From assembly GCA_007118095.1 (NCBI GenBank), contig SKSF01000022.1, forward strand, positions 1-59,285: DNA of 59,285 nucleotides, written 5' to 3'. Below the pieces are notes generated by a model. The model saw only the letters and a program-made list of their open reading frames with translations. It did no database searches and was not told the DNA's origin. Made by a program: the position numbers and the translations under genes. The DNA comes from Dehalococcoidia bacterium. Lineage in GTDB: Bacteria > Chloroflexota > Dehalococcoidia > Tepidiformales > Tepidiformaceae. This document shows positions 1-59,285 of the stretch, piece by piece (positions within the stretch are counted from its first letter, which is position 1; each line of letters begins with the position of its first letter).

Positions 1-719
1 CCAATACCGGGTACCCGCACATCCCGCGCCTTGTGGCGGTCAGCGGGACAGCCACCATCGAAGAAGAGCCGCGTGGGATGGCCCTGATCGGGCTGCGCCC
101 GGACGCAGCGATGATGGAACGCGCGATTGATGCGCTGGCGGCGCTGCACCGGCTGAACATTCGTGAAGGGTTGGACCAGGGCGCCGAACCGAACGACGTG
201 CTCCCCGCGGCCGAACCGCCGCTCCATCGGCTGGGCTTTGCCGCGCACGAGCGAGCACCGGCGCTCGAACCGTTCCGTTCGGCGCATGCGGTACTGCTCA
301 AGACCCCATTCGGTTTCGCGCATCGCGAACTCACCGCGACGAACGTAGTCGTCGCACAGGACGCGGTAACGTTTGCCCGCTTCGGCGCGGCAGGCTACGG
401 GCCCCAACTCTTCGATGTCGCCGCTTTGCTCGCCACGGCGAACGTACCCGCGCCCGCCCGCCGCGACCTGGCAGTGCGTTATGCGAGCCATACTGGAGGT
501 GACCCGGACACGATCGCAGACCTGGTCGACCTCGCAGGGATCGCCTGGGGCGTGGAATATGAGCTGGACCTGCCGAAGCGCCAGATTGCGGTGCTTGGAG
601 ACGAGGCCAGCATGGAACGGCTTGTGCTCGAATCAACGCGCATCCGGGAAACCTTCCGTGATCCCGCGGGTGAGCATCCGCTTGCCACGGAAATACGCCG
701 GGCGCTGTGGTCACAGTAG
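1..719 (+). CDS. Partial phosphotransferase-like protein (APH/kinase fold), 5' end outside window
   Basis: The reading frame is open to the left edge, so the gene begins upstream; the GTG at 33 is only the first internal start codon and lacks a ribosome site. A segment reading FAHRELTATNVVV near base 317 resembles the Brenner motif (HxDxxxxN) of aminoglycoside-phosphotransferase-type kinases, with Glu where Asp is usual, followed by a helix-rich C-terminal part. The magnesium-binding Asp is not obvious, so activity is uncertain and the substrate cannot be named. It lies 9 bases before the next gene and probably starts the plus-strand run that continues to the SDR gene. Confidence 0.5.
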   Translation, partial: NTGYPHIPRLVAVSGTATIEEEPRGMALIGLRPDAAMMERAIDALAALHRLNIREGLDQGAEPNDVLPAAEPPLHRLGFAAHERAPALEPFRSAHAVLLKTPFGFAHRELTATNVVVAQDAVTFARFGAAGYGPQLFDVAALLATANVPAPARRDLAVRYASHTGGDPDTIADLVDLAGIAWGVEYELDLPKRQIAVLGDEASMERLVLESTRIRETFRDPAGEHPLATEIRRALWSQ

Positions 720-728
720 GATTTCAGC

Positions 729-1400
729 ATGGAACGCGTGAGTTACCCCGCCGGCCTGCAAGAAATCCCGTTCGTCCGCGCCTACCACCGGACCGCCCTT
801 CGCAAACCCCAGGTCGTCTCCGACACGATCCTCCGCTCACTGATGACATCCAGCCAGGACGACCGGTTAATCCTCGCCAGCAGCCTCGTGCAGCAGCTCT
901 CCGAAGCCTGCCGGCGCGCCGTTGCGGTGCACGACGCGCTCTTTGACCGCCAGTATTCGATAGCCCGTCAGCTAGCAGGGCCGCTGCCGGGCGTCGACGC
1001 CTGGAGCAACTTCATCGACCGCGCGGCCCGGGTCGAGCCAGAAGCGATGCTGCGTGACCTGGGCCTGGGCGAGGACGCGGAACCAGCGGCAAACCTGCTC
1101 CGGCGCCAAACCGACCTCTCGTGGATTACCCCGGTGATCGCTGCCGATGTGACTGAAAACGTGATGTCCCTGATCACGCAGCCGGCTTCGCAGGCACATC
1201 GCATACCCCTGGACATCGCGGTCGCGACGACCGGGATCCCGGATGGTCCGGCGCCCGACCCGGACCCGGCGCTCACGCTGGGTATCGATGACGCCGCCAC
1301 GGTAGCCGATACCACTGCCGACATGGTCGAAATCGCGCGGGGCTTCCTTGGCGCGTACATCAGCGCTCGGATGAATGCCGGCCGACAGGACGATGAATGA
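729..1400 (+). CDS. Uncharacterised protein, 223 aa
   Basis: I do not recognise this family. The protein is soluble and mostly helical in appearance, with no signal peptide or membrane segment and no cysteine cluster. The ATG at 729 is preceded by AGGA about 8 bases upstream. Its stop overlaps the start of the P1-peptidase gene in an ATGA arrangement, which implies translational coupling. With the kinase-like gene before it and the peptidase after it, it sits in a compact plus-strand operon; a role linked to either neighbour is inference only. Confidence 0.6.
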   Translation: MERVSYPAGLQEIPFVRAYHRTALRKPQVVSDTILRSLMTSSQDDRLILASSLVQQLSEACRRAVAVHDALFDRQYSIARQLAGPLPGVDAWSNFIDRAARVEPEAMLRDLGLGEDAEPAANLLRRQTDLSWITPVIAADVTENVMSLITQPASQAHRIPLDIAVATTGIPDGPAPDPDPALTLGIDDAATVADTTADMVEIARGFLGAYISARMNAGRQDDE

Positions 1401-2404
1401 CAACGCACCTCGACTTCCTGGCAGGCCGGCTCGACGCGGTGACTGATGTCCCCGGGATCCGTGTCGGTCACACGACTGACCGGCGCCGGGGGACAGGTTG
1501 CACAGTCATCCTCTGTGATGGGGCGCAGGTCGCGGCAGTTGATGCCCGGGGGGGTGCGCCGGGCACGCGGGAGACCGATGTGCTCGCCGGGCCCAACCTG
1601 GTACGCACGTGCCACGCGGTTGTGTTCTGCGGTGGTAGCGTCTTCGGGCTCGACGCGGCCTCGGGGGTAACGCGGTACCTCGCGGATGCCGGGATCGGAT
1701 TTGAGACGACAGCGGGCATCGCGCCGATTGTGCCGGCGGCCGTCTTGTTCGATCGCGGACTGGGAAAGGCTGCGGCGCCGGATGCCGACGCCGGGTACCG
1801 CGCGGCCAAACGCGCCAAAGGGGGCCAGGTCGAGCGGGGGACAGCGGGCGCAGGGACGGGCGCAACCGTGGCAAAGCTGCTGGGCGACGAGCACTGCCTC
1901 AAGGGCGGTATCGGTACCGCGAGCATCACGGGACCTCGTGGCCTGGTTGTTGGCGCCATTGTCGCGACGAACCCGGTCGGTATGGTGTTCGACCCGGATA
2001 GCGGGCTACCGCTTGCCGGGGCACGCAGCGAGCAGCCCGGCTGCTTCGTCCCGTTGCCCGAGGCGCTGGAGCGACGGACGGCAGAAATGGACGCCGTCGG
2101 CGAGAACACGACGCTCGTATTCGTCGCGACGAACGCCACGCTCGAACACGCGCGTGTCCAGCGGCTCGCGTACCAGGCCCACAACGGCCTCGCGCGAAGC
2201 ATCTTCCCGGCGCACACGCTCGCCGACGGGGACATTGTCTTCGCCGCTGCAATGGGGGAGGCGGAAACCCGTCCCCACGACACGCTTGCACTGGCCGCGA
2301 TGGTCACGCGCGCCGTTGAGCGAGCGGTCGTCGACAGTGTGCGCTCCGCATCGGGGCTCCACGGCGTGCCGTCGGAATCAGAATGGCGCGCCGGGCCCCC
2401 CTGA
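1397..2404 (+). CDS. P1 family peptidase (DmpA/S58-like aminopeptidase)
   Basis: The protein (335 aa) has the signature of the self-processing Ntn-hydrolase-type P1 peptidases related to L-aminopeptidase D-Ala-esterase DmpA: an N-terminal VPGIRVGHTTD segment, the DARGGAPGTRETD stretch near residue 45, a glycine-rich VVFCGGSVFGLDAA segment and the AGAGTGATVAKLLG region. Length is usual for the family, which cleaves N-terminal residues from small peptides or amides in the cytoplasm. The start overlaps the preceding gene by 4 bases. The exact autocleavage site was not assigned. Confidence 0.88.
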   Translation: MTTHLDFLAGRLDAVTDVPGIRVGHTTDRRRGTGCTVILCDGAQVAAVDARGGAPGTRETDVLAGPNLVRTCHAVVFCGGSVFGLDAASGVTRYLADAGIGFETTAGIAPIVPAAVLFDRGLGKAAAPDADAGYRAAKRAKGGQVERGTAGAGTGATVAKLLGDEHCLKGGIGTASITGPRGLVVGAIVATNPVGMVFDPDSGLPLAGARSEQPGCFVPLPEALERRTAEMDAVGENTTLVFVATNATLEHARVQRLAYQAHNGLARSIFPAHTLADGDIVFAAAMGEAETRPHDTLALAAMVTRAVERAVVDSVRSASGLHGVPSESEWRAGPP

Positions 2405-2465
2405 CAGCGGGCAAGCGCGGCGAAACGCAGGTATCGTGCGCTCACACCACCACAAGGAGGGCGCA

Positions 2466-3239
2466 ATGGCGCGTTTTGACGGGAAGGTCGTCGTCATCAC
2501 CGGTGCGGCGGGTGGCATCGGCGCAGCGGCGGCAGAGCGGTTTGCGTCGGAAGGGGCCCGTGTTGTCGCGGTCGACCTGAAGGACAGTGACCTGGACGGC
2601 ACGGTCCAGCGCGTGAAGGAGGCCGGCGGCGAGTGCCTGGCGGTGGACGCTGACGTAACGCGGGCCGGCCAGGTTGAGGCGTACGCGCAGGCCGCAAAAG
2701 CGAAGTTCGGACGCATCGACACATTCTTCAACAACGCCGGCATCGAGGGCTGGGTCGGGCCGACAATCGACTACCCCGAAGAAATCTTCGACAAGGTGCT
2801 CGCCGTCAACGTGAAAGGCGTCTGGCTCGGCATGAAGTATGTCGTGCCGGTCATGCGCGAGAACGGGGGCGGCGCCATCATCAACACCGCCAGTGTCGCC
2901 GGGCTCGGCGGCACGCCCACTCTCATCGCCTATGGCGCCAGCAAGCACGCGGTCATCGGGATGACAAAGAGCGCCGCCATCGAGTTCGCGCCTGACGGCA
3001 TCCGGACGAATGCCATCTGCCCGTCCCCGATTGAGACCCGCATGATGCGTTCAATTGAGCGCGGGACAAATGCCGACCAGCCAGAGGCGGTGAAGCAATA
3101 CATGGCATCGAACATCCCGCTCGGGCGGTACGGCGAGCCTGCCGAAGTTGCCGCCCTCGTCGCGTTTCTCGCGAGCGATGACGCGTCCTTCATCAACGGC
3201 GGCATCTACCCCGTCGATGGCGGTTCGAAGGCACGGTAG
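2466..3239 (+). CDS. SDR family NAD(P)-dependent oxidoreductase
   Basis: A classical short-chain dehydrogenase of 257 aa. The cofactor motif TGAAGGIG lies at residues 12-19, the acidic residue after beta-2 (VAVDLKD) favours NAD, NNAG is present near residue 88, and the catalytic Ser and YGASK tetrad are in place. The C terminus ends with the family's typical INGGIYPVDGG. The reading frame is open far upstream, but AAGGAGG at 2454-2460 fixes the ATG at 2466. The substrate cannot be deduced. It ends the first plus-strand operon, just before a strong terminator. Confidence 0.9.
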   Translation: MARFDGKVVVITGAAGGIGAAAAERFASEGARVVAVDLKDSDLDGTVQRVKEAGGECLAVDADVTRAGQVEAYAQAAKAKFGRIDTFFNNAGIEGWVGPTIDYPEEIFDKVLAVNVKGVWLGMKYVVPVMRENGGGAIINTASVAGLGGTPTLIAYGASKHAVIGMTKSAAIEFAPDGIRTNAICPSPIETRMMRSIERGTNADQPEAVKQYMASNIPLGRYGEPAEVAALVAFLASDDASFINGGIYPVDGGSKAR

Positions 3240-3257
3240 CCCTCCGGCACACTGAAA

Positions 3258-3280
3258 CGCCGCACCCTTCGGGTGCGGCG
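3258..3280. terminator. Bidirectional stem-loop terminator
   Basis: A perfect 10-bp stem (CGCCGCACCC with GGGTGCGGCG) closes a UUC/UUCG-type loop between two convergent genes. T-rich tracts are weak on both sides. Confidence 0.65.
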
Positions 3281-3303
3281 TCCAGGTTTGTGACCGTTTG
3301 TCG

Positions 3304-3891
3304 CTATGCCTTGTCGCTGCTGGCGATGTCGCGCCGAGCCTCCTGTCCGGCAAGCTGTTCAACCTTGACCAGTGCCGGCATCCGGAGGATGGCAGCCCCG
3401 GAGAGGACCGTGAAGCCAACACCGCTGAGGAGCAGCGCCAGGCCAATAACCATCGCGAAGAGCCCGACCTGCTCGGCGAAGTACGCCGTTTCGAGCGAGG
3501 TGATGAGCGCTGTGGCGGTCACCCAGCCTTCGCGTGCTTCGTTGGGGAGCGGGCTGCCGCTCTCGCTGACGGCTGCCTCGTCAGCGTTGTTGGTACCAGC
3601 GGGGTCACCGTTCGGTGTCGCGAAGCGGCCCATCTCTGCGTAGGTGAGGCCGTCAGTTGATGCGAGCTGATGCTCGCGGATGATTTCTGCCTGCGCCCGG
3701 GCCTTCGAGCCGGTGTCGATGAGCTCGCCGGGGATGCTCGAGTCCTGCGGGGCGATGATGTTTTCCTGTGTCAGCGTCGCGCGGACGTCCGCCCGCCCCT
3801 GGTATCCGATGATGACTGACGCTATCCCAACGACAACGAGAACGATGCTGGCGGCGAAACCGCCGATGGCGAAGAGTTTTGGACCGGGCAT
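3304..3891 (-). CDS. Uncharacterised two-span membrane protein, 195 aa
   Basis: Two hydrophobic segments are visible: an N-terminal one at about residues 8-30 and a second at about 140-165 near the C terminus. Between them lies a roughly 100-residue hydrophilic domain, likely outside the membrane. No catalytic motif, cysteine pair or known domain is recognised. The ATG at 3891 follows an AGGAGG-like sequence. The gene is isolated, convergent with the SDR gene and divergent from the panB region. Confidence 0.7.
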   Translation of the reverse strand: MPGPKLFAIGGFAASIVLVVVGIASVIIGYQGRADVRATLTQENIIAPQDSSIPGELIDTGSKARAQAEIIREHQLASTDGLTYAEMGRFATPNGDPAGTNNADEAAVSESGSPLPNEAREGWVTATALITSLETAYFAEQVGLFAMVIGLALLLSGVGFTVLSGAAILRMPALVKVEQLAGQEARRDIASSDKA

Positions 3892-3977
3892 GATGCACCT
3901 CCTGGATGTTCAGCATCTGTGGCCTTGTCCGCCATGCGTTCTCGCGCCTGGCATCTCTATGCTTCTTGCTGACAAAG

Positions 3978-4007
3978 GTATTATTGCGGCAGATGCGGAT
4001 TGCGCAA
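3978..4007 (-). promoter_or_regulatory. Possible promoter for the two-span membrane protein
   Basis: On the minus strand TTGCGC and TAATAC are separated by 18 bases, about 87 bases before the ATG at 3891. The -35 match is imperfect, so this is a tentative call. Confidence 0.35.
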
Positions 4008-4148
4008 GATGTCCATTGGACCCCGCCAGGAGCGCCCAACGGGCGTACCGGGCCAGTTGCGTGACCTGGTCAACAAATGGCTGTCCAAAGGCCGCCGGGA
4101 CACAGCGCAAGGCGGCTGCGGGCTCTATTTGTGCCAGAAAACACATTG

Positions 4149-4177
4149 TTGACAGGCGCCCCCCGTTTCTTCACGAT
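4149..4177 (+). promoter_or_regulatory. Likely promoter of the panB leader transcript
   Basis: A perfect TTGACA (4149-4154) is followed after 17 bases by CACGAT (3 of 6, keeping the key A2 and T6). Initiation near 4184 would give a leader of about 190 bases before panB. The stretch 3892-4148 shows no other supported feature except the minus-strand promoter. Confidence 0.5.
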
Positions 4178-4212
4178 GACGGTGCCGCCTACCCGCAGTG
4201 GAGGCGAGCCTG

Positions 4213-4302
4213 ATGCAACTGCCCTTTCGCGCAAAAGTCCGCCTGGACCCCTGCTGGCCGGTACGGACGAACGGCAAAGCCCTCCCGCTGTCACCCCGGT
4301 GA
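4213..4302 (+). CDS. 29-codon leader ORF ahead of panB
   Basis: An ATG at 4213 lies 8 bases after a perfect GGAGG (4200-4204) and opens a 29-codon frame that stops with TGA at 4300-4302, 21 bases before a terminator hairpin. This is the geometry of a leader peptide in transcription attenuation or of a small independent gene. The peptide is basic, with no run of Val, Leu or Ala codons that would reveal an obvious amino-acid sensor, so the sensed signal is unknown. Coding is inferred from the ribosome site alone. Confidence 0.4.
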   Translation: MQLPFRAKVRLDPCWPVRTNGKALPLSPR

Positions 4303-4323
4303 CCGCTCGCGATGCACGCTCGT

Positions 4324-4347
4324 ACCCGCCACCTCTGGCGGGTTTTT
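4324..4347 (+). terminator. Intrinsic terminator 25 bases before panB (possible attenuator)
   Basis: An 8-bp perfect stem (ACCCGCCA with TGGCGGGT), a 4-base loop and a following TTTT make a canonical intrinsic terminator. It lies between the leader ORF and the panB ATG at 4372, so a transcript from the upstream promoter must read through it to express panB. Confidence 0.7.
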
Positions 4348-4371
4348 CATTCGCAAGGGCGAAGAGGGGAC

Positions 4372-5214
4372 ATGGGACGGCTCTCGGTCCACAAACTGTC
4401 TGAATGGAAAGCCCAGGGGCGCCGCTTCGCGATGGTCACAGCGTATGATTATCCGGGCGCACGCCTCGCAGAGCAGGCTGACATCCCCATCCTGCTGGTC
4501 GGAGACTCGGTCGGAAGCGTGGTGCTCGGCTACGACTCGACCGTGCCCGTGACGATGGACGAAATGGTCCACCACACGAAGCCCGTAGTGCGTGCTACGG
4601 AGAAGGCCATCGTCGTGGCCGACCTCCCGTTCATGAGCTACCAAACCGACCCGGCGGATGCGATGCGCAATGCCGGACGGCTCCTGAAGGAGGGCGGCGC
4701 AACCGCCGTCAAGCTCGAAGGCGGCTCGGCAATGGTGGAAACGGTCCGCCGCATGGTCGACGCCGGCATACCGGTGATGGGCCACCTGGGCCTCACGCCG
4801 CAGTCCATCAACCAGTTCGGCGGGCACAAAGTGCAGGGCAAAAGCCCGGCAGCAGCCGTGAAGCTGATCTCGGACGCGAAAGCGCTCGAAGATGCCGGCG
4901 CGTTTGCCATCGTGCTCGAAACCATCCCGGCGGAACTCGCGAAGTGCGTAAGCGAACGGCTGACCGTGCCGACCATCGGCATCGGCGCCGGGGCGGGCTG
5001 CGACGCACAGGTGCAGGTCCTCCACGACATGCTCGGGATCTATGACGACTGGCGGCAGCTCAAGCACACAAAGCGGTACCGCACGCTGGGCAGTGAGATG
5101 CGGGACGCGCTGCGCCAATACCGGGAAGAAGTCGAAAACGGCGACTTTCCGACCGAGGAGAACAGCATCCACGTCGACCGGAAGCTAGCGCGCGAGTTCG
5201 CCCACAGCTCCTGA
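4372..5214 (+). CDS. panB: 3-methyl-2-oxobutanoate hydroxymethyltransferase (PanB)
   Basis: PanB transfers a hydroxymethyl group from 5,10-methylenetetrahydrofolate to 2-oxoisovalerate to make ketopantoate, the first step of pantothenate and CoA synthesis. The 280-aa protein shows the TIM-barrel landmarks MVTAYDYPGA, LLVGDSVGSVVLGYDST, the metal-binding Asp-rich segment, GHLGLTPQS, and GIGAGAGCDAQVQVLHDMLG. The frame is open from 4312, but GAGGGGA just before 4372 and the family N terminus (MGRLSVHKL) favour the ATG at 4372. panC follows after about 90 bases with a hairpin between them. Confidence 0.96.
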   Translation: MGRLSVHKLSEWKAQGRRFAMVTAYDYPGARLAEQADIPILLVGDSVGSVVLGYDSTVPVTMDEMVHHTKPVVRATEKAIVVADLPFMSYQTDPADAMRNAGRLLKEGGATAVKLEGGSAMVETVRRMVDAGIPVMGHLGLTPQSINQFGGHKVQGKSPAAAVKLISDAKALEDAGAFAIVLETIPAELAKCVSERLTVPTIGIGAGAGCDAQVQVLHDMLGIYDDWRQLKHTKRYRTLGSEMRDALRQYREEVENGDFPTEENSIHVDRKLAREFAHSS

Positions 5215-5238
5215 GACCTGCGGCAAACGACATGCAAC

Positions 5239-5268
5239 ACAACGCCAGCCTCCAGGGGCTGGCGTTGT
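5239..5268 (+). terminator. Stem-loop between panB and panC
   Basis: A perfect 12-bp stem (5239-5250 with 5257-5268) surrounds a 6-base loop. No clear T-run follows, so it may be a weak terminator or an mRNA processing and stability element that lets panC be expressed differently from panB. Confidence 0.5.
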
Positions 5269-5304
5269 TGTGCGGAGAAGTAGATTCGACAGGGAGTGCG
5301 ACCC

Positions 5305-6141
5305 GTGGACATTATCGAATCGCCGGCGGCGATGCACACGTGGCGGCGCGGACGGTCGGGGACCGTCGGGCTGGTGCCGACCATGGGGTACCTTCACGAA
5401 GGGCACCTTGCGCTCGCCCGCCGGTCGCTGGCGGAGAACGACGAGACCGTTGTCAGCATCTTCGTGAACCCAACGCAATTCGGCCCGGACGAGGACCTCG
5501 AACGATATCCGCGGGACGAGGAACGCGACCTCCGGCTCCTGCGCGAACTGGGTGTCCGCGCTGTCTACCTTCCGACGCCGAACGCGATATACCCGCCAGG
5601 GTTCGAGACCTACGTTGAACCGGGCGATACCGCGGCACCACTGGAAGGCTCCGCGCGGCCGGGGCACTTCCGGGGCGTGCTCACGGTCGTGCTGAAGCTC
5701 TTCAACGCTGTGCAGCCGCGCCGGGCGTACTTCGGCCGCAAGGACGCGCAGCAGCTCCGGGTCATCCGGCGCATGACAGCAGACCTGGACCTGGATATCG
5801 AAATCGTCCCTTGCCCCATCGTGCGCGAATCCGACGGGCTCGCCATGAGCAGCCGCAACGTATACCTCTCACAAGAGGAGCGCGCGGCAGCAACAGTCCT
5901 GGGAAAGGCTCTGCACGAGGCTGCCGACGCGTTTGCGGCCGGTGAACGGGACGCCGGGGCGCTGCAGAAGCAGATCCGGGCGCGCATCGAGGCGGAACCG
6001 CTGGCCCACATCGAATACGTGAGTGTGGCCGACGACCTGTCGCTCGACGAGATCGACGGACAGATCGAGAGCCGGGCGCTGGCATCCCTCGCTGTGCGAT
6101 TTGGTTCGACGCGCCTCATCGACAACGTCGAACTGGGATAG
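5305..6141 (+). CDS. panC: Pantothenate synthetase (PanC)
   Basis: PanC joins pantoate and beta-alanine with ATP to give pantothenate, the step after PanB and ketopantoate reduction. The 278-aa protein has the nucleotidyltransferase HxGH signature (HEGH at residues 31-34, after VGLVPTMGYL), FVNPTQFGPDEDL, YFGRKDAQQL and the AMSSRNVYL segment equivalent to KMSKS. Starts are possible at GTG 5296 or GTG 5305; AGGGAG at 5291-5296 is correctly spaced only for 5305. A panE-type reductase is not seen nearby. Confidence 0.95.
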   Translation: MDIIESPAAMHTWRRGRSGTVGLVPTMGYLHEGHLALARRSLAENDETVVSIFVNPTQFGPDEDLERYPRDEERDLRLLRELGVRAVYLPTPNAIYPPGFETYVEPGDTAAPLEGSARPGHFRGVLTVVLKLFNAVQPRRAYFGRKDAQQLRVIRRMTADLDLDIEIVPCPIVRESDGLAMSSRNVYLSQEERAAATVLGKALHEAADAFAAGERDAGALQKQIRARIEAEPLAHIEYVSVADDLSLDEIDGQIESRALASLAVRFGSTRLIDNVELG

Positions 6142-6176
6142 CGCCCGGCTCCCGGGAAGCTGGTCTCTGAAAGGGA

Positions 6177-7541
6177 CTACACGAGCGCGAGCTCTCCCTC
6201 GCGCCGCTTGTCATCCTCGAACATCTGGCGGAGTTCTGGTTCGTAGAAGAACTCCTCTTCGCCAAAGGCGGGCCGCAAGTCGCTGAGCCAGGTGGCCTGT
6301 TCGTCATAGGCGGCGAAGAAGGGCCGGTTGACCCAGTCGGGGTTGCGCCCCTGGAGGAACGACAGTGCGAGCACCTGCTTGCCACCGACGTCAGCGGCGC
6401 CCAGAACCTGGACCTTGCCGGGGTCGGTGGACATGGAGGGCCCGCGGACGGTACGCGCGATGCCGGTGACCTGTTTGATTGCGTTGCGATAGATGTCCCA
6501 CGCACGCACGAGCGGCACACTGAAGTAGTGCTGCGCCCCCGTGTCGCGGGCGACGAACATATAGTAGGGAATCATCCCCAGGCTCACCTGGCGGCGCCAC
6601 ATCTCCGCCCACACCTCGGGGTCGTCGTTGATGTTGCGCATCACCGGGGACTGCGTGCGGATCTGGGCACCCGTTTCGAGCACCCGCTCGATGGCCTCTT
6701 CGACAGCGGGGGTTTCGAGCTCAACAGGGTGGTTGAAGTGACCCATGATGGCCAGGTGGATGCCTGAATCCTTGACGCGCCTGAAGAGCGCCAGCACTTC
6801 GTGCGCATCCTTGTCCGTGGTGTAGCGATAGGGCCAGTACGACAGCGACTTTGTCCCGATACGGATGTTCTGCAGGTTCGGCAGGTCCGCTTCGATCAGT
6901 GGCTCAATGTACTGCTTCAGGTTGCGAGCGCTCATGATCATGGGGTCGCCGCCCGTGATCAATACGTCGGTCACTTCGGGATGCTCCCGGAGGTAGTCGA
7001 CGAGCAGGCTCGTCTCCCGCATGGCGAACTTCATCGCGTCGTCGCCGACGAACTGCGGCCAGCGGAAGCAGAACGAGCAGTAAGCGTGGCAGGTCTGCCC
7101 GTTGCTGGGGAAGAACAGCACCGTCTCGCGGTACTTGTGCTGGAGCCCGGTCAGCTTCTGGCCATAGATCTCCGGCACGTTGTGCTCCATCTGGCCCGCC
7201 GGGTGCGGGTTGAGCTGGCCACGGATGTGCTGCACCGTCTGCTCGACCTCGGCGGAATGCTCACCATGCTGGAGCGCTTCGCGCATCTGCCGGTAGTGCT
7301 CATCGCGCAGCATGTCGCGCTGCGGGAAGGTAAGGACGAACATCGGATCATCCGGGATGTTGTCCCAGTTGATCAGCTCATCCACAACGTACCCGTTGGT
7401 CTTAAACGGCAGGACACGGCCCACCGTCTCGAGGGCTTCGCGCTGTCCCGCCGTCAGGTTCTCGAACTGGGGAGTGGTATGGATATTGTTCAGGGTATAG
7501 GCGCGGTATTTGGGGGCCGCGCTCGCGTTATGCTGGGTCAT
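6177..7541 (-). CDS. KamA family radical SAM aminomutase (lysine 2,3-aminomutase-like)
   Basis: The 454-aa protein has the radical SAM cysteine motif CxxxCxxC at 151-158 (CHAYCSFC), the ITGGDPMIMS glycine motif that contacts S-adenosylmethionine, and the overall layout of lysine 2,3-aminomutases. These enzymes use a 4Fe-4S cluster and PLP to move an amino group from C2 to C3; AblA-type members make beta-lysine, precursor of the osmolyte N-epsilon-acetyl-beta-lysine. Substrate (lysine, glutamate or another) cannot be settled by eye. AGGAGG precedes the ATG at 7541. It lies 66 bases downstream of the hemerythrin-like gene with no terminator seen between them, so it may be under control of the riboswitch further upstream. 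Confidence 0.85.
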   Translation of the reverse strand: MTQHNASAAPKYRAYTLNNIHTTPQFENLTAGQREALETVGRVLPFKTNGYVVDELINWDNIPDDPMFVLTFPQRDMLRDEHYRQMREALQHGEHSAEVEQTVQHIRGQLNPHPAGQMEHNVPEIYGQKLTGLQHKYRETVLFFPSNGQTCHAYCSFCFRWPQFVGDDAMKFAMRETSLLVDYLREHPEVTDVLITGGDPMIMSARNLKQYIEPLIEADLPNLQNIRIGTKSLSYWPYRYTTDKDAHEVLALFRRVKDSGIHLAIMGHFNHPVELETPAVEEAIERVLETGAQIRTQSPVMRNINDDPEVWAEMWRRQVSLGMIPYYMFVARDTGAQHYFSVPLVRAWDIYRNAIKQVTGIARTVRGPSMSTDPGKVQVLGAADVGGKQVLALSFLQGRNPDWVNRPFFAAYDEQATWLSDLRPAFGEEEFFYEPELRQMFEDDKRREGELALV

Positions 7542-7607
7542 CTGTGACCTCCTCGGAAACGTGATGTGCCCTTTCGAGGGCGGGACAAAGCCAGGCGGGA
7601 GGCCGGC

Positions 7608-8078
7608 CTACCCGGCTTCACCCCCGAGATCGCGATGACTCCACTCAAACACGATCTCATGGAAGCGCCGCTCGTATGCGGCGAGGGCCGCGTTGCAGTG
7701 CGCCGCACTGGCGCGCAGCTTGTTCGCGGGTCCCGGGTGATCTGCTTTCTCGCGATTCGCCGTGGCAATCAGGTTGTCGAACCTTGCCAGGATGTCGTCG
7801 TGTTCGGCGAACAGCTTCCGAATGTGCGCATGAAGCCGCGGCGACCCTTCGGCGAGGTGGAGCAGCGGCCCCTGTGGCGATCGACTCAACGCGATATGCG
7901 ACTGGAAGGCTTTGCGCGCCTCCAGCATTGATCCCACTAACCGCCACGCTCCCATACGATTGGGTTCGCGCGCAATAGCCAGGGCGGCCCCGGCCACAAG
8001 CTCGCGGCAGGCCGGGAGGCTGTCATGGCCGCTGGTCGGCGTTGCGGCCGGCGGGTTCGAAATCTCTTGCAAGGTCAT
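7608..8078 (-). CDS. Hemerythrin/HHE-like helical protein, 156 aa
   Basis: The protein is predicted all-helical and contains His and Glu residues in HHE-like spacing (LFAEHDDIL, then HCNAALAAYERRFHE and HRDLGGE), suggesting a four-helix bundle that could hold a di-iron site. The match to the hemerythrin family is weak, and a non-metal helical bundle is an alternative. The open frame begins at 8132, but GGAAGGAG correctly precedes the ATG at 8078. It is the first gene downstream of the c-di-AMP riboswitch, separated from it by about 260 bases, and is followed by the aminomutase. Confidence 0.55.
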   Translation of the reverse strand: MTLQEISNPPAATPTSGHDSLPACRELVAGAALAIAREPNRMGAWRLVGSMLEARKAFQSHIALSRSPQGPLLHLAEGSPRLHAHIRKLFAEHDDILARFDNLIATANREKADHPGPANKLRASAAHCNAALAAYERRFHEIVFEWSHRDLGGEAG

Positions 8079-8340
8079 GGATGGCTCACTCCTTCCGCGT
8101 GGGGGTCCACGAAAGGCGCAGGTACTGCGCAATGAATGACCAGCTGCCAGGGCAGCCGGCCAGGGATCCGATGTACTACCGGGATTGGGTGAACGTTCGC
8201 CCCGGCGCAGTGGTGGCCGGGTTAGATGTTGCCGGGAAGACTATGCGGGACCGCGTCCCATACCAGGCCTCCTTGTACTCGCCATCGAAATAGCGGCTAA
8301 CGAGCGGGGAGGCTGTATAGCGGAGCGGCCATACGCGCCT
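8079..8340 (-). other. Long untranslated region between riboswitch and first gene
   Basis: No convincing gene fills these 262 bases. On the minus strand GGAGGC just after the aptamer (near 8336-8341) can pair with GCCTCC at 8310-8315, and GCCTCC can pair instead with GGAGGC at 8266-8271. Such competing pairings are what an expression platform needs. A short frame with AAGGAGG and an ATG at 8259 stops after only 6 codons and is not called as a gene. Confidence 0.4.
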
Positions 8341-8474
8341 CCGAAAGCCTACGGGGTTAGCTGACGGGTTCGGCGTCGGAAGTCGCCTATGCTCCCGCTG
8401 CCGGGTGGCGGCGGTGCAATGCACCCCACGGAATGGTTCCCCCGTTCCCGCTGTCTGCGGGATTCGGCTGTAGC
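8341..8474 (-). promoter_or_regulatory. c-di-AMP riboswitch (ydaO/yuaA type)
   Basis: Reading the minus strand from 8474, the sequence contains in order GCCGAATCC, CGGGGGAACC, TGGGGTGCAT, then GAACCCGTCAGCTAACCCCG followed by GTAGGC. These are the conserved blocks of the pseudo-symmetric ydaO/yuaA aptamer as known from Bacillus and Thermoanaerobacter. AGCC at the 5' end and GGCT at the 3' end can form the closing P1 helix. Known members are mostly OFF switches controlling osmolyte, potassium and cell-wall genes. Downstream lie the hemerythrin-like gene and the KamA-type aminomutase. A PgpH-type c-di-AMP phosphodiesterase is encoded at 16.8-18.9 kb, which fits a functioning c-di-AMP circuit. 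Confidence 0.85.
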
Positions 8475-8481
8475 TGCATCC

Positions 8482-8511
8482 GGTATACCACAGTGCTCAC
8501 AGGCCGGACAA
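8482..8511 (-). promoter_or_regulatory. Promoter of the riboswitch transcript
   Basis: On the minus strand TTGTCC and TATACC are 18 bases apart, placing the transcription start at about 8475, exactly at the 5' edge of the aptamer. Confidence 0.55.
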
Positions 8512-8570
8512 GACACAGTTGTCGCAGTGTGTTAACCCGTTACAAACTTGCAAGCCGGGCGTGGACCAGG

Positions 8571-9038
8571 CTACCCGGTGACCGCGTCGAGCGTGGATAT
8601 GTACGCAGCTTTGTCAACCGGGTGCTCAAGTGTGGGCACGACAATAAGCCCCTCTGTACGCCCAACGGATGGATCGAAGTGGTATTCGGCATGTCCTGTT
8701 ATGACACCTGCGCGTTCGACGTAGCGCTCGAGCGCGTTCGCCACCCGTAAGGCATCCCCAAACCCGACCTCGTAGGCGGCAACCACGTGCCCGTGGTCAA
8801 CGCGGCCAAGGCATGCGTCCGGGTGCTCCAGCGTCCCGGGCAATCCAACGGGGAGATGGGCCGCCACGCGGTCACCTGACAAACGGATGAAAGTCTCACC
8901 GTAAATCATGCACTGGTGTTCGTCAGCGACGGACCGGAGGTGTCGCGCGGCACCACAGATGGCGCCGGGGTTGAAATCGCACTGGACCGTGAGTGTATCT
9001 GCGGAACGCCTGGTCCAATAGCGGAGTATGAACCTCAC
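8571..9038 (-). CDS. Uncharacterised protein, 155 aa
   Basis: No family is recognised. The protein is soluble, of mixed composition, with several His residues and no signal peptide. Coding is supported by AGGAGG five bases before the GTG start at 9038 and by the length of the frame in a region where the other strand offers no better gene. It is upstream of the riboswitch promoter and divergent from uvrB. Confidence 0.55.
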
Positions 9039-9301
9039 GCTCCCCTCCTGGACGGGCGCATGCGCCCCGGTGACGCAGGCTTGCGCCGCGCGAACTGCGT
9101 GGTGGCCGGCGCCTCACCCGGCTTCCCTCTGCCGGGAGCATCCACCACCTCTGCTCCCTCGTTTCGCCCTCGAATGGCGAGCGGATCGGCGGGCCGAATC
9201 TGCCTTGTGATCCTAGCACGGGGGTCGCTTATGTGTAGTCGCGCAACGGCAACCTCTGTGAAGGATTCACCATTTCCAGTGGGAACGCTGGAACTCCGTG
9301 C

Positions 9302-9310
9302 TGGTAGACT
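9302..9310 (+). promoter_or_regulatory. Extended -10 element of uvrB
   Basis: TGGTAGACT matches an extended -10 (TGnTAnnnT). It ends 10 bases before the uvrB ATG, and no ribosome site is seen, so the mRNA leader should be nearly absent. The rest of 9039-9301 shows nothing definite. Confidence 0.45.
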
Positions 9311-9320
9311 GAAAATCGGC

Positions 9321-11435
9321 ATGACCAGTACTCCAGTTCTCGGTGACGCATCCCCGTTTCGCCTCGCTGCCGACTGGGAACCGACCGGTGACCAGCCTGC
9401 AGCCATCGAAGCGCTTGTGCGCGGTATCGAGCGGGGTGACCAGTACCAGACCCTGCTGGGGGCAACGGGCTCCGGGAAGACGTTCACTATCGCCAACGCG
9501 ATTGCGCGCGTGGGGCGGCCAACCCTTGTTCTCGCGCACAACAAGACGCTCGCCGCGCAGCTCTGTAGCGAGCTCAAGGACTTCTTCCCCGAGAACGCGG
9601 TCGAATACTTCGTCTCCTACTACGACTACTACCAGCCCGAGGCCTACATCCCCCGGACGGACACGTACATCGCCAAGGACTCGGACATCAACGAGGAAAT
9701 CGATAAGCTCCGCCACGCGGCGACGCGGGCGCTGTTTACACGCCGCGACGTCATCATTGTTGCAAGCGTGAGCTGCATTTACGGCCTCGGTGAGCCCGCC
9801 CAGTACCAGGAGTTCGTGCTCAACCTGGCGAAGGGGCGCCGCCTGAGCCGCAGCGAGGCGGTCCGCCGGATGGTCGGCATGCAGTACGAGCGCAACGATA
9901 TGAACACGGTGCGCGGCACGTTTCGCGTCCGTGGGGACACCCTCACCATCATGCCGAGCCACGAAGAGCTGGCGGTGCGCATTGACTTCTTCGGTGACGA
10001 GATCGAGCGCATCGTGGAGCTCGATCCGCTCACCGGCGAGATCCTTGCGGACCGGGACGCAGTCGACATCTACCCCGCGCGGCACTGGGTCACGACGAAG
10101 CAGCGGCTCGAACATGCGATAACGGCCATCGAGGCCGAGCTGGAAGAACGGCTCGAATGGTTGCGAAACCAGGGCAAGATCCTCGAAGCGGCGCGGCTGG
10201 AAGAGCGCACACACTACGACATCGAGTCACTGCGGGAGACGGGATTCTGCGCCGGCGTCGAGAACTATTCGCGGCACCTGCAGGCCAGGGGCGAGGGTTC
10301 GACCCCGTGGTGCCTGCTCGACTACTTCCCGGAAGACTGGATGCTCGTGATCGACGAGTCGCACATCACGCTGCCCCAGGTCCAGGGCCAGTACTTCGGG
10401 GACCGTTCGCGGAAGGACACGCTGGTCGACTTCGGCTTCCGCTTGCCAAGTGCCGTGGACAACCGCCCGCTGACGTTCGAGGAGTTCATCAGCCACATCA
10501 ACCAGGCCATCTTCGTCAGCGCGACGCCCGGCGACTACGAGCTCCAGCATTCGACGCAGGTAGTTGAGCAGATCATCCGGCCCACGGGGCTGATCGACCC
10601 GGAAATCGAGGTACGCCCAACACAACACCAGGTCGACGACCTGATGGCGGAGATCCGGCTGACCGTCGACAAGGGCCAGCGCGTCCTGGTCACGACGCTC
10701 ACCAAGAAAATGGCCGAGGACCTCTCCGAATACCTCAAGGAGATGGGCATCAAGACGCACTATCTCCATTCGGAGGTAGAGACACTGGACCGCGTGGAGA
10801 TCCTGCGCGACCTGCGGCTCGGTGTGTACGACGTGGTTGTCGGCATCAACCTCTTACGGGAAGGGCTGGACCTGCCGGAGGTGTCACTGGTCTGCATCCT
10901 GGATGCGGACAAGGAGGGCTACCTCCGGTCCAACCGTTCGCTCATCCAGACCATCGGCCGTGCTGCGCGCCACATCGAAGGGCGCGTGCTCATGTACGCG
11001 GACACAGTCACGAAGAGCATGCAGGCAGCGATCGACGAGACCTACCGGCGGCGCGCGATTCAGCAGCAGTACAACGAAGAGCACGGTATCGAAGCAAAAG
11101 GCATCACGAAGACCATCCGGGACATCACCGACCGTGTGCGGATGGTCGCGGAGGAACAGGCCGAATACGACGGCGACACCCGGAACATGCCCAAGGATGA
11201 AGTGCTCCGAACCGTGAAGGACCTCGAATCGGCGATGAAGACGGCGGCGAAGAACCTCGAGTTCGAAAAGGCTGCCGCGCTCAGGGACGAGATCGTCGAA
11301 CTGCGCCGAACGCTCAGCGATAGCGACGAAGAGGAGCTTTCCGAGTTCGCCGCCCATGCCGGGCGCAGTGGCCCGATGCGCTGGGGACGGAGCCAGGCGG
11401 GCGGGCGCGACCGTAGCCGCCGCTACCGGCGGTAG
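9321..11435 (+). CDS. uvrB: Excinuclease ABC subunit B (UvrB)
   Basis: UvrB is the helicase-like damage-verification subunit of nucleotide excision repair, loaded by UvrA and acting with UvrC. The 704-aa protein carries Walker A GATGSGKT at 47-54, the beta-hairpin region [31 protein letters not shown] (Walker B), [10 protein letters not shown], helicase motif V ([14 protein letters not shown]), motif VI ([12 protein letters not shown]), and a C-terminal UVR domain ([14 protein letters not shown]) that contacts UvrC. The frame is open from 8916, but similarity begins only after 9321. A basic tail rich in Arg and Gly ends the protein. Confidence 0.97.
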
Positions 11436-11440
11436 CCAGG

Positions 11441-12052
11441 CTACCCGTCCTGCTTCCGTGCCCGGCGGCGCTCTTGCTGGTCCCGCGGGAGCGCATCTTC
11501 AAAGTAGTCTTTCCATTCTGCATCGGGCGTCTCGCAGCCTTCCTGCGGAACGAAGCCGGACCGTTCGACCAGTTGCATCTTGTGGATGTACCGGGGGCAG
11601 TTGGGAAAGATCTGGTCCGGCGTCACCCGGACGACGCACTGGGCGCCCGGGAACTCGGGCAGAAGCGGATCGGCAAAGTCGATGCTGGCGGTGCCGTTGA
11701 TGCGCATCCGCGACTGGCCTTCGAAGTCGACGAACAGCATCCCCACCTTCGGGTGCTGCCGGATGTTGCCCAGGCTCATGAACATGCCGTTGCCGTCGTA
11801 GCTGGGGAAGACCACGGTGGTGTCGTCGATGACCCGGACGAACCCGGGTTCACCGCCCTTGTACGAGCAATCGACGTTGCCGTCCGCGTCGCTGGTGGCC
11901 AAAAAGAACATGTCCATCTTCGCCAGGAACGCACGGTCGCGGTCCGTGAACTGGTCGTGCATGGTTACACCGGCGATGCGGTCGGCCAGCCGCGCCGAAT
12001 CGAAGCGTTCCTGCAGTTCCCGTTCGCCTTCGTGAAAATGACCCGCTGCCAT
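11441..12052 (-). CDS. Pyridoxamine 5'-phosphate oxidase-fold flavoprotein, 203 aa
   Basis: The split beta-barrel of the PPOX/FMN-binding class is indicated by an N-terminal helix, MFFLATSDADGNVDCSYKGG, the VVFPSYDGNGMFMSLGNI segment and VGMLFVDFEGQSRMRINGTA. Members of this subgroup (longer than true PdxH) bind FMN or F420 and have varied or unknown reductase roles; PdxH activity is not implied. A Cys- and Pro-containing C-terminal segment (FPNCPRYIHKM) is typical of the subgroup. It converges with uvrB and is divergent from a second PPOX gene, with a shared promoter region at 12053-12132. Confidence 0.85.
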   Translation of the reverse strand: MAAGHFHEGERELQERFDSARLADRIAGVTMHDQFTDRDRAFLAKMDMFFLATSDADGNVDCSYKGGEPGFVRVIDDTTVVFPSYDGNGMFMSLGNIRQHPKVGMLFVDFEGQSRMRINGTASIDFADPLLPEFPGAQCVVRVTPDQIFPNCPRYIHKMQLVERSGFVPQEGCETPDAEWKDYFEDALPRDQQERRRARKQDG

Positions 12053-12132
12053 AGCTTCCTCCCGTCGACCTGCCTGCTCGGAGCACGGCAGGTATAGTCA
12101 AATGCATCTTACACACCTAATGGAGGCCGGCA

Positions 12133-12597
12133 TTGCCGAGTCGAAGGGATCAAATCAAGCTGACCGACGAAGAGCAGAAGGCTTTTCTCGAGGAGGGGTG
12201 GACCCTCCAGGTCGCATCAAACGGGCCGAAAGGCTACCCGCATCTTGTGGCGATGTGGTACATCATGATGGACGGCATGGTCCACTTCACCACCTTCGGG
12301 AAGAGCCAGAAGATCGTAAACCTGCAGCGTGACCCGAAGATCACCGTCATGCTCGAGTCCGGCAAGAAGTACGAAGAGCTCAAGGGCCTCGTGATCGAGG
12401 GCGAGGCCGAGATCGTCGAGGACACAGAGTACACGGCGAACGTGATGGCCCAGGTCGGCAACAAATACAACGGCATCCCGATCCCGACAGAGACGCCCGA
12501 GGCTGCACTCAAGGCCGCGTCCAAGCGGGTCGCCGTGCGCATCAAGCCGGTCGACATCTACAGCTGGGACCACGGGAAGCTTGGCGGGCAGTACTAG
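12133..12597 (+). CDS. PPOX class F420- or FMN-dependent protein, 154 aa
   Basis: A second split-barrel flavin/deazaflavin protein, shorter and only distantly related to its divergent neighbour. Landmarks are LQVASNGPKGYPHLVAMWYI, VHFTTFGKSQKIVNLQRDP, KITVMLESGKKYEELKGLVI and the C-terminal VRIKPVDIYSWDHGKL. The last element is typical of the F420-binding subclass. The start is TTG 12133, chosen because GGAGG lies 6 bases upstream; a TATAGT -10-like element is at 12093-12098. Substrate unknown. Confidence 0.85.
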   Translation: MPSRRDQIKLTDEEQKAFLEEGWTLQVASNGPKGYPHLVAMWYIMMDGMVHFTTFGKSQKIVNLQRDPKITVMLESGKKYEELKGLVIEGEAEIVEDTEYTANVMAQVGNKYNGIPIPTETPEAALKAASKRVAVRIKPVDIYSWDHGKLGGQY

Positions 12598-12610
12598 GAC
12601 AACCCGCATG

Positions 12611-14830
12611 CTACAGGCGCATCAGCGCCTCGTAGGCGTACGTCAATTCCGGAAGGGTTGACTCAATGGGGCCGAGGCGGAACGTCTCGGCCTCAACAGT
12701 TTGTCCGAGGTGCGCCAGCGGGACCTCGTATTCGCGGGCGAGTTCGCGCAGGCGATCCGCGTCGCTGTCGCGCCGGAGGCTCACCACGATGCGCCCCTGG
12801 GCTTCGCCGAACAGCGCCGAGTCGAGCCGCTCGCCGGGGTCAAAGTCCGCCGTCGACTCGAATCCATGGGCGCCGAGCATGCTCGACTCGGCAACGGCGA
12901 CCGCCAATCCGCCTTCGGAGCAGTCGTGTGCGCTGCGCAGCAATCCTTCGTCGTTCGCTGCGAGGACGAGCTGTTGCAGCCGGTGCTCGGCAAGCAGGTC
13001 AACCACCGGGAGCCCGGCGACGGTCTCGTGCTCAGCTTCGAGGTACTCGCTGCCCGCGAGGGTCGGCGCCGGCTGTGCCACGTCGGCGCCAAGCAACCAC
13101 ACAGGCGAGCCGGCGGCGGTGAAACCCGCGCCCAGGTGCTTCGAGGCGTCATCGAGGACACCGAGCATGCCAATGACAGGCGTGGGGTAAACGGGACGGC
13201 CCGACCGCTCGTTATAGAGGGAGACGTTGCCGCTCACGACCGGTGTACCGAACTCCATGCAGGCTTCCGAGATGCCGCGGACGGCCTGTTCCATCGTGTA
13301 GTAGACGTCCGGCTTCTCAGGGCTGCCAAAATTCATGCAGTCGGTCACCGCGACCGGGTTCGCGCCAGTGCAGACGATGTTGCGCGCGGCCTCGGCGACG
13401 GCAATCGCGCCACCCGCATACGGGTCCAGGTAGGCGAGCCGCGCGTTGCAATCAGTGGTGAGCGCGACCGCGAGGTCGGTCTCGTCGATACGGACGACGC
13501 CAGCGTCACCACCCGGCTGGATGACCGTGTTGCCGAGCACCTGCTGATCGTACCGGCGGTAGACGCCCCGTTTGCTGGCGATATTGGGCCGGGCGAGCAT
13601 GCGCAGCAGCGCAGCGGACGCGTCTCCGGGGGCCAGGTCCGGCAACGACCCGATGTCAAAGCGATTCAGCTCGGTGATCTCCGCCGGGCGCTCGCCTGCG
13701 CGGCGGTACTCCGGCGGCTCCGTCGCGGTCTCCCAGGGCACACGCGCGACCTCTTCGCCGTGCTCGCGGATGATCACATCCGGGCCGCCCACAACAGTGC
13801 CGATGGCCTCGCAGTGCAGTTCCCAGCCGTGGAAGAGCGCCGTGACCTGGTCGACGTGTTCCGGTTTCGCGATGATCAGCATCCGCTCCTGGCTTTCGCT
13901 GAGCATCACTTCGTAGGGCGTCATGCCGGTTTCGCGCCGCGGAACGCGTTCGATATCGATAACCGCACCCGTACGGCCGCGCGCGCAGCATTCGACGATC
14001 GAGCTTGTGAGCCCTGCGGCGCCCAGGTCCTGGATGCCGACGATCCAGTCGCTGTGCCGCGAAGCAAGCTCGTAGCATGCCTCCATGAGCAGCTTTTCCA
14101 TGAACGGGTTGCCGACCTGGACCGCCGGCCTCATCTCGGCGAAGCGCGATTCCGGATCGGTGCGCGAGGCCAGTCCGCTTGCTCCATGGATGCCATCGCG
14201 GCCGGTGTCGGAGCCGACGAGCAGGAGCACGGAACCTTCGCCGGACGCGCGTGCGCTCACCAGCTTGTCGATGTCCGCGACACCGACGCACATTGCGTTG
14301 ACCAGCGGGTTCCCGTTGTAGGGCGCCGCGAAGAACACTTCGCCGCCGACGTTCGGGATGCCCAGGCAGTTCCCGTAGCCGCCAATCCCGCCGACCACGC
14401 CGTCGTAGAGATACCGGGTCTGGGGCTCATCCAGGGTTCCGAAGCGGAGGGAGTCGAGGAGGGCGATGGGGTAGGCGCCCATGGCGAAGATATCGCGCAC
14501 GATACCGCCGACGCCGGTGGCCGCACCCTGGTAGGGCTCGATGGCCGAGGGGTGGTTGTGCGACTCGACCTTCATCACGACGCAGCGGCCACCGCCGACG
14601 TCGATGGCGCCGGCGTTCTCCGCGCCAGCCTGCGTCAGGACACGGTCGCCACCGGAGGGGAAAAGCCGAAGGAGCGGCTTGCTGTTCTTATACCCGCAAT
14701 GCTCGCTCCAGAGCGAGCCAAACATGCCCAGCTCGACCTCGTTCGGTTCGCGCTTGAGCCGCTCGACGAGCTGTTCGTATTCAGCGCGGCTGAGGGCGAC
14801 GGCATCGAGTGCTTCCTGTGAGACGGGCAT
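12611..14830 (-). CDS. purL: Phosphoribosylformylglycinamidine synthase subunit PurL (small type)
   Basis: PurL converts FGAR, ATP and ammonia (from PurQ) to FGAM in purine synthesis. The 739-aa length is that of the small PurL that works with separate PurQ and PurS. Visible motifs include LWSEHCGYKNSKPLL, MKVESHNHPSA, GAATGVGGIVRDIFAMGA, QDLGAAGLTSS and NIVCTGANPVAVTDC. purQ lies upstream on the same strand but is separated by two membrane-protein genes and a hairpin. No purS was found in this window. Confidence 0.96.
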   Translation of the reverse strand: MPVSQEALDAVALSRAEYEQLVERLKREPNEVELGMFGSLWSEHCGYKNSKPLLRLFPSGGDRVLTQAGAENAGAIDVGGGRCVVMKVESHNHPSAIEPYQGAATGVGGIVRDIFAMGAYPIALLDSLRFGTLDEPQTRYLYDGVVGGIGGYGNCLGIPNVGGEVFFAAPYNGNPLVNAMCVGVADIDKLVSARASGEGSVLLLVGSDTGRDGIHGASGLASRTDPESRFAEMRPAVQVGNPFMEKLLMEACYELASRHSDWIVGIQDLGAAGLTSSIVECCARGRTGAVIDIERVPRRETGMTPYEVMLSESQERMLIIAKPEHVDQVTALFHGWELHCEAIGTVVGGPDVIIREHGEEVARVPWETATEPPEYRRAGERPAEITELNRFDIGSLPDLAPGDASAALLRMLARPNIASKRGVYRRYDQQVLGNTVIQPGGDAGVVRIDETDLAVALTTDCNARLAYLDPYAGGAIAVAEAARNIVCTGANPVAVTDCMNFGSPEKPDVYYTMEQAVRGISEACMEFGTPVVSGNVSLYNERSGRPVYPTPVIGMLGVLDDASKHLGAGFTAAGSPVWLLGADVAQPAPTLAGSEYLEAEHETVAGLPVVDLLAEHRLQQLVLAANDEGLLRSAHDCSEGGLAVAVAESSMLGAHGFESTADFDPGERLDSALFGEAQGRIVVSLRRDSDADRLRELAREYEVPLAHLGQTVEAETFRLGPIESTLPELTYAYEALMRL

Positions 14831-14842
14831 AGGGAAACGGTA

Positions 14843-14870
14843 CGGTGCTGCACGGATATGCGCAGCACCG
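14843..14870 (-). terminator. Stem-loop upstream of purL
   Basis: A 9-bp stem (CGGTGCTGC with GCAGCACCG) with a 10-base loop lies between the DUF4282 stop and the purL start. The minus-strand 3' side reads only GTTTCCC, so termination would be weak or partial. Confidence 0.45.
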
Positions 14871-14881
14871 CGCCGCCTGTG

Positions 14882-15238
14882 TTACTGGTCGCCGCGGCCC
14901 TGTCGGACCAGCTCCGTAGTGTTCTCCGCGATGCGGAAGATGACGATGAGGATTTCGAGCCAGACGCGCGCGAGTATCACGTACAGGAGAAAGAGGATGG
15001 GGGCCAGAATGACACCCGCTACAGCGGCCCCGCCGCCCTGGGCGATAAAACTTACCAGGATTCCGAGTGCGCCCAGGCCAGCGAAGACAATGAGCAAGAC
15101 GTAGATGACTTTGATGATGGAGAGCGTGATGAACTCGTTGAAGTTGAGGTCAAACAGCTTTCCGAAGAAGTTCGAGGCCGATTGCTGGGGAGGTGGTGAC
15201 GAACCGGGACTGCCGGGCGGCGGATCACTGTCCTGCAT
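14882..15238 (-). CDS. DUF4282 membrane protein, 118 aa
   Basis: After a Pro/Ser-rich N terminus comes FFGKLFDLNFNEFITLSII, the start of a DUF4282 domain, and two long hydrophobic segments at about residues 38-64 and 73-100, with a charged C terminus. The family is a small membrane protein of unknown function. The ATG at 15238 has GGAG 8 bases upstream. It is the third gene of a purQ-DUF4389-DUF4282-purL minus-strand array. Confidence 0.85.
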   Translation of the reverse strand: MQDSDPPPGSPGSSPPPQQSASNFFGKLFDLNFNEFITLSIIKVIYVLLIVFAGLGALGILVSFIAQGGGAAVAGVILAPILFLLYVILARVWLEILIVIFRIAENTTELVRQGRGDQ

Positions 15239-15333
15239 GATGACACTCCATCTCTCATGATTACCGCTTCGTGTTATACACGTGTGCGTAGCGCGACAAC
15301 AGATGTCGTGCCCCATGGCCGTTACGCTCAACC

Positions 15334-15927
15334 TCAGTCCAGCGAGAAGGGTGGGTATTCGTCGACCAGCAGGAGTGCATAGCCCTGGACGCGCTGGTAC
15401 CACCGCAGGACTCCAACGATAAAGCGGTGTAGCCCGGCCGGCAGCGAGCCGACGATGAGCACGATGAACCAGGCGATGAACAGGACGACATACAGCGCGT
15501 ACTGCAGGACCATCAGGATGATGTAGTGGGGGATGGCCAGGAGCCAGCGGATGAGCCAGAAGGTCGTGAGCCGATTCCGGTTCTCCACGCGCTCTTCGAC
15601 CGTGAGCCGCACGGGGTAGGCGTCGTCCGAATCGAGAGAGAACGGCGGGTACTGGTCCGTGAGCAACGCGTAGTAGCCATACACGCGCGTCGTCCAGCGG
15701 AGGTAGCCAATCATGAAGCGCAGGAGCCCCTCGGGGTACCGGCCGGTGAACAGGATGATGAACCAGGAGATAAAGTAAATCACCCAGGCGGCCATGCCGA
15801 GGAACATCAGCACGACCAGGTGCGGGATCCCCAGGATAAGCCGGAAGAACACGGTGAGCCGGTTTTGCGCTGCCGGGCCCGCGGCATCGAGCTGGATGGG
15901 ATAGGCAGCCGGGCTGGCTCCTGTCAT
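15334..15927 (-). CDS. DUF4389 membrane protein with two repeats, 197 aa
   Basis: Two homologous halves each follow the pattern RLTVFFRLILGIPHLVVLM ... YPEGLLRFMIGYLRW ... YPPFSLD, the DUF4389 repeat, with two hydrophobic spans per repeat. The second half repeats it as RLTTFWLIRWLLAIPHYII. The function is unknown; such proteins are common in Chloroflexota and Actinomycetota. The first in-frame start is at 15966, but GGAGG spaced 7 bases before the ATG at 15927 defines the start. Confidence 0.88.
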   Translation of the reverse strand: MTGASPAAYPIQLDAAGPAAQNRLTVFFRLILGIPHLVVLMFLGMAAWVIYFISWFIILFTGRYPEGLLRFMIGYLRWTTRVYGYYALLTDQYPPFSLDSDDAYPVRLTVEERVENRNRLTTFWLIRWLLAIPHYIILMVLQYALYVVLFIAWFIVLIVGSLPAGLHRFIVGVLRWYQRVQGYALLLVDEYPPFSLD

Positions 15928-15993
15928 ATGGTTTCCTCCGGCGGGCGTAGGCCTCGCCGTGGCCAACCCTACCAGTCACCCGCCCGCTTTGTG

Positions 15994-16695
15994 CTACCGG
16001 ACGGCGGCCAGCCCCGCTTCGATCAGCGACGTCCAGATGCGGTTGCCATCGGTACCACCCACGATGTCCTCACCCGCGCGCTCGGGGTGGGGCATCATCC
16101 CGAGGACATTGCCGCGCCGGTTGATGATGCCCGCAATGTTTCGCTGACTGCCGTTCGGGTTTGCTTCGGCAGTCACGTCTCCGTGTTCGTCGCAGTACCG
16201 GAAGATGACCCGACTGTCCCGCTCCAGTTCGTCCAGCGTCCCTGGCTCGGCGAAGTAGTTGCCGTCCCCATGGCTGATGGGGATGCGGATGACATCGCCG
16301 GCGGGAATGGCACTGGCCCAGGGGGTATCGCCGCCGTCACGCCGCAAATGTGTCCATTCGCAGCGAAACTGCAAGCTATCATTGAGGATGAGCGCTCCCG
16401 GCAGCAGATGGCTCTCGCACAGCACCTGGAAGCCGTTGCAGATGCCGATCACCGGCTTCCCGGCTTCCGCGAAGGACACAACCGAGTCCATGACCGGGGA
16501 GAAGCGCGCGATCGCCCCGCACCGCAGGTAGTCGCCGTACGAGAAGCCGCCGGGCAACACCACGGCATCGTAGCCAGAAAGGTCCGTCTCGCGGTGCCAG
16601 AGGATGCTGGCCTCCTGTCCCAGGACATCATGAAGGACCCGGTAGCAGTCGCGGTCACTCCAGGTGCCGGGAAAGCGGACGATGGCAAATCGCAT
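15994..16695 (-). CDS. purQ: Phosphoribosylformylglycinamidine synthase subunit PurQ
   Basis: PurQ is the class I glutamine amidotransferase that feeds ammonia to PurL. In the 233-aa protein the nucleophile is Cys86 in GICNGFQVL, and the His-Glu pair lies in MMPHPERAGED. N-terminal VRFPGTWSDRDC and LPGGFSYGDYLRCGAIA are family hallmarks. The ATG at 16695 is preferred over TTG 16701 because GGGAG lies 7 bases upstream. Confidence 0.95.
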   Translation of the reverse strand: MRFAIVRFPGTWSDRDCYRVLHDVLGQEASILWHRETDLSGYDAVVLPGGFSYGDYLRCGAIARFSPVMDSVVSFAEAGKPVIGICNGFQVLCESHLLPGALILNDSLQFRCEWTHLRRDGGDTPWASAIPAGDVIRIPISHGDGNYFAEPGTLDELERDSRVIFRYCDEHGDVTAEANPNGSQRNIAGIINRRGNVLGMMPHPERAGEDIVGGTDGNRIWTSLIEAGLAAVR

Positions 16696-16773
16696 GAGCA
16701 ACTCCCTCTCTCACGTGTGCCTGGCATTGAGACGCAGGTGTGAGCCTGCGGTCATTTGTCTCACAAAACAGGT

Positions 16774-18939
16774 TCATGCGCCTCCACCCGGGCTGGTGCC
16801 CGGATTCGTGACGGTTGTTTCATCCGTCGTGGGCGCCGGGTATGCGATGCGCTGGTGATACACGGCGCGCAGCGTCGCTTTGAAACTCGCAGCGACCAGC
16901 TGGAGCTCGCGCATGGTGATATCGCAGTCGTCGAGCTGTCCTTCGGCCAGCCGCTCGGCAAAGATGGCATCGACGACCGAACTTATCTGCTGCGGGCCAC
17001 GTTCGCGGCCTGCGCGCACCACTGCTTCGCAGGAGTCGGCCAGCATCACAATGGCGGCTTCCTTGGTCCGCGGACGCGGGCCTGCATAGGCAAACTCCGC
17101 AGCATCGGGTGACTCACCGTTACTGATGGACTTGCGATAGAAGAACGTAACGAGGCGCGTCCCATGGTGTTGTGGGATGAAGTCGCGGATGACCTCGGGG
17201 AGCCGGTATTTCTTCGCGAGCTCGAGCCCGTTGGTCACGTGTTCGATGATGCGTTGCGCGCTTTCGCGCGGCGGGAGCTCGTCGTGCGGACTGTTCTCCT
17301 CGTCCATGATGTTTTCGATGTAGTACTGGGGTTGCGCGAGCTTGCCGATATCGTGGTAGTAGGCGCCCGCCCGGGTAATGAGTGCGTCGGCGCCGATCTG
17401 CTCCGCGGCACGCTCGGCGAGCGCGCCGACCATCATGCTGTGGTGATACGTGCCGGGGGTCTCGTCCTGGAGCCGCTGCATGAGCGGACTGTTTGACTGC
17501 GCGAGCTCCATGAGCTGGAGGCGCGTGGTGACGCCAAAGACCAGCGACAGCACGACGAAAACGCCGACCGTGATGATTGCCGCCCCGGCGCCATTCACAG
17601 CCGATGCAGCGGCGATCCAGGCGAGCGCTTCATGCTCTCGCGGCTCGCTCAGCGCCCAGAAGATGAGCAGGCCAAGCCCGGTAGCAAAGCCCACCGCCAC
17701 AGAAGCGGCGGCATACCGGGAAAGGCGCTCGGCCTGGTAAACAACGCTCGCCCCGGCGAGCCCGCCAGCGATGAACACGACACCGAGCTGGAGCGCCTCC
17801 ATGGGTGAAGCAAAGCTAGCCCCCGGTATCTCCGGCGCGGCCGTGCCGATAAATGCAGCGAACAGGCCAATTCCGACGGCCGTCACCGCGCCAAAACGAA
17901 GGTCGGCGAACGATGCCGCGATCATCGCGGCGGCGCCGACCGGCACCATGTAAGCGAGATATTGCCCCTCGGTATCGGGTAGGAAGGTGGGGATGAGGGC
18001 CCGGACCGAAACAAGCGTCGCGACCGTCGTGAAGCCGATAAGCAGGAGCCGCCGGGTTGCCGGGGCCGGGACGGGCTGGAACTGGTAGACGTAGACGCCC
18101 AGCAACAGGGCCAGGGCGCCGGCAGCAAGCACCGCGGACGCGACCTCGTAGAGTCCGATGCCGGATTCGATGACACCGGTCTCGCGCAGTGCTTCGATGT
18201 CTTCTTCGGTGAGGACAGCGTTCTCGGCCACGATCGTTTGCCCGCTGGTCCACGTCTGGATGACGGGTGAAACATTGGCGCGGGCGTTCTCCCGCAGTTC
18301 CTCGGTGCGCTCCTCGTCGACGCCCGTATTCACGTAGGTGAAGCTGCGCAAGATTTCGCGCAGGGCGGTCTCCTCCTGGGCGTCGGCCGGGCGGTTCTCG
18401 ATGTTCGCCAGGTGCTCCTCAACCCGGTTGCCGACATTGGTCGTCTCGAGCACAGGCTGGTCCATCAAGGCGGTGATGCCTTCTTCGGCCGACTCGTAGA
18501 GATGTTCGAACCCGTCGTCAGAGAGGGTGAGGAGCGCTGTCTTCCCTGTCTGACTCAAGACATCTGCGACCGGCGTGTCTTCGAGCTGCTCAAGCTTCTC
18601 CTGGGTCGACAGGTCGTCCCGATCGCGCGCAGCCATGACCTCCTCAAACAGGAGCACGAGGTCATCCAGCGCCTCATCACGGACATCGGGGTCAACGGGG
18701 AGGGGGACCGGCGCTACTTCATCGGCGGCTTCGTCGCGGGCTCGTTCGGTCAGGACCTCGGACTCGTACTGGGCGTCGCGAATAGCGATGAGGTCACGCG
18801 GCGCACGGTCTCCGGGCTCGAGGCCGCCTTCCGTGGGCCAGATGGGCATGACGAGTAGTGCCGCCGGGAATGCGACCACGAGCGCGAAAAGCGCTGCCAT
18901 AAGACGGGATACGACAGGGACGGGACGCCGGCGGAGCAT
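16774..18939 (-). CDS. pgpH: 7TM-HD phosphodiesterase of the PgpH family (c-di-AMP hydrolase)
   Basis: The 721-aa protein has an N-terminal membrane anchor (residues 10-35), a large extracytoplasmic 7TMR-HDED-type region to about residue 270, seven closely packed hydrophobic helices from about 275 to 460, and a C-terminal HD domain with HHSMMVGALAERA, GAYYHDIGKLAQP and IPQHHGT. This is the arrangement of PgpH, which degrades c-di-AMP to pApA. In many bacteria pgpH sits beside ybeY; here its neighbours are purQ and a HAD gene. It would set the level of the ligand for the riboswitch at 8341-8474. Confidence 0.92.
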   Translation of the reverse strand: MLRRRPVPVVSRLMAALFALVVAFPAALLVMPIWPTEGGLEPGDRAPRDLIAIRDAQYESEVLTERARDEAADEVAPVPLPVDPDVRDEALDDLVLLFEEVMAARDRDDLSTQEKLEQLEDTPVADVLSQTGKTALLTLSDDGFEHLYESAEEGITALMDQPVLETTNVGNRVEEHLANIENRPADAQEETALREILRSFTYVNTGVDEERTEELRENARANVSPVIQTWTSGQTIVAENAVLTEEDIEALRETGVIESGIGLYEVASAVLAAGALALLLGVYVYQFQPVPAPATRRLLLIGFTTVATLVSVRALIPTFLPDTEGQYLAYMVPVGAAAMIAASFADLRFGAVTAVGIGLFAAFIGTAAPEIPGASFASPMEALQLGVVFIAGGLAGASVVYQAERLSRYAAASVAVGFATGLGLLIFWALSEPREHEALAWIAAASAVNGAGAAIITVGVFVVLSLVFGVTTRLQLMELAQSNSPLMQRLQDETPGTYHHSMMVGALAERAAEQIGADALITRAGAYYHDIGKLAQPQYYIENIMDEENSPHDELPPRESAQRIIEHVTNGLELAKKYRLPEVIRDFIPQHHGTRLVTFFYRKSISNGESPDAAEFAYAGPRPRTKEAAIVMLADSCEAVVRAGRERGPQQISSVVDAIFAERLAEGQLDDCDITMRELQLVAASFKATLRAVYHQRIAYPAPTTDETTVTNPGTSPGGGA

Positions 18940-18970
18940 AGACGCGTCAATTCATCATATCAGAGGGGCT

Positions 18971-19657
18971 TCATGCCACCGGGGCGGGGCCTTCGCCGAG
19001 CAGCGCGTTCAGCCCGGTAAGGCGGCCGATCGCGGCAGGGCGACGGCCATGCTCACGGCGGTCAAGCAGCACCGCAGGGATGCCCGCCGCACGCGCACCC
19101 ACGATGTCGGTCTCTTCGCTGTCCCCCACGGCGAGCGCCTCGTCCGCGGTGACCTGGAGGAGCTCCAGCGCGCGGAGGAACGGTGCGGGGTGCGGCTTTG
19201 CAGCCCCGGTATCCGCCGACGTGACGATCGCATCGAAGTATCCGCTGGCCGAGCAGGCCTGGAGGTGATCGCGCAAATGCTCCGCAGAAAGCACCAGGTT
19301 CGAAACGATCGCGAGGCGGTACCCCCGGTATCGCAGCGACGCAATCATGGCGCGCGCGTCGTCGTAGAGTTCCTGGCCGGACATGACGGCAGCGGCGAAG
19401 GCGTTGGTCGCGCGCTCAAGTGTCCCGGGAGCCGTGTCCAACCCCAGGCGTTGGGCCGTCTGCTCGACCAGCGCATCGACGGAGATGGCATCGCCGTGCT
19501 CGTCCATCACGTCACGCAACACCTGCCGGAGCTGGCGCTCACCGGTGGCACTGCCGCCAAGCGCGGCTGCCAGCGCGGCGACCGGGTCGCGGCTGCGGCT
19601 GCGGTCCCGATAGGCGAGCGTCCCGGTCCAGTCGAAAAGCACGGCGCGGGTGGTCAC
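18971..19657 (-). CDS. HAD family hydrolase, 228 aa
   Basis: Haloacid-dehalogenase fold with motif I LFDWTGTLAY (the nucleophile Asp is kept, but the usual second Asp is Thr), motif II IVSNL, motif III Lys in GAAKPHPAPF, and motif IV VGDSEETDIVGA. The large cap at residues 20-100 places it near the phosphoglycolate-phosphatase-like group. The altered motif I is seen in phosphonatase-type members (DxA/T), so substrate class is uncertain. Its start overlaps the end of the yqeY gene by 4 bases. Confidence 0.87.
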   Translation of the reverse strand: MTTRAVLFDWTGTLAYRDRSRSRDPVAALAAALGGSATGERQLRQVLRDVMDEHGDAISVDALVEQTAQRLGLDTAPGTLERATNAFAAAVMSGQELYDDARAMIASLRYRGYRLAIVSNLVLSAEHLRDHLQACSASGYFDAIVTSADTGAAKPHPAPFLRALELLQVTADEALAVGDSEETDIVGARAAGIPAVLLDRREHGRRPAAIGRLTGLNALLGEGPAPVA

Positions 19658-20106
19658 GCGCCTTCGATGAGTCCGCGCACGACCTCGTTGATTTCGCGGC
19701 CATCCGCGCGGCCGGAGAATTGCTTCATGAGCACAGGCATTACCTTGCCAATGTCCCGCGGGCCGGACGCGCCCATCTCTACGATGGCCTTGCGCGCTGC
19801 GGCCTCGATCTCCTCGCGGCTCGCCTGTTGCGGCAGGTAGCGTTCGAAGACTTCGGCCTCCACTCGCTCCTTTTCGGCGAGGTCCGCGCGGCCGGCCTTT
19901 TCGTATTCAGCAATACTTTCGCGGCGTTGCTTCACCTGCTTCTGCACGATGGAGAGCACCGCGTCGTCGTCCAGGTCGGCGCCCGCTTCGATACGAGCAT
20001 TCTTGATCGCCGCCACCAGCAGCCGAAGTGCGTCCCTGGTGGTCGCATCACGCTGACGCATAGCCTGTTTCAGGTCGTCACTAATGCGCGCTTCGATCTC
20101 TGCCAT
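19654..20106 (-). CDS. GatB/YqeY domain protein
   Basis: The 150-aa protein is a stand-alone YqeY: an N-terminal helical part (ISDDLKQAMRQRDATTRDALRLL) and a C-terminal part with IGKVMPVLMKQFSGRADGREI, the segment shared with the tail of GatB, where it touches tRNA. It is common next to rpsU, as here. The role is thought to be tRNA-related but is not firmly known. Confidence 0.92.
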   Translation of the reverse strand: MAEIEARISDDLKQAMRQRDATTRDALRLLVAAIKNARIEAGADLDDDAVLSIVQKQVKQRRESIAEYEKAGRADLAEKERVEAEVFERYLPQQASREEIEAAARKAIVEMGASGPRDIGKVMPVLMKQFSGRADGREINEVVRGLIEGA

Positions 20107-20120
20107 GTGTCCATCCAGAA

Positions 20121-20146
20121 GAAAAAGCCCGGGAATGTTCCCGGGC
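20121..20146 (-). terminator. Intrinsic terminator after rpsU
   Basis: On the minus strand a 9-bp GC-rich palindromic stem (20127-20135 with 20138-20146) is followed by CTTTTTC. It sits between rpsU and yqeY, so yqeY expression may depend on read-through. Confidence 0.75.
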
Positions 20147-20162
20147 GGCGTGGTTCCTGGTA

Positions 20163-20378
20163 TCAGCGGCGGGCTGCTGCCCTTGCTTCGCTGCGTAGCT
20201 GCTTCTTGCGGAGTTTCCGGAGGCGAGCTGCTTCCTTCTTCTTGCGCTTCACGCTGGGCTTTTCGTAGTGCTCGCGGCGCCGCGCTTCCGAGAGGATCCC
20301 GTCCTGCTGCACGCGTTTGTTAAACCGCTTCAATGCAGCTTCGAACGGCTCGTTGTCTCCAATGATCACTTCTGCCAA
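20163..20378 (-). CDS. rpsU: 30S ribosomal protein S21
   Basis: The sequence [18 protein letters not shown] followed by [17 protein letters not shown] is diagnostic of S21, with a basic, Arg/Ala-rich tail. The start is ambiguous: TTG 20399, TTG 20378 or GTG 20369 are possible. TTG 20378 gives the family-like N terminus (M)[12 protein letters not shown]21 binds near the 3' end of 16S rRNA and aids initiation. Confidence 0.93.
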
Positions 20379-20479
20379 ACGGACTCGATCACCCCGCAAT
20401 CATGCCCCGGTTTTGCCGCGTCCACGGCGGGCACCCGGCCAGTATAACGCTGCTGCCGGGCTCCAGACAAAGACGCGTC

Positions 20480-20968
20480 CTAATCGTCAAACGTCACCGG
20501 ACACGAGAGGCGGCTATCGAGACGTTCCAGGTGGTACTCCACCCAGATGCCAGGCCGCTCGAGGCGCACGCTCGGCGCATCGTGGTTGAAACGATCCTGG
20601 CGCCGGCGGAGTTCCCGCGCATCGCGCTCGTAGTCGCGCCTGAGCTGGTCGATGCCGGGCATAAACCGGTGCCACTCTCCGCTCTCGCGGGCTGCCTCGA
20701 CCAGCCGGCCATGACGAGCATCGAGTTCGGCCAGGCGTTCCTGGCGCTTCTCGATGTCGCGTGCCTGCAGGAGCCAGTCAGGGAGCAGATCAGCATCGCG
20801 AAGCACTTTGAATCCGAGCCACTGGTTTCCCGCCAGCTTCTCGGCCTCGTTCGACCCCAGGGGCTTCCCTTCGCCGGGGAGATTGCGAAAGACGCCCGCG
20901 GACATCGCTTCCTGGATGCGGGACTCAATCATCTCCTCGTAGTCCACGGGGAAATCGTACGCAGGCAA
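20480..20968 (-). CDS. DUF1992 (DnaJC28-like) protein, 162 aa
   Basis: The N-terminal 70 residues contain IESRIQEAMSAGVFRNLPG followed by EGKPL, the DUF1992 signature also found in the eukaryotic J-protein DNAJC28. The remainder is a long Arg/Glu-rich coiled-coil-like helix. Function unknown. It lies downstream of a minus-strand terminator and upstream of rpsU, with its own start after that terminator. Confidence 0.87.
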   Translation of the reverse strand: MPAYDFPVDYEEMIESRIQEAMSAGVFRNLPGEGKPLGSNEAEKLAGNQWLGFKVLRDADLLPDWLLQARDIEKRQERLAELDARHGRLVEAARESGEWHRFMPGIDQLRRDYERDARELRRRQDRFNHDAPSVRLERPGIWVEYHLERLDSRLSCPVTFDD

Positions 20969-20985
20969 GCCGGTACATTTCCAGC

Positions 20986-21014
20986 CATAGAGAAAGGGCC
21001 CCGGTGGGGCCCTT
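20986..21014 (-). terminator. Intrinsic terminator of the micro-protein pair
   Basis: A 9-bp stem AAGGGCCCC with GGGGCCCTT (20994-21002 and 21006-21014) is followed on the minus strand by TCTCT. It ends the transcript carrying the two small genes above. Confidence 0.65.
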
Positions 21015-21045
21015 CATCCCTGTGCATTGTATGCCAGTTAGCCGG

Positions 21046-21189
21046 CTAGTCGGCGGACGGCAGCACCTTTGGCTGCATCAGTTCCATGTCCCTGCCGTTG
21101 ACCTTGAGGTCGCAGTCGCCGGGCTTGATGACGAGCAGTTCGATGCCAGTTTCCTCGTCTTTGTAGCGCTTGCCAAGCTGGACAGCCAT
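21046..21189 (-). CDS. 47-aa micro-protein, Cys-poor partner of the desulforedoxin-like peptide
   Basis: The frame starts at ATG 21189, with GGAG 6 bases upstream, 14 bases after the stop of the next small gene. It aligns with that gene: both begin GKRY and run in parallel (ETGIELLVIKPGDCDLKV here, FIVTKGGEGDLTC there) with a final hydrophobic strand. Only one cysteine remains, so it cannot hold the same metal site. Tandem placement and shared length imply duplication and possibly a heterodimer. Function unknown. Confidence 0.65.
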   Translation of the reverse strand: MAVQLGKRYKDEETGIELLVIKPGDCDLKVNGRDMELMQPKVLPSAD

Positions 21190-21203
21190 ATTGTTCTCCG
21201 CAG

Positions 21204-21323
21204 TTATTTCTTGAGTTCGAGCGGCGTATCGCCGCAGGTCAGATCGCCTTCACCGCCCTTGGTTACGATGAACTCGGCGTTGCATTTCGGACACAGGTAG
21301 CGTTTCCCTGTTTCTGCAGGCAT
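21204..21323 (-). CDS. 39-aa desulforedoxin-like zinc/iron ribbon peptide
   Basis: GKRYLCPKCNAEFIVTKGG followed by DLTCGD resembles the N-terminal desulforedoxin domain of desulfoferrodoxin, which binds iron with four Cys. Here CxxC is followed by one Cys, not a CC pair, giving three ligands plus possibly an Asp or a partner residue. The ATG at 21323 has an AAGGGGG sequence upstream. It is translated just ahead of the Cys-poor homologue. Confidence 0.7.
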   Translation of the reverse strand: MPAETGKRYLCPKCNAEFIVTKGGEGDLTCGDTPLELKK

Positions 21324-21428
21324 CCCGTTTTTCCCCCTTCTTCAGACTCGCGGAGCACTCACGGCCCCGGCACTTCTTGATTCGAAATCGTAAGCAGCCC
21401 CCGGGAGAGCGTCAAACGTTCCGGCAAT

Positions 21429-21458
21429 GCCCGGGCGGTTTTCAACCGGGCCCGGGGC
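21429..21458 (-). terminator. Stem-loop after the respiratory operon
   Basis: A GC-rich imperfect stem (arms 21429-21440 and 21444-21458, with CGGTT/AACCG at the loop) lies 18 bases beyond the stop of the cytochrome c-cupredoxin gene. A clear T-run is missing. Confidence 0.45.
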
Positions 21459-21475
21459 TATCTCCAGTGGCTGCG

Positions 21476-23398
21476 CTACTCAGCGGCCTCTTCCTCACCA
21501 GCGTCACCGCTGCCGTCGTCCTCTTCAACGTAGACGTATCCGTCCTGTTCAGGGTGGAAGTCGCAGGTAATCTGGTACTCACCCGTCTCGTTAAAGGTGA
21601 ACTCGAAGGTGTCGCCCTCGGCGAAGTTCGGATCTTCCGTTTCGCCGCCGATGGTCACCGTGTGCAACGTTGGGCCAACATTCTCCCAGAGGACGGTAGT
21701 GCCGGGACGAATCTTGGCAACACCACGGTTCGGCTCGAGCTCTTCACCGTCCGCATCGAAGGTCCAGTCCGTATTGTGCGACCGGATGACCAGTTCATCA
21801 GTGAAATCCTCGGGTGGCTCGGCCGGTGGGAAGTCATCCTCGACTGCATCCGGGTCCCCAACGATCGAGGCGTACGTGCCCTCCGTTACGGCGTGCTGCA
21901 CACAGCCCTCACCCGTGTTCACGGCATCGGCGGGCGCAGTGCCGTAGGCGTGGTCGGGCAGTTCCAACTGCGTCCCAACGCGGAGCACATCGTCTTCCGT
22001 GTACCCGTTCGCCTGGGCGAGCTCGGGGCCATTGACATTTCCGTACTCGTCGGCGACGTCGCTGAAGTCATCGCCCTGGATCACATACGCATCAACCTGC
22101 GGCAGGTCGAGGACGATCTCGTGCGTCACGTCATCCGGGTCGTCGATCTCCGGGTTCAGCTCCATGAGCTCTTCGACGGTGGTGTCGTGCATCTGGGCGA
22201 TGCCTTCGAGCGTGTCGAGCTCCTGGACCGTATATTCGGCTCCGTCGGGTAGCTGGATGGGCTCGTTCGCCGGCGCTTCGTCTTCTTCGCCAGCGTCGTT
22301 GAGGGTGGCCAGCTCGTCGCCTTCGAGGCCATACCACTCGGCGACCACATCCCAGTCCAGATCGTCAGCGAGAATCACAACCGGGTCTGCCGGCAGCTCC
22401 AGATGCCGTTCGCCGTCCATCTCCTCGTCATCCTCAATGCCTTCGAGCATTGCCTCGTTGAGGGCCCGGATTTCATTCGGGGAGATGTTTCGCTGTTCGG
22501 CAATACTTTCGAGCGAGTCGCCCGCGATGACGGTATATGTCGCCTCTTCGGGAAGTGCCAGCTCTTCCCCGGGTAGCAGGCCGGACACAGGCTGGCCGTC
22601 CTCATCAAGGAGCCGGAACTCGGAGCCGACATAGTCGACCTCGTAATCGATATCGTTGAGATCGGCGATCATCGTGGCGCCCACGTACAGGTCGCCAGTC
22701 AGCGTTTCGATGCTGTCGAAATCGCCGATGATCGTGTATTCGGTGCCTTCGGGGTCCTGGTTGTTCGGCGGCACCTGGATGGTCCTGCCACGCTCAAGCG
22801 TTTGGTCGACCTCGTCCATGGGGACGTCGTTCGCCTCCGCAAGGCGCTCAACGCCCAGGTTGTGCGCATCCGCGATTGATTGCAGCGAGTCGCCGGTGAT
22901 CGAAGGCACAAGCTCCATGTTGAGGTTGTGCGCGAACCGGCGCGCATCAACCCAACCCCGGCTGGTGGGTTCACCGTCCTGGTCGACATATTCGTCGCCG
23001 TTTTCGGGTGCGGTCAGCAGGTTCACCAGGTGCTCGATCTGTCGGACGTTTAACGCGCCACCATGCTCATCAAGCCAGGCGGGCATGGTGGTACCCGCAC
23101 GCCCACAGGCGAGTGTCTGCCACAACATTTCCTGGTTTTCTTCCAGGGCGATCGGGTCCTGGTCGCGCCAATCCGAGCGGTTCAGGGCAGGGGCAACAAA
23201 ACCTTCGCCCTGGTTCCCGTGGCAAGTCCGGCAGTTATTCGCGTAGAGCAAACCGCCACGTGTCACGGACTCCCAGTACATGTGTTCCTCTTGTGAGTCC
23301 GCTCGCACGGGAAGGTCGATCACCGTGTAGCCCGCACATCCTCCAACGATCAGGAAGAGGAGCGTGACGATGAGGACTCGCTGCTTGTTGGTATTCAA
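21476..23398 (-). CDS. Lipoprotein fusing cytochrome c, six LysM-like repeats and a cupredoxin
   Basis: The 640-aa protein starts with a lipobox (LIVGGC, Cys21). Residues 45-130 form a class I cytochrome c: CRTCH at 56-60 and axial Met105 in TTMPAW. Residues about 164-481 hold six acidic LysM-like repeats (for example YTVIAGDSLESIAEQRNIS), each ending near a LxLP turn. Residues about 532-626 form a cupredoxin with copper ligands His579, Cys612 and His615; the axial Met position is Gln618. It is the last gene of the cytochrome b-Rieske operon and has no separate cytochrome c1 partner, so it probably takes electrons from Rieske through the heme domain and may pass them to the copper domain. LysM repeats usually bind peptidoglycan; here they may be spacers or wall anchors. 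The domain order is not one I know. Confidence 0.85.
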   Translation of the reverse strand: MNTNKQRVLIVTLLFLIVGGCAGYTVIDLPVRADSQEEHMYWESVTRGGLLYANNCRTCHGNQGEGFVAPALNRSDWRDQDPIALEENQEMLWQTLACGRAGTTMPAWLDEHGGALNVRQIEHLVNLLTAPENGDEYVDQDGEPTSRGWVDARRFAHNLNMELVPSITGDSLQSIADAHNLGVERLAEANDVPMDEVDQTLERGRTIQVPPNNQDPEGTEYTIIGDFDSIETLTGDLYVGATMIADLNDIDYEVDYVGSEFRLLDEDGQPVSGLLPGEELALPEEATYTVIAGDSLESIAEQRNISPNEIRALNEAMLEGIEDDEEMDGERHLELPADPVVILADDLDWDVVAEWYGLEGDELATLNDAGEEDEAPANEPIQLPDGAEYTVQELDTLEGIAQMHDTTVEELMELNPEIDDPDDVTHEIVLDLPQVDAYVIQGDDFSDVADEYGNVNGPELAQANGYTEDDVLRVGTQLELPDHAYGTAPADAVNTGEGCVQHAVTEGTYASIVGDPDAVEDDFPPAEPPEDFTDELVIRSHNTDWTFDADGEELEPNRGVAKIRPGTTVLWENVGPTLHTVTIGGETEDPNFAEGDTFEFTFNETGEYQITCDFHPEQDGYVYVEEDDGSGDAGEEEAAE

Positions 23399-23410
23399 TC
23401 GCTCCTCCGC

Positions 23411-24025
23411 TTAGCTGTAGGGAATCGCCCGCAGGGGGTTCGGCGGGTCGGCAGCGCCACTGGTGATGGCGCTGGTGTTCACGGTGATGCTGCCGTCGGC
23501 ATTCACCTCGACGTCGAACGTATCCATGCTCCGGGGAGCAGGACCGAACACGCGCACGCCCGCCTTGGAATAGGTAGATGCGTGGCAGGGGCAGCGGAAC
23601 CAGCCCACGATGCCCGCATGGCCGACGGCGCCACCATCGAACGCCGGGTTCCACGGGACGGTGCACCCGAGATGGGGGCAGACCCAGTAGAGCGCCAGGA
23701 GGCCGCCAGTGCCACCCACGCCCTGCACGTCGCCTTCGCCGCCGTCGAGGTTCACCAGCCAGAAGCGGCCCTCGCTGTTGCGCTCCGGTGTCCCACCGGG
23801 CCCCGGGATTTCACCCGGGCCGACAGTCACCGGCGCGCCGAAACCGGTAGGGCTGCGAAGGTTGAAGAATGCGAGGAAGCTGGCAAGCATCCCGCCCACA
23901 AACAGGGTGAGGCCAGCGAATGCGCTCACCCGGAGAAAGGAGCGGCGCGCGACCTTGCGCGCTTCCTGCTGCCTCGCCTGTTCGATGCGGCCCGCGCGGG
24001 GGCCGGAGGTCGGCCTATTCGACAT
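23411..24025 (-). CDS. Rieske 2Fe-2S subunit of a cytochrome b complex
   Basis: The 204-aa protein has an N-terminal twin-arginine segment (ARRSFLRVSAF) and one membrane anchor (residues 35-54). Cluster ligands are Cys116 and His118 (CPHLGC) and Cys145 and His148 (CPCHAS), with Cys121 and Cys147 forming the usual disulfide. A long insertion rich in Gly lies between strands before the cluster. It moves electrons from quinol oxidised at cytochrome b to the c-type cytochrome encoded 12 bases downstream. Confidence 0.95.
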   Translation of the reverse strand: MSNRPTSGPRAGRIEQARQQEARKVARRSFLRVSAFAGLTLFVGGMLASFLAFFNLRSPTGFGAPVTVGPGEIPGPGGTPERNSEGRFWLVNLDGGEGDVQGVGGTGGLLALYWVCPHLGCTVPWNPAFDGGAVGHAGIVGWFRCPCHASTYSKAGVRVFGPAPRSMDTFDVEVNADGSITVNTSAITSGAADPPNPLRAIPYS

Positions 24026-24069
24026 TGTTCTCCCCTCGATATACCACTGCTTCCTTCACTCTATCCCAC

Positions 24070-24966
24070 CTAGTCGGGCGGCTGGTACCCGGGTATCCCT
24101 TCGTCAACGCTAAGGTTCCAGGGGAACACCAGGTCCTGGTCTTCGCCGCGGAAGCCGGTGCCGGCGAGGACCAGCATCGCGTTGACGGCCACGAATCCGC
24201 TAAAGAGCACGATGAGCGCGTCGCGGCGGGTGAACACCCAGCCGATGCGCCACAGGACATAGATAAGGAGCGAGGGCAGGCCCACCATCATGATGATGGG
24301 GATGGCAATCTCAACGATGAATGATGGGAGGTCAACGTTCTGGAACGTCGTTGCGCCGAAGCCGGTGAACCCTTCATCGAGGATGCGGAGCTCAAACGGC
24401 AGGTAGGGAATTGACTCAGACCATTCCGGCCACGGGAGGTTGCCCTGGATGGCACGGGAGTTCTCAAGGAACCGAAACGTGTCTCCGCCTGAGATACCGA
24501 ACCAGCTATTCAGCACGCTTGCGATGGTGCCCTGGTTCCAGAGGATGAGGAGCCACGTGCCGACGACGCCAACGATGGCGGAGACGACGGTGAGCTTCAC
24601 GGAGCCTTCGGTCGCGAACCAGGCGCCCTGGCCATCGTTGTCGCGGTCGAAGTAGGGGAATGCGCCGAGGATGATGAGCCAGACGGTCGGCACGATGACG
24701 CCGGCCGTCGCAGCCTCCATGTGGAGGAGCAGTTCCTGCAGGTTGAGCAGGTACCAGGGCGCCTTCGCCGGGTTCTGAGTGACGTCCGGGTTTGCCTGGT
24801 CGAGAAGCGGCGCGTTGAGGATCACCGAGAGGATGAAGATCGTGAAGGTGAACAACAGCGCCGAGATGAACTCGACAAACACCAGGTCGGGCCAAACGAG
24901 AACCTCTTCGTCCCGGGCTCGGGCCTGTGGTCTGGCAGCCGGACGTGCAACGACAGCGGTGGCCAT
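24070..24966 (-). CDS. Cytochrome b C-terminal subunit (subunit IV-like), 298 aa
   Basis: The segment NPAKAPWYLLNLQELLLHM carries the quinol-site loop (PEWY-like, here PWY followed by a conserved Glu). Several hydrophobic helices follow at roughly residues 25-50, 90-110, 130-155, 225-245 and 255-275. It is longer than subunit IV of b6f (about 160 aa), with extra C-terminal helices as in menaquinol complexes of some Gram-positive bacteria, but no heme-binding CxxCH is present. Split cytochrome b supports a b6f-type complex. Confidence 0.9.
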   Translation of the reverse strand: MATAVVARPAARPQARARDEEVLVWPDLVFVEFISALLFTFTIFILSVILNAPLLDQANPDVTQNPAKAPWYLLNLQELLLHMEAATAGVIVPTVWLIILGAFPYFDRDNDGQGAWFATEGSVKLTVVSAIVGVVGTWLLILWNQGTIASVLNSWFGISGGDTFRFLENSRAIQGNLPWPEWSESIPYLPFELRILDEGFTGFGATTFQNVDLPSFIVEIAIPIIMMVGLPSLLIYVLWRIGWVFTRRDALIVLFSGFVAVNAMLVLAGTGFRGEDQDLVFPWNLSVDEGIPGYQPPD

Positions 24967-25025
24967 GGGCTAGCTCTCCTGACTCAACTGCATTCGCATG
25001 CTCAGCATCCCCTCGACTTCTACTC

Positions 25026-25778
25026 CTACAGGGGCCGTGCGAGGCCGCCGTCCCGGCGGATCCTCCAGAAGTGCACGGCCATGAAAATTGCTGCGAGCAG
25101 CGGCAGCGCGATGACGTGAAGGGTATAGAAGCGGATCAGGGATTCAGGACCCACTTCGAAGCCACCGAGCATCCAGAACCGGGTCTTGGGCCCGAGGACC
25201 GGTGCCGCGCCGGCAATTTCGCTCCCGACGGTGATAGCCCAGAAAGCGAGCTGGTCCCACGGAAGCAGGTAGCCGGTGAAACTGAGGAGGAAGGTGAGCA
25301 CCAGGAGGATGACACCGACCACCCAGTTGAATTCGCGCGGTGGCTTGTACGCGCCGGTATAGAACACCCGCATCATATGCAGGAAGACTAGTATGACCAT
25401 GGCGTGGGCCATCCAACGGTGCATGTTTCGCATTAACTGTCCGAACTGCACGTTGGTCTGGATGTTCTGGATATCCAGGTAAGCCCGTTCGACGCTTGGC
25501 ACGTAATAGAACATCAAGAGAATGCCGGTGACCGTGAGCCCCAGGAACATGAAGAAGGTGAGGCCACCAAGGCAGTAGGTGTGGGTAATCTTGACGTGCG
25601 TCCGGTGGATACGCGTCGGATGGAGGTGGAGGAAAAGGTTCGTGGCGACGACAAGCATCTGGTTCCGCGGGGTGTTCGGGTACCCGGTACGGAAGATGGA
25701 TTTCCACACGTAGTTGTGGAACATCTTGTCGTAGATCTTGTCGGCCAGCGTCGGCTTGCCAGGTTGTTCAACTGCCAT
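25026..25778 (-). CDS. Cytochrome b6-type subunit of the quinol-oxidising complex
   Basis: Four heme-ligand histidines are at 120, 134, 221 and 236, giving spacings of 14 and 15 as in cytochrome b6 (bc1 has 14 and 14). Cys69 in [10 protein letters not shown] matches the cysteine that binds the extra heme cn/ci in b6f-type complexes. Four membrane spans are evident in 250 residues. It acts in the cytoplasmic membrane to bifurcate electrons from (probably) menaquinol. Confidence 0.95.
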
Positions 25779-25793
25779 CTAGACGGCCCCTCG

Positions 25794-25916
25794 CTAGCGC
25801 TGCCACCACTGCCCGAAGGCAGTCAGGATGACAAGCGTTACAGTCATGAAGATTGTGACGAGGACGAGCTCCCCGAACTCAGCAAAGTCGTGCGGCAAGT
25901 TGGGCAGAAAATCCAA
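25794..25916 (-). CDS. 40-aa single-span membrane peptide at the head of the cytochrome b operon
   Basis: The frame begins with TTG at 25916, four bases after GAGGGGGAGG, and ends 15 bases before the cytochrome b6 start. The peptide has an acidic N-terminal turn (DFAEFGE), one hydrophobic helix (LVLVTIFMTVTLVILTAF) and a polar tail WWQR. Its size and position recall the tiny subunits PetG, PetL and PetN of b6f complexes, though no sequence relation is claimed. It is the first gene after a strong promoter. Confidence 0.65.
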   Translation of the reverse strand: MDFLPNLPHDFAEFGELVLVTIFMTVTLVILTAFGQWWQR

Positions 25917-25998
25917 GCTGCCTCCCCCTCTCCGTTCGTGCTACGCGACCGGCGCTGCATAGCCCGGTCGGGACTTTGTGAAGCCCGTAGCAATGGGA

Positions 25999-26027
25999 TT
26001 TATACCCCGGGCATACCGGGGGGTCAA
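25999..26027 (-). promoter_or_regulatory. Promoter of the cytochrome b-Rieske operon
   Basis: On the minus strand TTGACC and TATAAA are separated by exactly 17 bases, the best sigma70-type promoter in the window. Initiation near 25992 gives a 76-base leader before the 40-aa peptide. Confidence 0.75.
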
Positions 26028-26059
26028 TGACGGGCGGCTTCCGGTTAAGCCATACATTG

Positions 26060-26809
26060 CTACTTGCCGAACCGCATCCGCGCGAGGCCCCGGATGTCCT
26101 CTATCGCGGTGCTAACGATTTTCACTTTGGTATCCGGGTCCTCCGCCCACCGGACCGGCATTTCGCAGATTTTCATGTCGTGCCGGTGTGCGAGCACGAG
26201 CAGCTCGGTATCGAAGAACCACATCCGGTTCTCAATCTGCGGCACGAGCTCATCGACGGCGCGGCGGCTGAGCGCTTTGAAGCCGCACTGCGCGTCGGTG
26301 ATCCGCAACCGCGGGAACACCAGCCTGATAAGCGATACGTATCCACGCGAAGTGAATTCTCGTTTGAAACTTCGCCGGGTTTTTGCGCCCCGGGCCAGCC
26401 GCGACCCGATTGCGACGTCACAGCCGCCCGTCAGCACGCGGCCGGCGAGCGCTGGCAGATGCTCGATGTCGGTGCTGAGGTCCACGTCCATGTATGCGAC
26501 AGCGTCCGCATCGCTCCGTGTCCACGCTTCTTTGAGCGCGAGACCGCGGCCCTTGATCTCCAGGATCAGAGCCTCGACCTGGGCATATTCGCGCTCCAGC
26601 TCACGAGCGAGTTCACCCGTCCCGTCGATCGAGCCGTTGTCGGCGATGACAAGCTTCCAGTCGTAGTACGGGTGACGGGCGAATAGCGCGACTGCTGTTT
26701 CGACACTCCACCGCAGCACCCCTGCTTCGTTGTAGCAGGGGATGACGACGTCAACGCGCGGGCGCGATTCATCGCTTACGGCGCTTACGGCGCGAAGCGT
26801 GGATGACAT
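26060..26809 (-). CDS. Family 2 glycosyltransferase (dolichyl-phosphate-sugar synthase-like)
   Basis: A GT-A fold enzyme of 249 aa with DVVIPCYNEAGVLRWSVE at the N terminus, the nucleotide-sugar segment VIADNGSIDGTGELA, and the metal motif DVDLSTDIEHLP. ITDAQCGFKALSRRA is typical of the DPM1/GtrB-like branch that loads a sugar onto a polyprenyl phosphate. There is no C-terminal membrane domain, as in DPM1. Substrate unknown. Confidence 0.9.
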   Translation of the reverse strand: MSSTLRAVSAVSDESRPRVDVVIPCYNEAGVLRWSVETAVALFARHPYYDWKLVIADNGSIDGTGELARELEREYAQVEALILEIKGRGLALKEAWTRSDADAVAYMDVDLSTDIEHLPALAGRVLTGGCDVAIGSRLARGAKTRRSFKREFTSRGYVSLIRLVFPRLRITDAQCGFKALSRRAVDELVPQIENRMWFFDTELLVLAHRHDMKICEMPVRWAEDPDTKVKIVSTAIEDIRGLARMRFGK

Positions 26810-26826
26810 GTGGCAGCCAGGCTGCG

Positions 26827-27102
26827 CTAGGAGCGCTTGCCGAGCGCCTGCCGGGCCCGGAGAGTAAGGCGGCGCTTCTGGCGGTTGGCCTTGCCCGTGT
26901 GGATGGCGCCCTTCTTCGCGGCGCGGTCGAGTGCCGAGTAAGCGCGCGAGAGGGCGTTGTCCACCGCAGCCTCGTCGCCCGATGCGATGCTCGCCCGGAC
27001 GTTTCGGATGGCGGTCTTGGACGCACTACGCCGTGCCCGGTTGCGGTCGCGGCGTTCGAGCGACTGGCGCCAGCGCTTGAGCGCGGTTTTCGTGTTTGCC
27101 AT
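26827..27102 (-). CDS. rpsT: 30S ribosomal protein S20
   Basis: Short basic helical protein (91 aa) beginning MANTKTALKRWRQSLERRDR, with KANRQKRRLTLRARQAL near the end, as in S20. It binds the 5' and 3' minor domains of 16S rRNA. Its leader faces that of rho. Confidence 0.93.
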   Translation of the reverse strand: MANTKTALKRWRQSLERRDRNRARRSASKTAIRNVRASIASGDEAAVDNALSRAYSALDRAAKKGAIHTGKANRQKRRLTLRARQALGKRS

Positions 27103-27191
27103 GCGTTTCGGAATCCGTTATTGAAGGTCTCGCATAAGCGTATGCGGGCGCGGCTGAAGGAGCAAAGGTGAATGGCCTGGAAGCCCATCGC

Positions 27192-27221
27192 TTGCCCGCG
27201 TTTCGAATTTGGGCGTAATAT
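27192..27221 (+). promoter_or_regulatory. Likely rho promoter
   Basis: TTGCCC and TAATAT are 18 bases apart. Initiation near 27228 leaves an untranslated leader of about 147 bases before rho, space enough for autoregulation of the kind known for rho genes. No specific structure was assigned in it. Confidence 0.5.
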
Positions 27222-27375
27222 GAACCTGTCCGCAGTGGCCGGCAGCACACAGATCGCTGCCCCGGACTTCCACAGGGTACATTCCCAGGTCCTCCCAAGC
27301 CGCAGACCAAGAGTAAACTGGCTACCCGGCGCCGCAGTGAGCTGCGGACCTTAGCCCCAACAGGGTCCCAGAACG

Positions 27376-28893
27376 TTGACCGATACCCCTTTGACTGATT
27401 CAACCGAGGCTACGGCCGAAAACGAAGAGCAGCAGCAGCAGGATTCGCCGACGCCACGCCGGCGCCGGTCCTTCCGCGAGCGCCGCGACCGCGACCGCGC
27501 GGAAAATCGTGACGATCGTGACCAGGAAAAAGACAAAGACAACGGGCGCGAACGCGGTCGCGACAAAGAGCGCGATAAAGAGAAGGACAAGGACAAAGAT
27601 AAGGACAAAGGGCCCGCGCCACCGTCGTTGAACATCGCGGAGCTTGAAGCGATGTCGCGCGATGCGCTCATCCAGCTGACGAAGGACTACGGGCTCGAAG
27701 GCGTTTCCGGGCTCCGCAAGTCTGACCTCATCTTCCGGCTGCTGCAGGCGCAGGCAGAGGCACGCGGCAATATCTTCTCGGGCGGCTTCCTGGAAGTGAG
27801 CGACGACGGGAACTACGGGTTCCTCCGTGGCGAGGGAATGCTGCCAGGACCGCACGATATATACGTCTCGCAGTCACAGCTCCGGCGCTTTGGACTCCGC
27901 CCCGGGGATTACGTCACGGGCCAGGTCCGCCACCCGCGCGACAACGAGAAGTATTACGGTCTGCTCAAGGTCGAAGCGGTCAACGGGATGGATGTGGAGA
28001 CGGCGAAACGCCGCCCCTTCTTCGAGAACCTCACGGCCATCTTCCCCTACGAGCAGCTCCAGATGGAGTCCTCGTCCGACAACCTCACCCACCGGGTCAT
28101 CGACCTGGTCGCCCCGATCGGCCGCGGCCAGCGCGGCCTCATCGTCTCGCCGCCGAAAGCCGGTAAGACGATGCTCCTCCAGAACATCGCCAACGGCATC
28201 ACGAACAACCACACGGACGTTCACCTCATGGTTGTCCTCATCGGCGAGCGGCCGGAAGAGGTCACGGACATGCGCCGCAATGTGCGCGGCGAAGTCGTGA
28301 GCAGCACGTTCGACGAGCCAGTCGAGGACCATGTCCGCGTAGCCGAGATGGCCTTCGAGCGGGCGAAGCGACTCGTGGAAGCGGGCAAGGACGTCGTGGT
28401 TCTCATGGACTCCATCACGCGGCTCGTCCGCGCATACAACCTGGCGCTCCCGCCCAGCGGACGGACACTCTCTGGTGGCGTCGACCCCGTCGCGCTCTAC
28501 CCGCCCAAGCGGATCTTTGGTGGCGCCCGCAAATGTGAGCACGCGGGCTCGCTCACTATCCTCGCGACGTGTCTCATCGACACCGGCAGCCGGATGGACG
28601 AAGTGGTGTTCGAAGAGTTCAAAGGGACCGGGAACATGGAGCTCCGGCTCGACCGGCGCCTCGCCGAGCGGCGTTTCTACCCGGCTATCGACCTGCAGGC
28701 GAGTTCTACGCGGCGTGAAGAGCTGTTGCTCGAAGAAGGCCGGCTCAAAGGGGTCTGGTTGCTGCGGCGGATGGCCGCTATGATTTCGCAGAACTCGCCG
28801 AACCAGCTCGAAGCGACCGAGCGGTTGCTCGAGCGCATGGGCAAGACCACATCCAACGACGAGTTCCTCGCAAGTCTGAAATCGGACCTCTAG
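27376..28893 (+). CDS. rho: Transcription termination factor Rho with a charged N-terminal insertion
   Basis: Rho is the hexameric RNA-dependent ATPase that ends transcription. The 505-aa protein has an unusual disordered region at about residues 15-80, rich in Arg/Asp and then a Lys/Asp alternation, followed by the Rho N-domain ([20 protein letters not shown]), the cold-shock-like RNA-binding domain with GNYGFLR, Walker A PPKAGKT near residue 261, Walker [12 protein letters not shown], the Q-loop [13 protein letters not shown] and the arginine-finger region. Charged insertions are common in high-GC bacteria and increase RNA binding. The start is a TTG at 27376 with a weak AGGG site. Confidence 0.95.
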
Positions 28894-28974
28894 GGCTCCC
28901 CGACCAGAGGCCGGCCGCAGCGAGGCACGCAGGCGCCTCGCGTCAGCGGAATCCATCTGCTGTAAGGGTCGCTG

Positions 28975-30261
28975 GTGGGACATCTGTACGAGCCGCCGCC
29001 GGATGGCGGACGGGAGCCCGGGGACGACAAAACACCCGACACTGACCGATCACCCCGGCGCGGCGCCGGTAACGGCAAGGCACGTATACGGTCGCATGCG
29101 CACGGGATTCGTCACGGCCGCTATACGGTGCACAGCGTCATCGTGCTCCTGGCGTTCGTCGCTGTCGTATTCGCGGCACACTCCCCCTTTGGCGATGACA
29201 CCCGCTCGCAACAATCGCTGCCGACGTTCGCCTTTTCCGGCGTGGCCGGTTCGGTCCAGGGGACACCAGCCGATAGTGTCCTGCGACCAGGGACGAGTAC
29301 TCGGACGCTCTCGTCGGTGGCCATCATGTCGGCGCCGTCGGAAGCCGCCACGGTCCGCCAGAGCGGTGGAGTGGCGCCCACGTCGTCCTTTTCCTCCGGC
29401 GTCTCGGCGGCAACGGGTGGTGCTGACGGCGGTGCGGGACTCGCAGACGTCGTCGACCCACAACAGCCGTTCGAAGTCTATGTGACAGAGCCAGGCGATT
29501 CGGTCAGCGTGATTGCCGCCCAATTCGGCATCAGCGAAGGCACACTGCTCGACAACAACCCGACGGTGACGGACCGCAATCTCGTCACCCCCGGGCTGGA
29601 ACTCGTGGTTCCCCGCGACGATGGGGTGCTCCACCGGGTGTCCTTTGGTGAGACCCTGGGGAGCATTGTGGCGCAGTACGACAATGTGACCGAAGAGGAA
29701 GTGCTGGGCTACCAATCGAACGCAGTCCGCGACCCGGACGACATCGAACCGGGTGTCACATTGCTCCTGCCCGGGGCGACCCAGAAGCCGCCGCCTCCAC
29801 CCGAGCCAGGCCCGGCGCCCGCACAGGCTGCGGACGACGAAGAGGCGCCAGCCGCGCCGCCGGCGTCAGACGGGCGCTTCCAGAACCCGCTGGCTGCCTA
29901 TTACCGCGTGAGCGACCCGTTTGGCACGCCGCGCGGCGGCGGCCGCATCCACACAGGGATTGACCTGGACCTTTACGGTTACCCGAACTCACCGATCTAC
30001 TCGGCCTGTGACGGCACAGTCACCGGGACAGAGTGGTGGACCTACAGCTATGGCTACCACGTCATCGTCGATTGTGGCGGGGGCTACACAACCCTGTACG
30101 CGCACTTGAGCCAGATCGACGTGAGCGTCGGCCAGCCGGTCGCGGCCGGCAGCCACATCGGGGTTTCAGGCTTGACGGGATTCACCACCGGGGAGCATCT
30201 GCACTTCGAGATCCGGCGTAACGGCACGCCGGTCGACCCGGCCGACTACATCGGCTTCTAG
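28975..30261 (+). CDS. Exported M23 endopeptidase with two LysM-like domains
   Basis: The 428-aa protein has a cytoplasmic basic start, one membrane segment at about residues 53-68, a Ser/Thr-rich linker, two LysM-like repeats (VYVTEPGDSVSVIAAQFGIS and HRVSFGETLGSIVAQY), a Pro-rich linker and a lysostaphin-type M23 domain with HTGIDLD and HLHFEIR zinc ligands. It should cut peptidoglycan cross-bridges outside the membrane. The GTG start at 28975 follows AAGGG. It lies about 80 bases after rho. Confidence 0.92.
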   Translation: MGHLYEPPPDGGREPGDDKTPDTDRSPRRGAGNGKARIRSHAHGIRHGRYTVHSVIVLLAFVAVVFAAHSPFGDDTRSQQSLPTFAFSGVAGSVQGTPADSVLRPGTSTRTLSSVAIMSAPSEAATVRQSGGVAPTSSFSSGVSAATGGADGGAGLADVVDPQQPFEVYVTEPGDSVSVIAAQFGISEGTLLDNNPTVTDRNLVTPGLELVVPRDDGVLHRVSFGETLGSIVAQYDNVTEEEVLGYQSNAVRDPDDIEPGVTLLLPGATQKPPPPPEPGPAPAQAADDEEAPAAPPASDGRFQNPLAAYYRVSDPFGTPRGGGRIHTGIDLDLYGYPNSPIYSACDGTVTGTEWWTYSYGYHVIVDCGGGYTTLYAHLSQIDVSVGQPVAAGSHIGVSGLTGFTTGEHLHFEIRRNGTPVDPADYIGF

Positions 30262-30301
30262 CGCCGCGAGCCAGCGCCCTCGGACCCTTGCTTGCTTATG
30301 C

Positions 30302-31474
30302 TTAATGGAAGACGCCTGTGCACGAGTCCTCTGCCAGGACCCAGTAGGCTTCGCCATCCCGGAGTACATCGAGGGTCTGGTAGGCAGCATCGAGCCCGCG
30401 GATCCAGCGCAGCCACCCCTGTTGCTCGTCGTACGCATAGACAGCCTGGACACAGGTCAGTTCGCTCATGACCGGCTCGATGCCGAGCGGCATGAGGGTC
30501 GCGAGATTCCAGCCGGGGTCGAGCTGGATGGCCACCGAGCTCGCGGCATCGTCGTGCTCGCCGGGTGGGTCGAGCGGCATGCTGGAAGCCACGCCGTCAT
30601 CCGCCGGGTAGTGCGCGGCGAGCGCGGCGATGTCGTCTTCGGACAGATCATGCCGTACCCCCGAATAGGAGTGGAACATGACGGCATCGTGCTGTTCATC
30701 GCTGCAGGGGCCGTCCGCGGTACACGAATGCTCGAGGCCCGCCATATGCCCGAGTTCATGGAGCAGGACTGTCAGTGCGTCGTAGGTCCCATCTGAACCG
30801 TCACCGAGGTTGGCGTCCTGGTGGGTATTAAGGGAAATATCGACCTCGTGCGATTCGAAGCTCTTCGTCGTAAGCCCCAGGACGCAGGACTCTTCATCAC
30901 AGCCGAGGCCCTGCCAGGCGATAACGTTCTCGCCGTCGCGGCCGGACACGTTCAGTGATGCCGGGAGCGTCGTTTCGCCGGCATAGGTAAACGCGAAGCG
31001 TGAACCCGGCACATCGCTCCATACATCCAGTGCCATCCGCACGTCGGCGACGCTGAAGTGTTCAAGCGCACCCGAAGGGTTGTAGTGGACAGGCACCGGC
31101 AGCTCGTCATCGTCCCAGAGCCAGCCCCAGGGCTCACGCTCCGATGCCTCCTGCGCCGACGCGGTGTCCGATTCGAGCGCTGCGCTGGCACTGAGATCAT
31201 GATCGTGGCCATGCGGCGTCGCGCCCTCAGCAGCGGCGGGCTCAAGCACCCGCAGTGTTTCCAGCGCCGCAGCCTCGGCCTCGGCGGCGGACGCCGCGCG
31301 GACGAGGAGGTGGGCGCCCGCACGGGTGCCGTCAGGGTATTCGAGCACGAACTCGACTTCGCGGACACCGGTGTCATCCGATTGCCCGGCCGGGAAGAGT
31401 GATGGGAGGCCGAACAGGAGGAGTGCAGCGATGGTGAACAGGAAGGATATACGCCGTTTCACACCGGGAATCAT
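30302..31474 (-). CDS. Exported matrixin-like metalloprotease with C-terminal GWNL-type module
   Basis: After a signal segment (RRISFLFTIAALLLFGLPSL) and a His/Ala-rich pro-region, the catalytic zinc motif HELGHMAGLEH appears near residue 240, with a Met-turn candidate in DAVMFHSYSG; this is the M10 (matrixin) pattern. The last 75 residues form a module (PGWNLATLMP ... AVYAYDEQQGWLRW ... EAYWVLA) repeated in two other exported proteins here. An in-frame GTG lies at 31510, but ATG 31474 gives a regular signal peptide. Convergent with the M23 gene. Confidence 0.85.
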   Translation of the reverse strand: MIPGVKRRISFLFTIAALLLFGLPSLFPAGQSDDTGVREVEFVLEYPDGTRAGAHLLVRAASAAEAEAAALETLRVLEPAAAEGATPHGHDHDLSASAALESDTASAQEASEREPWGWLWDDDELPVPVHYNPSGALEHFSVADVRMALDVWSDVPGSRFAFTYAGETTLPASLNVSGRDGENVIAWQGLGCDEESCVLGLTTKSFESHEVDISLNTHQDANLGDGSDGTYDALTVLLHELGHMAGLEHSCTADGPCSDEQHDAVMFHSYSGVRHDLSEDDIAALAAHYPADDGVASSMPLDPPGEHDDAASSVAIQLDPGWNLATLMPLGIEPVMSELTCVQAVYAYDEQQGWLRWIRGLDAAYQTLDVLRDGEAYWVLAEDSCTGVFH

Positions 31475-31587
31475 ACCCGGGGAAACCCTGATTGTGCGCG
31501 GTTCGAACACCCGTCGTCACGTCGTTCTAACAGGTCTCATGCTGTTCCCGACGCCGGAATGCCACAAATTCGACGCTGTCCGCGGGA

Positions 31588-33039
31588 TTACGGGTTATCG
31601 CGCACGATGATCCAGTACGGACTCGCCTGCTCCAGCAGGGAAACGGTGTTGGCGTAGGCAGGCAGTAATGGGCTCCAACGCCGCCAGGTCCCTGAACCGG
31701 CGTCCCACGCATAGACCACGCTCACCACGTCCTCGTACGACGCAAGACCTGTCGCGGGCGGCGCCGTCTCCCAGGTCCACGTGATGAGATTGGCTCCCCG
31801 GTCGAGCGGCAGCGAAGGACCGTCCTGGCCGGGGGCGGGAGTTGGGGTGGCCGTGGGCTCCGGTGTATTCGTCGGCGCCGGGGTGTCCGTGGGGGTTGGC
31901 GTCATGAGTGTTGGCGTCGGCGTGGCCGTGGGCACCGGGTTATTCGCCGGGGTTGGCGTGGCCGTAGGCTCCGGCGTGTTTGTAGCGGTTGGCACAGGCG
32001 TATTCGTGGGTGTTGGCGTCGGCGTGGCGGTCGCTGACGGAGTCGGCGTGCTGGTTGGTGTTGGGGGCACAGGCGTGGCAGTGGGTGTCGCCGTATTCGT
32101 GGGTGTAGCGGTTGGAGGCGGAGCGGAACCATCCGAGCCGTAGATGGCGACGAGTCCATCGATATCGTCCTGGTGGAGCGTACGCTTCATCTGCCCGGCG
32201 GAGTATGTCGCGTACATGACCGCGGCATGGACGTCCGTGTGGCCAAGGCCAGCGGCGTGGCCGAATTCGTGCGTGGCCACGCTCTGGAGGTCGATGTTGA
32301 CGTTCGAGCCGGTCGTCCAGTTCCACTGCGGCGAGAATTCGATCCCGAAGGATTGAGCTTCACCCGTACTCGATTCCCACCTGAGGCATGCAATCGCAAG
32401 GACGTTGTGAGATTGCTGGTTCCAGCCAACCACGTTTGGTTCCGGTACCGCTTGCAGGTCGCAAGGGCGCGCAGTCGATTGATACGAACCGCCGCCCGAG
32501 AACGAGAAGTCGGCGCCAGCATTCCCCCATGCCGAGGCGCCCGCCTGGATGGCCTGGTGGTCGCCACTGAGCCCGGCAGGCTTTCCGGTCGCGTCGTACA
32601 CCCAGGGAACGGGCGACTGGGCCCAGTGGTGGTCCATAAGTTCATAGGCAGCCGACACTTCGCCTTCGGTCACTTCGATGGCGCCCGGGTATCGTTCCAG
32701 GATGTCTTCGCGGGCTTCGGCCACGACTTCGCCGATGTCTTCGGACCCCTCATCGTACACATACATGCCGATGTCGAGGTCCAGCCACTCGCCCTCGTGA
32801 GGGACGACCAGTTCCATTCCAACATGCCGGAAACGCTCATCCGCAGAGGCGCCCGCATCGAGCGAGCCTCGCAACATGAGCCAGCTGGCTCCGCCCCAGG
32901 TAACAGCGGCAACCAGGAAGAGGAGGCAAAGGGCGCGCAGGCGATGCCCCGCAGTGAACTCACCCACAGACTGGCCCTCGCTCGACGGTTTCGTGGAGTC
33001 ACCCGGCCGGTGGACCCCTATCATGGGATTCGGCAGCAT
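31588..33039 (-). CDS. Exported matrixin-like metalloprotease with Thr/Pro linker and C-terminal module
   Basis: A membrane segment (LRALCLLFLVAAVTWGGASW) leads to a prodomain and a matrixin domain with HEFGHAAGLGH and the Met-turn AAVMYATYS. A linker of over 80 residues made of TPTPT/NTP repeats follows, then the same C-terminal module as its neighbour (GANLITWTW ... VVYAWDAGSGTWRRW ... YWIIV). Starts at 33075, 33039 and 33024 are possible; none has a strong ribosome site. The long linker suggests a wall-spanning or surface-exposed enzyme. Confidence 0.85.
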   Translation of the reverse strand: MLPNPMIGVHRPGDSTKPSSEGQSVGEFTAGHRLRALCLLFLVAAVTWGGASWLMLRGSLDAGASADERFRHVGMELVVPHEGEWLDLDIGMYVYDEGSEDIGEVVAEAREDILERYPGAIEVTEGEVSAAYELMDHHWAQSPVPWVYDATGKPAGLSGDHQAIQAGASAWGNAGADFSFSGGGSYQSTARPCDLQAVPEPNVVGWNQQSHNVLAIACLRWESSTGEAQSFGIEFSPQWNWTTGSNVNIDLQSVATHEFGHAAGLGHTDVHAAVMYATYSAGQMKRTLHQDDIDGLVAIYGSDGSAPPPTATPTNTATPTATPVPPTPTSTPTPSATATPTPTPTNTPVPTATNTPEPTATPTPANNPVPTATPTPTLMTPTPTDTPAPTNTPEPTATPTPAPGQDGPSLPLDRGANLITWTWETAPPATGLASYEDVVSVVYAWDAGSGTWRRWSPLLPAYANTVSLLEQASPYWIIVRDNP

Positions 33040-33101
33040 GGGCGCCTGTCCGCAGGGGTCACGGCGACTATACATCGGGGCGGCGTTTGGAGAAGCAGAG
33101 C

Positions 33102-34220
33102 ATGCGCATCGGGTGTGTACGCGAACAGAAGGATGGCGAGGAACGAGTGGGCCTCACGCCCGAAAGCGTGGCTTCGTTGGTGGCGCGCGGCCATAGCGTG
33201 ACCATTGAATCCAGCGCGGGGGAGGGCTCGGGCTTCGCCGATAGTGCCTATGCGGCGGCCGGGGCGCTCATCGAACCGGGGGCCGCGACGGTCTGGCGGG
33301 AGAGCGAACTCATCGTGAAAGTGAAGGAGCCGCTGGCATCGGAATACCAGTTCCTCGACAAGGACACCGCCGTCTTTGCGTATTTGCATCTCGCCGCCGA
33401 TGAGCCGTTGACCCGCGCGCTGGTTGACGCAGGGACGACCGCGATCGCACCTGAGCTCATCCGGCTGCCGAATGGTGTATATCCCTTGCTGGCGCCGATG
33501 TCCCAGATCGCCGGGCGCATGGCGGCCGAGGTGGGCGCGCAATTGCTCAAGCGACCTGGCCCCGGGCGCGGCATGTTGCTCGGGGGTGTCGCGGGTGTGC
33601 CGCCCGCGCGTGCGGTCATCCTCGGCTCCGGGAGCGTGGGGACCGCCGCGATGCGGACACTGGTGGGCCTGGACGCCCACGTGACCGTCGTATCCGACGA
33701 TGTCCTCCGTCTCCGGCAGATTGTCGACCAGTACGGCGGCCGTGTAACCACGAGGACATCGACGCCGGCGACCATCGCCGATGTCCTCGACGGGGCGGAC
33801 CTCGCCATCATCTCGATCCTCATCCCCGGCGCCCACACGCCCCGCGTCGTGACGCGGGACATGGTCCGCTCGATGGGCGAAGGGGCCGTGCTGGTGGACG
33901 TTTCCATCGACCAGGGTGGAGGCGCCGCGACAAGCCGGCCGAGCAGCCATTACGACCCCACCTTCGTGGACGAAGGAGTGGTGCACTATTGCGTGCCGAA
34001 CATGCCGGGGGCTGTCCCGCGCACCAGCACGCTGGCGCTCACAAGCGCGAGTTTGCCGTATCTCCTCGCACTCGCTGACCAGGGCGTCGAAGAAGCGCTG
34101 CGCAACGACCCGGGGCTCGCCGAGGCGCTGAGCACCTACCGCGGAACGCTGGTGCACCGGCCGGTTGCCGAGACCTTTGGAATGGAGTGGACGCCGAACC
34201 CGTTTCCCGGCGAGCGGTGA
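33102..34220 (+). CDS. ald: Alanine dehydrogenase
   Basis: The enzyme (372 aa) interconverts L-alanine and pyruvate with NAD. Family marks are MRIGCVREQKDGEERVGLTP at the start, VKVKEPL, TVFAYLHLA-like FAYLHLAADE, the Rossmann motif LGSGSVGTAA, VDVSIDQGGG and a final YCVPNMPGAVPRTST. GGAG nine bases upstream supports ATG 33102 over TTG 33087. A TATACA element at 33071 may serve as its -10. Confidence 0.94.
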   Translation: MRIGCVREQKDGEERVGLTPESVASLVARGHSVTIESSAGEGSGFADSAYAAAGALIEPGAATVWRESELIVKVKEPLASEYQFLDKDTAVFAYLHLAADEPLTRALVDAGTTAIAPELIRLPNGVYPLLAPMSQIAGRMAAEVGAQLLKRPGPGRGMLLGGVAGVPPARAVILGSGSVGTAAMRTLVGLDAHVTVVSDDVLRLRQIVDQYGGRVTTRTSTPATIADVLDGADLAIISILIPGAHTPRVVTRDMVRSMGEGAVLVDVSIDQGGGAATSRPSSHYDPTFVDEGVVHYCVPNMPGAVPRTSTLALTSASLPYLLALADQGVEEALRNDPGLAEALSTYRGTLVHRPVAETFGMEWTPNPFPGER

Positions 34221-34230
34221 GCGCGACGCT

Positions 34231-35148
34231 CTAGCGGAGGCGCAGCGAGCTTACGGTGCGCCGTGCCCCTTCTTCGAAGGTAACCTCGGGTTTCCAGCCC
34301 AGGTCCTGCCGGGCCCGGCTACAGTCGAGCCAGAAGTTGCGCACGTCGCCGGGACGGGGTGGACCATACACCGGCGGAGTACCGTCACCGGTGGCGTCCT
34401 GCAAGGCCTGGAAAATCTCGTTGACCGAGGTACCGTGGCCGGTGCCGATGTTGTAGATCTGCCGGCTGCCGTGATCGAGTGCGAGGACGTTCGCCCGCGC
34501 GACGTCGCTCACATAAAGGTAGTCCTTGCGCTGCTCGCCGTCACCGTCGATAGTGCACGGCCGGTGCGCGAGCATGTTCGCGGCGAAGATGGCGACCACC
34601 CCGGCTTCGCCATAGGGATCTTGCCGGGGCCCAAACGCGTTGCCGTAGCGGAAGATGGTGAAGTCGAGCCCGTGCGTGCGTGAAAAGAGTTCCACGTAGA
34701 GCTCGCCGCTGTACTTCGAGAGCCCATAGGGTGACATCGGCACGCAGGGATGCTGCTCGGACACAGGAAGCCATGTGGGGTCGCCATACACCGTCCCGCC
34801 GCTCGATGCGTAGATGAGCTTGCCGACGTCGTGCTCAGCACAGAGCCGGGCGATGCGGGCAGTGCCGCCGACGTTTATCTCCAGGTCCCGCACAGGATCG
34901 CCCGAACTGACTTTGACGCTCGCCTGCGCGGCGTGGTGATTCACGATGTCGGGGCGTACATCGCGGAACACCCGCTCAGCTTCGACGGCGTGGATGTCGG
35001 TTTCGTGGAGGACAGCGTCGACCGGTGCGTGTGTCCGGCGGCCAGTGGAGAGATTGTCGATGATGTGGACTTCGTGTCCCGCGGCAAGGTAGGCGTCAGC
35101 AGTATGGGAGCCGACAAACCCGGCGCCACCTGTAACAAGAATGCGCAT
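34231..35148 (-). CDS. NAD-dependent epimerase (UDP-glucose 4-epimerase-like)
   Basis: Extended SDR of 305 aa with TGGAGFVGSHTADAYLA at the N terminus, the catalytic Ser region ASSGGTVYGD and the YGLSK motif. It most resembles GalE-type or other UDP-sugar epimerases; the exact sugar cannot be stated. Convergent with ald, only 10 bases apart. It follows the sortase gene by 25 bases on the same strand. Confidence 0.9.
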   Translation of the reverse strand: MRILVTGGAGFVGSHTADAYLAAGHEVHIIDNLSTGRRTHAPVDAVLHETDIHAVEAERVFRDVRPDIVNHHAAQASVKVSSGDPVRDLEINVGGTARIARLCAEHDVGKLIYASSGGTVYGDPTWLPVSEQHPCVPMSPYGLSKYSGELYVELFSRTHGLDFTIFRYGNAFGPRQDPYGEAGVVAIFAANMLAHRPCTIDGDGEQRKDYLYVSDVARANVLALDHGSRQIYNIGTGHGTSVNEIFQALQDATGDGTPPVYGPPRPGDVRNFWLDCSRARQDLGWKPEVTFEEGARRTVSSLRLR

Positions 35149-35173
35149 CCGCCGATTCTATCCTGTGCGTCCG

Positions 35174-35887
35174 CTACTGGACGTTCGCAACCTGTTGCTC
35201 GTTGGTCTCGACCAGCCGGGCGACAACAACATCGCGGTGGAGATAGCGGCCCGAGCCACTTTCCGACGTTTGCTGGAAATCGCCGCCACAGGTGATGAGG
35301 GTGATCCACTCCTCTTCGTCCGGGCGGTCTTCCGCATCGATGAGGCGGCCCATGGGTATCTCGTCGACGTGGTAGCGGGTCATCCGGAACACTTCGTAAA
35401 CGTACTCCGTACCGTTGTCCATGACGATGGTGACGTGGTCCCCCTCCTCGAGGTCCGTGAGGTTGTGGAAGGGTCCCCGGATATCCGGGAAGTAATCCAC
35501 ATGCGCCGAGAAGACCGAATTGCCGCCCCAGCCGGGGGTGCCGTAGCGTTCGTACCAGGCGGTGTTGTGCGGGTCAGCGGGCACGTCGAGCTGATTCTGG
35601 TCGTTCAGCCCACGGATTTCGATGTCGGAGTCGACGTCGAACTGATCGATGATGATGCGCGAGACCTCGCCGTCGTACGGGGTCGGTGTCGGTTCCGGCG
35701 GCTCGGTAGGCTCCGGGGTCGCCTCGACATCGGGCGTCGATGTGGGTGTCGACACGGCGTCGAATTCGTTGATCTCGCCATTGTCGTCATCGTCTCCGTT
35801 CGACCCACACGCGGCCACCATGCCAAGGGTGAGCAACACCAGTCCCGCCAGGAATGTGACGACAGCGACGTTTCGGAGCATCTTCAT
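35174..35887 (-). CDS. Sortase-domain lipoprotein (class F/E-like)
   Basis: The 237-aa protein has a lipobox (LGMVAACGS), a short acidic and Thr/Pro-rich linker, and a C-terminal sortase domain: catalytic His in FSAHVDYF, Cys in TLITCGGDF, and Arg in GRYLHRDVV. Membrane attachment by a lipid, not a transmembrane helix, is unusual for sortases. Possible substrates are not obvious, since no LPxTG protein is in the window. Confidence 0.85.
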   Translation of the reverse strand: MKMLRNVAVVTFLAGLVLLTLGMVAACGSNGDDDDNGEINEFDAVSTPTSTPDVEATPEPTEPPEPTPTPYDGEVSRIIIDQFDVDSDIEIRGLNDQNQLDVPADPHNTAWYERYGTPGWGGNSVFSAHVDYFPDIRGPFHNLTDLEEGDHVTIVMDNGTEYVYEVFRMTRYHVDEIPMGRLIDAEDRPDEEEWITLITCGGDFQQTSESGSGRYLHRDVVVARLVETNEQQVANVQ

Positions 35888-35982
35888 GGGTGAAGGACTC
35901 TACCTTATCGGGATCGGCAACAAAGCCGCTTGAAAAAAGTATACGGGAGTGACGTTCCAGAACACGGTACTGCTGGAAAGCC

Positions 35983-36288
35983 TCAGGAAAGGTGACGGCG
36001 CCCCGCCATCACCCAGCCTGCGACGACACCGACAACAATGATGGCGCCGATGATCACCAGCATGTACGCCGGTATCCCGTCATCGTCATCGGTCGCTTCT
36101 TCCACCGGGCCCGGCAGGCCATCGTCCGCGTTGTCGCCTTCTTCCTGAGCGAGCCCGGCCTGCGAAGTGCTGCCAGGACTGACAGGGACGGCAGTGGCGC
36201 TCCCCGGGTTGCTACCCAGCGCAAAGAGCGCCAGGCCAAGCAGCATGGCCACCCGCGCAGCACAAGCAGGAGACAGGACGATGGACAT
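35983..36288 (-). CDS. Small exported protein with C-terminal membrane anchor, 101 aa
   Basis: A signal peptide (residues about 8-33), a short acidic middle part, then GIPAYMLVIIGAIIVVG (membrane span) and a tail ending AGRRHLS. The layout of a Gly-aromatic-Pro turn, hydrophobic helix and basic end resembles a sorting-type C terminus and is echoed in the 39034-40062 protein. Located beside the sortase gene. Function unknown. Confidence 0.65.
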   Translation of the reverse strand: MSIVLSPACAARVAMLLGLALFALGSNPGSATAVPVSPGSTSQAGLAQEEGDNADDGLPGPVEEATDDDDGIPAYMLVIIGAIIVVGVVAGWVMAGRRHLS

Positions 36289-36394
36289 GGAACAATCGTA
36301 GGAGCGGTGCGACTCCCGGACGATAGTAAAGGCGTTGGCGCTGCCAGCTGCGGCCCGTCATACTGACTTATGACGCTCTAGCGGAGGCCAAGTT

Positions 36395-37825
36395 GTGCCC
36401 TCGATTGGCCGGATCCTGGCCGAAGCCCGGCTCGAAGATGGGTTAAGCATTGACGACGTTGCGCACGAGACGCGCATCGCCCATCGCTTCCTGGAGGCGC
36501 TTGAGGCCGAGGCGTTCGATGAGTTCCCCGCACCTGTCTACATTCGCGGCTTCATCCGTTCCTACGCGAGCTACCTCGACCTCGACCCATTGCCTCTCCT
36601 CGAAGAATTCGAAGAATACCTCGCGGAGCGTGAAGACGCCGGCGATCCGCTGCCGGGCACCGCGGCCGCGGCCCTGGCGGACGAGCATGGTGACGAGCAC
36701 GAAGTTGCCGGCGACGATGATGACCTGCCGAGTGACGCCGGCACTGATGACGATATCGGCGCGCCGGTGGCACCGTCCGGTGACCCCTTCCGCCGCGGAA
36801 TACCGCCCATCACACCGATGCCGCCCCCCGGCGCCACTGCACATGACCCGGGAGGCGAGGAAGCTCACACACCGGCAGAAACAGGACGGCTGGTACCGCC
36901 GCCCCCGGTGGTCCCGCCCGGGCCAGGGGATTTCGCGGAGCCAGGCAGTGACACTGAGACCGCCCCGGTTGCCACGCCGCTGGCCGCCGGCCACGAATGG
37001 TACGAGGGCGACGATGTGTTCGTCCCCGGCCCCGGAGCCGCCACCTCTGGCGAAGAGATTTATGGCGGCGAAGGCCCGCGGCGTGCCCCCGCGGTCATTC
37101 TCGGCCTGGCAGTCGTAGGGCTCGTCGCAGTCGGCGCCTTCCTGATGTGGGACGGCGACGACGAGGCCATGATCGCCGGCACCGCTGACGAGCCGACCGT
37201 GGAGACCCCGGCAGACGACAACGGCGGCAGCAATGCCGGCACCACCAGCACTGCGCCCCCCGATGACGGGGGGGCGGACGCCACTGCAACGGCCGCCGCT
37301 GATGCCACGCCATCGCCAGCCGAGGCGACCGCGACGGCAGCAGCGCTGCAGACGGATACGCCGACCCCCGCGCCGCCGGATACGCCAACGCCGACGAACA
37401 CCCCGGTGCCACCCACGAATACGCCGACGCCGGTACCACCGACGAATACCCCGGTGCCACCTACGAACACGCCGACACCTGTCCCACCCACGCCGACACC
37501 TGTCCCGCCGACGAATACGCCGGTGCCGCCGACGAACACACCTGTCCCGCCAACGCCGACACCTGTCCCGCCCACGCCGACGCCGGTCCCACCGACACCG
37601 GTGCCGCCAACGGCGACGCCGGAGCCGATCCAGCATCCCACCACGTACTCGGCGTGTTCGCGCGACGCCAGCACCGACCAGCTCGACTGCGGCGACCCGC
37701 CGTATACGGTCGTCTGCGGCCCAAACGGGTGGTTTATCGACCCGAACAACGCGTGGGTCAACGAGGACTGGCCGGTGCGCCAGGTCGACAGTGCCGGCGC
37801 CGCGGACTCCGCCTGCGGCGGATAG
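36395..37825 (+). CDS. RodZ-like HTH membrane protein with Thr/Pro-rich exterior
   Basis: The 476-aa protein starts with a RodZ/Xre-type HTH ([20 protein letters not shown] ... [16 protein letters not shown]), continues with an acidic and Pro-rich cytoplasmic linker, has one membrane helix at about residues 230-250, and an exterior made of TNTPVPP repeats (about residues 325-405) ending in a small domain with four Cys pairs-worth of residues. RodZ links MreB to the wall-building machinery; the normal RodZ C-terminal beta domain is absent here. GGAGG is 7 bases before the GTG at 36395. Confidence 0.85.
37376..37620 (+). repeat. Degenerate tandem repeats encoding [16 protein letters not shown]
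   Basis: The RodZ-like gene contains many short in-frame repeats (units of 12-24 bases of the form CCNGTNCCNCCNACG). Similar units recur at 38440-38510 in the CAP-domain gene and, on the other strand, at 31830-32110 in a matrixin gene. The repeats are coding, not CRISPR. Confidence 0.8.
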
Positions 37826-38017
37826 GCCGCGAATACGGCTTTCCTTGTATGCACGTGACCGTGCTCACGCCCATCACGTGAGCGCGTTCCCCCTGTCCAC
37901 CACCTGTCCCCCAAACGTTACGCCAGTGCCCCCGCTCGTCCCCCGGCGGCGTGCCGACACCTCCCGTAGGCGTGGTCCCCACCCAGGGACGCTCGCCGCT
38001 CACCGCGGAGGTGGACG

Positions 38018-38950
38018 ATGGCGGGGGCACGGTTTGGCTTCAGCATCTTCTCGCGTGCGCCGCAAGGAAGGCGCCGCAGGCTCCTTGCGCCACTGTCACT
38101 GGCCGGGCTCATGGCCGCTGGACTTGCCGTTGGTCTCACCACCAGCGTGCTGTTCCCACCGGCCGACCCGTCAGCTTTCCCCACCGGCGCGGACGCGACC
38201 AATGACACCCTTGTCCCCTCGGACGTGACAGGCGGCCAGGCGCCCATGGTGGCGCAGGAACCTCGGCCAGGGGAAACGCGAGCGGCCGCAAGCGAGCCGC
38301 TCGTCATCGCGGGGGCCTCGAAAGACGGCGTCGCAGAGCCCGCACCGGCCGAAACGCCAACGCCAGCGGACGCCGAAAGCCGGGCCATGGATCCGCCGAC
38401 CGCCGAACCGACCGAGACGCCACCGGCACCGACCTCAACCCCTGTCCCGCCAACGCCGACGCCTGTCCCACCGACCCCGACACCGGTGCCACCGACAGCA
38501 ACCCCGGAACCGCGGCAGAACTTCTATGTGCCGTCGGTGCCAGGCGGGCCGATGACGGGCCTGGAACAGAGGCTCTTCGATGGGCTCAACACGCAACGGG
38601 CTGCCGGGGGACTCGGGACCTATGCGTTCGATTCAACCGCAAGCCGGATCGCGCGCACCCGGTCACAGCAGATGGTCGACCAGGGGTACTTCGGGCACGT
38701 GGACCCGCACGGCTACACCATGTACGTGGAGTTGCTCGGACACTTCGGCGTGAGCTACGCGCGCGCGGGCGAAAACCTGGCCGTGAACAACTACGGGAAC
38801 CACGAATCACCTGAGCGAGCCGTCACGTCACTCATGAACAGCCCATCGCACCGGGCAAATATCATGAGCGGCAGCTTTAGCCGCGTGGGTGTGGGGGTAG
38901 CCACCCACCCCGACGGCCGCAAGTTCTACACGATTATCTTTCTCGCGTAA
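38018..38950 (+). CDS. CAP-domain (SCP/PR1) exported protein
   Basis: A basic N terminus and membrane segment (residues 24-45) lead to a Pro/Thr-rich linker and a C-terminal CAP domain of about 130 residues: LNTQRAAGGLGTYAFD, GYFGHVDPHGYTMY, AGENLAVN and SLMNSPSHRANIMS. The domain's His-Glu-His set appears intact. Bacterial CAP proteins have been linked to wall and adhesion functions. ATG 38018 is downstream of GGAGG at about 38010. Confidence 0.9.
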   Translation: MAGARFGFSIFSRAPQGRRRRLLAPLSLAGLMAAGLAVGLTTSVLFPPADPSAFPTGADATNDTLVPSDVTGGQAPMVAQEPRPGETRAAASEPLVIAGASKDGVAEPAPAETPTPADAESRAMDPPTAEPTETPPAPTSTPVPPTPTPVPPTPTPVPPTATPEPRQNFYVPSVPGGPMTGLEQRLFDGLNTQRAAGGLGTYAFDSTASRIARTRSQQMVDQGYFGHVDPHGYTMYVELLGHFGVSYARAGENLAVNNYGNHESPERAVTSLMNSPSHRANIMSGSFSRVGVGVATHPDGRKFYTIIFLA

Positions 38951-38976
38951 CGGCAACTGACCCGACGCGAGCAGCA

Positions 38977-39009
38977 AGAGAGGCGGGGCCCGGTAGGCCC
39001 CGCCTCTCT
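38977..39009. terminator. Strong bidirectional terminator
   Basis: A perfect 14-bp stem (AGAGAGGCGGGGCC with its complement) and 5-base loop separate convergent genes. Confidence 0.8.
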
Positions 39010-39033
39010 GAATATTTCCCGGTATCGCACTGG

Positions 39034-40062
39034 CTAGATGCGGTTCTGCTCGGGCCCTTCATCGTCGAAATCATAGCCGTCGTCGTCGAAGCCGGCTTCG
39101 TCGTTGAAGTCATCGAAGTCGACGTCGCCATCAGGCGCGTAAGCGGATTCGCTGTCCTCGTAAGCGGCCCCGGCGAGGAACGCCTCGTCGTCCGCCTCGG
39201 AGCGGTTCGTCCGGGCCATCACGAAGCCGATGCCGCCGCCGACAACCGCAATGCCGCCAACTGCAAGCAGCAAAATGCCCCAGACGGGAAACCCGCTGCC
39301 GCTTCCGCCATCGTCGCCCGTGGCGGCGGCAGTACCCGATTCAGGCGTGGAGTCGGAAAGCTCACCGTCTAGTCCGGGTGTTCCATCGCCATCATCCGCG
39401 GGCGTCCCGTCACCTGAGCTCGCGGCGTCGTCGGCATCGGTGGCGCCGTTGTCCGTGCCACCAGCCGGGTCAGTCGCATCGTCGCCCGAACCTGGCTGCG
39501 CCTGGCCGCCGCTACCATCGTCACTGACGACATCATCATCGTCAGGCGGGCCGGCGTGGCCACCACCGTCGTCGGATCCGCCGGGCGATTGCTGACCCGC
39601 TGGAGTGGGGGTCGGTGTCGGGTCCCAGCCTTCAGGCGTGGGGGTGAAGGTCGGTACAGGGCGCGGCTGCGCACCGCCGAAGGTCACATCAAAGTTGACG
39701 GGGCCAGCTTCCCACGGGACCGAATCTTCGGACATCTGGCCATCAACGCGGATGAAGACCGGATCGCCCTCGTTTCCACAGCCGGACGTCTGGCGGGCGG
39801 AGTGGACGTCGACAACATAGCTGGTGACACGATCTTCGCCTTCGCCGGCATAAACAGTCTCGGTGGTGCCGCAGACGTTTCCATTGACGATGGCTTCGAC
39901 TTCAACACCTTCGGGAATCTCACCATCAGCGCTGGTGATAGAGCCCCAGACGGTTGATGGCGGGCTGCCGGGCACCTGCGCGTTTGCTTCCTGGAGAGTG
40001 AGCAACGGGACAAGTGCCGCGAGGACGGCGATGGCGGCCAGGGACCTGGCGGCGACGGGCAT
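39034..40062 (-). CDS. Exported acidic protein with C-terminal membrane anchor, 342 aa
   Basis: The protein has a signal peptide ending EANAQ, a compact domain of about 110 residues with two or three Cys (VWGSITSADGEIPEGVEVEA) resembling a carboxypeptidase-regulatory-like beta sandwich, a long Asp/Gly/Ser-rich linker, then SGFPVWGILLLAVGG and a membrane helix, and a very acidic cytoplasmic tail with FDDFNDEAGFDDDGYDFDD. Function unknown. It follows the 1234-residue gene on the same strand. Confidence 0.75.
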   Translation of the reverse strand: MPVAARSLAAIAVLAALVPLLTLQEANAQVPGSPPSTVWGSITSADGEIPEGVEVEAIVNGNVCGTTETVYAGEGEDRVTSYVVDVHSARQTSGCGNEGDPVFIRVDGQMSEDSVPWEAGPVNFDVTFGGAQPRPVPTFTPTPEGWDPTPTPTPAGQQSPGGSDDGGGHAGPPDDDDVVSDDGSGGQAQPGSGDDATDPAGGTDNGATDADDAASSGDGTPADDGDGTPGLDGELSDSTPESGTAAATGDDGGSGSGFPVWGILLLAVGGIAVVGGGIGFVMARTNRSEADDEAFLAGAAYEDSESAYAPDGDVDFDDFNDEAGFDDDGYDFDDEGPEQNRI

Positions 40063-40132
40063 ATAGAGAACGCCCCCGAATCTGTAGTATCAGGATGCGT
40101 TCACCCTACTGGATTGGTTTGCTTACGGCACC

Positions 40133-43100
40133 TTAGCGGACGCTCAGTGTAAACGGCTGCTTAACGAGTACCCAATACGCGCCACCTTCCTCGAACGTGT
40201 CCAGCGTGCTCGCATAGGCTGGCGCACCGGGAAGGTAACGGTCCCATTCACCGCGAAAACCACTGAAACGGTAGACCGCCCCCAGGTCATCGCTGTTTTC
40301 TCCCATAACTTCGGCAATCGGGCCGGACTGGCCGTTGATGGTCACGAGGTTCCAGCCTGCGTGGAGCTGCATCCCGTCGCCGGGGCCCTCTTCGTGGAAC
40401 GGCACGGTCACGTTCAAGACGAGGTCGCGCTCACCGTCAGCCGGGAGCGGGTCGGGGAGATCGCCAGACTCGCGTGTCCCATCGCAATAAAGGCGGTCGA
40501 CTTCGAACTCGTTCCACACCAGGCGGGCATAGTCGTTCGGCTGGTCGCCGAAGATGCGCTCGTTGGACGGGAAGAGCCAGCCGTTGAGGCTCGCAAGGGG
40601 GCCACCGTCGACGGTCTTGCTTTCGCCCGGCTCCAGGACACCAGCGAGGCCCCGGTGTTGCTCGGGGTCGACATGTTCATCCCGGAAACTGCGGAGGGCG
40701 AACCCGCTCAGGCCCACCGGCTCGTCGCCTTCATTGGTGATGGTCACCTGTTCTGGCATGGAGCACTGGAGGCCCGTGATGCGGAGGTCACCGGGCACAG
40801 GGGCCGGCTGCCCCGGGATCGTGATGACGAGGCTGGTGGAGGTGAGCAGGTGGTTCGAGACCTTCACCCAGGCCTGGCACTCGTCCGCAACAGGCTCCCG
40901 CACGAGGTCCTCGTTGATCGGATTCCCGTAGTCGTCGTAGGGCGCAACCGTCGTCACGGTGGCCCGCCGGTCGGTCTGGACAATGTGGGTTACCTCCCCA
41001 CCAGCTTCGACGATACGGCCAGTGCCTGAGTCGATAAGGAAGTCGACCTCGGCGCCGAGCGTGTTGTACTCGCCGAGGGCGTCGCAGCTTCCGCCGCGGT
41101 CACGCATGCGGACAACCACATACTTCTGCCCCGGATCGGCGGTGTCGACGATGGATACGTCTTTATACCCCGACCAGCGCCAGGTTGTATCGGCCGTGTT
41201 CGACCGCACCGGTCCGGACGGGGGGCTGTCCGCGCCGTAGTCGGCAACAGCGTAGTAGCTGGTGCTTCCAACCACCTGGTCTCGGCCACAATGCGGGTTC
41301 CCGGTGATGGCGTTCTCCTCGCAACCCTCGTAGCTGAGGTTGAAGTCCCCGGTCGTATCAACGCTGACATTCCCCGAACCATCGGTGGTCGCGGTGATGA
41401 TGCGGGGCCGATCGCGGGAGCCGAGTTCACTCTCGCGACCCGTCCTCGGATCGCGGTTAACCGAGGTTTCGGCGCCGGTCTGGCGGAACCAGCCCGCGGC
41501 GCCTTCGGTTGGGCCGCCCGGGAAAGCGTTCTCCTTGTCTTCGTCTTCCATAGAGAACGTGACCGGCAACCCCGGCATCGGAGCGCTCCCCGGCCACCCC
41601 GCGGCGCCACCTCGGAACCGGTCCCAGTCATCGGGCATCACCCAGCGGTCGGCGGGCGTGACCCGCCCATCGTCGTGGACGGTCTGCTCGCGGCCAGACT
41701 GCGTGTTCGCCGGGAACCAGCCACGGACGCTGGCGGAGACCCATCCGCGCGACTGCACTGGCATGTCCGGCGCAGCGCTCAATGTTATGTCTTCAATTTC
41801 CATGAAGTAGACGGGGTACGAAGTCTGCGTCCAGGGCTTGCCTTCGAGGAAGAACTCCAGGTCCACTTTGCCGGGCGACTGCGCTGTGTAATCGAAGGTG
41901 AAGGTGCACGCATCGTGCCCGGGCTGGTCGTCGTCGCTGAACGTGCCGCTGACCGCATGGGGGCCGTGCACTTCGACGCCTTCGCGGGGCAGGAATGTAC
42001 CTGGCTGGTCACTGCCACCTGTGACGACATTGACCGTGTCGCCATCGAGGGGTTCGCAGCCCCCAGCGACGGAGAATGTCGTGGTGACCGTGTCGCCAAC
42101 CCACGCGAGCCGGGGCGTCTTGCCGGTCGTGCTGTAGTCGAAATTGATTTCGAGCCATTCGGTCTCGATAAATTCCCCGGGACGGTAGGTGCCCCGGTCC
42201 GGATAGTAGGCATCAATTTCGAGGCGGATGGTGCTTTGCGGGCTGCAATTGGTGTCGCCCGTGACAATGATGCGAAGGTCGTCCCACAGCCCGTCACCGG
42301 TATGGTCGAAGCGGCCACCAATAGAACGGCCTTCGAGCTGCTTCAGGTTCACATCCGGGTCATCCTCGGTCGCTTCGGTAAGGAAATACCCGCAGGAGCT
42401 CACGATGGAGGCTTCGAGGATGACGCCATCGATGAGCGCGGGCGTATCCGCGTCCGCCCCGGTGAAGCCGTGCACCCACTCGGTCAGGTCGAGCGTTTCA
42501 ATGCCGTAATAGCCGTCGGCGAAATTCATGAAGAGCGGTCGCGTGATGGACGAGTTCGTGACAATGTTTTCGTCTGGGTCGTTCCCGATGGTGATCTCCG
42601 TCCGGTCGACCACCCCCCAGCGTGCCTGCAACGGGTAGTTCTCGTAGTCCGGGTTGCCGTTGCCATCGCCGTTGGTGTCCCAGGTCGCGCGGCGCTGTTC
42701 CTCGTTAGCCGTCCCCTCCTGGTGGATGTAGTCCACCTGCACGGACTGGTACCCGGGCTCAGTCGAGTACCAGCTGAAGCACCACGTCCCCTCGGGTACG
42801 CCGTGATGACGAGTAGCAGGGTTGTTGCGGTACCAGTCCTCCCCGGGAACAGGTTCAGGCGAGATCTGCACGTCAGAGATACCGTCATCTGCAGTGGTGC
42901 CGGCAATACACACGTGGTGGCGGGCATTGATGGCGTTCACGCCGGACTCGGGCCATGACTGGAACACCCCGTTCTGCGCGACGTGCTGGAGCTGGGCGTA
43001 ATCGGGGTCCGTGAATTCGATGTCGAACGAGACGCTATTGCCCGGAGCGTGGTACGCGGGCAGGCTCTGCCAGTAGAGCGCGTTGAAATTGAACGTCACT

Positions 43101-43837
43101 TCTGAGGCGCCGGGGCTGTCGGCCGCGATGGAGACGCACCATTCGTCGCCCCGACGGGGGGGCTGGTACTTCTCGTAATTCGCCGGCCCGTCCACCTGCC
43201 AGTCGGCGTCAAGCGGCTGGTCGCCAGGGCGGACGCGGTCGAGCCGCATCTCGTCTTGCTCGTCGACCGGCAGCGCCATGACCCGATCGTGTTCGTGCCG
43301 CCCGGTCAGGACGTCCGCGTCCCAGTTGATCGTACAGACCTCGGCGGCGCCACCCACGAGGCCGTCGAACCCTTCGAGGCCAATCCGGAACACCTCGATA
43401 TCCACGGTGACAAAGTCGGTGGCGAACCCGTCCGTATAGGCCCACTGGAGCCGCATGGTGCCGTCGAACTGGTCCGGTCGTTCGAGCTGGTGGGAACGGA
43501 CCGCGACGCAATGGACATCGCCGGAAACGTCAGTCTCCACGATATTGCCGCCGACAAGCTCGTCATCGACGACGACGCTGAAGCCAGCCGGCCCATAGAG
43601 GCTGTCCCCTCGGACGCCTTCCCCATCGATGCAGTACCCGTGCTGCTCTTCCGCATCGACAACGTGATGCGAGCGGTCGGTCTCGTACAGTTTTGGGGGG
43701 TCGATCTCGGCGAACGACTGCGCCGGGAGGCTCTGCGCATGCGTCAGCGAGCCGTGTCCCTCGAATCCAATGGCGGTGAGTGCTATCAGCAGAATCGCAG
43801 AAAAAACGAGCAAAGAACGGCGGTACGGTGCTGCCAT
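40133..43837 (-). CDS. Large exported protein, 1234 aa, with lamin-tail-like and GWNL C-terminal modules
   Basis: A signal peptide (RRSLLVFSAILLIALTAIGF) starts a Cys-containing multidomain surface or secreted protein with many beta-sandwich-like segments. Near residues 1035-1120 a segment (TNEGDEPVGLSGFALRSF ... LEPGESKTVDGG) resembles a lamin-tail domain, often found in bacterial surface proteins. The last 75 residues match the module of the two matrixins (AGWNLVTINGQ ... AVYRFSGFRGEWDRY ... GAYWVLV). No enzyme motif recognised. Confidence 0.8.
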   Translation of the reverse strand: MAAPYRRSLLVFSAILLIALTAIGFEGHGSLTHAQSLPAQSFAEIDPPKLYETDRSHHVVDAEEQHGYCIDGEGVRGDSLYGPAGFSVVVDDELVGGNIVETDVSGDVHCVAVRSHQLERPDQFDGTMRLQWAYTDGFATDFVTVDIEVFRIGLEGFDGLVGGAAEVCTINWDADVLTGRHEHDRVMALPVDEQDEMRLDRVRPGDQPLDADWQVDGPANYEKYQPPRRGDEWCVSIAADSPGASEVTFNFNALYWQSLPAYHAPGNSVSFDIEFTDPDYAQLQHVAQNGVFQSWPESGVNAINARHHVCIAGTTADDGISDVQISPEPVPGEDWYRNNPATRHHGVPEGTWCFSWYSTEPGYQSVQVDYIHQEGTANEEQRRATWDTNGDGNGNPDYENYPLQARWGVVDRTEITIGNDPDENIVTNSSITRPLFMNFADGYYGIETLDLTEWVHGFTGADADTPALIDGVILEASIVSSCGYFLTEATEDDPDVNLKQLEGRSIGGRFDHTGDGLWDDLRIIVTGDTNCSPQSTIRLEIDAYYPDRGTYRPGEFIETEWLEINFDYSTTGKTPRLAWVGDTVTTTFSVAGGCEPLDGDTVNVVTGGSDQPGTFLPREGVEVHGPHAVSGTFSDDDQPGHDACTFTFDYTAQSPGKVDLEFFLEGKPWTQTSYPVYFMEIEDITLSAAPDMPVQSRGWVSASVRGWFPANTQSGREQTVHDDGRVTPADRWVMPDDWDRFRGGAAGWPGSAPMPGLPVTFSMEDEDKENAFPGGPTEGAAGWFRQTGAETSVNRDPRTGRESELGSRDRPRIITATTDGSGNVSVDTTGDFNLSYEGCEENAITGNPHCGRDQVVGSTSYYAVADYGADSPPSGPVRSNTADTTWRWSGYKDVSIVDTADPGQKYVVVRMRDRGGSCDALGEYNTLGAEVDFLIDSGTGRIVEAGGEVTHIVQTDRRATVTTVAPYDDYGNPINEDLVREPVADECQAWVKVSNHLLTSTSLVITIPGQPAPVPGDLRITGLQCSMPEQVTITNEGDEPVGLSGFALRSFRDEHVDPEQHRGLAGVLEPGESKTVDGGPLASLNGWLFPSNERIFGDQPNDYARLVWNEFEVDRLYCDGTRESGDLPDPLPADGERDLVLNVTVPFHEEGPGDGMQLHAGWNLVTINGQSGPIAEVMGENSDDLGAVYRFSGFRGEWDRYLPGAPAYASTLDTFEEGGAYWVLVKQPFTLSVR

Positions 43838-44243
43838 GTTGGCCCCCGGGGACCAAGGCGACGCACCCCGCCAGGCGCGCCTCGTGTGTTTCGCACGAAG
43901 TGTCGGGGCAGCGTGCTCGACTCACACTACTCACCCGCGGACGGTGAAGTGTGCGGCCGGTTAGCCTCGAGGTCAAGGTTGTGGAAGGGTCGCCGCGGTG
44001 GATACGGCGGGAAGGGTTGCCCTCGCATACAGAGGCGTAACCGACTCGCTACGGACGTTTCGCCGGGGTAACACGAGCGGAGTGGATGCGGAAAGATACC
44101 ACAGCGCAACCAGTTTCCGCCGCGTCCAGCAATCCTTCCGCGGAAACTGACCGTAACCTCTACGTGATCGTACGGTGAGGCGGAAAGGCCGTGCGCGAGC
44201 CGGCGTGCAACCGGGGCGCGCCGCTTGCAGCGATGGAGGCATC
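43838..44243. other. 406-base divergent intergenic region
   Basis: No gene is supported. It holds a 10-bp inverted repeat (44111-44120 and 44140-44149) and three copies of GCGGAAA(G/C) near 44090, 44140 and 44180. A promoter could not be assigned with confidence. Confidence 0.5.
44111..44149. repeat. Inverted repeat CAGTTTCCGC / GCGGAAACTG
   Basis: Two perfect 10-base arms with a 19-base spacer lie about 95 bases before the first paralogous lipoprotein. No T-run follows, so an operator is more likely than a terminator. Confidence 0.45.
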
Positions 44244-45035
44244 ATGCGTCAGCGCACTCGTCCGCACCTGTCCGCCGGATTGGTGCTCGCGTTCCTCCTG
44301 GGCTTCGGGCTTACCGCTTGCGGCAACGACGACGCGCCCGCAACCGGCGAGCCCGCTCCAAACGGCCCTACCGCGACGCCGGCCGAAGATACTGCCACAG
44401 CAACAGCCACCCGGGAGCGCGATGACCGGGGGCACGAGAACACTGCGACACCCGCCACGGATGACGCGGCCGACCAGGGACAGGCATCGGAAACGCCTGA
44501 CGCCGCCCAGCGGGAGCCGCTCAGTATCGCCTATGAAGTGGAAGCGCAGGGCGAGCTGGTCCGCATTACGCTCGACAGCGACCCGCCCCGCTACGCGATG
44601 TACATGCAGGGAGATTTCGGCCTGGGGCCCGGCACGTTCGTCACCATCTTCGACGGTGAGAACAGCTACTGGTGCACCGACGATGGCCAGGAAGAGCTCT
44701 GCCTCGAGCTGGAGAGCGACGCCGCCAATCCGTTCATCGACGACCGGGTGTTCATGGCAGACCGGGACGACACTCTCCGCGACCTGAGCGGCGAGGACGC
44801 GGATGTCACCCCCACGGAGGGCCGCAGCATCGCCGGCGAGCAAGCGGATTGCTTCGATATCACCGGCCCCGAGGCCGAGGGCATTGTCTGCATGGGCAAT
44901 GAGACGGACATCCCGCTCCTGGTGGAGGGAACGTTCGACGGAGAATCACTGCGAATGGAGGTGACCGGTATCGAGGACGTGCCGGGCGATGCCGCGTTTG
45001 AGCCGCCCTATCCAGTAATAGATACAGGAGGCTAG
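44244..45035 (+). CDS. Lipoprotein of a tandem paralogous pair (copy 1), 263 aa
   Basis: Signal peptide with lipobox (FGLTACGN), an acidic, Thr-rich linker to about residue 90, then a domain of about 165 residues beginning LSIAYEVEAQGELVRITL and ending FEPPYPVIDTGG, with conserved Cys pairs (YWCTDDGQEELC; DCFDI; IVCMG). The domain may resemble LolA/LprG-like lipoprotein folds, but this is a guess from pattern only. GGAGG precedes ATG 44244. Confidence 0.8.
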   Translation: MRQRTRPHLSAGLVLAFLLGFGLTACGNDDAPATGEPAPNGPTATPAEDTATATATRERDDRGHENTATPATDDAADQGQASETPDAAQREPLSIAYEVEAQGELVRITLDSDPPRYAMYMQGDFGLGPGTFVTIFDGENSYWCTDDGQEELCLELESDAANPFIDDRVFMADRDDTLRDLSGEDADVTPTEGRSIAGEQADCFDITGPEAEGIVCMGNETDIPLLVEGTFDGESLRMEVTGIEDVPGDAAFEPPYPVIDTGG

Positions 45036-45146
45036 CATCGAAGCTGCCCACAACGACATCACGCACGCCGGGCGGGCCATACCGCCCGTTTCCACGCACG
45101 CCGCGAGGCGAAAGCCCCGGGCTCACACCACTCGCTGGAGGAACCA

Positions 45147-45962
45147 TTGCGAAAACGTCCCCGCCTGAATTTCATCCTGGGCATGATGCTCGCAGCCCTG
45201 CTCGCCACCGCCTTTGCGGCGTGTGGTAACGACGACGACAACGGCGATGCGCCCGACGACCTCCCTGGCGACGACGCCGCCGCGAACGGCGACGACGTGA
45301 ATGGCGTCGATGACAGCATCGACGATGCCGCCGATGACGAGGGCATCGATGACGAGTTCGCGAACGGCGACGACGAACCGGTGAACGGTGACGATGCCGC
45401 CTCCCTCGAGGACGCACTTGAGAGCCAGGAACAGCAGACGTTCAGCATCACGTACGAGATCGAATCGAACGGCGACCTCATCACCATGACGATCCATAAC
45501 GACCCGCCACGCTCCGCGATGAGCATGCAAGGCCAGTTCGAGGGCATGGAGATGAGCGAGTTCACCACCATCAACGATGGAGAGGACACGTACGTCTGCA
45601 CCGCTGATGAAGGCGAACCAATGTGCATGCGCATGGAAGGCATGGGCGCCGACATGTTTGGCGACGAGGATCTCTTCTTCCTGGACCAGGATGAGTTCCT
45701 GCGCGATATCGCAGGGGAAGATGACACAGTTGTGAGCCCGACATCCTCCCGGACCATCGCCGGGCAGGATGCGGACTGCTTCGACGTCTCCGACGGGACC
45801 GGCGATGGCACCGTTTGCATCAGCCAGAGCCACGGCGTGGTCCTGCTGGTTGAGGGTACCTTCGAAGGCGAAACGATCCGCATGGAAGTCACTGACTTCT
45901 CTGATACGCCAGACCCCGACGCATTTGAGCCTCCCTACCCGGTGATGGACTTCGGTAACTAA
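45147..45962 (+). CDS. Lipoprotein of a tandem paralogous pair (copy 2), 271 aa
   Basis: Clear paralogue of the preceding gene: lipobox (ATAFAACGN), a very acidic linker (repeats of GDD/IDD), then SITYEIESNGDLITMTIHND and the same Cys pattern, ending DAFEPPYPVMDFGN. The start is TTG 45147 with GGAGG five bases upstream. The linkers have diverged far more than the domains. Confidence 0.8.
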   Translation: MRKRPRLNFILGMMLAALLATAFAACGNDDDNGDAPDDLPGDDAAANGDDVNGVDDSIDDAADDEGIDDEFANGDDEPVNGDDAASLEDALESQEQQTFSITYEIESNGDLITMTIHNDPPRSAMSMQGQFEGMEMSEFTTINDGEDTYVCTADEGEPMCMRMEGMGADMFGDEDLFFLDQDEFLRDIAGEDDTVVSPTSSRTIAGQDADCFDVSDGTGDGTVCISQSHGVVLLVEGTFEGETIRMEVTDFSDTPDPDAFEPPYPVMDFGN

Positions 45963-45988
45963 ACCCGGCTCACCGGAATGCAACCGAA

Positions 45989-46018
45989 GAAAGGGGTGGC
46001 CTGGTGGCCACCCCTTTC
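45989..46018 (+). terminator. Terminator after the lipoprotein pair
   Basis: A perfect 13-bp stem GAAAGGGGTGGCC with its complement around a TGGT loop; the stem ends in CCCTTTC. Confidence 0.75.
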
Positions 46019-46158
46019 TCGCTCCCGGGCTGAGCCGCCCCCTTGCCGGAAAGGCATGTGCGTGCTTCCTCACGGATCTCGGTCCCACCCGTGTCCGGCA
46101 CGGGGCCCTGCGGTAGGATGAGGCTACTACCGGCAACAGCGCCAAACGGAGCACGTGT

Positions 46159-47571
46159 ATGGGCGAAGGAAAGACAATTTCGGAAAAGATCTGGGACCGG
46201 CACCTGGTCGTGCAAGAGGAAGGCAAGCCCGACCTGCTGTACATCGACCTGCACCTGGTGCACGAAGTGACGTCGCCACAGGCATTCGAGAGTCTGCGGC
46301 TGGCCGGGCGAAAGGTCCGGCGGCCCGACCTCACCCTCGCGACGGTCGACCACAACGTCCCCACCATCGACCGCGACAAGCCGTGGACTGACCCGCTTTC
46401 GACGCAGCAGGTGCAAACGCTTCGCCAGAACTGCGAGGACTTCGGCGTGGAGCTGTTCGGCGTCGAAGACGTGCGGCAGGGCATCGTCCACATCATCGGG
46501 CCGGAGCAGGGGCTCACCCAGCCCGGCATGACCATCGTCTGCGGCGACAGCCACACCTCGACGCACGGCGCTATGGGGGCGCTCGCGTTCGGGATCGGCA
46601 CGTCCGAAGTGGAACACGTGCTCGCAACGCAGACGCTGCCACAGTCCCGCCCGAAGACGATGGCTGTCGAGGTCAACGGGACGCTGCACGAGGGTGTGAC
46701 AGCGAAAGATGTGATCCTGTCCATCATCCACAAGATCGGCGTCTCGGGCGGCGTAGGACACGTGATCGAATATCGCGGCGACGTCATTCGCTCGTTGCCG
46801 ATGTCCGGGCGCATGACCATCTGCAACATGTCGATCGAAGCGGGCGCCCGTGCCGGGCTCGTCGCCCCGGACGAGACGACATTCGAATACCTGGAAGGCC
46901 GCAACTTCGCCCCGAAGGGCGCCGACTGGGAACGCGCGCTCGACGAATGGCGCAGCCTCGTCACCGACGACGATGCGACGTTCGACACGACGGTCACGCT
47001 CGAAGGCGGCGATATCGAACCGTGTGTCACCTGGGGGACGACGCCCGCACAGAGCGTGCCGGTCACTGGCCGCGTGCCCGACCCGTCTGAGGCAGCGAGC
47101 CCGCAGGCGCAGGAGCTCGCCGAGCGCTCGCTCAAGTACATGGACCTCCAGCCCGGAACGGCGATTGAAGACATCCCGCTCGACCGAGTGTTCCTTGGCT
47201 CGTGCACGAACGCGCGCATCGAAGACCTGCGCGCCGCCGCCGATATCGTTCGCGGCCACAAAGTGGCCGGCAGCGTTCGCGCGATGGTGGTGCCGGGCTC
47301 CGGGCTTGTGAAGCTGCAGGCGGAGCAGGAGGGGCTCGACACGGTCTTCAAGGATGCCGGGTTCGAATGGCGCGACGCGGGCTGCTCAATGTGCCTGGGC
47401 ATGAACCCCGACACCCTCGCGCCAGGCGAGCGCTGCGCTTCGACGTCGAACCGCAACTTCGAAGGGCGGCAGGGACGCGGCGGCCGAACGCACCTGGTCA
47501 GCCCGCAGATGGCAGCCGCGGCCGCCGTTGCCGGGCACTTCGTCGACATCCGCAAGTGGGAGAAGAGCTGA
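46159..47571 (+). CDS. leuC: 3-isopropylmalate dehydratase large subunit (LeuC)
   Basis: LeuC with LeuD isomerises 2- to 3-isopropylmalate in leucine synthesis. The aconitase-family 4Fe-4S ligands are the Cys in [12 protein letters not shown] and the CxxC in [13 protein letters not shown]. Other landmarks are [28 protein letters not shown] and the final [20 protein letters not shown]. Length (470 aa) is normal. A TAGGAT element at 46114 may be its -10. leuA and ilv genes are not in the window. Confidence 0.97.
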
Positions 47572-48170
47572 TGCAGAAGTTCACGCGCGTGCAGAGCAAG
47601 GCGCTGCCGCTCAACAGGGCGGACATCGACACGGACCAGATCATCCCGGCGCAGTACCTCAAGCGCATCGAGCGGACCGGCTTTGGTCAATTCGCCTTCG
47701 AAAGCTGGCGAAACGACCCGGATTTCGTGCTCAACAACCCGGCTTACGAGGGTGCACAGGTGCTGGTGACGGGACCCAACTTCGGGTGTGGCTCATCCCG
47801 GGAACACGCACCGTGGGCTCTCGAAGACCTGGGCCTTCGTGCAATCATCGCGCCGTCGTTCGCCGACATCTTCCGGAACAACTGCGCCAAGATCGGCCTG
47901 CTGACGGTCGAGCTCGACCAGGACGCCTGTAACTACCTGGTGGCGCGCGCGGAAGAAAACCCGGCCGCGGAGGTCGTGGTGGACCTCGAAGCGCAGACTG
48001 TTTCGACGCCGGACGGTTCGTTCGTACGCACCTTCGAAATTGACCCGTTTGTGAAGTACATGCTGCTCGAAGGCCTCGACAGCATTGCGCTCACGTTGCT
48101 GCAGGACGACGAGATCAGCGCCTTCGAGAACTCGCGCTCATCGCTCTATCCCAAAGTCACCGCATCCTGA
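47571..48170 (+). CDS. leuD: 3-isopropylmalate dehydratase small subunit (LeuD)
   Basis: The 199-aa swivelling-domain subunit shows ADIDTDQIIPAQYLKRI, GPNFGCGSSREHAPWAL and FADIFRNNCAKIGLL. Its ATG overlaps the leuC stop (TGATG), so the two are co-translated to give the heterodimer in the right ratio. Confidence 0.96.
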   Translation: MQKFTRVQSKALPLNRADIDTDQIIPAQYLKRIERTGFGQFAFESWRNDPDFVLNNPAYEGAQVLVTGPNFGCGSSREHAPWALEDLGLRAIIAPSFADIFRNNCAKIGLLTVELDQDACNYLVARAEENPAAEVVVDLEAQTVSTPDGSFVRTFEIDPFVKYMLLEGLDSIALTLLQDDEISAFENSRSSLYPKVTAS

Positions 48171-48187
48171 CCCGGTGACCGTGGGCG

Positions 48188-48216
48188 CCGGCCCGGCCCA
48201 TCACGGGCCGGGCCGG
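48188..48216 (+). terminator. GC-only hairpin after leuD, abutting a promoter
   Basis: A perfect 12-bp G/C stem with an ATCAC loop lies 18 bases after leuD. There is no T-run, but the -10 of the next gene starts at the very next base. Confidence 0.5.
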
Positions 48217-48222
48217 TATAGT
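48217..48222 (+). promoter_or_regulatory. -10 element TATAGT of the thioesterase gene
   Basis: TATAGT ends 8 bases before the ATG at 48231; with no ribosome site this points to a leaderless mRNA. Confidence 0.5.
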
Positions 48223-48230
48223 CGCCAGCA

Positions 48231-48701
48231 ATGACCGACGCGGAAACAGCACACTCAACCGAAGCGGATCCACGCGCGGCCGACGCCGAACAACTCGAAT
48301 CCGGCCGCTACTGGGCAATGATCGGCATCGAGACCATATCGGCGGTCGATGGCGAAGCCGTCTGCCGGGTCGAGCTGCGGGACGACCACTTCAACTACAA
48401 CGATGTAGTCCACGGCGGTGTCACGTCCGGGCTCATCGACTCGGCCGCCGGGTCGGCCGTCAGGTCCCGGCGCACACTCGAGGACATCGCAGCGCGGCCC
48501 CACGCCACAACAGACCTTCACGTAAGCTACCTGGCGGCGGCGCGCGGCAACACGCTCACGGCGACCGCGCGTGTTATCCGCATGACACGCACGGCCGTAT
48601 TCACCGAGGTCGACGTTCATGATGGTGACGACCGGCTTGTCGCGCGGGGCCTCGTCACCTTTGTCATCACCCAGGGGCCACCGGTACGAGATCGAACCTG
48701 A
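48231..48701 (+). CDS. Hotdog-fold thioesterase (PaaI-like)
   Basis: The 156-aa protein has the hotdog core with FNYNDVVHGGVTSGLIDSA; the HGG segment is the conserved helix start of PaaI/YdiI-type acyl-CoA thioesterases. DLHVSYLAAARGNTLTATA and the C-terminal strand GLVTFVI complete the fold. Its stop overlaps the aat start. Confidence 0.88.
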   Translation: MTDAETAHSTEADPRAADAEQLESGRYWAMIGIETISAVDGEAVCRVELRDDHFNYNDVVHGGVTSGLIDSAAGSAVRSRRTLEDIAARPHATTDLHVSYLAAARGNTLTATARVIRMTRTAVFTEVDVHDGDDRLVARGLVTFVITQGPPVRDRT

Positions 48702-49399
48702 TGGGAGCAGGGCTCATCGCCATCGACGCGAGCGCCACCCGGCAGCCACAGCCGCTGCCAGCATCGCAGTGGACCTTTCCCGACCCACGGTCGGCGAACG
48801 CCTTCGGGCTGGTGGCGCGGGGAGGCGACTTCGAGCCCGCAACGCTGCTCGATGCGTACCGCAATGGCATGTTCCCGTGGCCTCATGGCGAGGAGGACCA
48901 CCTGTGGTTCTCGCCGGAGTTACGGGCAGTCATCCCGGCTGGCAGGCTGCATATCTCCCGCCGGCTACGACGGACGCTACTCCAGGGTCGTTTCACCGCC
49001 TCAATTGACCGGGAGTTTGAGGTAGTTATGTCCGGCTGTGCCAACCGGGAGGAAGGGACATGGATAACGCCAGCCTACCAGGACGGGTTCCGCCGCCTGC
49101 ACGAGCTCGGGTGGGCGCACAGCATCGAAGTTTGGACGCGCGACGGAGTGCTGGCAGGGGGGCTATACGGGCTGGCGATCGGCGGCGTGTTCTTCGCCGA
49201 ATCGATGTTCCACCATGTGACGGACGCATCGAAAGCGGCCATGGTTGCCCTCCTGCAGCGGGTCGAATCGCGCGGTCTGCTGCTCGTTGATGTGCAGATG
49301 CCGACACCGCACCTCGAACGGATGGGGGCGCTGAGCATCCCCCGGGACCATTACCTGGCGAGCCTCCCCCGCGCGCTCAACCTCAACGTGCTCTTTTGA
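48701..49399 (+). CDS. aat: Leucyl/phenylalanyl-tRNA-protein transferase (Aat)
   Basis: Aat adds Leu or Phe from aminoacyl-tRNA to proteins with basic N termini, tagging them for ClpAP/S degradation (N-end rule). Signature segments: YRNGMFPWP, LWFSPELRAVI, RRTLLQGRF, TWITPAYQDGFRRLHELGWA, AGGLYGLAIGGVFFAESMF. The 232-aa length is typical. Overlaps the thioesterase stop (TGATG). Confidence 0.94.
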   Translation: MGAGLIAIDASATRQPQPLPASQWTFPDPRSANAFGLVARGGDFEPATLLDAYRNGMFPWPHGEEDHLWFSPELRAVIPAGRLHISRRLRRTLLQGRFTASIDREFEVVMSGCANREEGTWITPAYQDGFRRLHELGWAHSIEVWTRDGVLAGGLYGLAIGGVFFAESMFHHVTDASKAAMVALLQRVESRGLLLVDVQMPTPHLERMGALSIPRDHYLASLPRALNLNVLF

Positions 49400-49459
49400 A
49401 GCGGCGCGCGGCCGGGCACAACTTCGACCACCGGTGGGCCGGTGTGTAGGCTAGTCGCC

Positions 49460-50563
49460 ATGTCCACCTTTCGCATTCTGCTCACCCCCGGCGACGGCAT
49501 CGGCCCCGAAGTCATCGAAGAAGCCATGAAGGTGCTCGGACGCGTCCAGCAAGCCTTCGGCCACGAATTCCAGTTCCAGGAAGAAACCATCGGCGGCGCG
49601 GCTATCGACGAATACGGCATCGCACTGCGCCCCGAAACAGTCGCAGCCGCGAAGAAGTCTGACGCGGTACTGTTCGGCGCGGTCGGTGGCCCGAAATGGG
49701 ACGATCCGAAGGCTGCGGCACGGCCCGAAGATGCCATCCTGGGGATGCGGAAGCAGCTCGGGCTCTTCGCCAACCTGCGGCCCGTGCGGGTGCATCCGCT
49801 CATGATCGCGGACAGCACGCTGAAGCCGGAGGTGCTCGAAGGGACTGACATGGTCGTCATCCGCGAACTCACCGGTGGGCTGTACTTCGGGAAGCCGAAG
49901 AAGCGCTGGGAGAACGCCCAGGGCCGCCAGGGTGTCGATACGCTCCGTTACAGCGAGAAAGAAATCGAGCGGATCCTTCGCGTGGGCTTTGAACTGGCGC
50001 GGACACGCCGCAAGAAGCTCACCAGTGTGGACAAGGCGAACGTGCTGCGCACCGGCCAGCTCTGGCGCGAGATCGCGGACGAGGTCGCAAAGGACTACCC
50101 GGACGTGACCATCGAGCACCAGCTCGTCGACGCGACAGCAATGAACCTGCTGCGGAACCCGGCGGGGTACGACGTCATCGTCACTGAGAACATGTTCGGC
50201 GACATCATTACAGACGAGGCGGCAATGCTTGCGGGGTCCATGGGGATGATGCCGTCAGCCAGCCTCGGACGGCGCCGGAAGGACGGCACAGGTATCGGGC
50301 TTTACGAGCCCATCCACGGTAGCGCGCCGGATATTGCCGGGCAGAAGAAGGCGAACCCGCTTGCGATGATCCTGAGCTCGGCGATGATGCTGCGCCTCTC
50401 GCTGGGCCTTGAGCCGGAAGCGGAAGCGGTGGAGCGCGCGGTGGACGCGGCGCTGAACGACGGTTACCGGACTCCGGACATCGGTGGTGGCGAGGGACTG
50501 GAGGTGGTCGACACCGCAAAGATGGGGACACTCGTCTCGGAACGCCTCGAAAAGGGCGGCTAA
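49460..50563 (+). CDS. leuB: 3-isopropylmalate dehydrogenase (LeuB)
   Basis: LeuB oxidatively decarboxylates 3-isopropylmalate after LeuCD. Motifs: [18 protein letters not shown], the [14 protein letters not shown] substrate loop, [20 protein letters not shown] and [23 protein letters not shown] 49460 has no ribosome site but lies 7 bases after TAGGCT (49447-49452), another likely leaderless gene. It is separated from leuCD by the thioesterase and aat genes. Confidence 0.96.
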
Positions 50564-50665
50564 TTCCGTGCAAACCTTCCGCATTTTGCATCCGGCGCGC
50601 CGCGACCCCCGCAGCAGCCGCTATGGATGTATACAATGCGCTGACACATCCACAGGGAGATACGC

Positions 50666-51799
50666 ATGACCGAAATCGCACGGGGCCTTGAGGGCATTTA
50701 CGTCACGGAAACGAAGCTCTGCCGCATCGATGGGCAGAAGGGCGAGCTCGTCTACTCCGGGTACGACATCTACGAGCTGGCCGAACATTCGAACTTCGAA
50801 GAAGTCTGTTTTCTGCTCTGGAACGGGCGGCTGCCCACGAACGAGGAGTACAGCCACCTCGTCGAGCAGCTACGCCGCGAACGCCCCATTTCGCCGCTGA
50901 ACAACCGCCTGCTGCATGAAATGGTCGGCTTTGTCCGACCCATGCGCGCGCTCGAAATCGCCGTGACAGCAATCGGAGCACTCGACCGCAATTCGAGCGA
51001 CATGTCCCCGGACGCGCTGCAGGACCAGGCACGGCGGCTCACGGCCCGCATGTCGACGGTGATCGCCGCCTACCACCGGATCCGCGAGGGCAACGAGATT
51101 GTCGCCCCGCGTGATGACCTGGGACACGCGGCAAACTTCCTCTGGATGTTGCGAGGGAGCGAGCCGAGCGAGCTCGAAGCTCGCGTGATGGACGTTGCGC
51201 TCATCCTGCACGCCGAGCACGAGATGAACGCCTCAACCTTCGGCGCAATCGTCACCGCTTCGACGCAGAGCGACATGTACTCGGCCATCGCGACCGCCAT
51301 CGGCACCCTGAAGGGACCGCTCCACGGCGGCGCGAACGATGCCGTGTACAAGACGCTGGAGGCCATCGGGACGGAGGACAAGATCCCCGCCTATGTGGAT
51401 GACCTCCTGGCGCGTGGCGAACGGATGATGGGCATCGGCCACCGCATCTACAAGACCACCGATCCGCGCGCGATCATCCTCGAGCGGCTCGGCGAGGAAT
51501 TGGCCAAGGTGTCGCCCGACGCGCACTACTATCACCTGTCGCAAATGCTGCGCGACTACCTGGCGCAGAAGCTGGAGGGCAAGCCGCTCTACCCGAACGT
51601 CGACTTCTTCTCGGCGTCGGTCTACAAGATGCTGGGCATCCCGAACGACCTGTACACGCCGATCTTTGCGATGTCGCGCATTGCCGGCTGGACGGCACAC
51701 CTCATGGAACAGTACGCGAACAACCGGCTGGTCCGGCCCAACGCGCTCTACGAGGGCGCGGAAAACCGGCCCTACGTCCCCATGTCCAAGCGGGACTAG
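50666..51799 (+). CDS. gltA: Citrate synthase (or 2-methylcitrate synthase)
   Basis: The 377-aa protein of the short (archaeal/Gram-positive) type begins EGIYVTETKLCRIDGQKGEL and has catalytic residues in LHAEHEMNAST, GPLHGGAND, GIGHRIYKTTDPRA and the Asp in NVDFFSASV. Whether citrate or 2-methylcitrate is the main product cannot be told here. AGGGAG precedes the ATG at 50666; TACAAT at 50632 may be the -10. Confidence 0.94.
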   Translation: MTEIARGLEGIYVTETKLCRIDGQKGELVYSGYDIYELAEHSNFEEVCFLLWNGRLPTNEEYSHLVEQLRRERPISPLNNRLLHEMVGFVRPMRALEIAVTAIGALDRNSSDMSPDALQDQARRLTARMSTVIAAYHRIREGNEIVAPRDDLGHAANFLWMLRGSEPSELEARVMDVALILHAEHEMNASTFGAIVTASTQSDMYSAIATAIGTLKGPLHGGANDAVYKTLEAIGTEDKIPAYVDDLLARGERMMGIGHRIYKTTDPRAIILERLGEELAKVSPDAHYYHLSQMLRDYLAQKLEGKPLYPNVDFFSASVYKMLGIPNDLYTPIFAMSRIAGWTAHLMEQYANNRLVRPNALYEGAENRPYVPMSKRD

Positions 51800-51825
51800 C
51801 CGCGGCACCCTGGCAAACGTCGACG

Positions 51826-51856
51826 GCCCCTTTTCCGGCGGAAGAGGGGCTGTTTT
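51826..51856 (+). terminator. Intrinsic terminator after citrate synthase
   Basis: An 11-bp stem (one G-T pair) with loop GGC is followed by TGTTTT. Confidence 0.8.
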
Positions 51857-51919
51857 CGTGGCTTCTATGCCTTGGTCAGTGCGGGGAAGGAGAACCTGTG
51901 CGGAACGTCGCCGCCGTGG

Positions 51920-52621
51920 CTACTGTTGGTCTGCGTTGCGGCGAATCATCTCCTCGTAGCCCTCGTCGCCTTCCTGCTGCCGCCGCTCGCGTTCCTGGGC
52001 TTCCCGCTCCTCACGCTCTTCGCGTTGCTCGGGCGTCTCCGCTATCAGCCGGCCCTGGAGGTCAACTTCGTACTGCGCCTCCAGCGGGTCACCGACGATT
52101 GCGTAGTGCGTGCCACCCAGGTAGGTGAGGGGGCTGCTGTTGCGTTCCTCGAGCTTCCACATGCCGGCGTAGGCTTCGTCCATCGCCTGGACTTTGAGCA
52201 CGTTTCCGACGAAGAGGATGTGGTCCCCAAATGGCTGGACATCGGTGACGCCACATTCGATCCACGCGAGACAGCCTTCGATCAGCGGCGGCTCGGTGCG
52301 CTGGCCACGGAAGAGGTCGAGGCCAGCTTCTTCGAGCTTGTTCCCATCGCGGCCGGACTTCGACCCGAGGAACGCAGTCTGCCGCATGAGCGAAGGCCCG
52401 GGGATGTTGATGACGAACTCTTCGCTGAAGCGCAGCATATCGGCGCTGTACCGCTGCGGGTGGATCACAAGGCCCACAAGGGGTGGCTCCATCGAGAGGG
52501 AGGTCGTCCAGATAATGGGCGCGGCGTTCGTCTCACCACGCCATTCGGACGTCACGATGGTGACGGGACCGGGATTGAGCAGCCTGCGCGCGTCTGCTTC
52601 ATCGCAAAGGCAACGTGCCAT
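51920..52621 (-). CDS. Flavin reductase-like FMN-binding protein
   Basis: The 233-aa split-barrel protein of the flavin reductase/flavoredoxin family has GPVTIVTSEWRGETNAAPI, the SLSMEPPLVGLVIHPQRYS segment, FVINIP and AWIECGVTDVQPFGDHILFV. The C terminus is a charged Glu/Arg helix of about 30 residues. The frame is open to 52783, but homology starts at ATG 52621. It follows the HTH gene by 22 bases. Confidence 0.88.
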   Translation of the reverse strand: MARCLCDEADARRLLNPGPVTIVTSEWRGETNAAPIIWTTSLSMEPPLVGLVIHPQRYSADMLRFSEEFVINIPGPSLMRQTAFLGSKSGRDGNKLEEAGLDLFRGQRTEPPLIEGCLAWIECGVTDVQPFGDHILFVGNVLKVQAMDEAYAGMWKLEERNSSPLTYLGGTHYAIVGDPLEAQYEVDLQGRLIAETPEQREEREEREAQERERRQQEGDEGYEEMIRRNADQQ

Positions 52622-52643
52622 AGCCTGGCCTGACTTTCGTTCG

Positions 52644-53021
52644 CTAGCGATGTCCGTTGAGGTTTGCGCGGCGCCAGCGTAAAAACTCCCAGTATGCGAG
52701 GAGTTCGGGCAGGTCTTCCGGGTGCTTCTCGAGCTCATCGATGAGTTGTGCGATGTCGCTGTCGCGCACGTACAACATGTCACCGTCTTCTCCGAGAAAA
52801 TAGTGGAGTGGACGGTTCAGTATGCGGGCGACATTGAGAAGCATGTCGATGCCCACAGAACGTTGACCCGCCTCGTAAAGGCTGATCGCGCTCTGTGTAG
52901 TACTAAGGGCGCTGGCAAGTTGGCCCTGGCTCATGCCCGCATCGCGCCTTGCTGCGCGAATCCGCTGACCGAGCGTGGCCGAGACCGGCGCACTTCCGTT
53001 TCCAGCGATGGCTTTCATCAT
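52644..53021 (-). CDS. XRE-type HTH regulator
   Basis: An HTH_3 domain at about residues 18-72 (LGQRIRAARRDAGMSQGQLA, then TTQSAISLYEAGQRS) is followed by PLHYFLGEDGD and a C-terminal helical extension. ATG 53021 or 53018 with AGGA upstream. It is likely to regulate itself and the flavin reductase downstream. Confidence 0.88.
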   Translation of the reverse strand: MMKAIAGNGSAPVSATLGQRIRAARRDAGMSQGQLASALSTTQSAISLYEAGQRSVGIDMLLNVARILNRPLHYFLGEDGDMLYVRDSDIAQLIDELEKHPEDLPELLAYWEFLRWRRANLNGHR

Positions 53022-53179
53022 GCGTATCCTGGACTCCGGAGCGTCGCGCACGTCCGTCGAGCACGGGCGTCGTGGAGTGCGCGGGGTTTGTTCGTACACT
53101 ACGAAGCCGAAACGTTGGGGTCAATCGAATGTGCTTCGCCTCATGTGACGGCGTGATGGGGTGTAGGTCGACGTAACTC

Positions 53180-53185
53180 TATAGT
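53180..53185 (+). promoter_or_regulatory. -10 element TATAGT of tsaE
   Basis: TATAGT ends 6 bases before the tsaE GTG at 53192, the spacing of a leaderless transcript. Confidence 0.55.
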
Positions 53186-53191
53186 GGACGT

Positions 53192-53668
53192 GTGGATAAC
53201 GGCAGCACCATCAGCGTCACGACGCACAGCGACGAGGAGACCCGGTCGCTCGGGGCTCGTCTTGGGGATCTGCTCGAGCGCGGCGACATCCTGCTGCTGC
53301 ACGGCGACCTGGGCACCGGCAAGACGCGCCTGGCACAGGGAATCGCCCGCGGCCTGGGCGTCCGGCAGCCGGTCACCAGCCCCTCGTTCGTGCTGATGAA
53401 CGAATACGACGGCCGGGAGACGCTCTTTCACGTCGACCTTTACCGGCTCGACGGAGCTGAAGACCTGGACGAGCTTGGGCTCTGGGATTACGCCGAGCGG
53501 GGCGTGCTGGTGCTCGAATGGCCCGAGCGAGGCGCCGGCGTGCTTCCCGGCGACGGGCTCGCCATCGAACTCTCCTACGGGCACGATGAAGAGTCGCGGG
53601 ATATCGTGATCCGGGCACGCGGCCCCCGCGGCGACGCGCTCGCGCGTGAGATTGGAGCAAACAAGTGA
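53192..53668 (+). CDS. tsaE: tRNA threonylcarbamoyladenosine biosynthesis ATPase TsaE
   Basis: TsaE is the small ATPase that drives turnover of the TsaB-TsaD complex making t6A37 in ANN-decoding tRNAs. The 158-aa protein has Walker A HGDLGTGKTRLAQGIA, TSPSFVLMNEY and HVDLYRL, with LEWPERG near the end. The next gene is tsaB, overlapping by 4 bases. Confidence 0.95.
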   Translation: MDNGSTISVTTHSDEETRSLGARLGDLLERGDILLLHGDLGTGKTRLAQGIARGLGVRQPVTSPSFVLMNEYDGRETLFHVDLYRLDGAEDLDELGLWDYAERGVLVLEWPERGAGVLPGDGLAIELSYGHDEESRDIVIRARGPRGDALAREIGANK

Positions 53669-54294
53669 ACGGCGCCGTGCTCGTCATTGACAGCGCCTCT
53701 GACGCGATGGTCGTCGCGTTCGCACCGCGCGAAGGTGAGCCCGTGCTGGAGGTCCACATCGGCGCGCAGGATCATTCCCAAATGCTGCTCCAGATGGTCA
53801 ACACCGTAGCCGCCGGGCGGAAAGACAGGCTCGAGGCCATCGTTGTCGTGCGAGGGCCGGGTGGGTACTCGGGCATCCGGGTAGGGCTGGCCACCGCCGA
53901 GGGCTTGTCGCTGGCACTGGGCATCCCGGTCGCAGGGGTCGGGACGTTGGAAGCGGTGGACGATGCGGCACGATACACCGGGGCCGCAGGAAGGCTCGTC
54001 GCGATCCACCCGGCAGGACGGGGCGACTACGCGACGCAGGCGTTCCCCGGCGACAGCAGCGCCGGTGAGATGGCGCTCGTCCACGGAGACGACCTGGGCA
54101 GCGAACCGGTAGCGGGCGAAGGCGCCGGGGCCTTTGATGGCATCGAGATTGGCCCGGAACAACGCTGCCTGGCAGCCGCGCGACTGTACCGGGCAGGTCG
54201 CGCCAGTTCCGCCGACGCCGTGTACGTGCGCGAACCACACATCACTCTTCCCCGGAAGCGGCCGGCGAACGACGATCCCGGCACACCCGGCTAA
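53665..54294 (+). CDS. tsaB: tRNA threonylcarbamoyladenosine biosynthesis protein TsaB
   Basis: The 209-aa ASKHA-fold scaffold subunit starts with VLVIDSASDAMVVAF, has RGPGGYSGIRVGLATAEGLS (the TsaB hallmark) and a diverged C-terminal half. Start GTG 53665 overlaps tsaE. tsaD and rimI, common followers, are not seen; ndk follows instead. Confidence 0.93.
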   Translation: MNGAVLVIDSASDAMVVAFAPREGEPVLEVHIGAQDHSQMLLQMVNTVAAGRKDRLEAIVVVRGPGGYSGIRVGLATAEGLSLALGIPVAGVGTLEAVDDAARYTGAAGRLVAIHPAGRGDYATQAFPGDSSAGEMALVHGDDLGSEPVAGEGAGAFDGIEIGPEQRCLAAARLYRAGRASSADAVYVREPHITLPRKRPANDDPGTPG

Positions 54295-54314
54295 TCAACA
54301 ACGGAGGACGAACC

Positions 54315-54773
54315 CTGGCAACTGCAGAACGAACACTGGTACTCGCAAAGCCCGACGCCATGCAGCGCGGCCTCGCTTCGGAAGTGCTGCGCCGGATGGA
54401 GCAGCGCGGCCTCAAGCTCGTGGGCCTGAAACTGATGCAAATCGACGAAGCGCTCGCCCGGCAGCACTACGCGGAACACGACGGGAAGCCATTCTTCCCG
54501 GGACTCGTGAGCTACATCACGAGCGCCCCCGTCGTCGCCGCTGTCTTCGAAGGCCCACGCGCCATCTCCATCGTGCGCACCACCATCGGCGTGACCGACC
54601 CGGCGGAGGCGACGCCAGGCAGCCTGCGAGCGGACTATGGCCTCGACAAGGGCCGGAACATGGTGCACGCGAGCGACAGTCCGGAAAGCGCCGAGCGCGA
54701 AATCAACCTGTTCTTCAAGCAGGACGAGCTCATTACCTGGCAGCGCGACAGCGACACCTGGATCCTCGAGTAA
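54315..54773 (+). CDS. ndk: Nucleoside diphosphate kinase, apparent CTG start
   Basis: Ndk balances nucleoside triphosphates by a phospho-His intermediate. TLVLAKPDAMQRGLASEVL and the active-site segment NMVHASDSPESAEREI (phospho-His) identify it, and 152 aa is the usual length. An ATG at 54360 falls inside the conserved KPDA segment and would destroy the fold. The only start giving a full N terminus is CTG 54315, 7 bases after GGAGG (54303-54307); no ATG, GTG or TTG exists nearby in frame. Confidence 0.94.
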   Translation: MATAERTLVLAKPDAMQRGLASEVLRRMEQRGLKLVGLKLMQIDEALARQHYAEHDGKPFFPGLVSYITSAPVVAAVFEGPRAISIVRTTIGVTDPAEATPGSLRADYGLDKGRNMVHASDSPESAEREINLFFKQDELITWQRDSDTWILE

Positions 54774-54784
54774 GCGACCAAACG

Positions 54785-55306
54785 ATGCCCGCTGGCCCGC
54801 CCGAGTTCCGCTACTGTCCACGGTGCGCCGCCACGATGGGGACGAAGCCTGGCACACGGCACGCCCGGTGTACGGCCTGCGGCTTCACGCACTATCAGAA
54901 CCCGGCGGCGGGCGTTGCGATCGTGGTCCGCGACGACTGGGGCCGGGTGTTGATGGGCAAACGTGCGACCGGCGAATGGGCCGGGCTCTGGTGTATACCG
55001 TGCGGTTATGTCGAATGGGACGAGGATATCCGCGACGCGGCAGTGCGCGAGTTCGAAGAAGAAACAGGGCTTCGCGTCCGGACAGACGACGTCGTGGCGG
55101 TGCACTCGAACTTCCACAACCCCCGGCAGCACACCGTCGGCACGTGGTTTGAAGGCGAAGTGGTGGGTGGAGAACTGCAGCCCCGGGATGGAGAGCTCTC
55201 CGAGCTTGCCTACGTGGACCCGGCGGCGCCGCCTCCGTTAGCGTTTCCCACCGACGGCCTTGTGCTCGCGAAGCTGGCGGCAGAGACGGGGCGCCCGGGC
55301 CAGTAG
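54785..55306 (+). CDS. Nudix hydrolase with N-terminal zinc ribbon
   Basis: Residues 10-35 hold CPRC and CTAC (zinc ribbon, as in NudC-like and related proteins). The Nudix box is GYVEWDEDIRDAAVREFEEE followed by TGL. The family hydrolyses nucleoside diphosphate-linked compounds; the substrate is not identified. ATG 54785 lies 11 bases after ndk. The last 97 bases overlap the 3' end of sodX on the other strand. Confidence 0.88.
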   Translation: MPAGPPEFRYCPRCAATMGTKPGTRHARCTACGFTHYQNPAAGVAIVVRDDWGRVLMGKRATGEWAGLWCIPCGYVEWDEDIRDAAVREFEEETGLRVRTDDVVAVHSNFHNPRQHTVGTWFEGEVVGGELQPRDGELSELAYVDPAAPPPLAFPTDGLVLAKLAAETGRPGQ

Positions 55307-55581
55307 CGCAGCACTACCCGGCCACGGAACAACTCGCGCGGCACGCGCCCGAAATGCCGCGAGTCCGTGCTGGCGGGCGGATTCTCACCTTCGACCCACG
55401 CACCCTGGCCGATGCCGGCGTCGATCACCCGTTTGATCAACTCGCGCGACGGTTCGCGCGGGTCGCAGACGAGCGCAATATCGCCCGGGCGCGGCGATTC
55501 GCGCCGGTAGGCGGCGGTATCAACGACGAGGAAGTCGCCATCGTCCAGTACCGGGCTCATGCTGGAGCCTTCAACAGCCAC
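55210..55581 (-). CDS. sodX: Nickel-type superoxide dismutase maturation protease (SodX, S26-like)
   Basis: A signal-peptidase-type (S24/S26) serine protease of 123 aa: VEGSSMSPVLDDGDFLVVD holds the nucleophile Ser, and ELIKRVID the general-base Lys. SodX removes the N-terminal leader of NiSOD so that the new N-terminal His can bind nickel; sodN lies just upstream. Start taken at GTG 55581, although the frame is open further (towards CTG 55662) and could add a hydrophobic N-terminal anchor (AAALAGGVIAL). The 3' end overlaps the Nudix gene by 97 bases. Confidence 0.8.
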   Translation of the reverse strand: MAVEGSSMSPVLDDGDFLVVDTAAYRRESPRPGDIALVCDPREPSRELIKRVIDAGIGQGAWVEGENPPASTDSRHFGRVPRELFRGRVVLRYWPGRPVSAASFASTRPSVGNANGGGAAGST

Positions 55582-55640
55582 GCGGACATACCGGCGACCC
55601 AGGACGCGGAGGGCGATGACACCCCCGGCAAGCGCAGCAG

Positions 55641-55678
55641 CCGAAAGAGGGGCGGCCCACAGTGTGGCGCCGCCCCTC
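55641..55678 (-). terminator. Stem-loop between sodN and sodX
   Basis: Ten base pairs (GAGGGGCGGC with its complement) extended by an inner CCACA/TGTGG stem; minus-strand 3' side is TTTCGG. May act as a partial terminator so that sodX is made in smaller amounts than sodN. Confidence 0.55.
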
Positions 55679-55703
55679 CGATATCGCAGCAGTGCGAGAC
55701 GTC

Positions 55704-56153
55704 CTATGGGTTGGCGAGGTAGAAGGGGACGTCAGTGCGGCCCTTCGACTGCCAGAACATGTTGTGAATTTCCTCGACCGACTTCAGGAGCGCCTGGCCA
55801 TTGGCCGAGTTCAGCTCATGCTTGCTCTTCGAGGCAAGCTTGGCCGCCTTCCAGAAGGTGTCGTGGAGGTTCGGGAACTTGTCGAGGTGCTCCGGCTTGA
55901 AGTAGTCGTGCCAGAGGACATCGAGTTCGTGCTTCACGACCTCGGCCTGCTGTTCTTTGATAGTGATGAACCGCGTACGGGTGTTTTCAGTCGCCAGGTC
56001 CTTGGCCTCGCCGAGGGCCTCAATCTTCTTCTCCATCGAGAGAACGGCTTCCGCCGCGATCCGGGCGCCGGCAGGGTCGTAAACGCCGCAGGGGCCGTCG
56101 CAGTGGGCATAGGCAACGCGTTCTGGGCGAAGCATCCGGGCAAGGAAATTCAT
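55704..56153 (-). CDS. sodN: Nickel-containing superoxide dismutase (NiSOD)
   Basis: The 149-aa precursor has a 16-residue leader and then the nickel hook HCDGPCGVYDP: His17, Cys18 and Cys22 become ligands His1, Cys2 and Cys6 after cleavage by SodX. The remainder is the four-helix bundle (AEVVKHELDVLWHDYFKPEH). NiSOD forms hexamers and removes superoxide in the cytoplasm. ATG 56153. Confidence 0.96.
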   Translation of the reverse strand: MNFLARMLRPERVAYAHCDGPCGVYDPAGARIAAEAVLSMEKKIEALGEAKDLATENTRTRFITIKEQQAEVVKHELDVLWHDYFKPEHLDKFPNLHDTFWKAAKLASKSKHELNSANGQALLKSVEEIHNMFWQSKGRTDVPFYLANP

Positions 56154-56494
56154 GCGATTGGTGCTCCTTACACAAGTTTGGCCGCATCGCGGCCTGTCGC
56201 ATGGCCGAGTATACCGAAGCAGGGCACGGCCCTGCTAACTACGGTCCCGCATATGAATAATGATTGTGACCGGGTTTGACGGGGTTTGATCGGGTTTTCC
56301 TTCCAAGCCGACTCAACTCCGCCGTATCATGCCGGTGCACATCTCTCGCCAGGCGGAGCCATGGCCCCGGGCGCAGCCGGGATGGCTGTGAGGGCCGCGC
56401 TCATGCGGCGGAGGCCGGCTTCGGTGCCGCTTCGACAGAGGCCAGCGCGACCGGGGAAGATGTGCCGTACCGGGTTGCATGGGGAGAGAGTGCC
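56154..56494. other. Divergent regulatory region between sodN and the SelW-like pair
   Basis: No gene is supported here. It contains an 8-bp hairpin (AGCAGGGC with GCCCTGCT, 56218-56236), an AT-rich stretch near 56251-56266 and the direct repeats described separately. Upstream extension of the SelW-like frame to 56276 is not supported by homology. Confidence 0.5.
56271..56300. repeat. Three 10-bp direct repeats
   Basis: CGGGTTTGAC, GGGGTTTGAT and CGGGTTTTCC follow each other with an exact 10-base period, placing a GGGTTT core on one face of the helix three times. Possible operator for sodN or the SelW-like operon. Confidence 0.5.
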
Positions 56495-56788
56495 GTGACT
56501 GATGACCAGCAGACCCTCCAGATCACGATCCGCTATTGTCGGCCCTGCCAGTTTCTTGGGCGCGCATGCTGGATCGGCCAGGAACTGCTCGCGACGTTCC
56601 AGGACTACACCGCCTCGCTCTCCCTGGAGCCGGACCGCGGGGGGACATTCGATGTCCTGATCAACGGCGACACCGTGTTTTCGAAACACGAAGCCGGGCG
56701 GTACCCGGAGCTGCGCGAGCTGAAAGAAGCCGTTGCGTCGTATCTTGAAGAAGGTGCGTGGGCCCCGAAGCACGCACCGCACAGCTAG
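56495..56788 (+). CDS. SelW/Rdx family thioredoxin-like protein, Cys form
   Basis: A 97-aa thioredoxin-fold protein with a CxxC at residues 15-18 (IRYCRPCQF) and GGTFDVLINGDTVFSKHEAG followed by RYPELRELK, typical of the Rdx family (SelW, SelT, SelH homologues). It is a Cys-containing relative of the next gene. GTG 56495 is preceded by GGGGAG; the long upstream frame is not conserved coding. Confidence 0.85.
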   Translation: MTDDQQTLQITIRYCRPCQFLGRACWIGQELLATFQDYTASLSLEPDRGGTFDVLINGDTVFSKHEAGRYPELRELKEAVASYLEEGAWAPKHAPHS

Positions 56789-56803
56789 CGAAGGAGTACG
56801 CAT

Positions 56804-57058
56804 ATGCCCGGCGACAAGCAGCTGACGATCACCCTCACCTACTGCGTCCCCTGAAACTACACGGCGCGCGCCGCGTGGACGGCGCAGGAACTCCTCTCAA
56901 CCTATGCCGACTTCACCGATGGGCTAACGCTCATCCCCGGGGCGGGCGGCCAGTTCGAACTCACGGTGAATGGCGACCTGGTGTTCTCGAAGGTGAACGA
57001 AGGGCGCTACCCGGAAATCAAGGAGCTGAAGGAAGCGATTAACCGCTACCTGGACTGA
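56804..57058 (+). CDS. SelW-like selenoprotein with in-frame UGA (CxxU)
   Basis: With AAGGAG 7 bases upstream, ATG 56804 opens a frame interrupted only by TGA at 56852-56854, codon 17, then continues to TGA 57056-57058. If UGA is read as selenocysteine the protein is 84 aa with Cys14-Val-Pro-Sec17 at the redox site (TYCVPUNYTARAAW), exactly where the tandem paralogue has CxxC. The sequence after UGA (AQELLSTYADF, FELTVNGDLVFSKVNEGRYP) matches SelW proteins and the paralogue. Automatic annotation would miss or truncate it. SelA, SelB, SelC and SelD are not in the window. Confidence 0.85.
56868..56885 (+). promoter_or_regulatory. SECIS-like hairpin
   Basis: GCGCCG and CGGCGC form a 6-bp stem around the loop CGTGGA. 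The loop GU is about 21 bases after the UGA, within the range known for bacterial SECIS elements bound by SelB. Confidence 0.6.
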
Positions 57059-57062
57059 GGCT

Positions 57063-57578
57063 ATGCGGAACCCGGTCGCATCGAACAAGCTCAAGTTCGA
57101 TGGCACGCGAAAGCCGCCATGGCGCGGCGACCTGGTCGAGGTTCACCCGGACGGGTGGTTGGTCGTGTTCTACGAGGAGCCACCCCGGGCGACGACTGGC
57201 GGCGAGTGGCCCGCCTACGGATTGCGCTACCACGGCACGGATCAGCCGCTCAGCATCCTCGTGTCCTTCAACACGACGGGCCACGTGCTCGAGTACCACT
57301 GCGACGCCGCGTTCCCGGCAACTATCCGCCGGCGCGATATCGAGTTCATCGACCTGGATCTCGACCTGGTAGTCGCTCCGGATTACACAGGCTATGAGCG
57401 GGACAGCGACGACTTCGCCCGGAACAGCCGGCTCATGGGCTATACGGACGAAGCCATAGCGACGGCGCACGAGGGTATTCGTATCGCGCGTGAGCTGCTC
57501 GCGGCAAGGCGGACACCGTTCGATGATGCCCCGCACATGCTGCTTGGCCGCGTGCTTGCGTCGCAAGGGCCCGTGTAG
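57063..57578 (+). CDS. DUF402 domain protein, 171 aa
   Basis: The protein matches the DUF402/FomD-like pattern: GDLVEVHPDGWLVVFY, ISILV-like beta segments and DIEFIDLDLDLVV, whose acidic residues bind metal in characterised relatives that hydrolyse nucleoside diphosphates or related esters. Starts 4 bases after the SelW-like gene, so it belongs to that operon. Confidence 0.8.
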   Translation: MRNPVASNKLKFDGTRKPPWRGDLVEVHPDGWLVVFYEEPPRATTGGEWPAYGLRYHGTDQPLSILVSFNTTGHVLEYHCDAAFPATIRRRDIEFIDLDLDLVVAPDYTGYERDSDDFARNSRLMGYTDEAIATAHEGIRIARELLAARRTPFDDAPHMLLGRVLASQGPV

Positions 57579-57661
57579 CTCACATTGCGGCGTTCGCACC
57601 CCGCCGGATACCATAGAGGAGACAAACCAGTCCGCCGAACACGCGCGGGAGTTGACCTAAT

Positions 57662-58165
57662 TTGGCTTATACAATCATTGAGACATGCATCGGTTGCACA
57701 GCGTGCACAAAGCGCTGCCCCACGAACGCCATTTCCGGCGAGCGCAATGAGCTGCATGTCATTGACCCATCGCTTTGCATCGACTGCGGCGCCTGCGGGA
57801 TCGTCTGCCCGCCAGAGGCCATCCTGGACAGCAACGGAGACGTCACCCGCTCCTACAAGAAGGACCAGTGGGCAAAGGCAGTCGTCATCGAAGAGAAGTG
57901 CATCGGCTCGGGATGCGAGCTCTGCATCAACATCTGCCCGTTCGACGCACTGAGCCTCCAGCATACCGACCGTATCGACGACTTCTTCGGTGTGAGTACC
58001 GTGGACGAGAAGAAGTGCACCGGCTGCCGCCTCTGTGAGGACGTGTGCGGCTGGGATGCGATCCATATCTTCCCGCTCCAGAGCGAGATGAAGAAGAGCC
58101 CTTCCGAACTCTCCGAAGAGGAGCTCTCGATGGTCGATATGGTGAAGTCGAGCATCCACGCATAG
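57662..58165 (+). CDS. Polyferredoxin with four 4Fe-4S-type Cys motifs
   Basis: The 167-aa protein has CIGCTACTKRCP, CIDCGACGIVCP, CIGSGCELCINICP (a variant with an extra two residues in the first gap) and CTGCRLCEDVCG. An acidic C-terminal tail follows. Likely a soluble electron carrier or a subunit of an oxidoreductase encoded elsewhere. The start TTG 57662 follows a stop in the same frame, so a longer protein is excluded. Confidence 0.88.
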   Translation: MAYTIIETCIGCTACTKRCPTNAISGERNELHVIDPSLCIDCGACGIVCPPEAILDSNGDVTRSYKKDQWAKAVVIEEKCIGSGCELCINICPFDALSLQHTDRIDDFFGVSTVDEKKCTGCRLCEDVCGWDAIHIFPLQSEMKKSPSELSEEELSMVDMVKSSIHA

Positions 58166-58202
58166 CGCCGCGACAGGCCAAAACAGCACCAGGCAAAGAA
58201 AA

Positions 58203-58233
58203 GCGGGGGTTCATGAAAAAACCCCCGCCTTTT
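58203..58233. terminator. Bidirectional intrinsic terminator
   Basis: A 9-bp stem GCGGGGGTT with its complement, loop of 8, followed by CTTTT; A-rich on the other side, so it serves the convergent phhB gene too. Confidence 0.85.
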
Positions 58234-58258
58234 GCGCTGCGCGCCACGGCCGTTATCC

Positions 58259-58543
58259 TCAGGTGTACCTGTCGATCTGCTTGGCGAGGTCGACGTCTTT
58301 CTGGGTCACTCCGTTGGCATCGTGTGTGGTGAGCTTGATTTCCACCGTGTTGTAGACGATACGCAGATCGGGATGGTGATCCGCTTTCTCCGCGAGCAAA
58401 GCAACACGGTTTACGAAACCCACCGCGGTTATGTGATCCCCGAACGAGAACTTCCGCATGATGAACTGGTCTGATTCCTGGTCCCAACCATCCAGTTCGC
58501 TTAACGCGGCCGTCACCTCGGCTGCGGATAGCTTGTTCGCCAT
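58259..58543 (-). CDS. 4a-hydroxytetrahydrobiopterin dehydratase (PhhB/PCD)
   Basis: The 94-aa protein carries FVNRVALLAEKADHHPDLRI and VEIKLTTHDANGVTQKDVDL, the active-site HHP and the conserved C-terminal strand of pterin-4a-carbinolamine dehydratases. In bacteria without pterin-dependent hydroxylases it may act in molybdopterin or folate metabolism. The GGAGG before ATG 58543 rejects the longer frame to 58744. Confidence 0.92.
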   Translation of the reverse strand: MANKLSAAEVTAALSELDGWDQESDQFIMRKFSFGDHITAVGFVNRVALLAEKADHHPDLRIVYNTVEIKLTTHDANGVTQKDVDLAKQIDRYT

Positions 58544-58572
58544 AAGGCACCTCCGTGCGAGCCTGACTGACA

Positions 58573-59285
58573 ATGAGTCGACCCTTCGATAGTATGCGAC
58601 GCCCGCAAGGATGGAAACCGGGGCCCCGGAGACGCTTCTCCCGGCGGCGCTTCCTCGCGGGTGGCAGTGCTGCCGCATTTTCAGCCGGGCTTGCATTCGC
58701 TGGCTGCAGCGACCGGGACGAGGATAACCTGCGGGGCAACTCACAGGGCGCCGCTCGCACTCCCGGTAGCACGCCTCCCCCGACGCAGGACGAACCAGCG
58801 CTGGCCGAGGCGACGGCCACGCCAGAGGAGACTGGCGACCCTTCGCTGACTGTGACCGGGTTCGTGTTCGGCGATGGCCAGTTCGACCCGCACAAGACGC
58901 AGGTGGGAGCGCTGCATGGCCAGCAGGCGTTCATCTACAGCCGGCTGCTGAGCTACGAAGACCAGGCGGCCGGTGACCTCTCCCCAGACCTGGCGGACGC
59001 CATGCCGGAACAGCCGGACGACGACACCTATGTCTTCCACCTGCGTTCGGATGCACGATGGCACGACCGTGAGCCCCTGGGTGGCCGCCGCGTGACGGCC
59101 GAAGACGTGGTGCATTCGTTGCAGCGACAGATCGAGGGTGACGACGCGTTTGTCTACCAGTCGCGGTGGGACTTCATCGACAGCATCGAGGCGACCGACG
59201 ACGACGAAATCGTGATCACGACTGATGGGCCGTTCGCGGGTGCGCTTTCCCGGCTTGCGAGCCCGCCCGCGATGGTGGTGCCGCC
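58573..59285 (+). CDS. ABC transporter substrate-binding lipoprotein (family 5), 3' truncated by window
   Basis: The frame runs off the right edge. It begins with a Tat-type signal (RRRFSRRRFLAGG), a lipobox near AFAGCSD and a Thr/Pro/Glu-rich linker, then the start of a family 5 solute-binding domain: FDPHKTQVGALHGQQAFIYS, LSPDLADAMPEQPDDDTYVF, RVTAEDVVHSLQRQ. Such proteins bind oligopeptides, dipeptides or nickel. Start at ATG 58573 or ATG 58594. Divergent from phhB. Confidence 0.88.
   Translation, partial: MSRPFDSMRRPQGWKPGPRRRFSRRRFLAGGSAAAFSAGLAFAGCSDRDEDNLRGNSQGAARTPGSTPPPTQDEPALAEATATPEETGDPSLTVTGFVFGDGQFDPHKTQVGALHGQQAFIYSRLLSYEDQAAGDLSPDLADAMPEQPDDDTYVFHLRSDARWHDREPLGGRRVTAEDVVHSLQRQIEGDDAFVYQSRWDFIDSIEATDDDEIVITTDGPFAGALSRLASPPAMVVP

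Follow-up and report, generated by a model that had tools for sequence, protein, structure and literature searches.

A single gene in a member of the Dehalococcoidia joins a heme c domain, six LysM repeats and a cupredoxin domain in one polypeptide, which raises the question of what a LysM array is doing between two redox domains and where the electrons passing through them are delivered. The gene lies within the window, the whole stretch of 59,285 nt analysed here (contig SKSF01000022.1 of assembly GCA_007118095.1, Tepidiformaceae). Coordinates refer to the window unless another locus is named, and all features of the gene and its operon are on the reverse strand (-).

Operon context and domains of the fourth subunit

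The gene (21476..23398) is one open frame of 640 codons, encoding 640 aa. Its TTG start codon lies 12 nt past the stop codon of the gene for the Rieske [2Fe-2S] subunit (23411..24025; Pfam 1.6e-6) and is preceded by a Shine-Dalgarno-like GGAGGAG (23402..23408). Cytochrome b is split into two genes adjoining Rieske, one for a subunit IV/PetD-like C-terminal half (24070..24966), which gave a partial Pfam match just below the cut-off and has orthologues in nearly every operon, and one for a cytochrome b6-like N-terminal half (25026..25778), whose best solved match was cytochrome b6 itself (2.2e-51). Cys35 of cytochrome b6, which ligates the extra heme (heme cn/ci) of the b6f complex, has its equivalent in the N-terminal half, where tYCLGG aligns with FYCLGG. 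No cytochrome f match was found for the fourth subunit in Pfam; a class I cytochrome c was matched instead. The position directly after Rieske and the membership of a b6f-type operon, both given in the preliminary description, were thus borne out, and the fusion protein is the electron-output subunit, the variable position of Rieske/cytochrome b complexes.

The protein consists of an N-terminal membrane anchor, a heme c domain, six LysM repeats and a C-terminal cupredoxin, on which Pfam, a family HMM and fold matches agree. The anchor (residues 1-26, 23321..23398) was modelled as a helix over residues 3-26 and contains a lipobox-like VGGC motif with Cys21. This motif and its Cys are kept in every complete Tepidiformaceae member, whereas most relatives in the class have a plain, uncleaved-type transmembrane helix with no Cys at this position; the subunit, earlier called a lipoprotein, could possibly be one. 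The class I cytochrome c domain (residues 43-130, 23009..23272) matched the Pfam families Cytochrome_CBB3 (9.7e-8, residues 45-112) and Cytochrom_C. It has a single heme site, with one CRTCH (residues 56-60, 23219..23233) and not two CXXCH motifs. Cys56, Cys59 and His60 are invariant in the class alignment, and the proposed axial ligand Met105 (23084..23086) is invariant in alignment A2, with Leu at this position in one relative. The heme c domain with CRTCH and Met105 was thereby confirmed.

Pfam detected LysM in the window protein well within its cut-off (1.4e-29). A family LysM HMM, built from the window repeats and their orthologues, resolved six repeats, none weaker than 5e-8: repeat 1 (residues 165-212, 22763..22906; 5e-14), repeat 2 (221-285, 22544..22738; 5e-8), repeat 3 (287-338, 22385..22540; 7e-15), repeat 4 (340-386, 22241..22381; 3e-8), repeat 5 (388-435, 22094..22237; 2e-13) and repeat 6 (436-483, 21950..22093; 4e-14). 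Only cupredoxin-type chains were present among the top 50 Foldseek matches listed for the full-length AlphaFold model, and the LysM part was therefore folded separately. Folded alone it gave a pLDDT of 94 and a pTM of 0.87, and its model matched LysM structures, some of them solved with bound glycan. The repeats, called LysM-like at first, therefore both score and fold as LysM. Near the operon, an open reading frame (window:28975-30261) was annotated by eye as coding for a protein that looks exported, has LysM-like repeats and ends in an M23-peptidase-like part.

The protein is very acidic (pI 4.05, 23% D+E), an unusual feature that is common to its genus. Several long open reading frames with exported-looking N-termini (window:39034-45035) have a pI of about 4.05-4.3. 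Salt-in halophily was considered as the cause of the acidity and rejected: the cytoplasmic-looking products of the window mostly have a pI of about 4.6-6, so that only exported-looking proteins are extreme.

The cupredoxin domain (residues 535-625, 21524..21796) was identified by a weak Cupredoxin_1 match (2.1e-4, residues 553-622, below the Pfam cut-off) together with structural matches of the C-terminus to plastocyanin (Z 10.3) and amicyanin. The His, Cys, His ligand set of type 1 copper is present as H579 (21662..21664, nearly invariant), C612 and H615, but the usual axial Met is missing and the domain is without any Met. The loop CDFHPEQ (C612-x2-H615-x2-Q618, 21545..21565) puts Gln618 at the axial place, so that the type 1 copper domain described initially stands in fold and in these three ligands but not in its classical axial Met. 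Axial Gln is found in the window protein and in its congener G001 (CLYHPEQ), whilst C-x2-H-x2-M is found in all the other Tepidiformaceae members covered by the alignment. An axial Gln is expected to give type 1 copper a lower potential than Met does, and a lower potential is accordingly expected for the copper site with Gln618. Among natural type 1 copper sites, a Gln ligand is known for one of those in Thermus NirK and for stellacyanin (PMC6400189).

Distribution of the subunit and its inserts in the Chloroflexota

The fusion is present in nearly all Tepidiformaceae genomes (over 20 genomes of the family), including the complete isolate genome of Tepidiforma flava (CP115149); no clear homologue was found in G006, an 81% complete MAG of the family. 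Orthologues are 38-45% identical over their full length in most of the family, and its complete members possess four, five or six LysM repeats according to the family HMM. Relatives elsewhere in the class are similar to the heme part only. Their genes occupy the same site, after cytochrome b and Rieske, and the order of the operon was identical in those class-level loci that were complete.

About 94 Chloroflexota operons were surveyed, and nearly all encode a fourth subunit in which a class I cytochrome c with a membrane anchor is joined through a linker to a terminal carrier. A cupredoxin, supported by Pfam on representatives (several weakly), or a further heme c serves as this carrier, some subunits having two CXXCH sites. 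Between copper and heme there were seven changes of carrier on the cytochrome b trees, quick and careful alike, with gain and loss not distinguished. One locus (L184) was excluded from the counts of carriers and of tail Cys residues, its tail being without Cys and a contig end being nearby. Three f21 relatives (L055, L069 and L074) have kept heme c and the Cys pair considered below and have no terminal carrier, indicating that the carrier is not always needed.

LysM was found in none of the 88 other heme-subunit open reading frames collected, and it appears once on the cytochrome b tree, in the Tepidiformaceae. Sister families possess unrelated inserts at the same site (VERG...GT...H-rich, helical or short) between the same redox ends. 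In five f66 relatives (L066, L067, L070, L179 and L180) the LysM array is replaced by a linker of 430-510 residues with a VERG..GT..H-type repeat; the linkers of L066 and L070 gave no Pfam match. The domain order next to cytochrome b is therefore conserved in nearly all Tepidiformaceae, and its LysM element is limited to this family. No published description of a LysM-bearing cytochrome-cupredoxin subunit was found in the open-access literature searched. The fusion is a new variant of the output subunit, conserved more widely than one sequence could show.

A paired cysteine and the placement of the LysM array

The window protein has six Cys residues (21, 56, 59, 98, 499 and 612), of which two serve the heme, one the copper and one the lipobox-like motif, leaving Cys98 and Cys499 as extra. 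Cys98 (23105..23107) lies in the CGRAG loop before the axial Met and is proposed as one half of a disulfide on the basis of its co-occurrence with a Cys499-type residue. Its proposed partner Cys499 (21902..21904), in a CVQ motif that aligns with CGQ in class relatives, stands 36 residues before the copper domain (499-535). The CGR Cys and the CGQ/CVQ tail Cys were both present in 49 rows and both absent from 44, with one further row lacking a readable tail; L073 and L196, which have an insert inside their cytochrome, were counted as CGR-bearing. The pair has a single origin on the tree, so that the 49:44 pattern does not amount to 93 independent observations, and a sign test restricted to independent pairs could draw on just one to two of them and hence gave no p-value. 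A second lineage of four members (L158, L159, L163 and L174) has a different Cys in the axial loop (YVCG), matched by one in front of the copper domain (PACW or a similar motif), and with both kinds of pair counted together there are two changes on the tree.

Between 65 and 511 residues separate the CGR Cys from the tail Cys. From the tail Cys on to the copper Cys there are 96-137 residues in those rows measured that have one cupredoxin, and 218-223 in the two rows that have a pair of them. As the two Cys residues occur together and all long inserts fall between them, the array probably loops out to the side: judging from the alignment, a Cys98-Cys499 disulfide would close off the LysM insert and keep the copper near the heme. 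The full-length AlphaFold model is of low confidence at both Cys regions (98-115 and 489-505).

Electron route and role of the array

In the window's genome, which is 98% complete, PF13442 and PF00034, the two families searched, each match only the fusion protein. The proposal that the subunit replaces cytochrome c1 and soluble carriers is plausible on this inventory. In the two other Tepidiformaceae genomes that were read, a second PF13442 match was traced to long multi-helix open reading frames ending in a heme c domain (L200:3183-5936 and L202:2729-4678), which by eye resemble a CopC/CopD-like copper protein and not a soluble cytochrome.

The genome encodes two COX1 proteins. One belongs to an aa3-type oxidase operon, in which subunit II has CuA and no cytochrome domain and which ends with a gene for a 533 aa membrane protein with two C-terminal cupredoxin domains (L100:5013-6611; G000:C7). 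Homologues of the di-cupredoxin protein were found in 17 of 17 good Tepidiformaceae genomes, and it is a likely electron entry to CuA. The second COX1 gene (L101:5540-7153; G000:C107) is solitary, with no subunit II or III adjoining. Elsewhere in the genome, a NosZ-like gene with a Tat-type N-terminus (L105:1784-4395; G000:C112) is directly preceded by a gene for a lipoprotein-like cupredoxin (CDYHLPEM), a possible copper donor for N2O reduction.

Gene content makes transfer from Rieske to heme c, then to a leashed cupredoxin and on to the copper proteins of the oxidase the simplest route. The subunit would act as the electron output of a b6f-type menaquinol oxidoreductase, menaquinone being the presumed donor, and would be anchored in the membrane by its N-terminal helix or by a lipid. 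Heme c would take electrons from the Rieske centre, and the cupredoxin, held by a short and flexible tether of about 36 residues (499-535), would receive them and pass them to the di-cupredoxin protein and then to CuA. With the start of this tether pinned to the heme domain by the Cys98-Cys499 disulfide, the six LysM repeats would form a rigid side loop, which may bind peptidoglycan glycan and so hold the complex at the wall. Taken as a whole, this explanation, with its leashed copper shuttle and disulfide-pinned wall-binding loop, is the one we favour, with moderate confidence.

The envelope agrees with such a loop. Penicillin-binding transpeptidases are present in the genome, Tepidiformales genomes are without outer-membrane genes, and Tepidiforma cells yield sacculi (PMC10284905). 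Tepidiforma cells are bounded by a membrane 7 nm thick, a periplasm of 40 nm that includes a peptidoglycan layer of about 20 nm, and an S-layer (PMC10284905). The LysM loop could plausibly touch this wall, whilst one rigid 332-residue array would not be expected to cross the whole envelope.

The insert might instead be a spacer or shield only, the LysM folds serving as a stable scaffold that binds no glycan and leaves the redox work unchanged. The unrelated inserts that sister families carry at the same place, between the same redox ends, make such a role possible, and the marked acidity of the array (pI 4.05 for the protein) also speaks for it. Against this, four to six LysM repeats have been kept in all complete members of the family, whose cells are monoderm and possess peptidoglycan (PMC10284905), and the array resembles structures of which some contain bound glycan. 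We regard the spacer as unlikely, though far from negligible.

The preliminary description had suggested that the protein could be a single tethered wire, long enough to span the wall and possibly directed at an external acceptor. The copper domain is indeed C-terminal to the array, and an axial Gln could, from general knowledge of type 1 copper, lower its potential relative to Met. However, the Cys pairing and the near-constant spacing from Cys to copper place the copper near the heme, and the array, whose prediction as a single rigid unit is of high confidence, carries no redox centre in its repeats and looks too short for an envelope with a 40 nm periplasm (PMC10284905). The aa3-type oxidase and its di-cupredoxin protein also provide an internal acceptor, no other PF13442 or PF00034 cytochrome c is present in the genome, and sister families keep the same redox ends without LysM. 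The outside wire is therefore very improbable, and electrons are probably handed to an oxygen-reducing enzyme while the wall is held. That the heme and copper parts belong to two different proteins, fused here through misassembly, has practically no chance of being correct: the window does come from a 227-contig MAG, but the same architecture in the complete T. flava genome and over 20 genomes of the family refutes it.

The reading of the subunit as a wall-held output with its own shuttle can be extended to the family, in the tentative form, which we rate at somewhat below even, that complex III of the Tepidiformaceae is staked to peptidoglycan by its output subunit, with a disulfide-pinned LysM loop fixing it beneath the wall, and that the oxidase receives its electrons from the leashed copper domain, no soluble cytochrome c being involved. 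If true, a single polypeptide would give a respiratory complex both an electron shuttle and a wall anchor of its own, respiration would be bound to one place in the wall, and the phylum would offer a natural series in which the last carrier of one and the same complex alternates between heme c and copper. As Tepidiforma is cultivable, both the choice between copper and heme and the fixing of respiratory complexes to the wall become testable.

Among known systems, cytochrome b6f is similar in its split cytochrome b, in the b6-like half with its conserved Cys35 and in the Rieske gene of the operon, but here there is no cytochrome f, and the output is a class I cytochrome c and a cupredoxin with a LysM insert. 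The diheme QcrC of the actinobacterial cytochrome bcc-aa3 complex, chains of which were among the PDB matches of the window heme domain, is likewise an output subunit that is anchored in the membrane and has two successive carriers; unlike QcrC, the present subunit has copper in place of the second heme, a LysM loop and a split cytochrome b as its partner. The copper domain shares its fold with amicyanin and plastocyanin-type cupredoxins and with the Nitrosopumilus purple cupredoxin (5fc9), and the C-x2-H-P-x-M spacing of the Tepidiformaceae is amicyanin-like, whereas the window's genus has the axial Gln of the Thermus NirK site and stellacyanin (PMC6400189). In repeat sequence and fold the array resembles the LysM (CBM50) arrays of a Thermus NlpC/P60 protein (4uz2) and fungal Ecp6 (4b8v), but here it is built into a subunit of a respiratory complex, flanked by the heme and copper domains.
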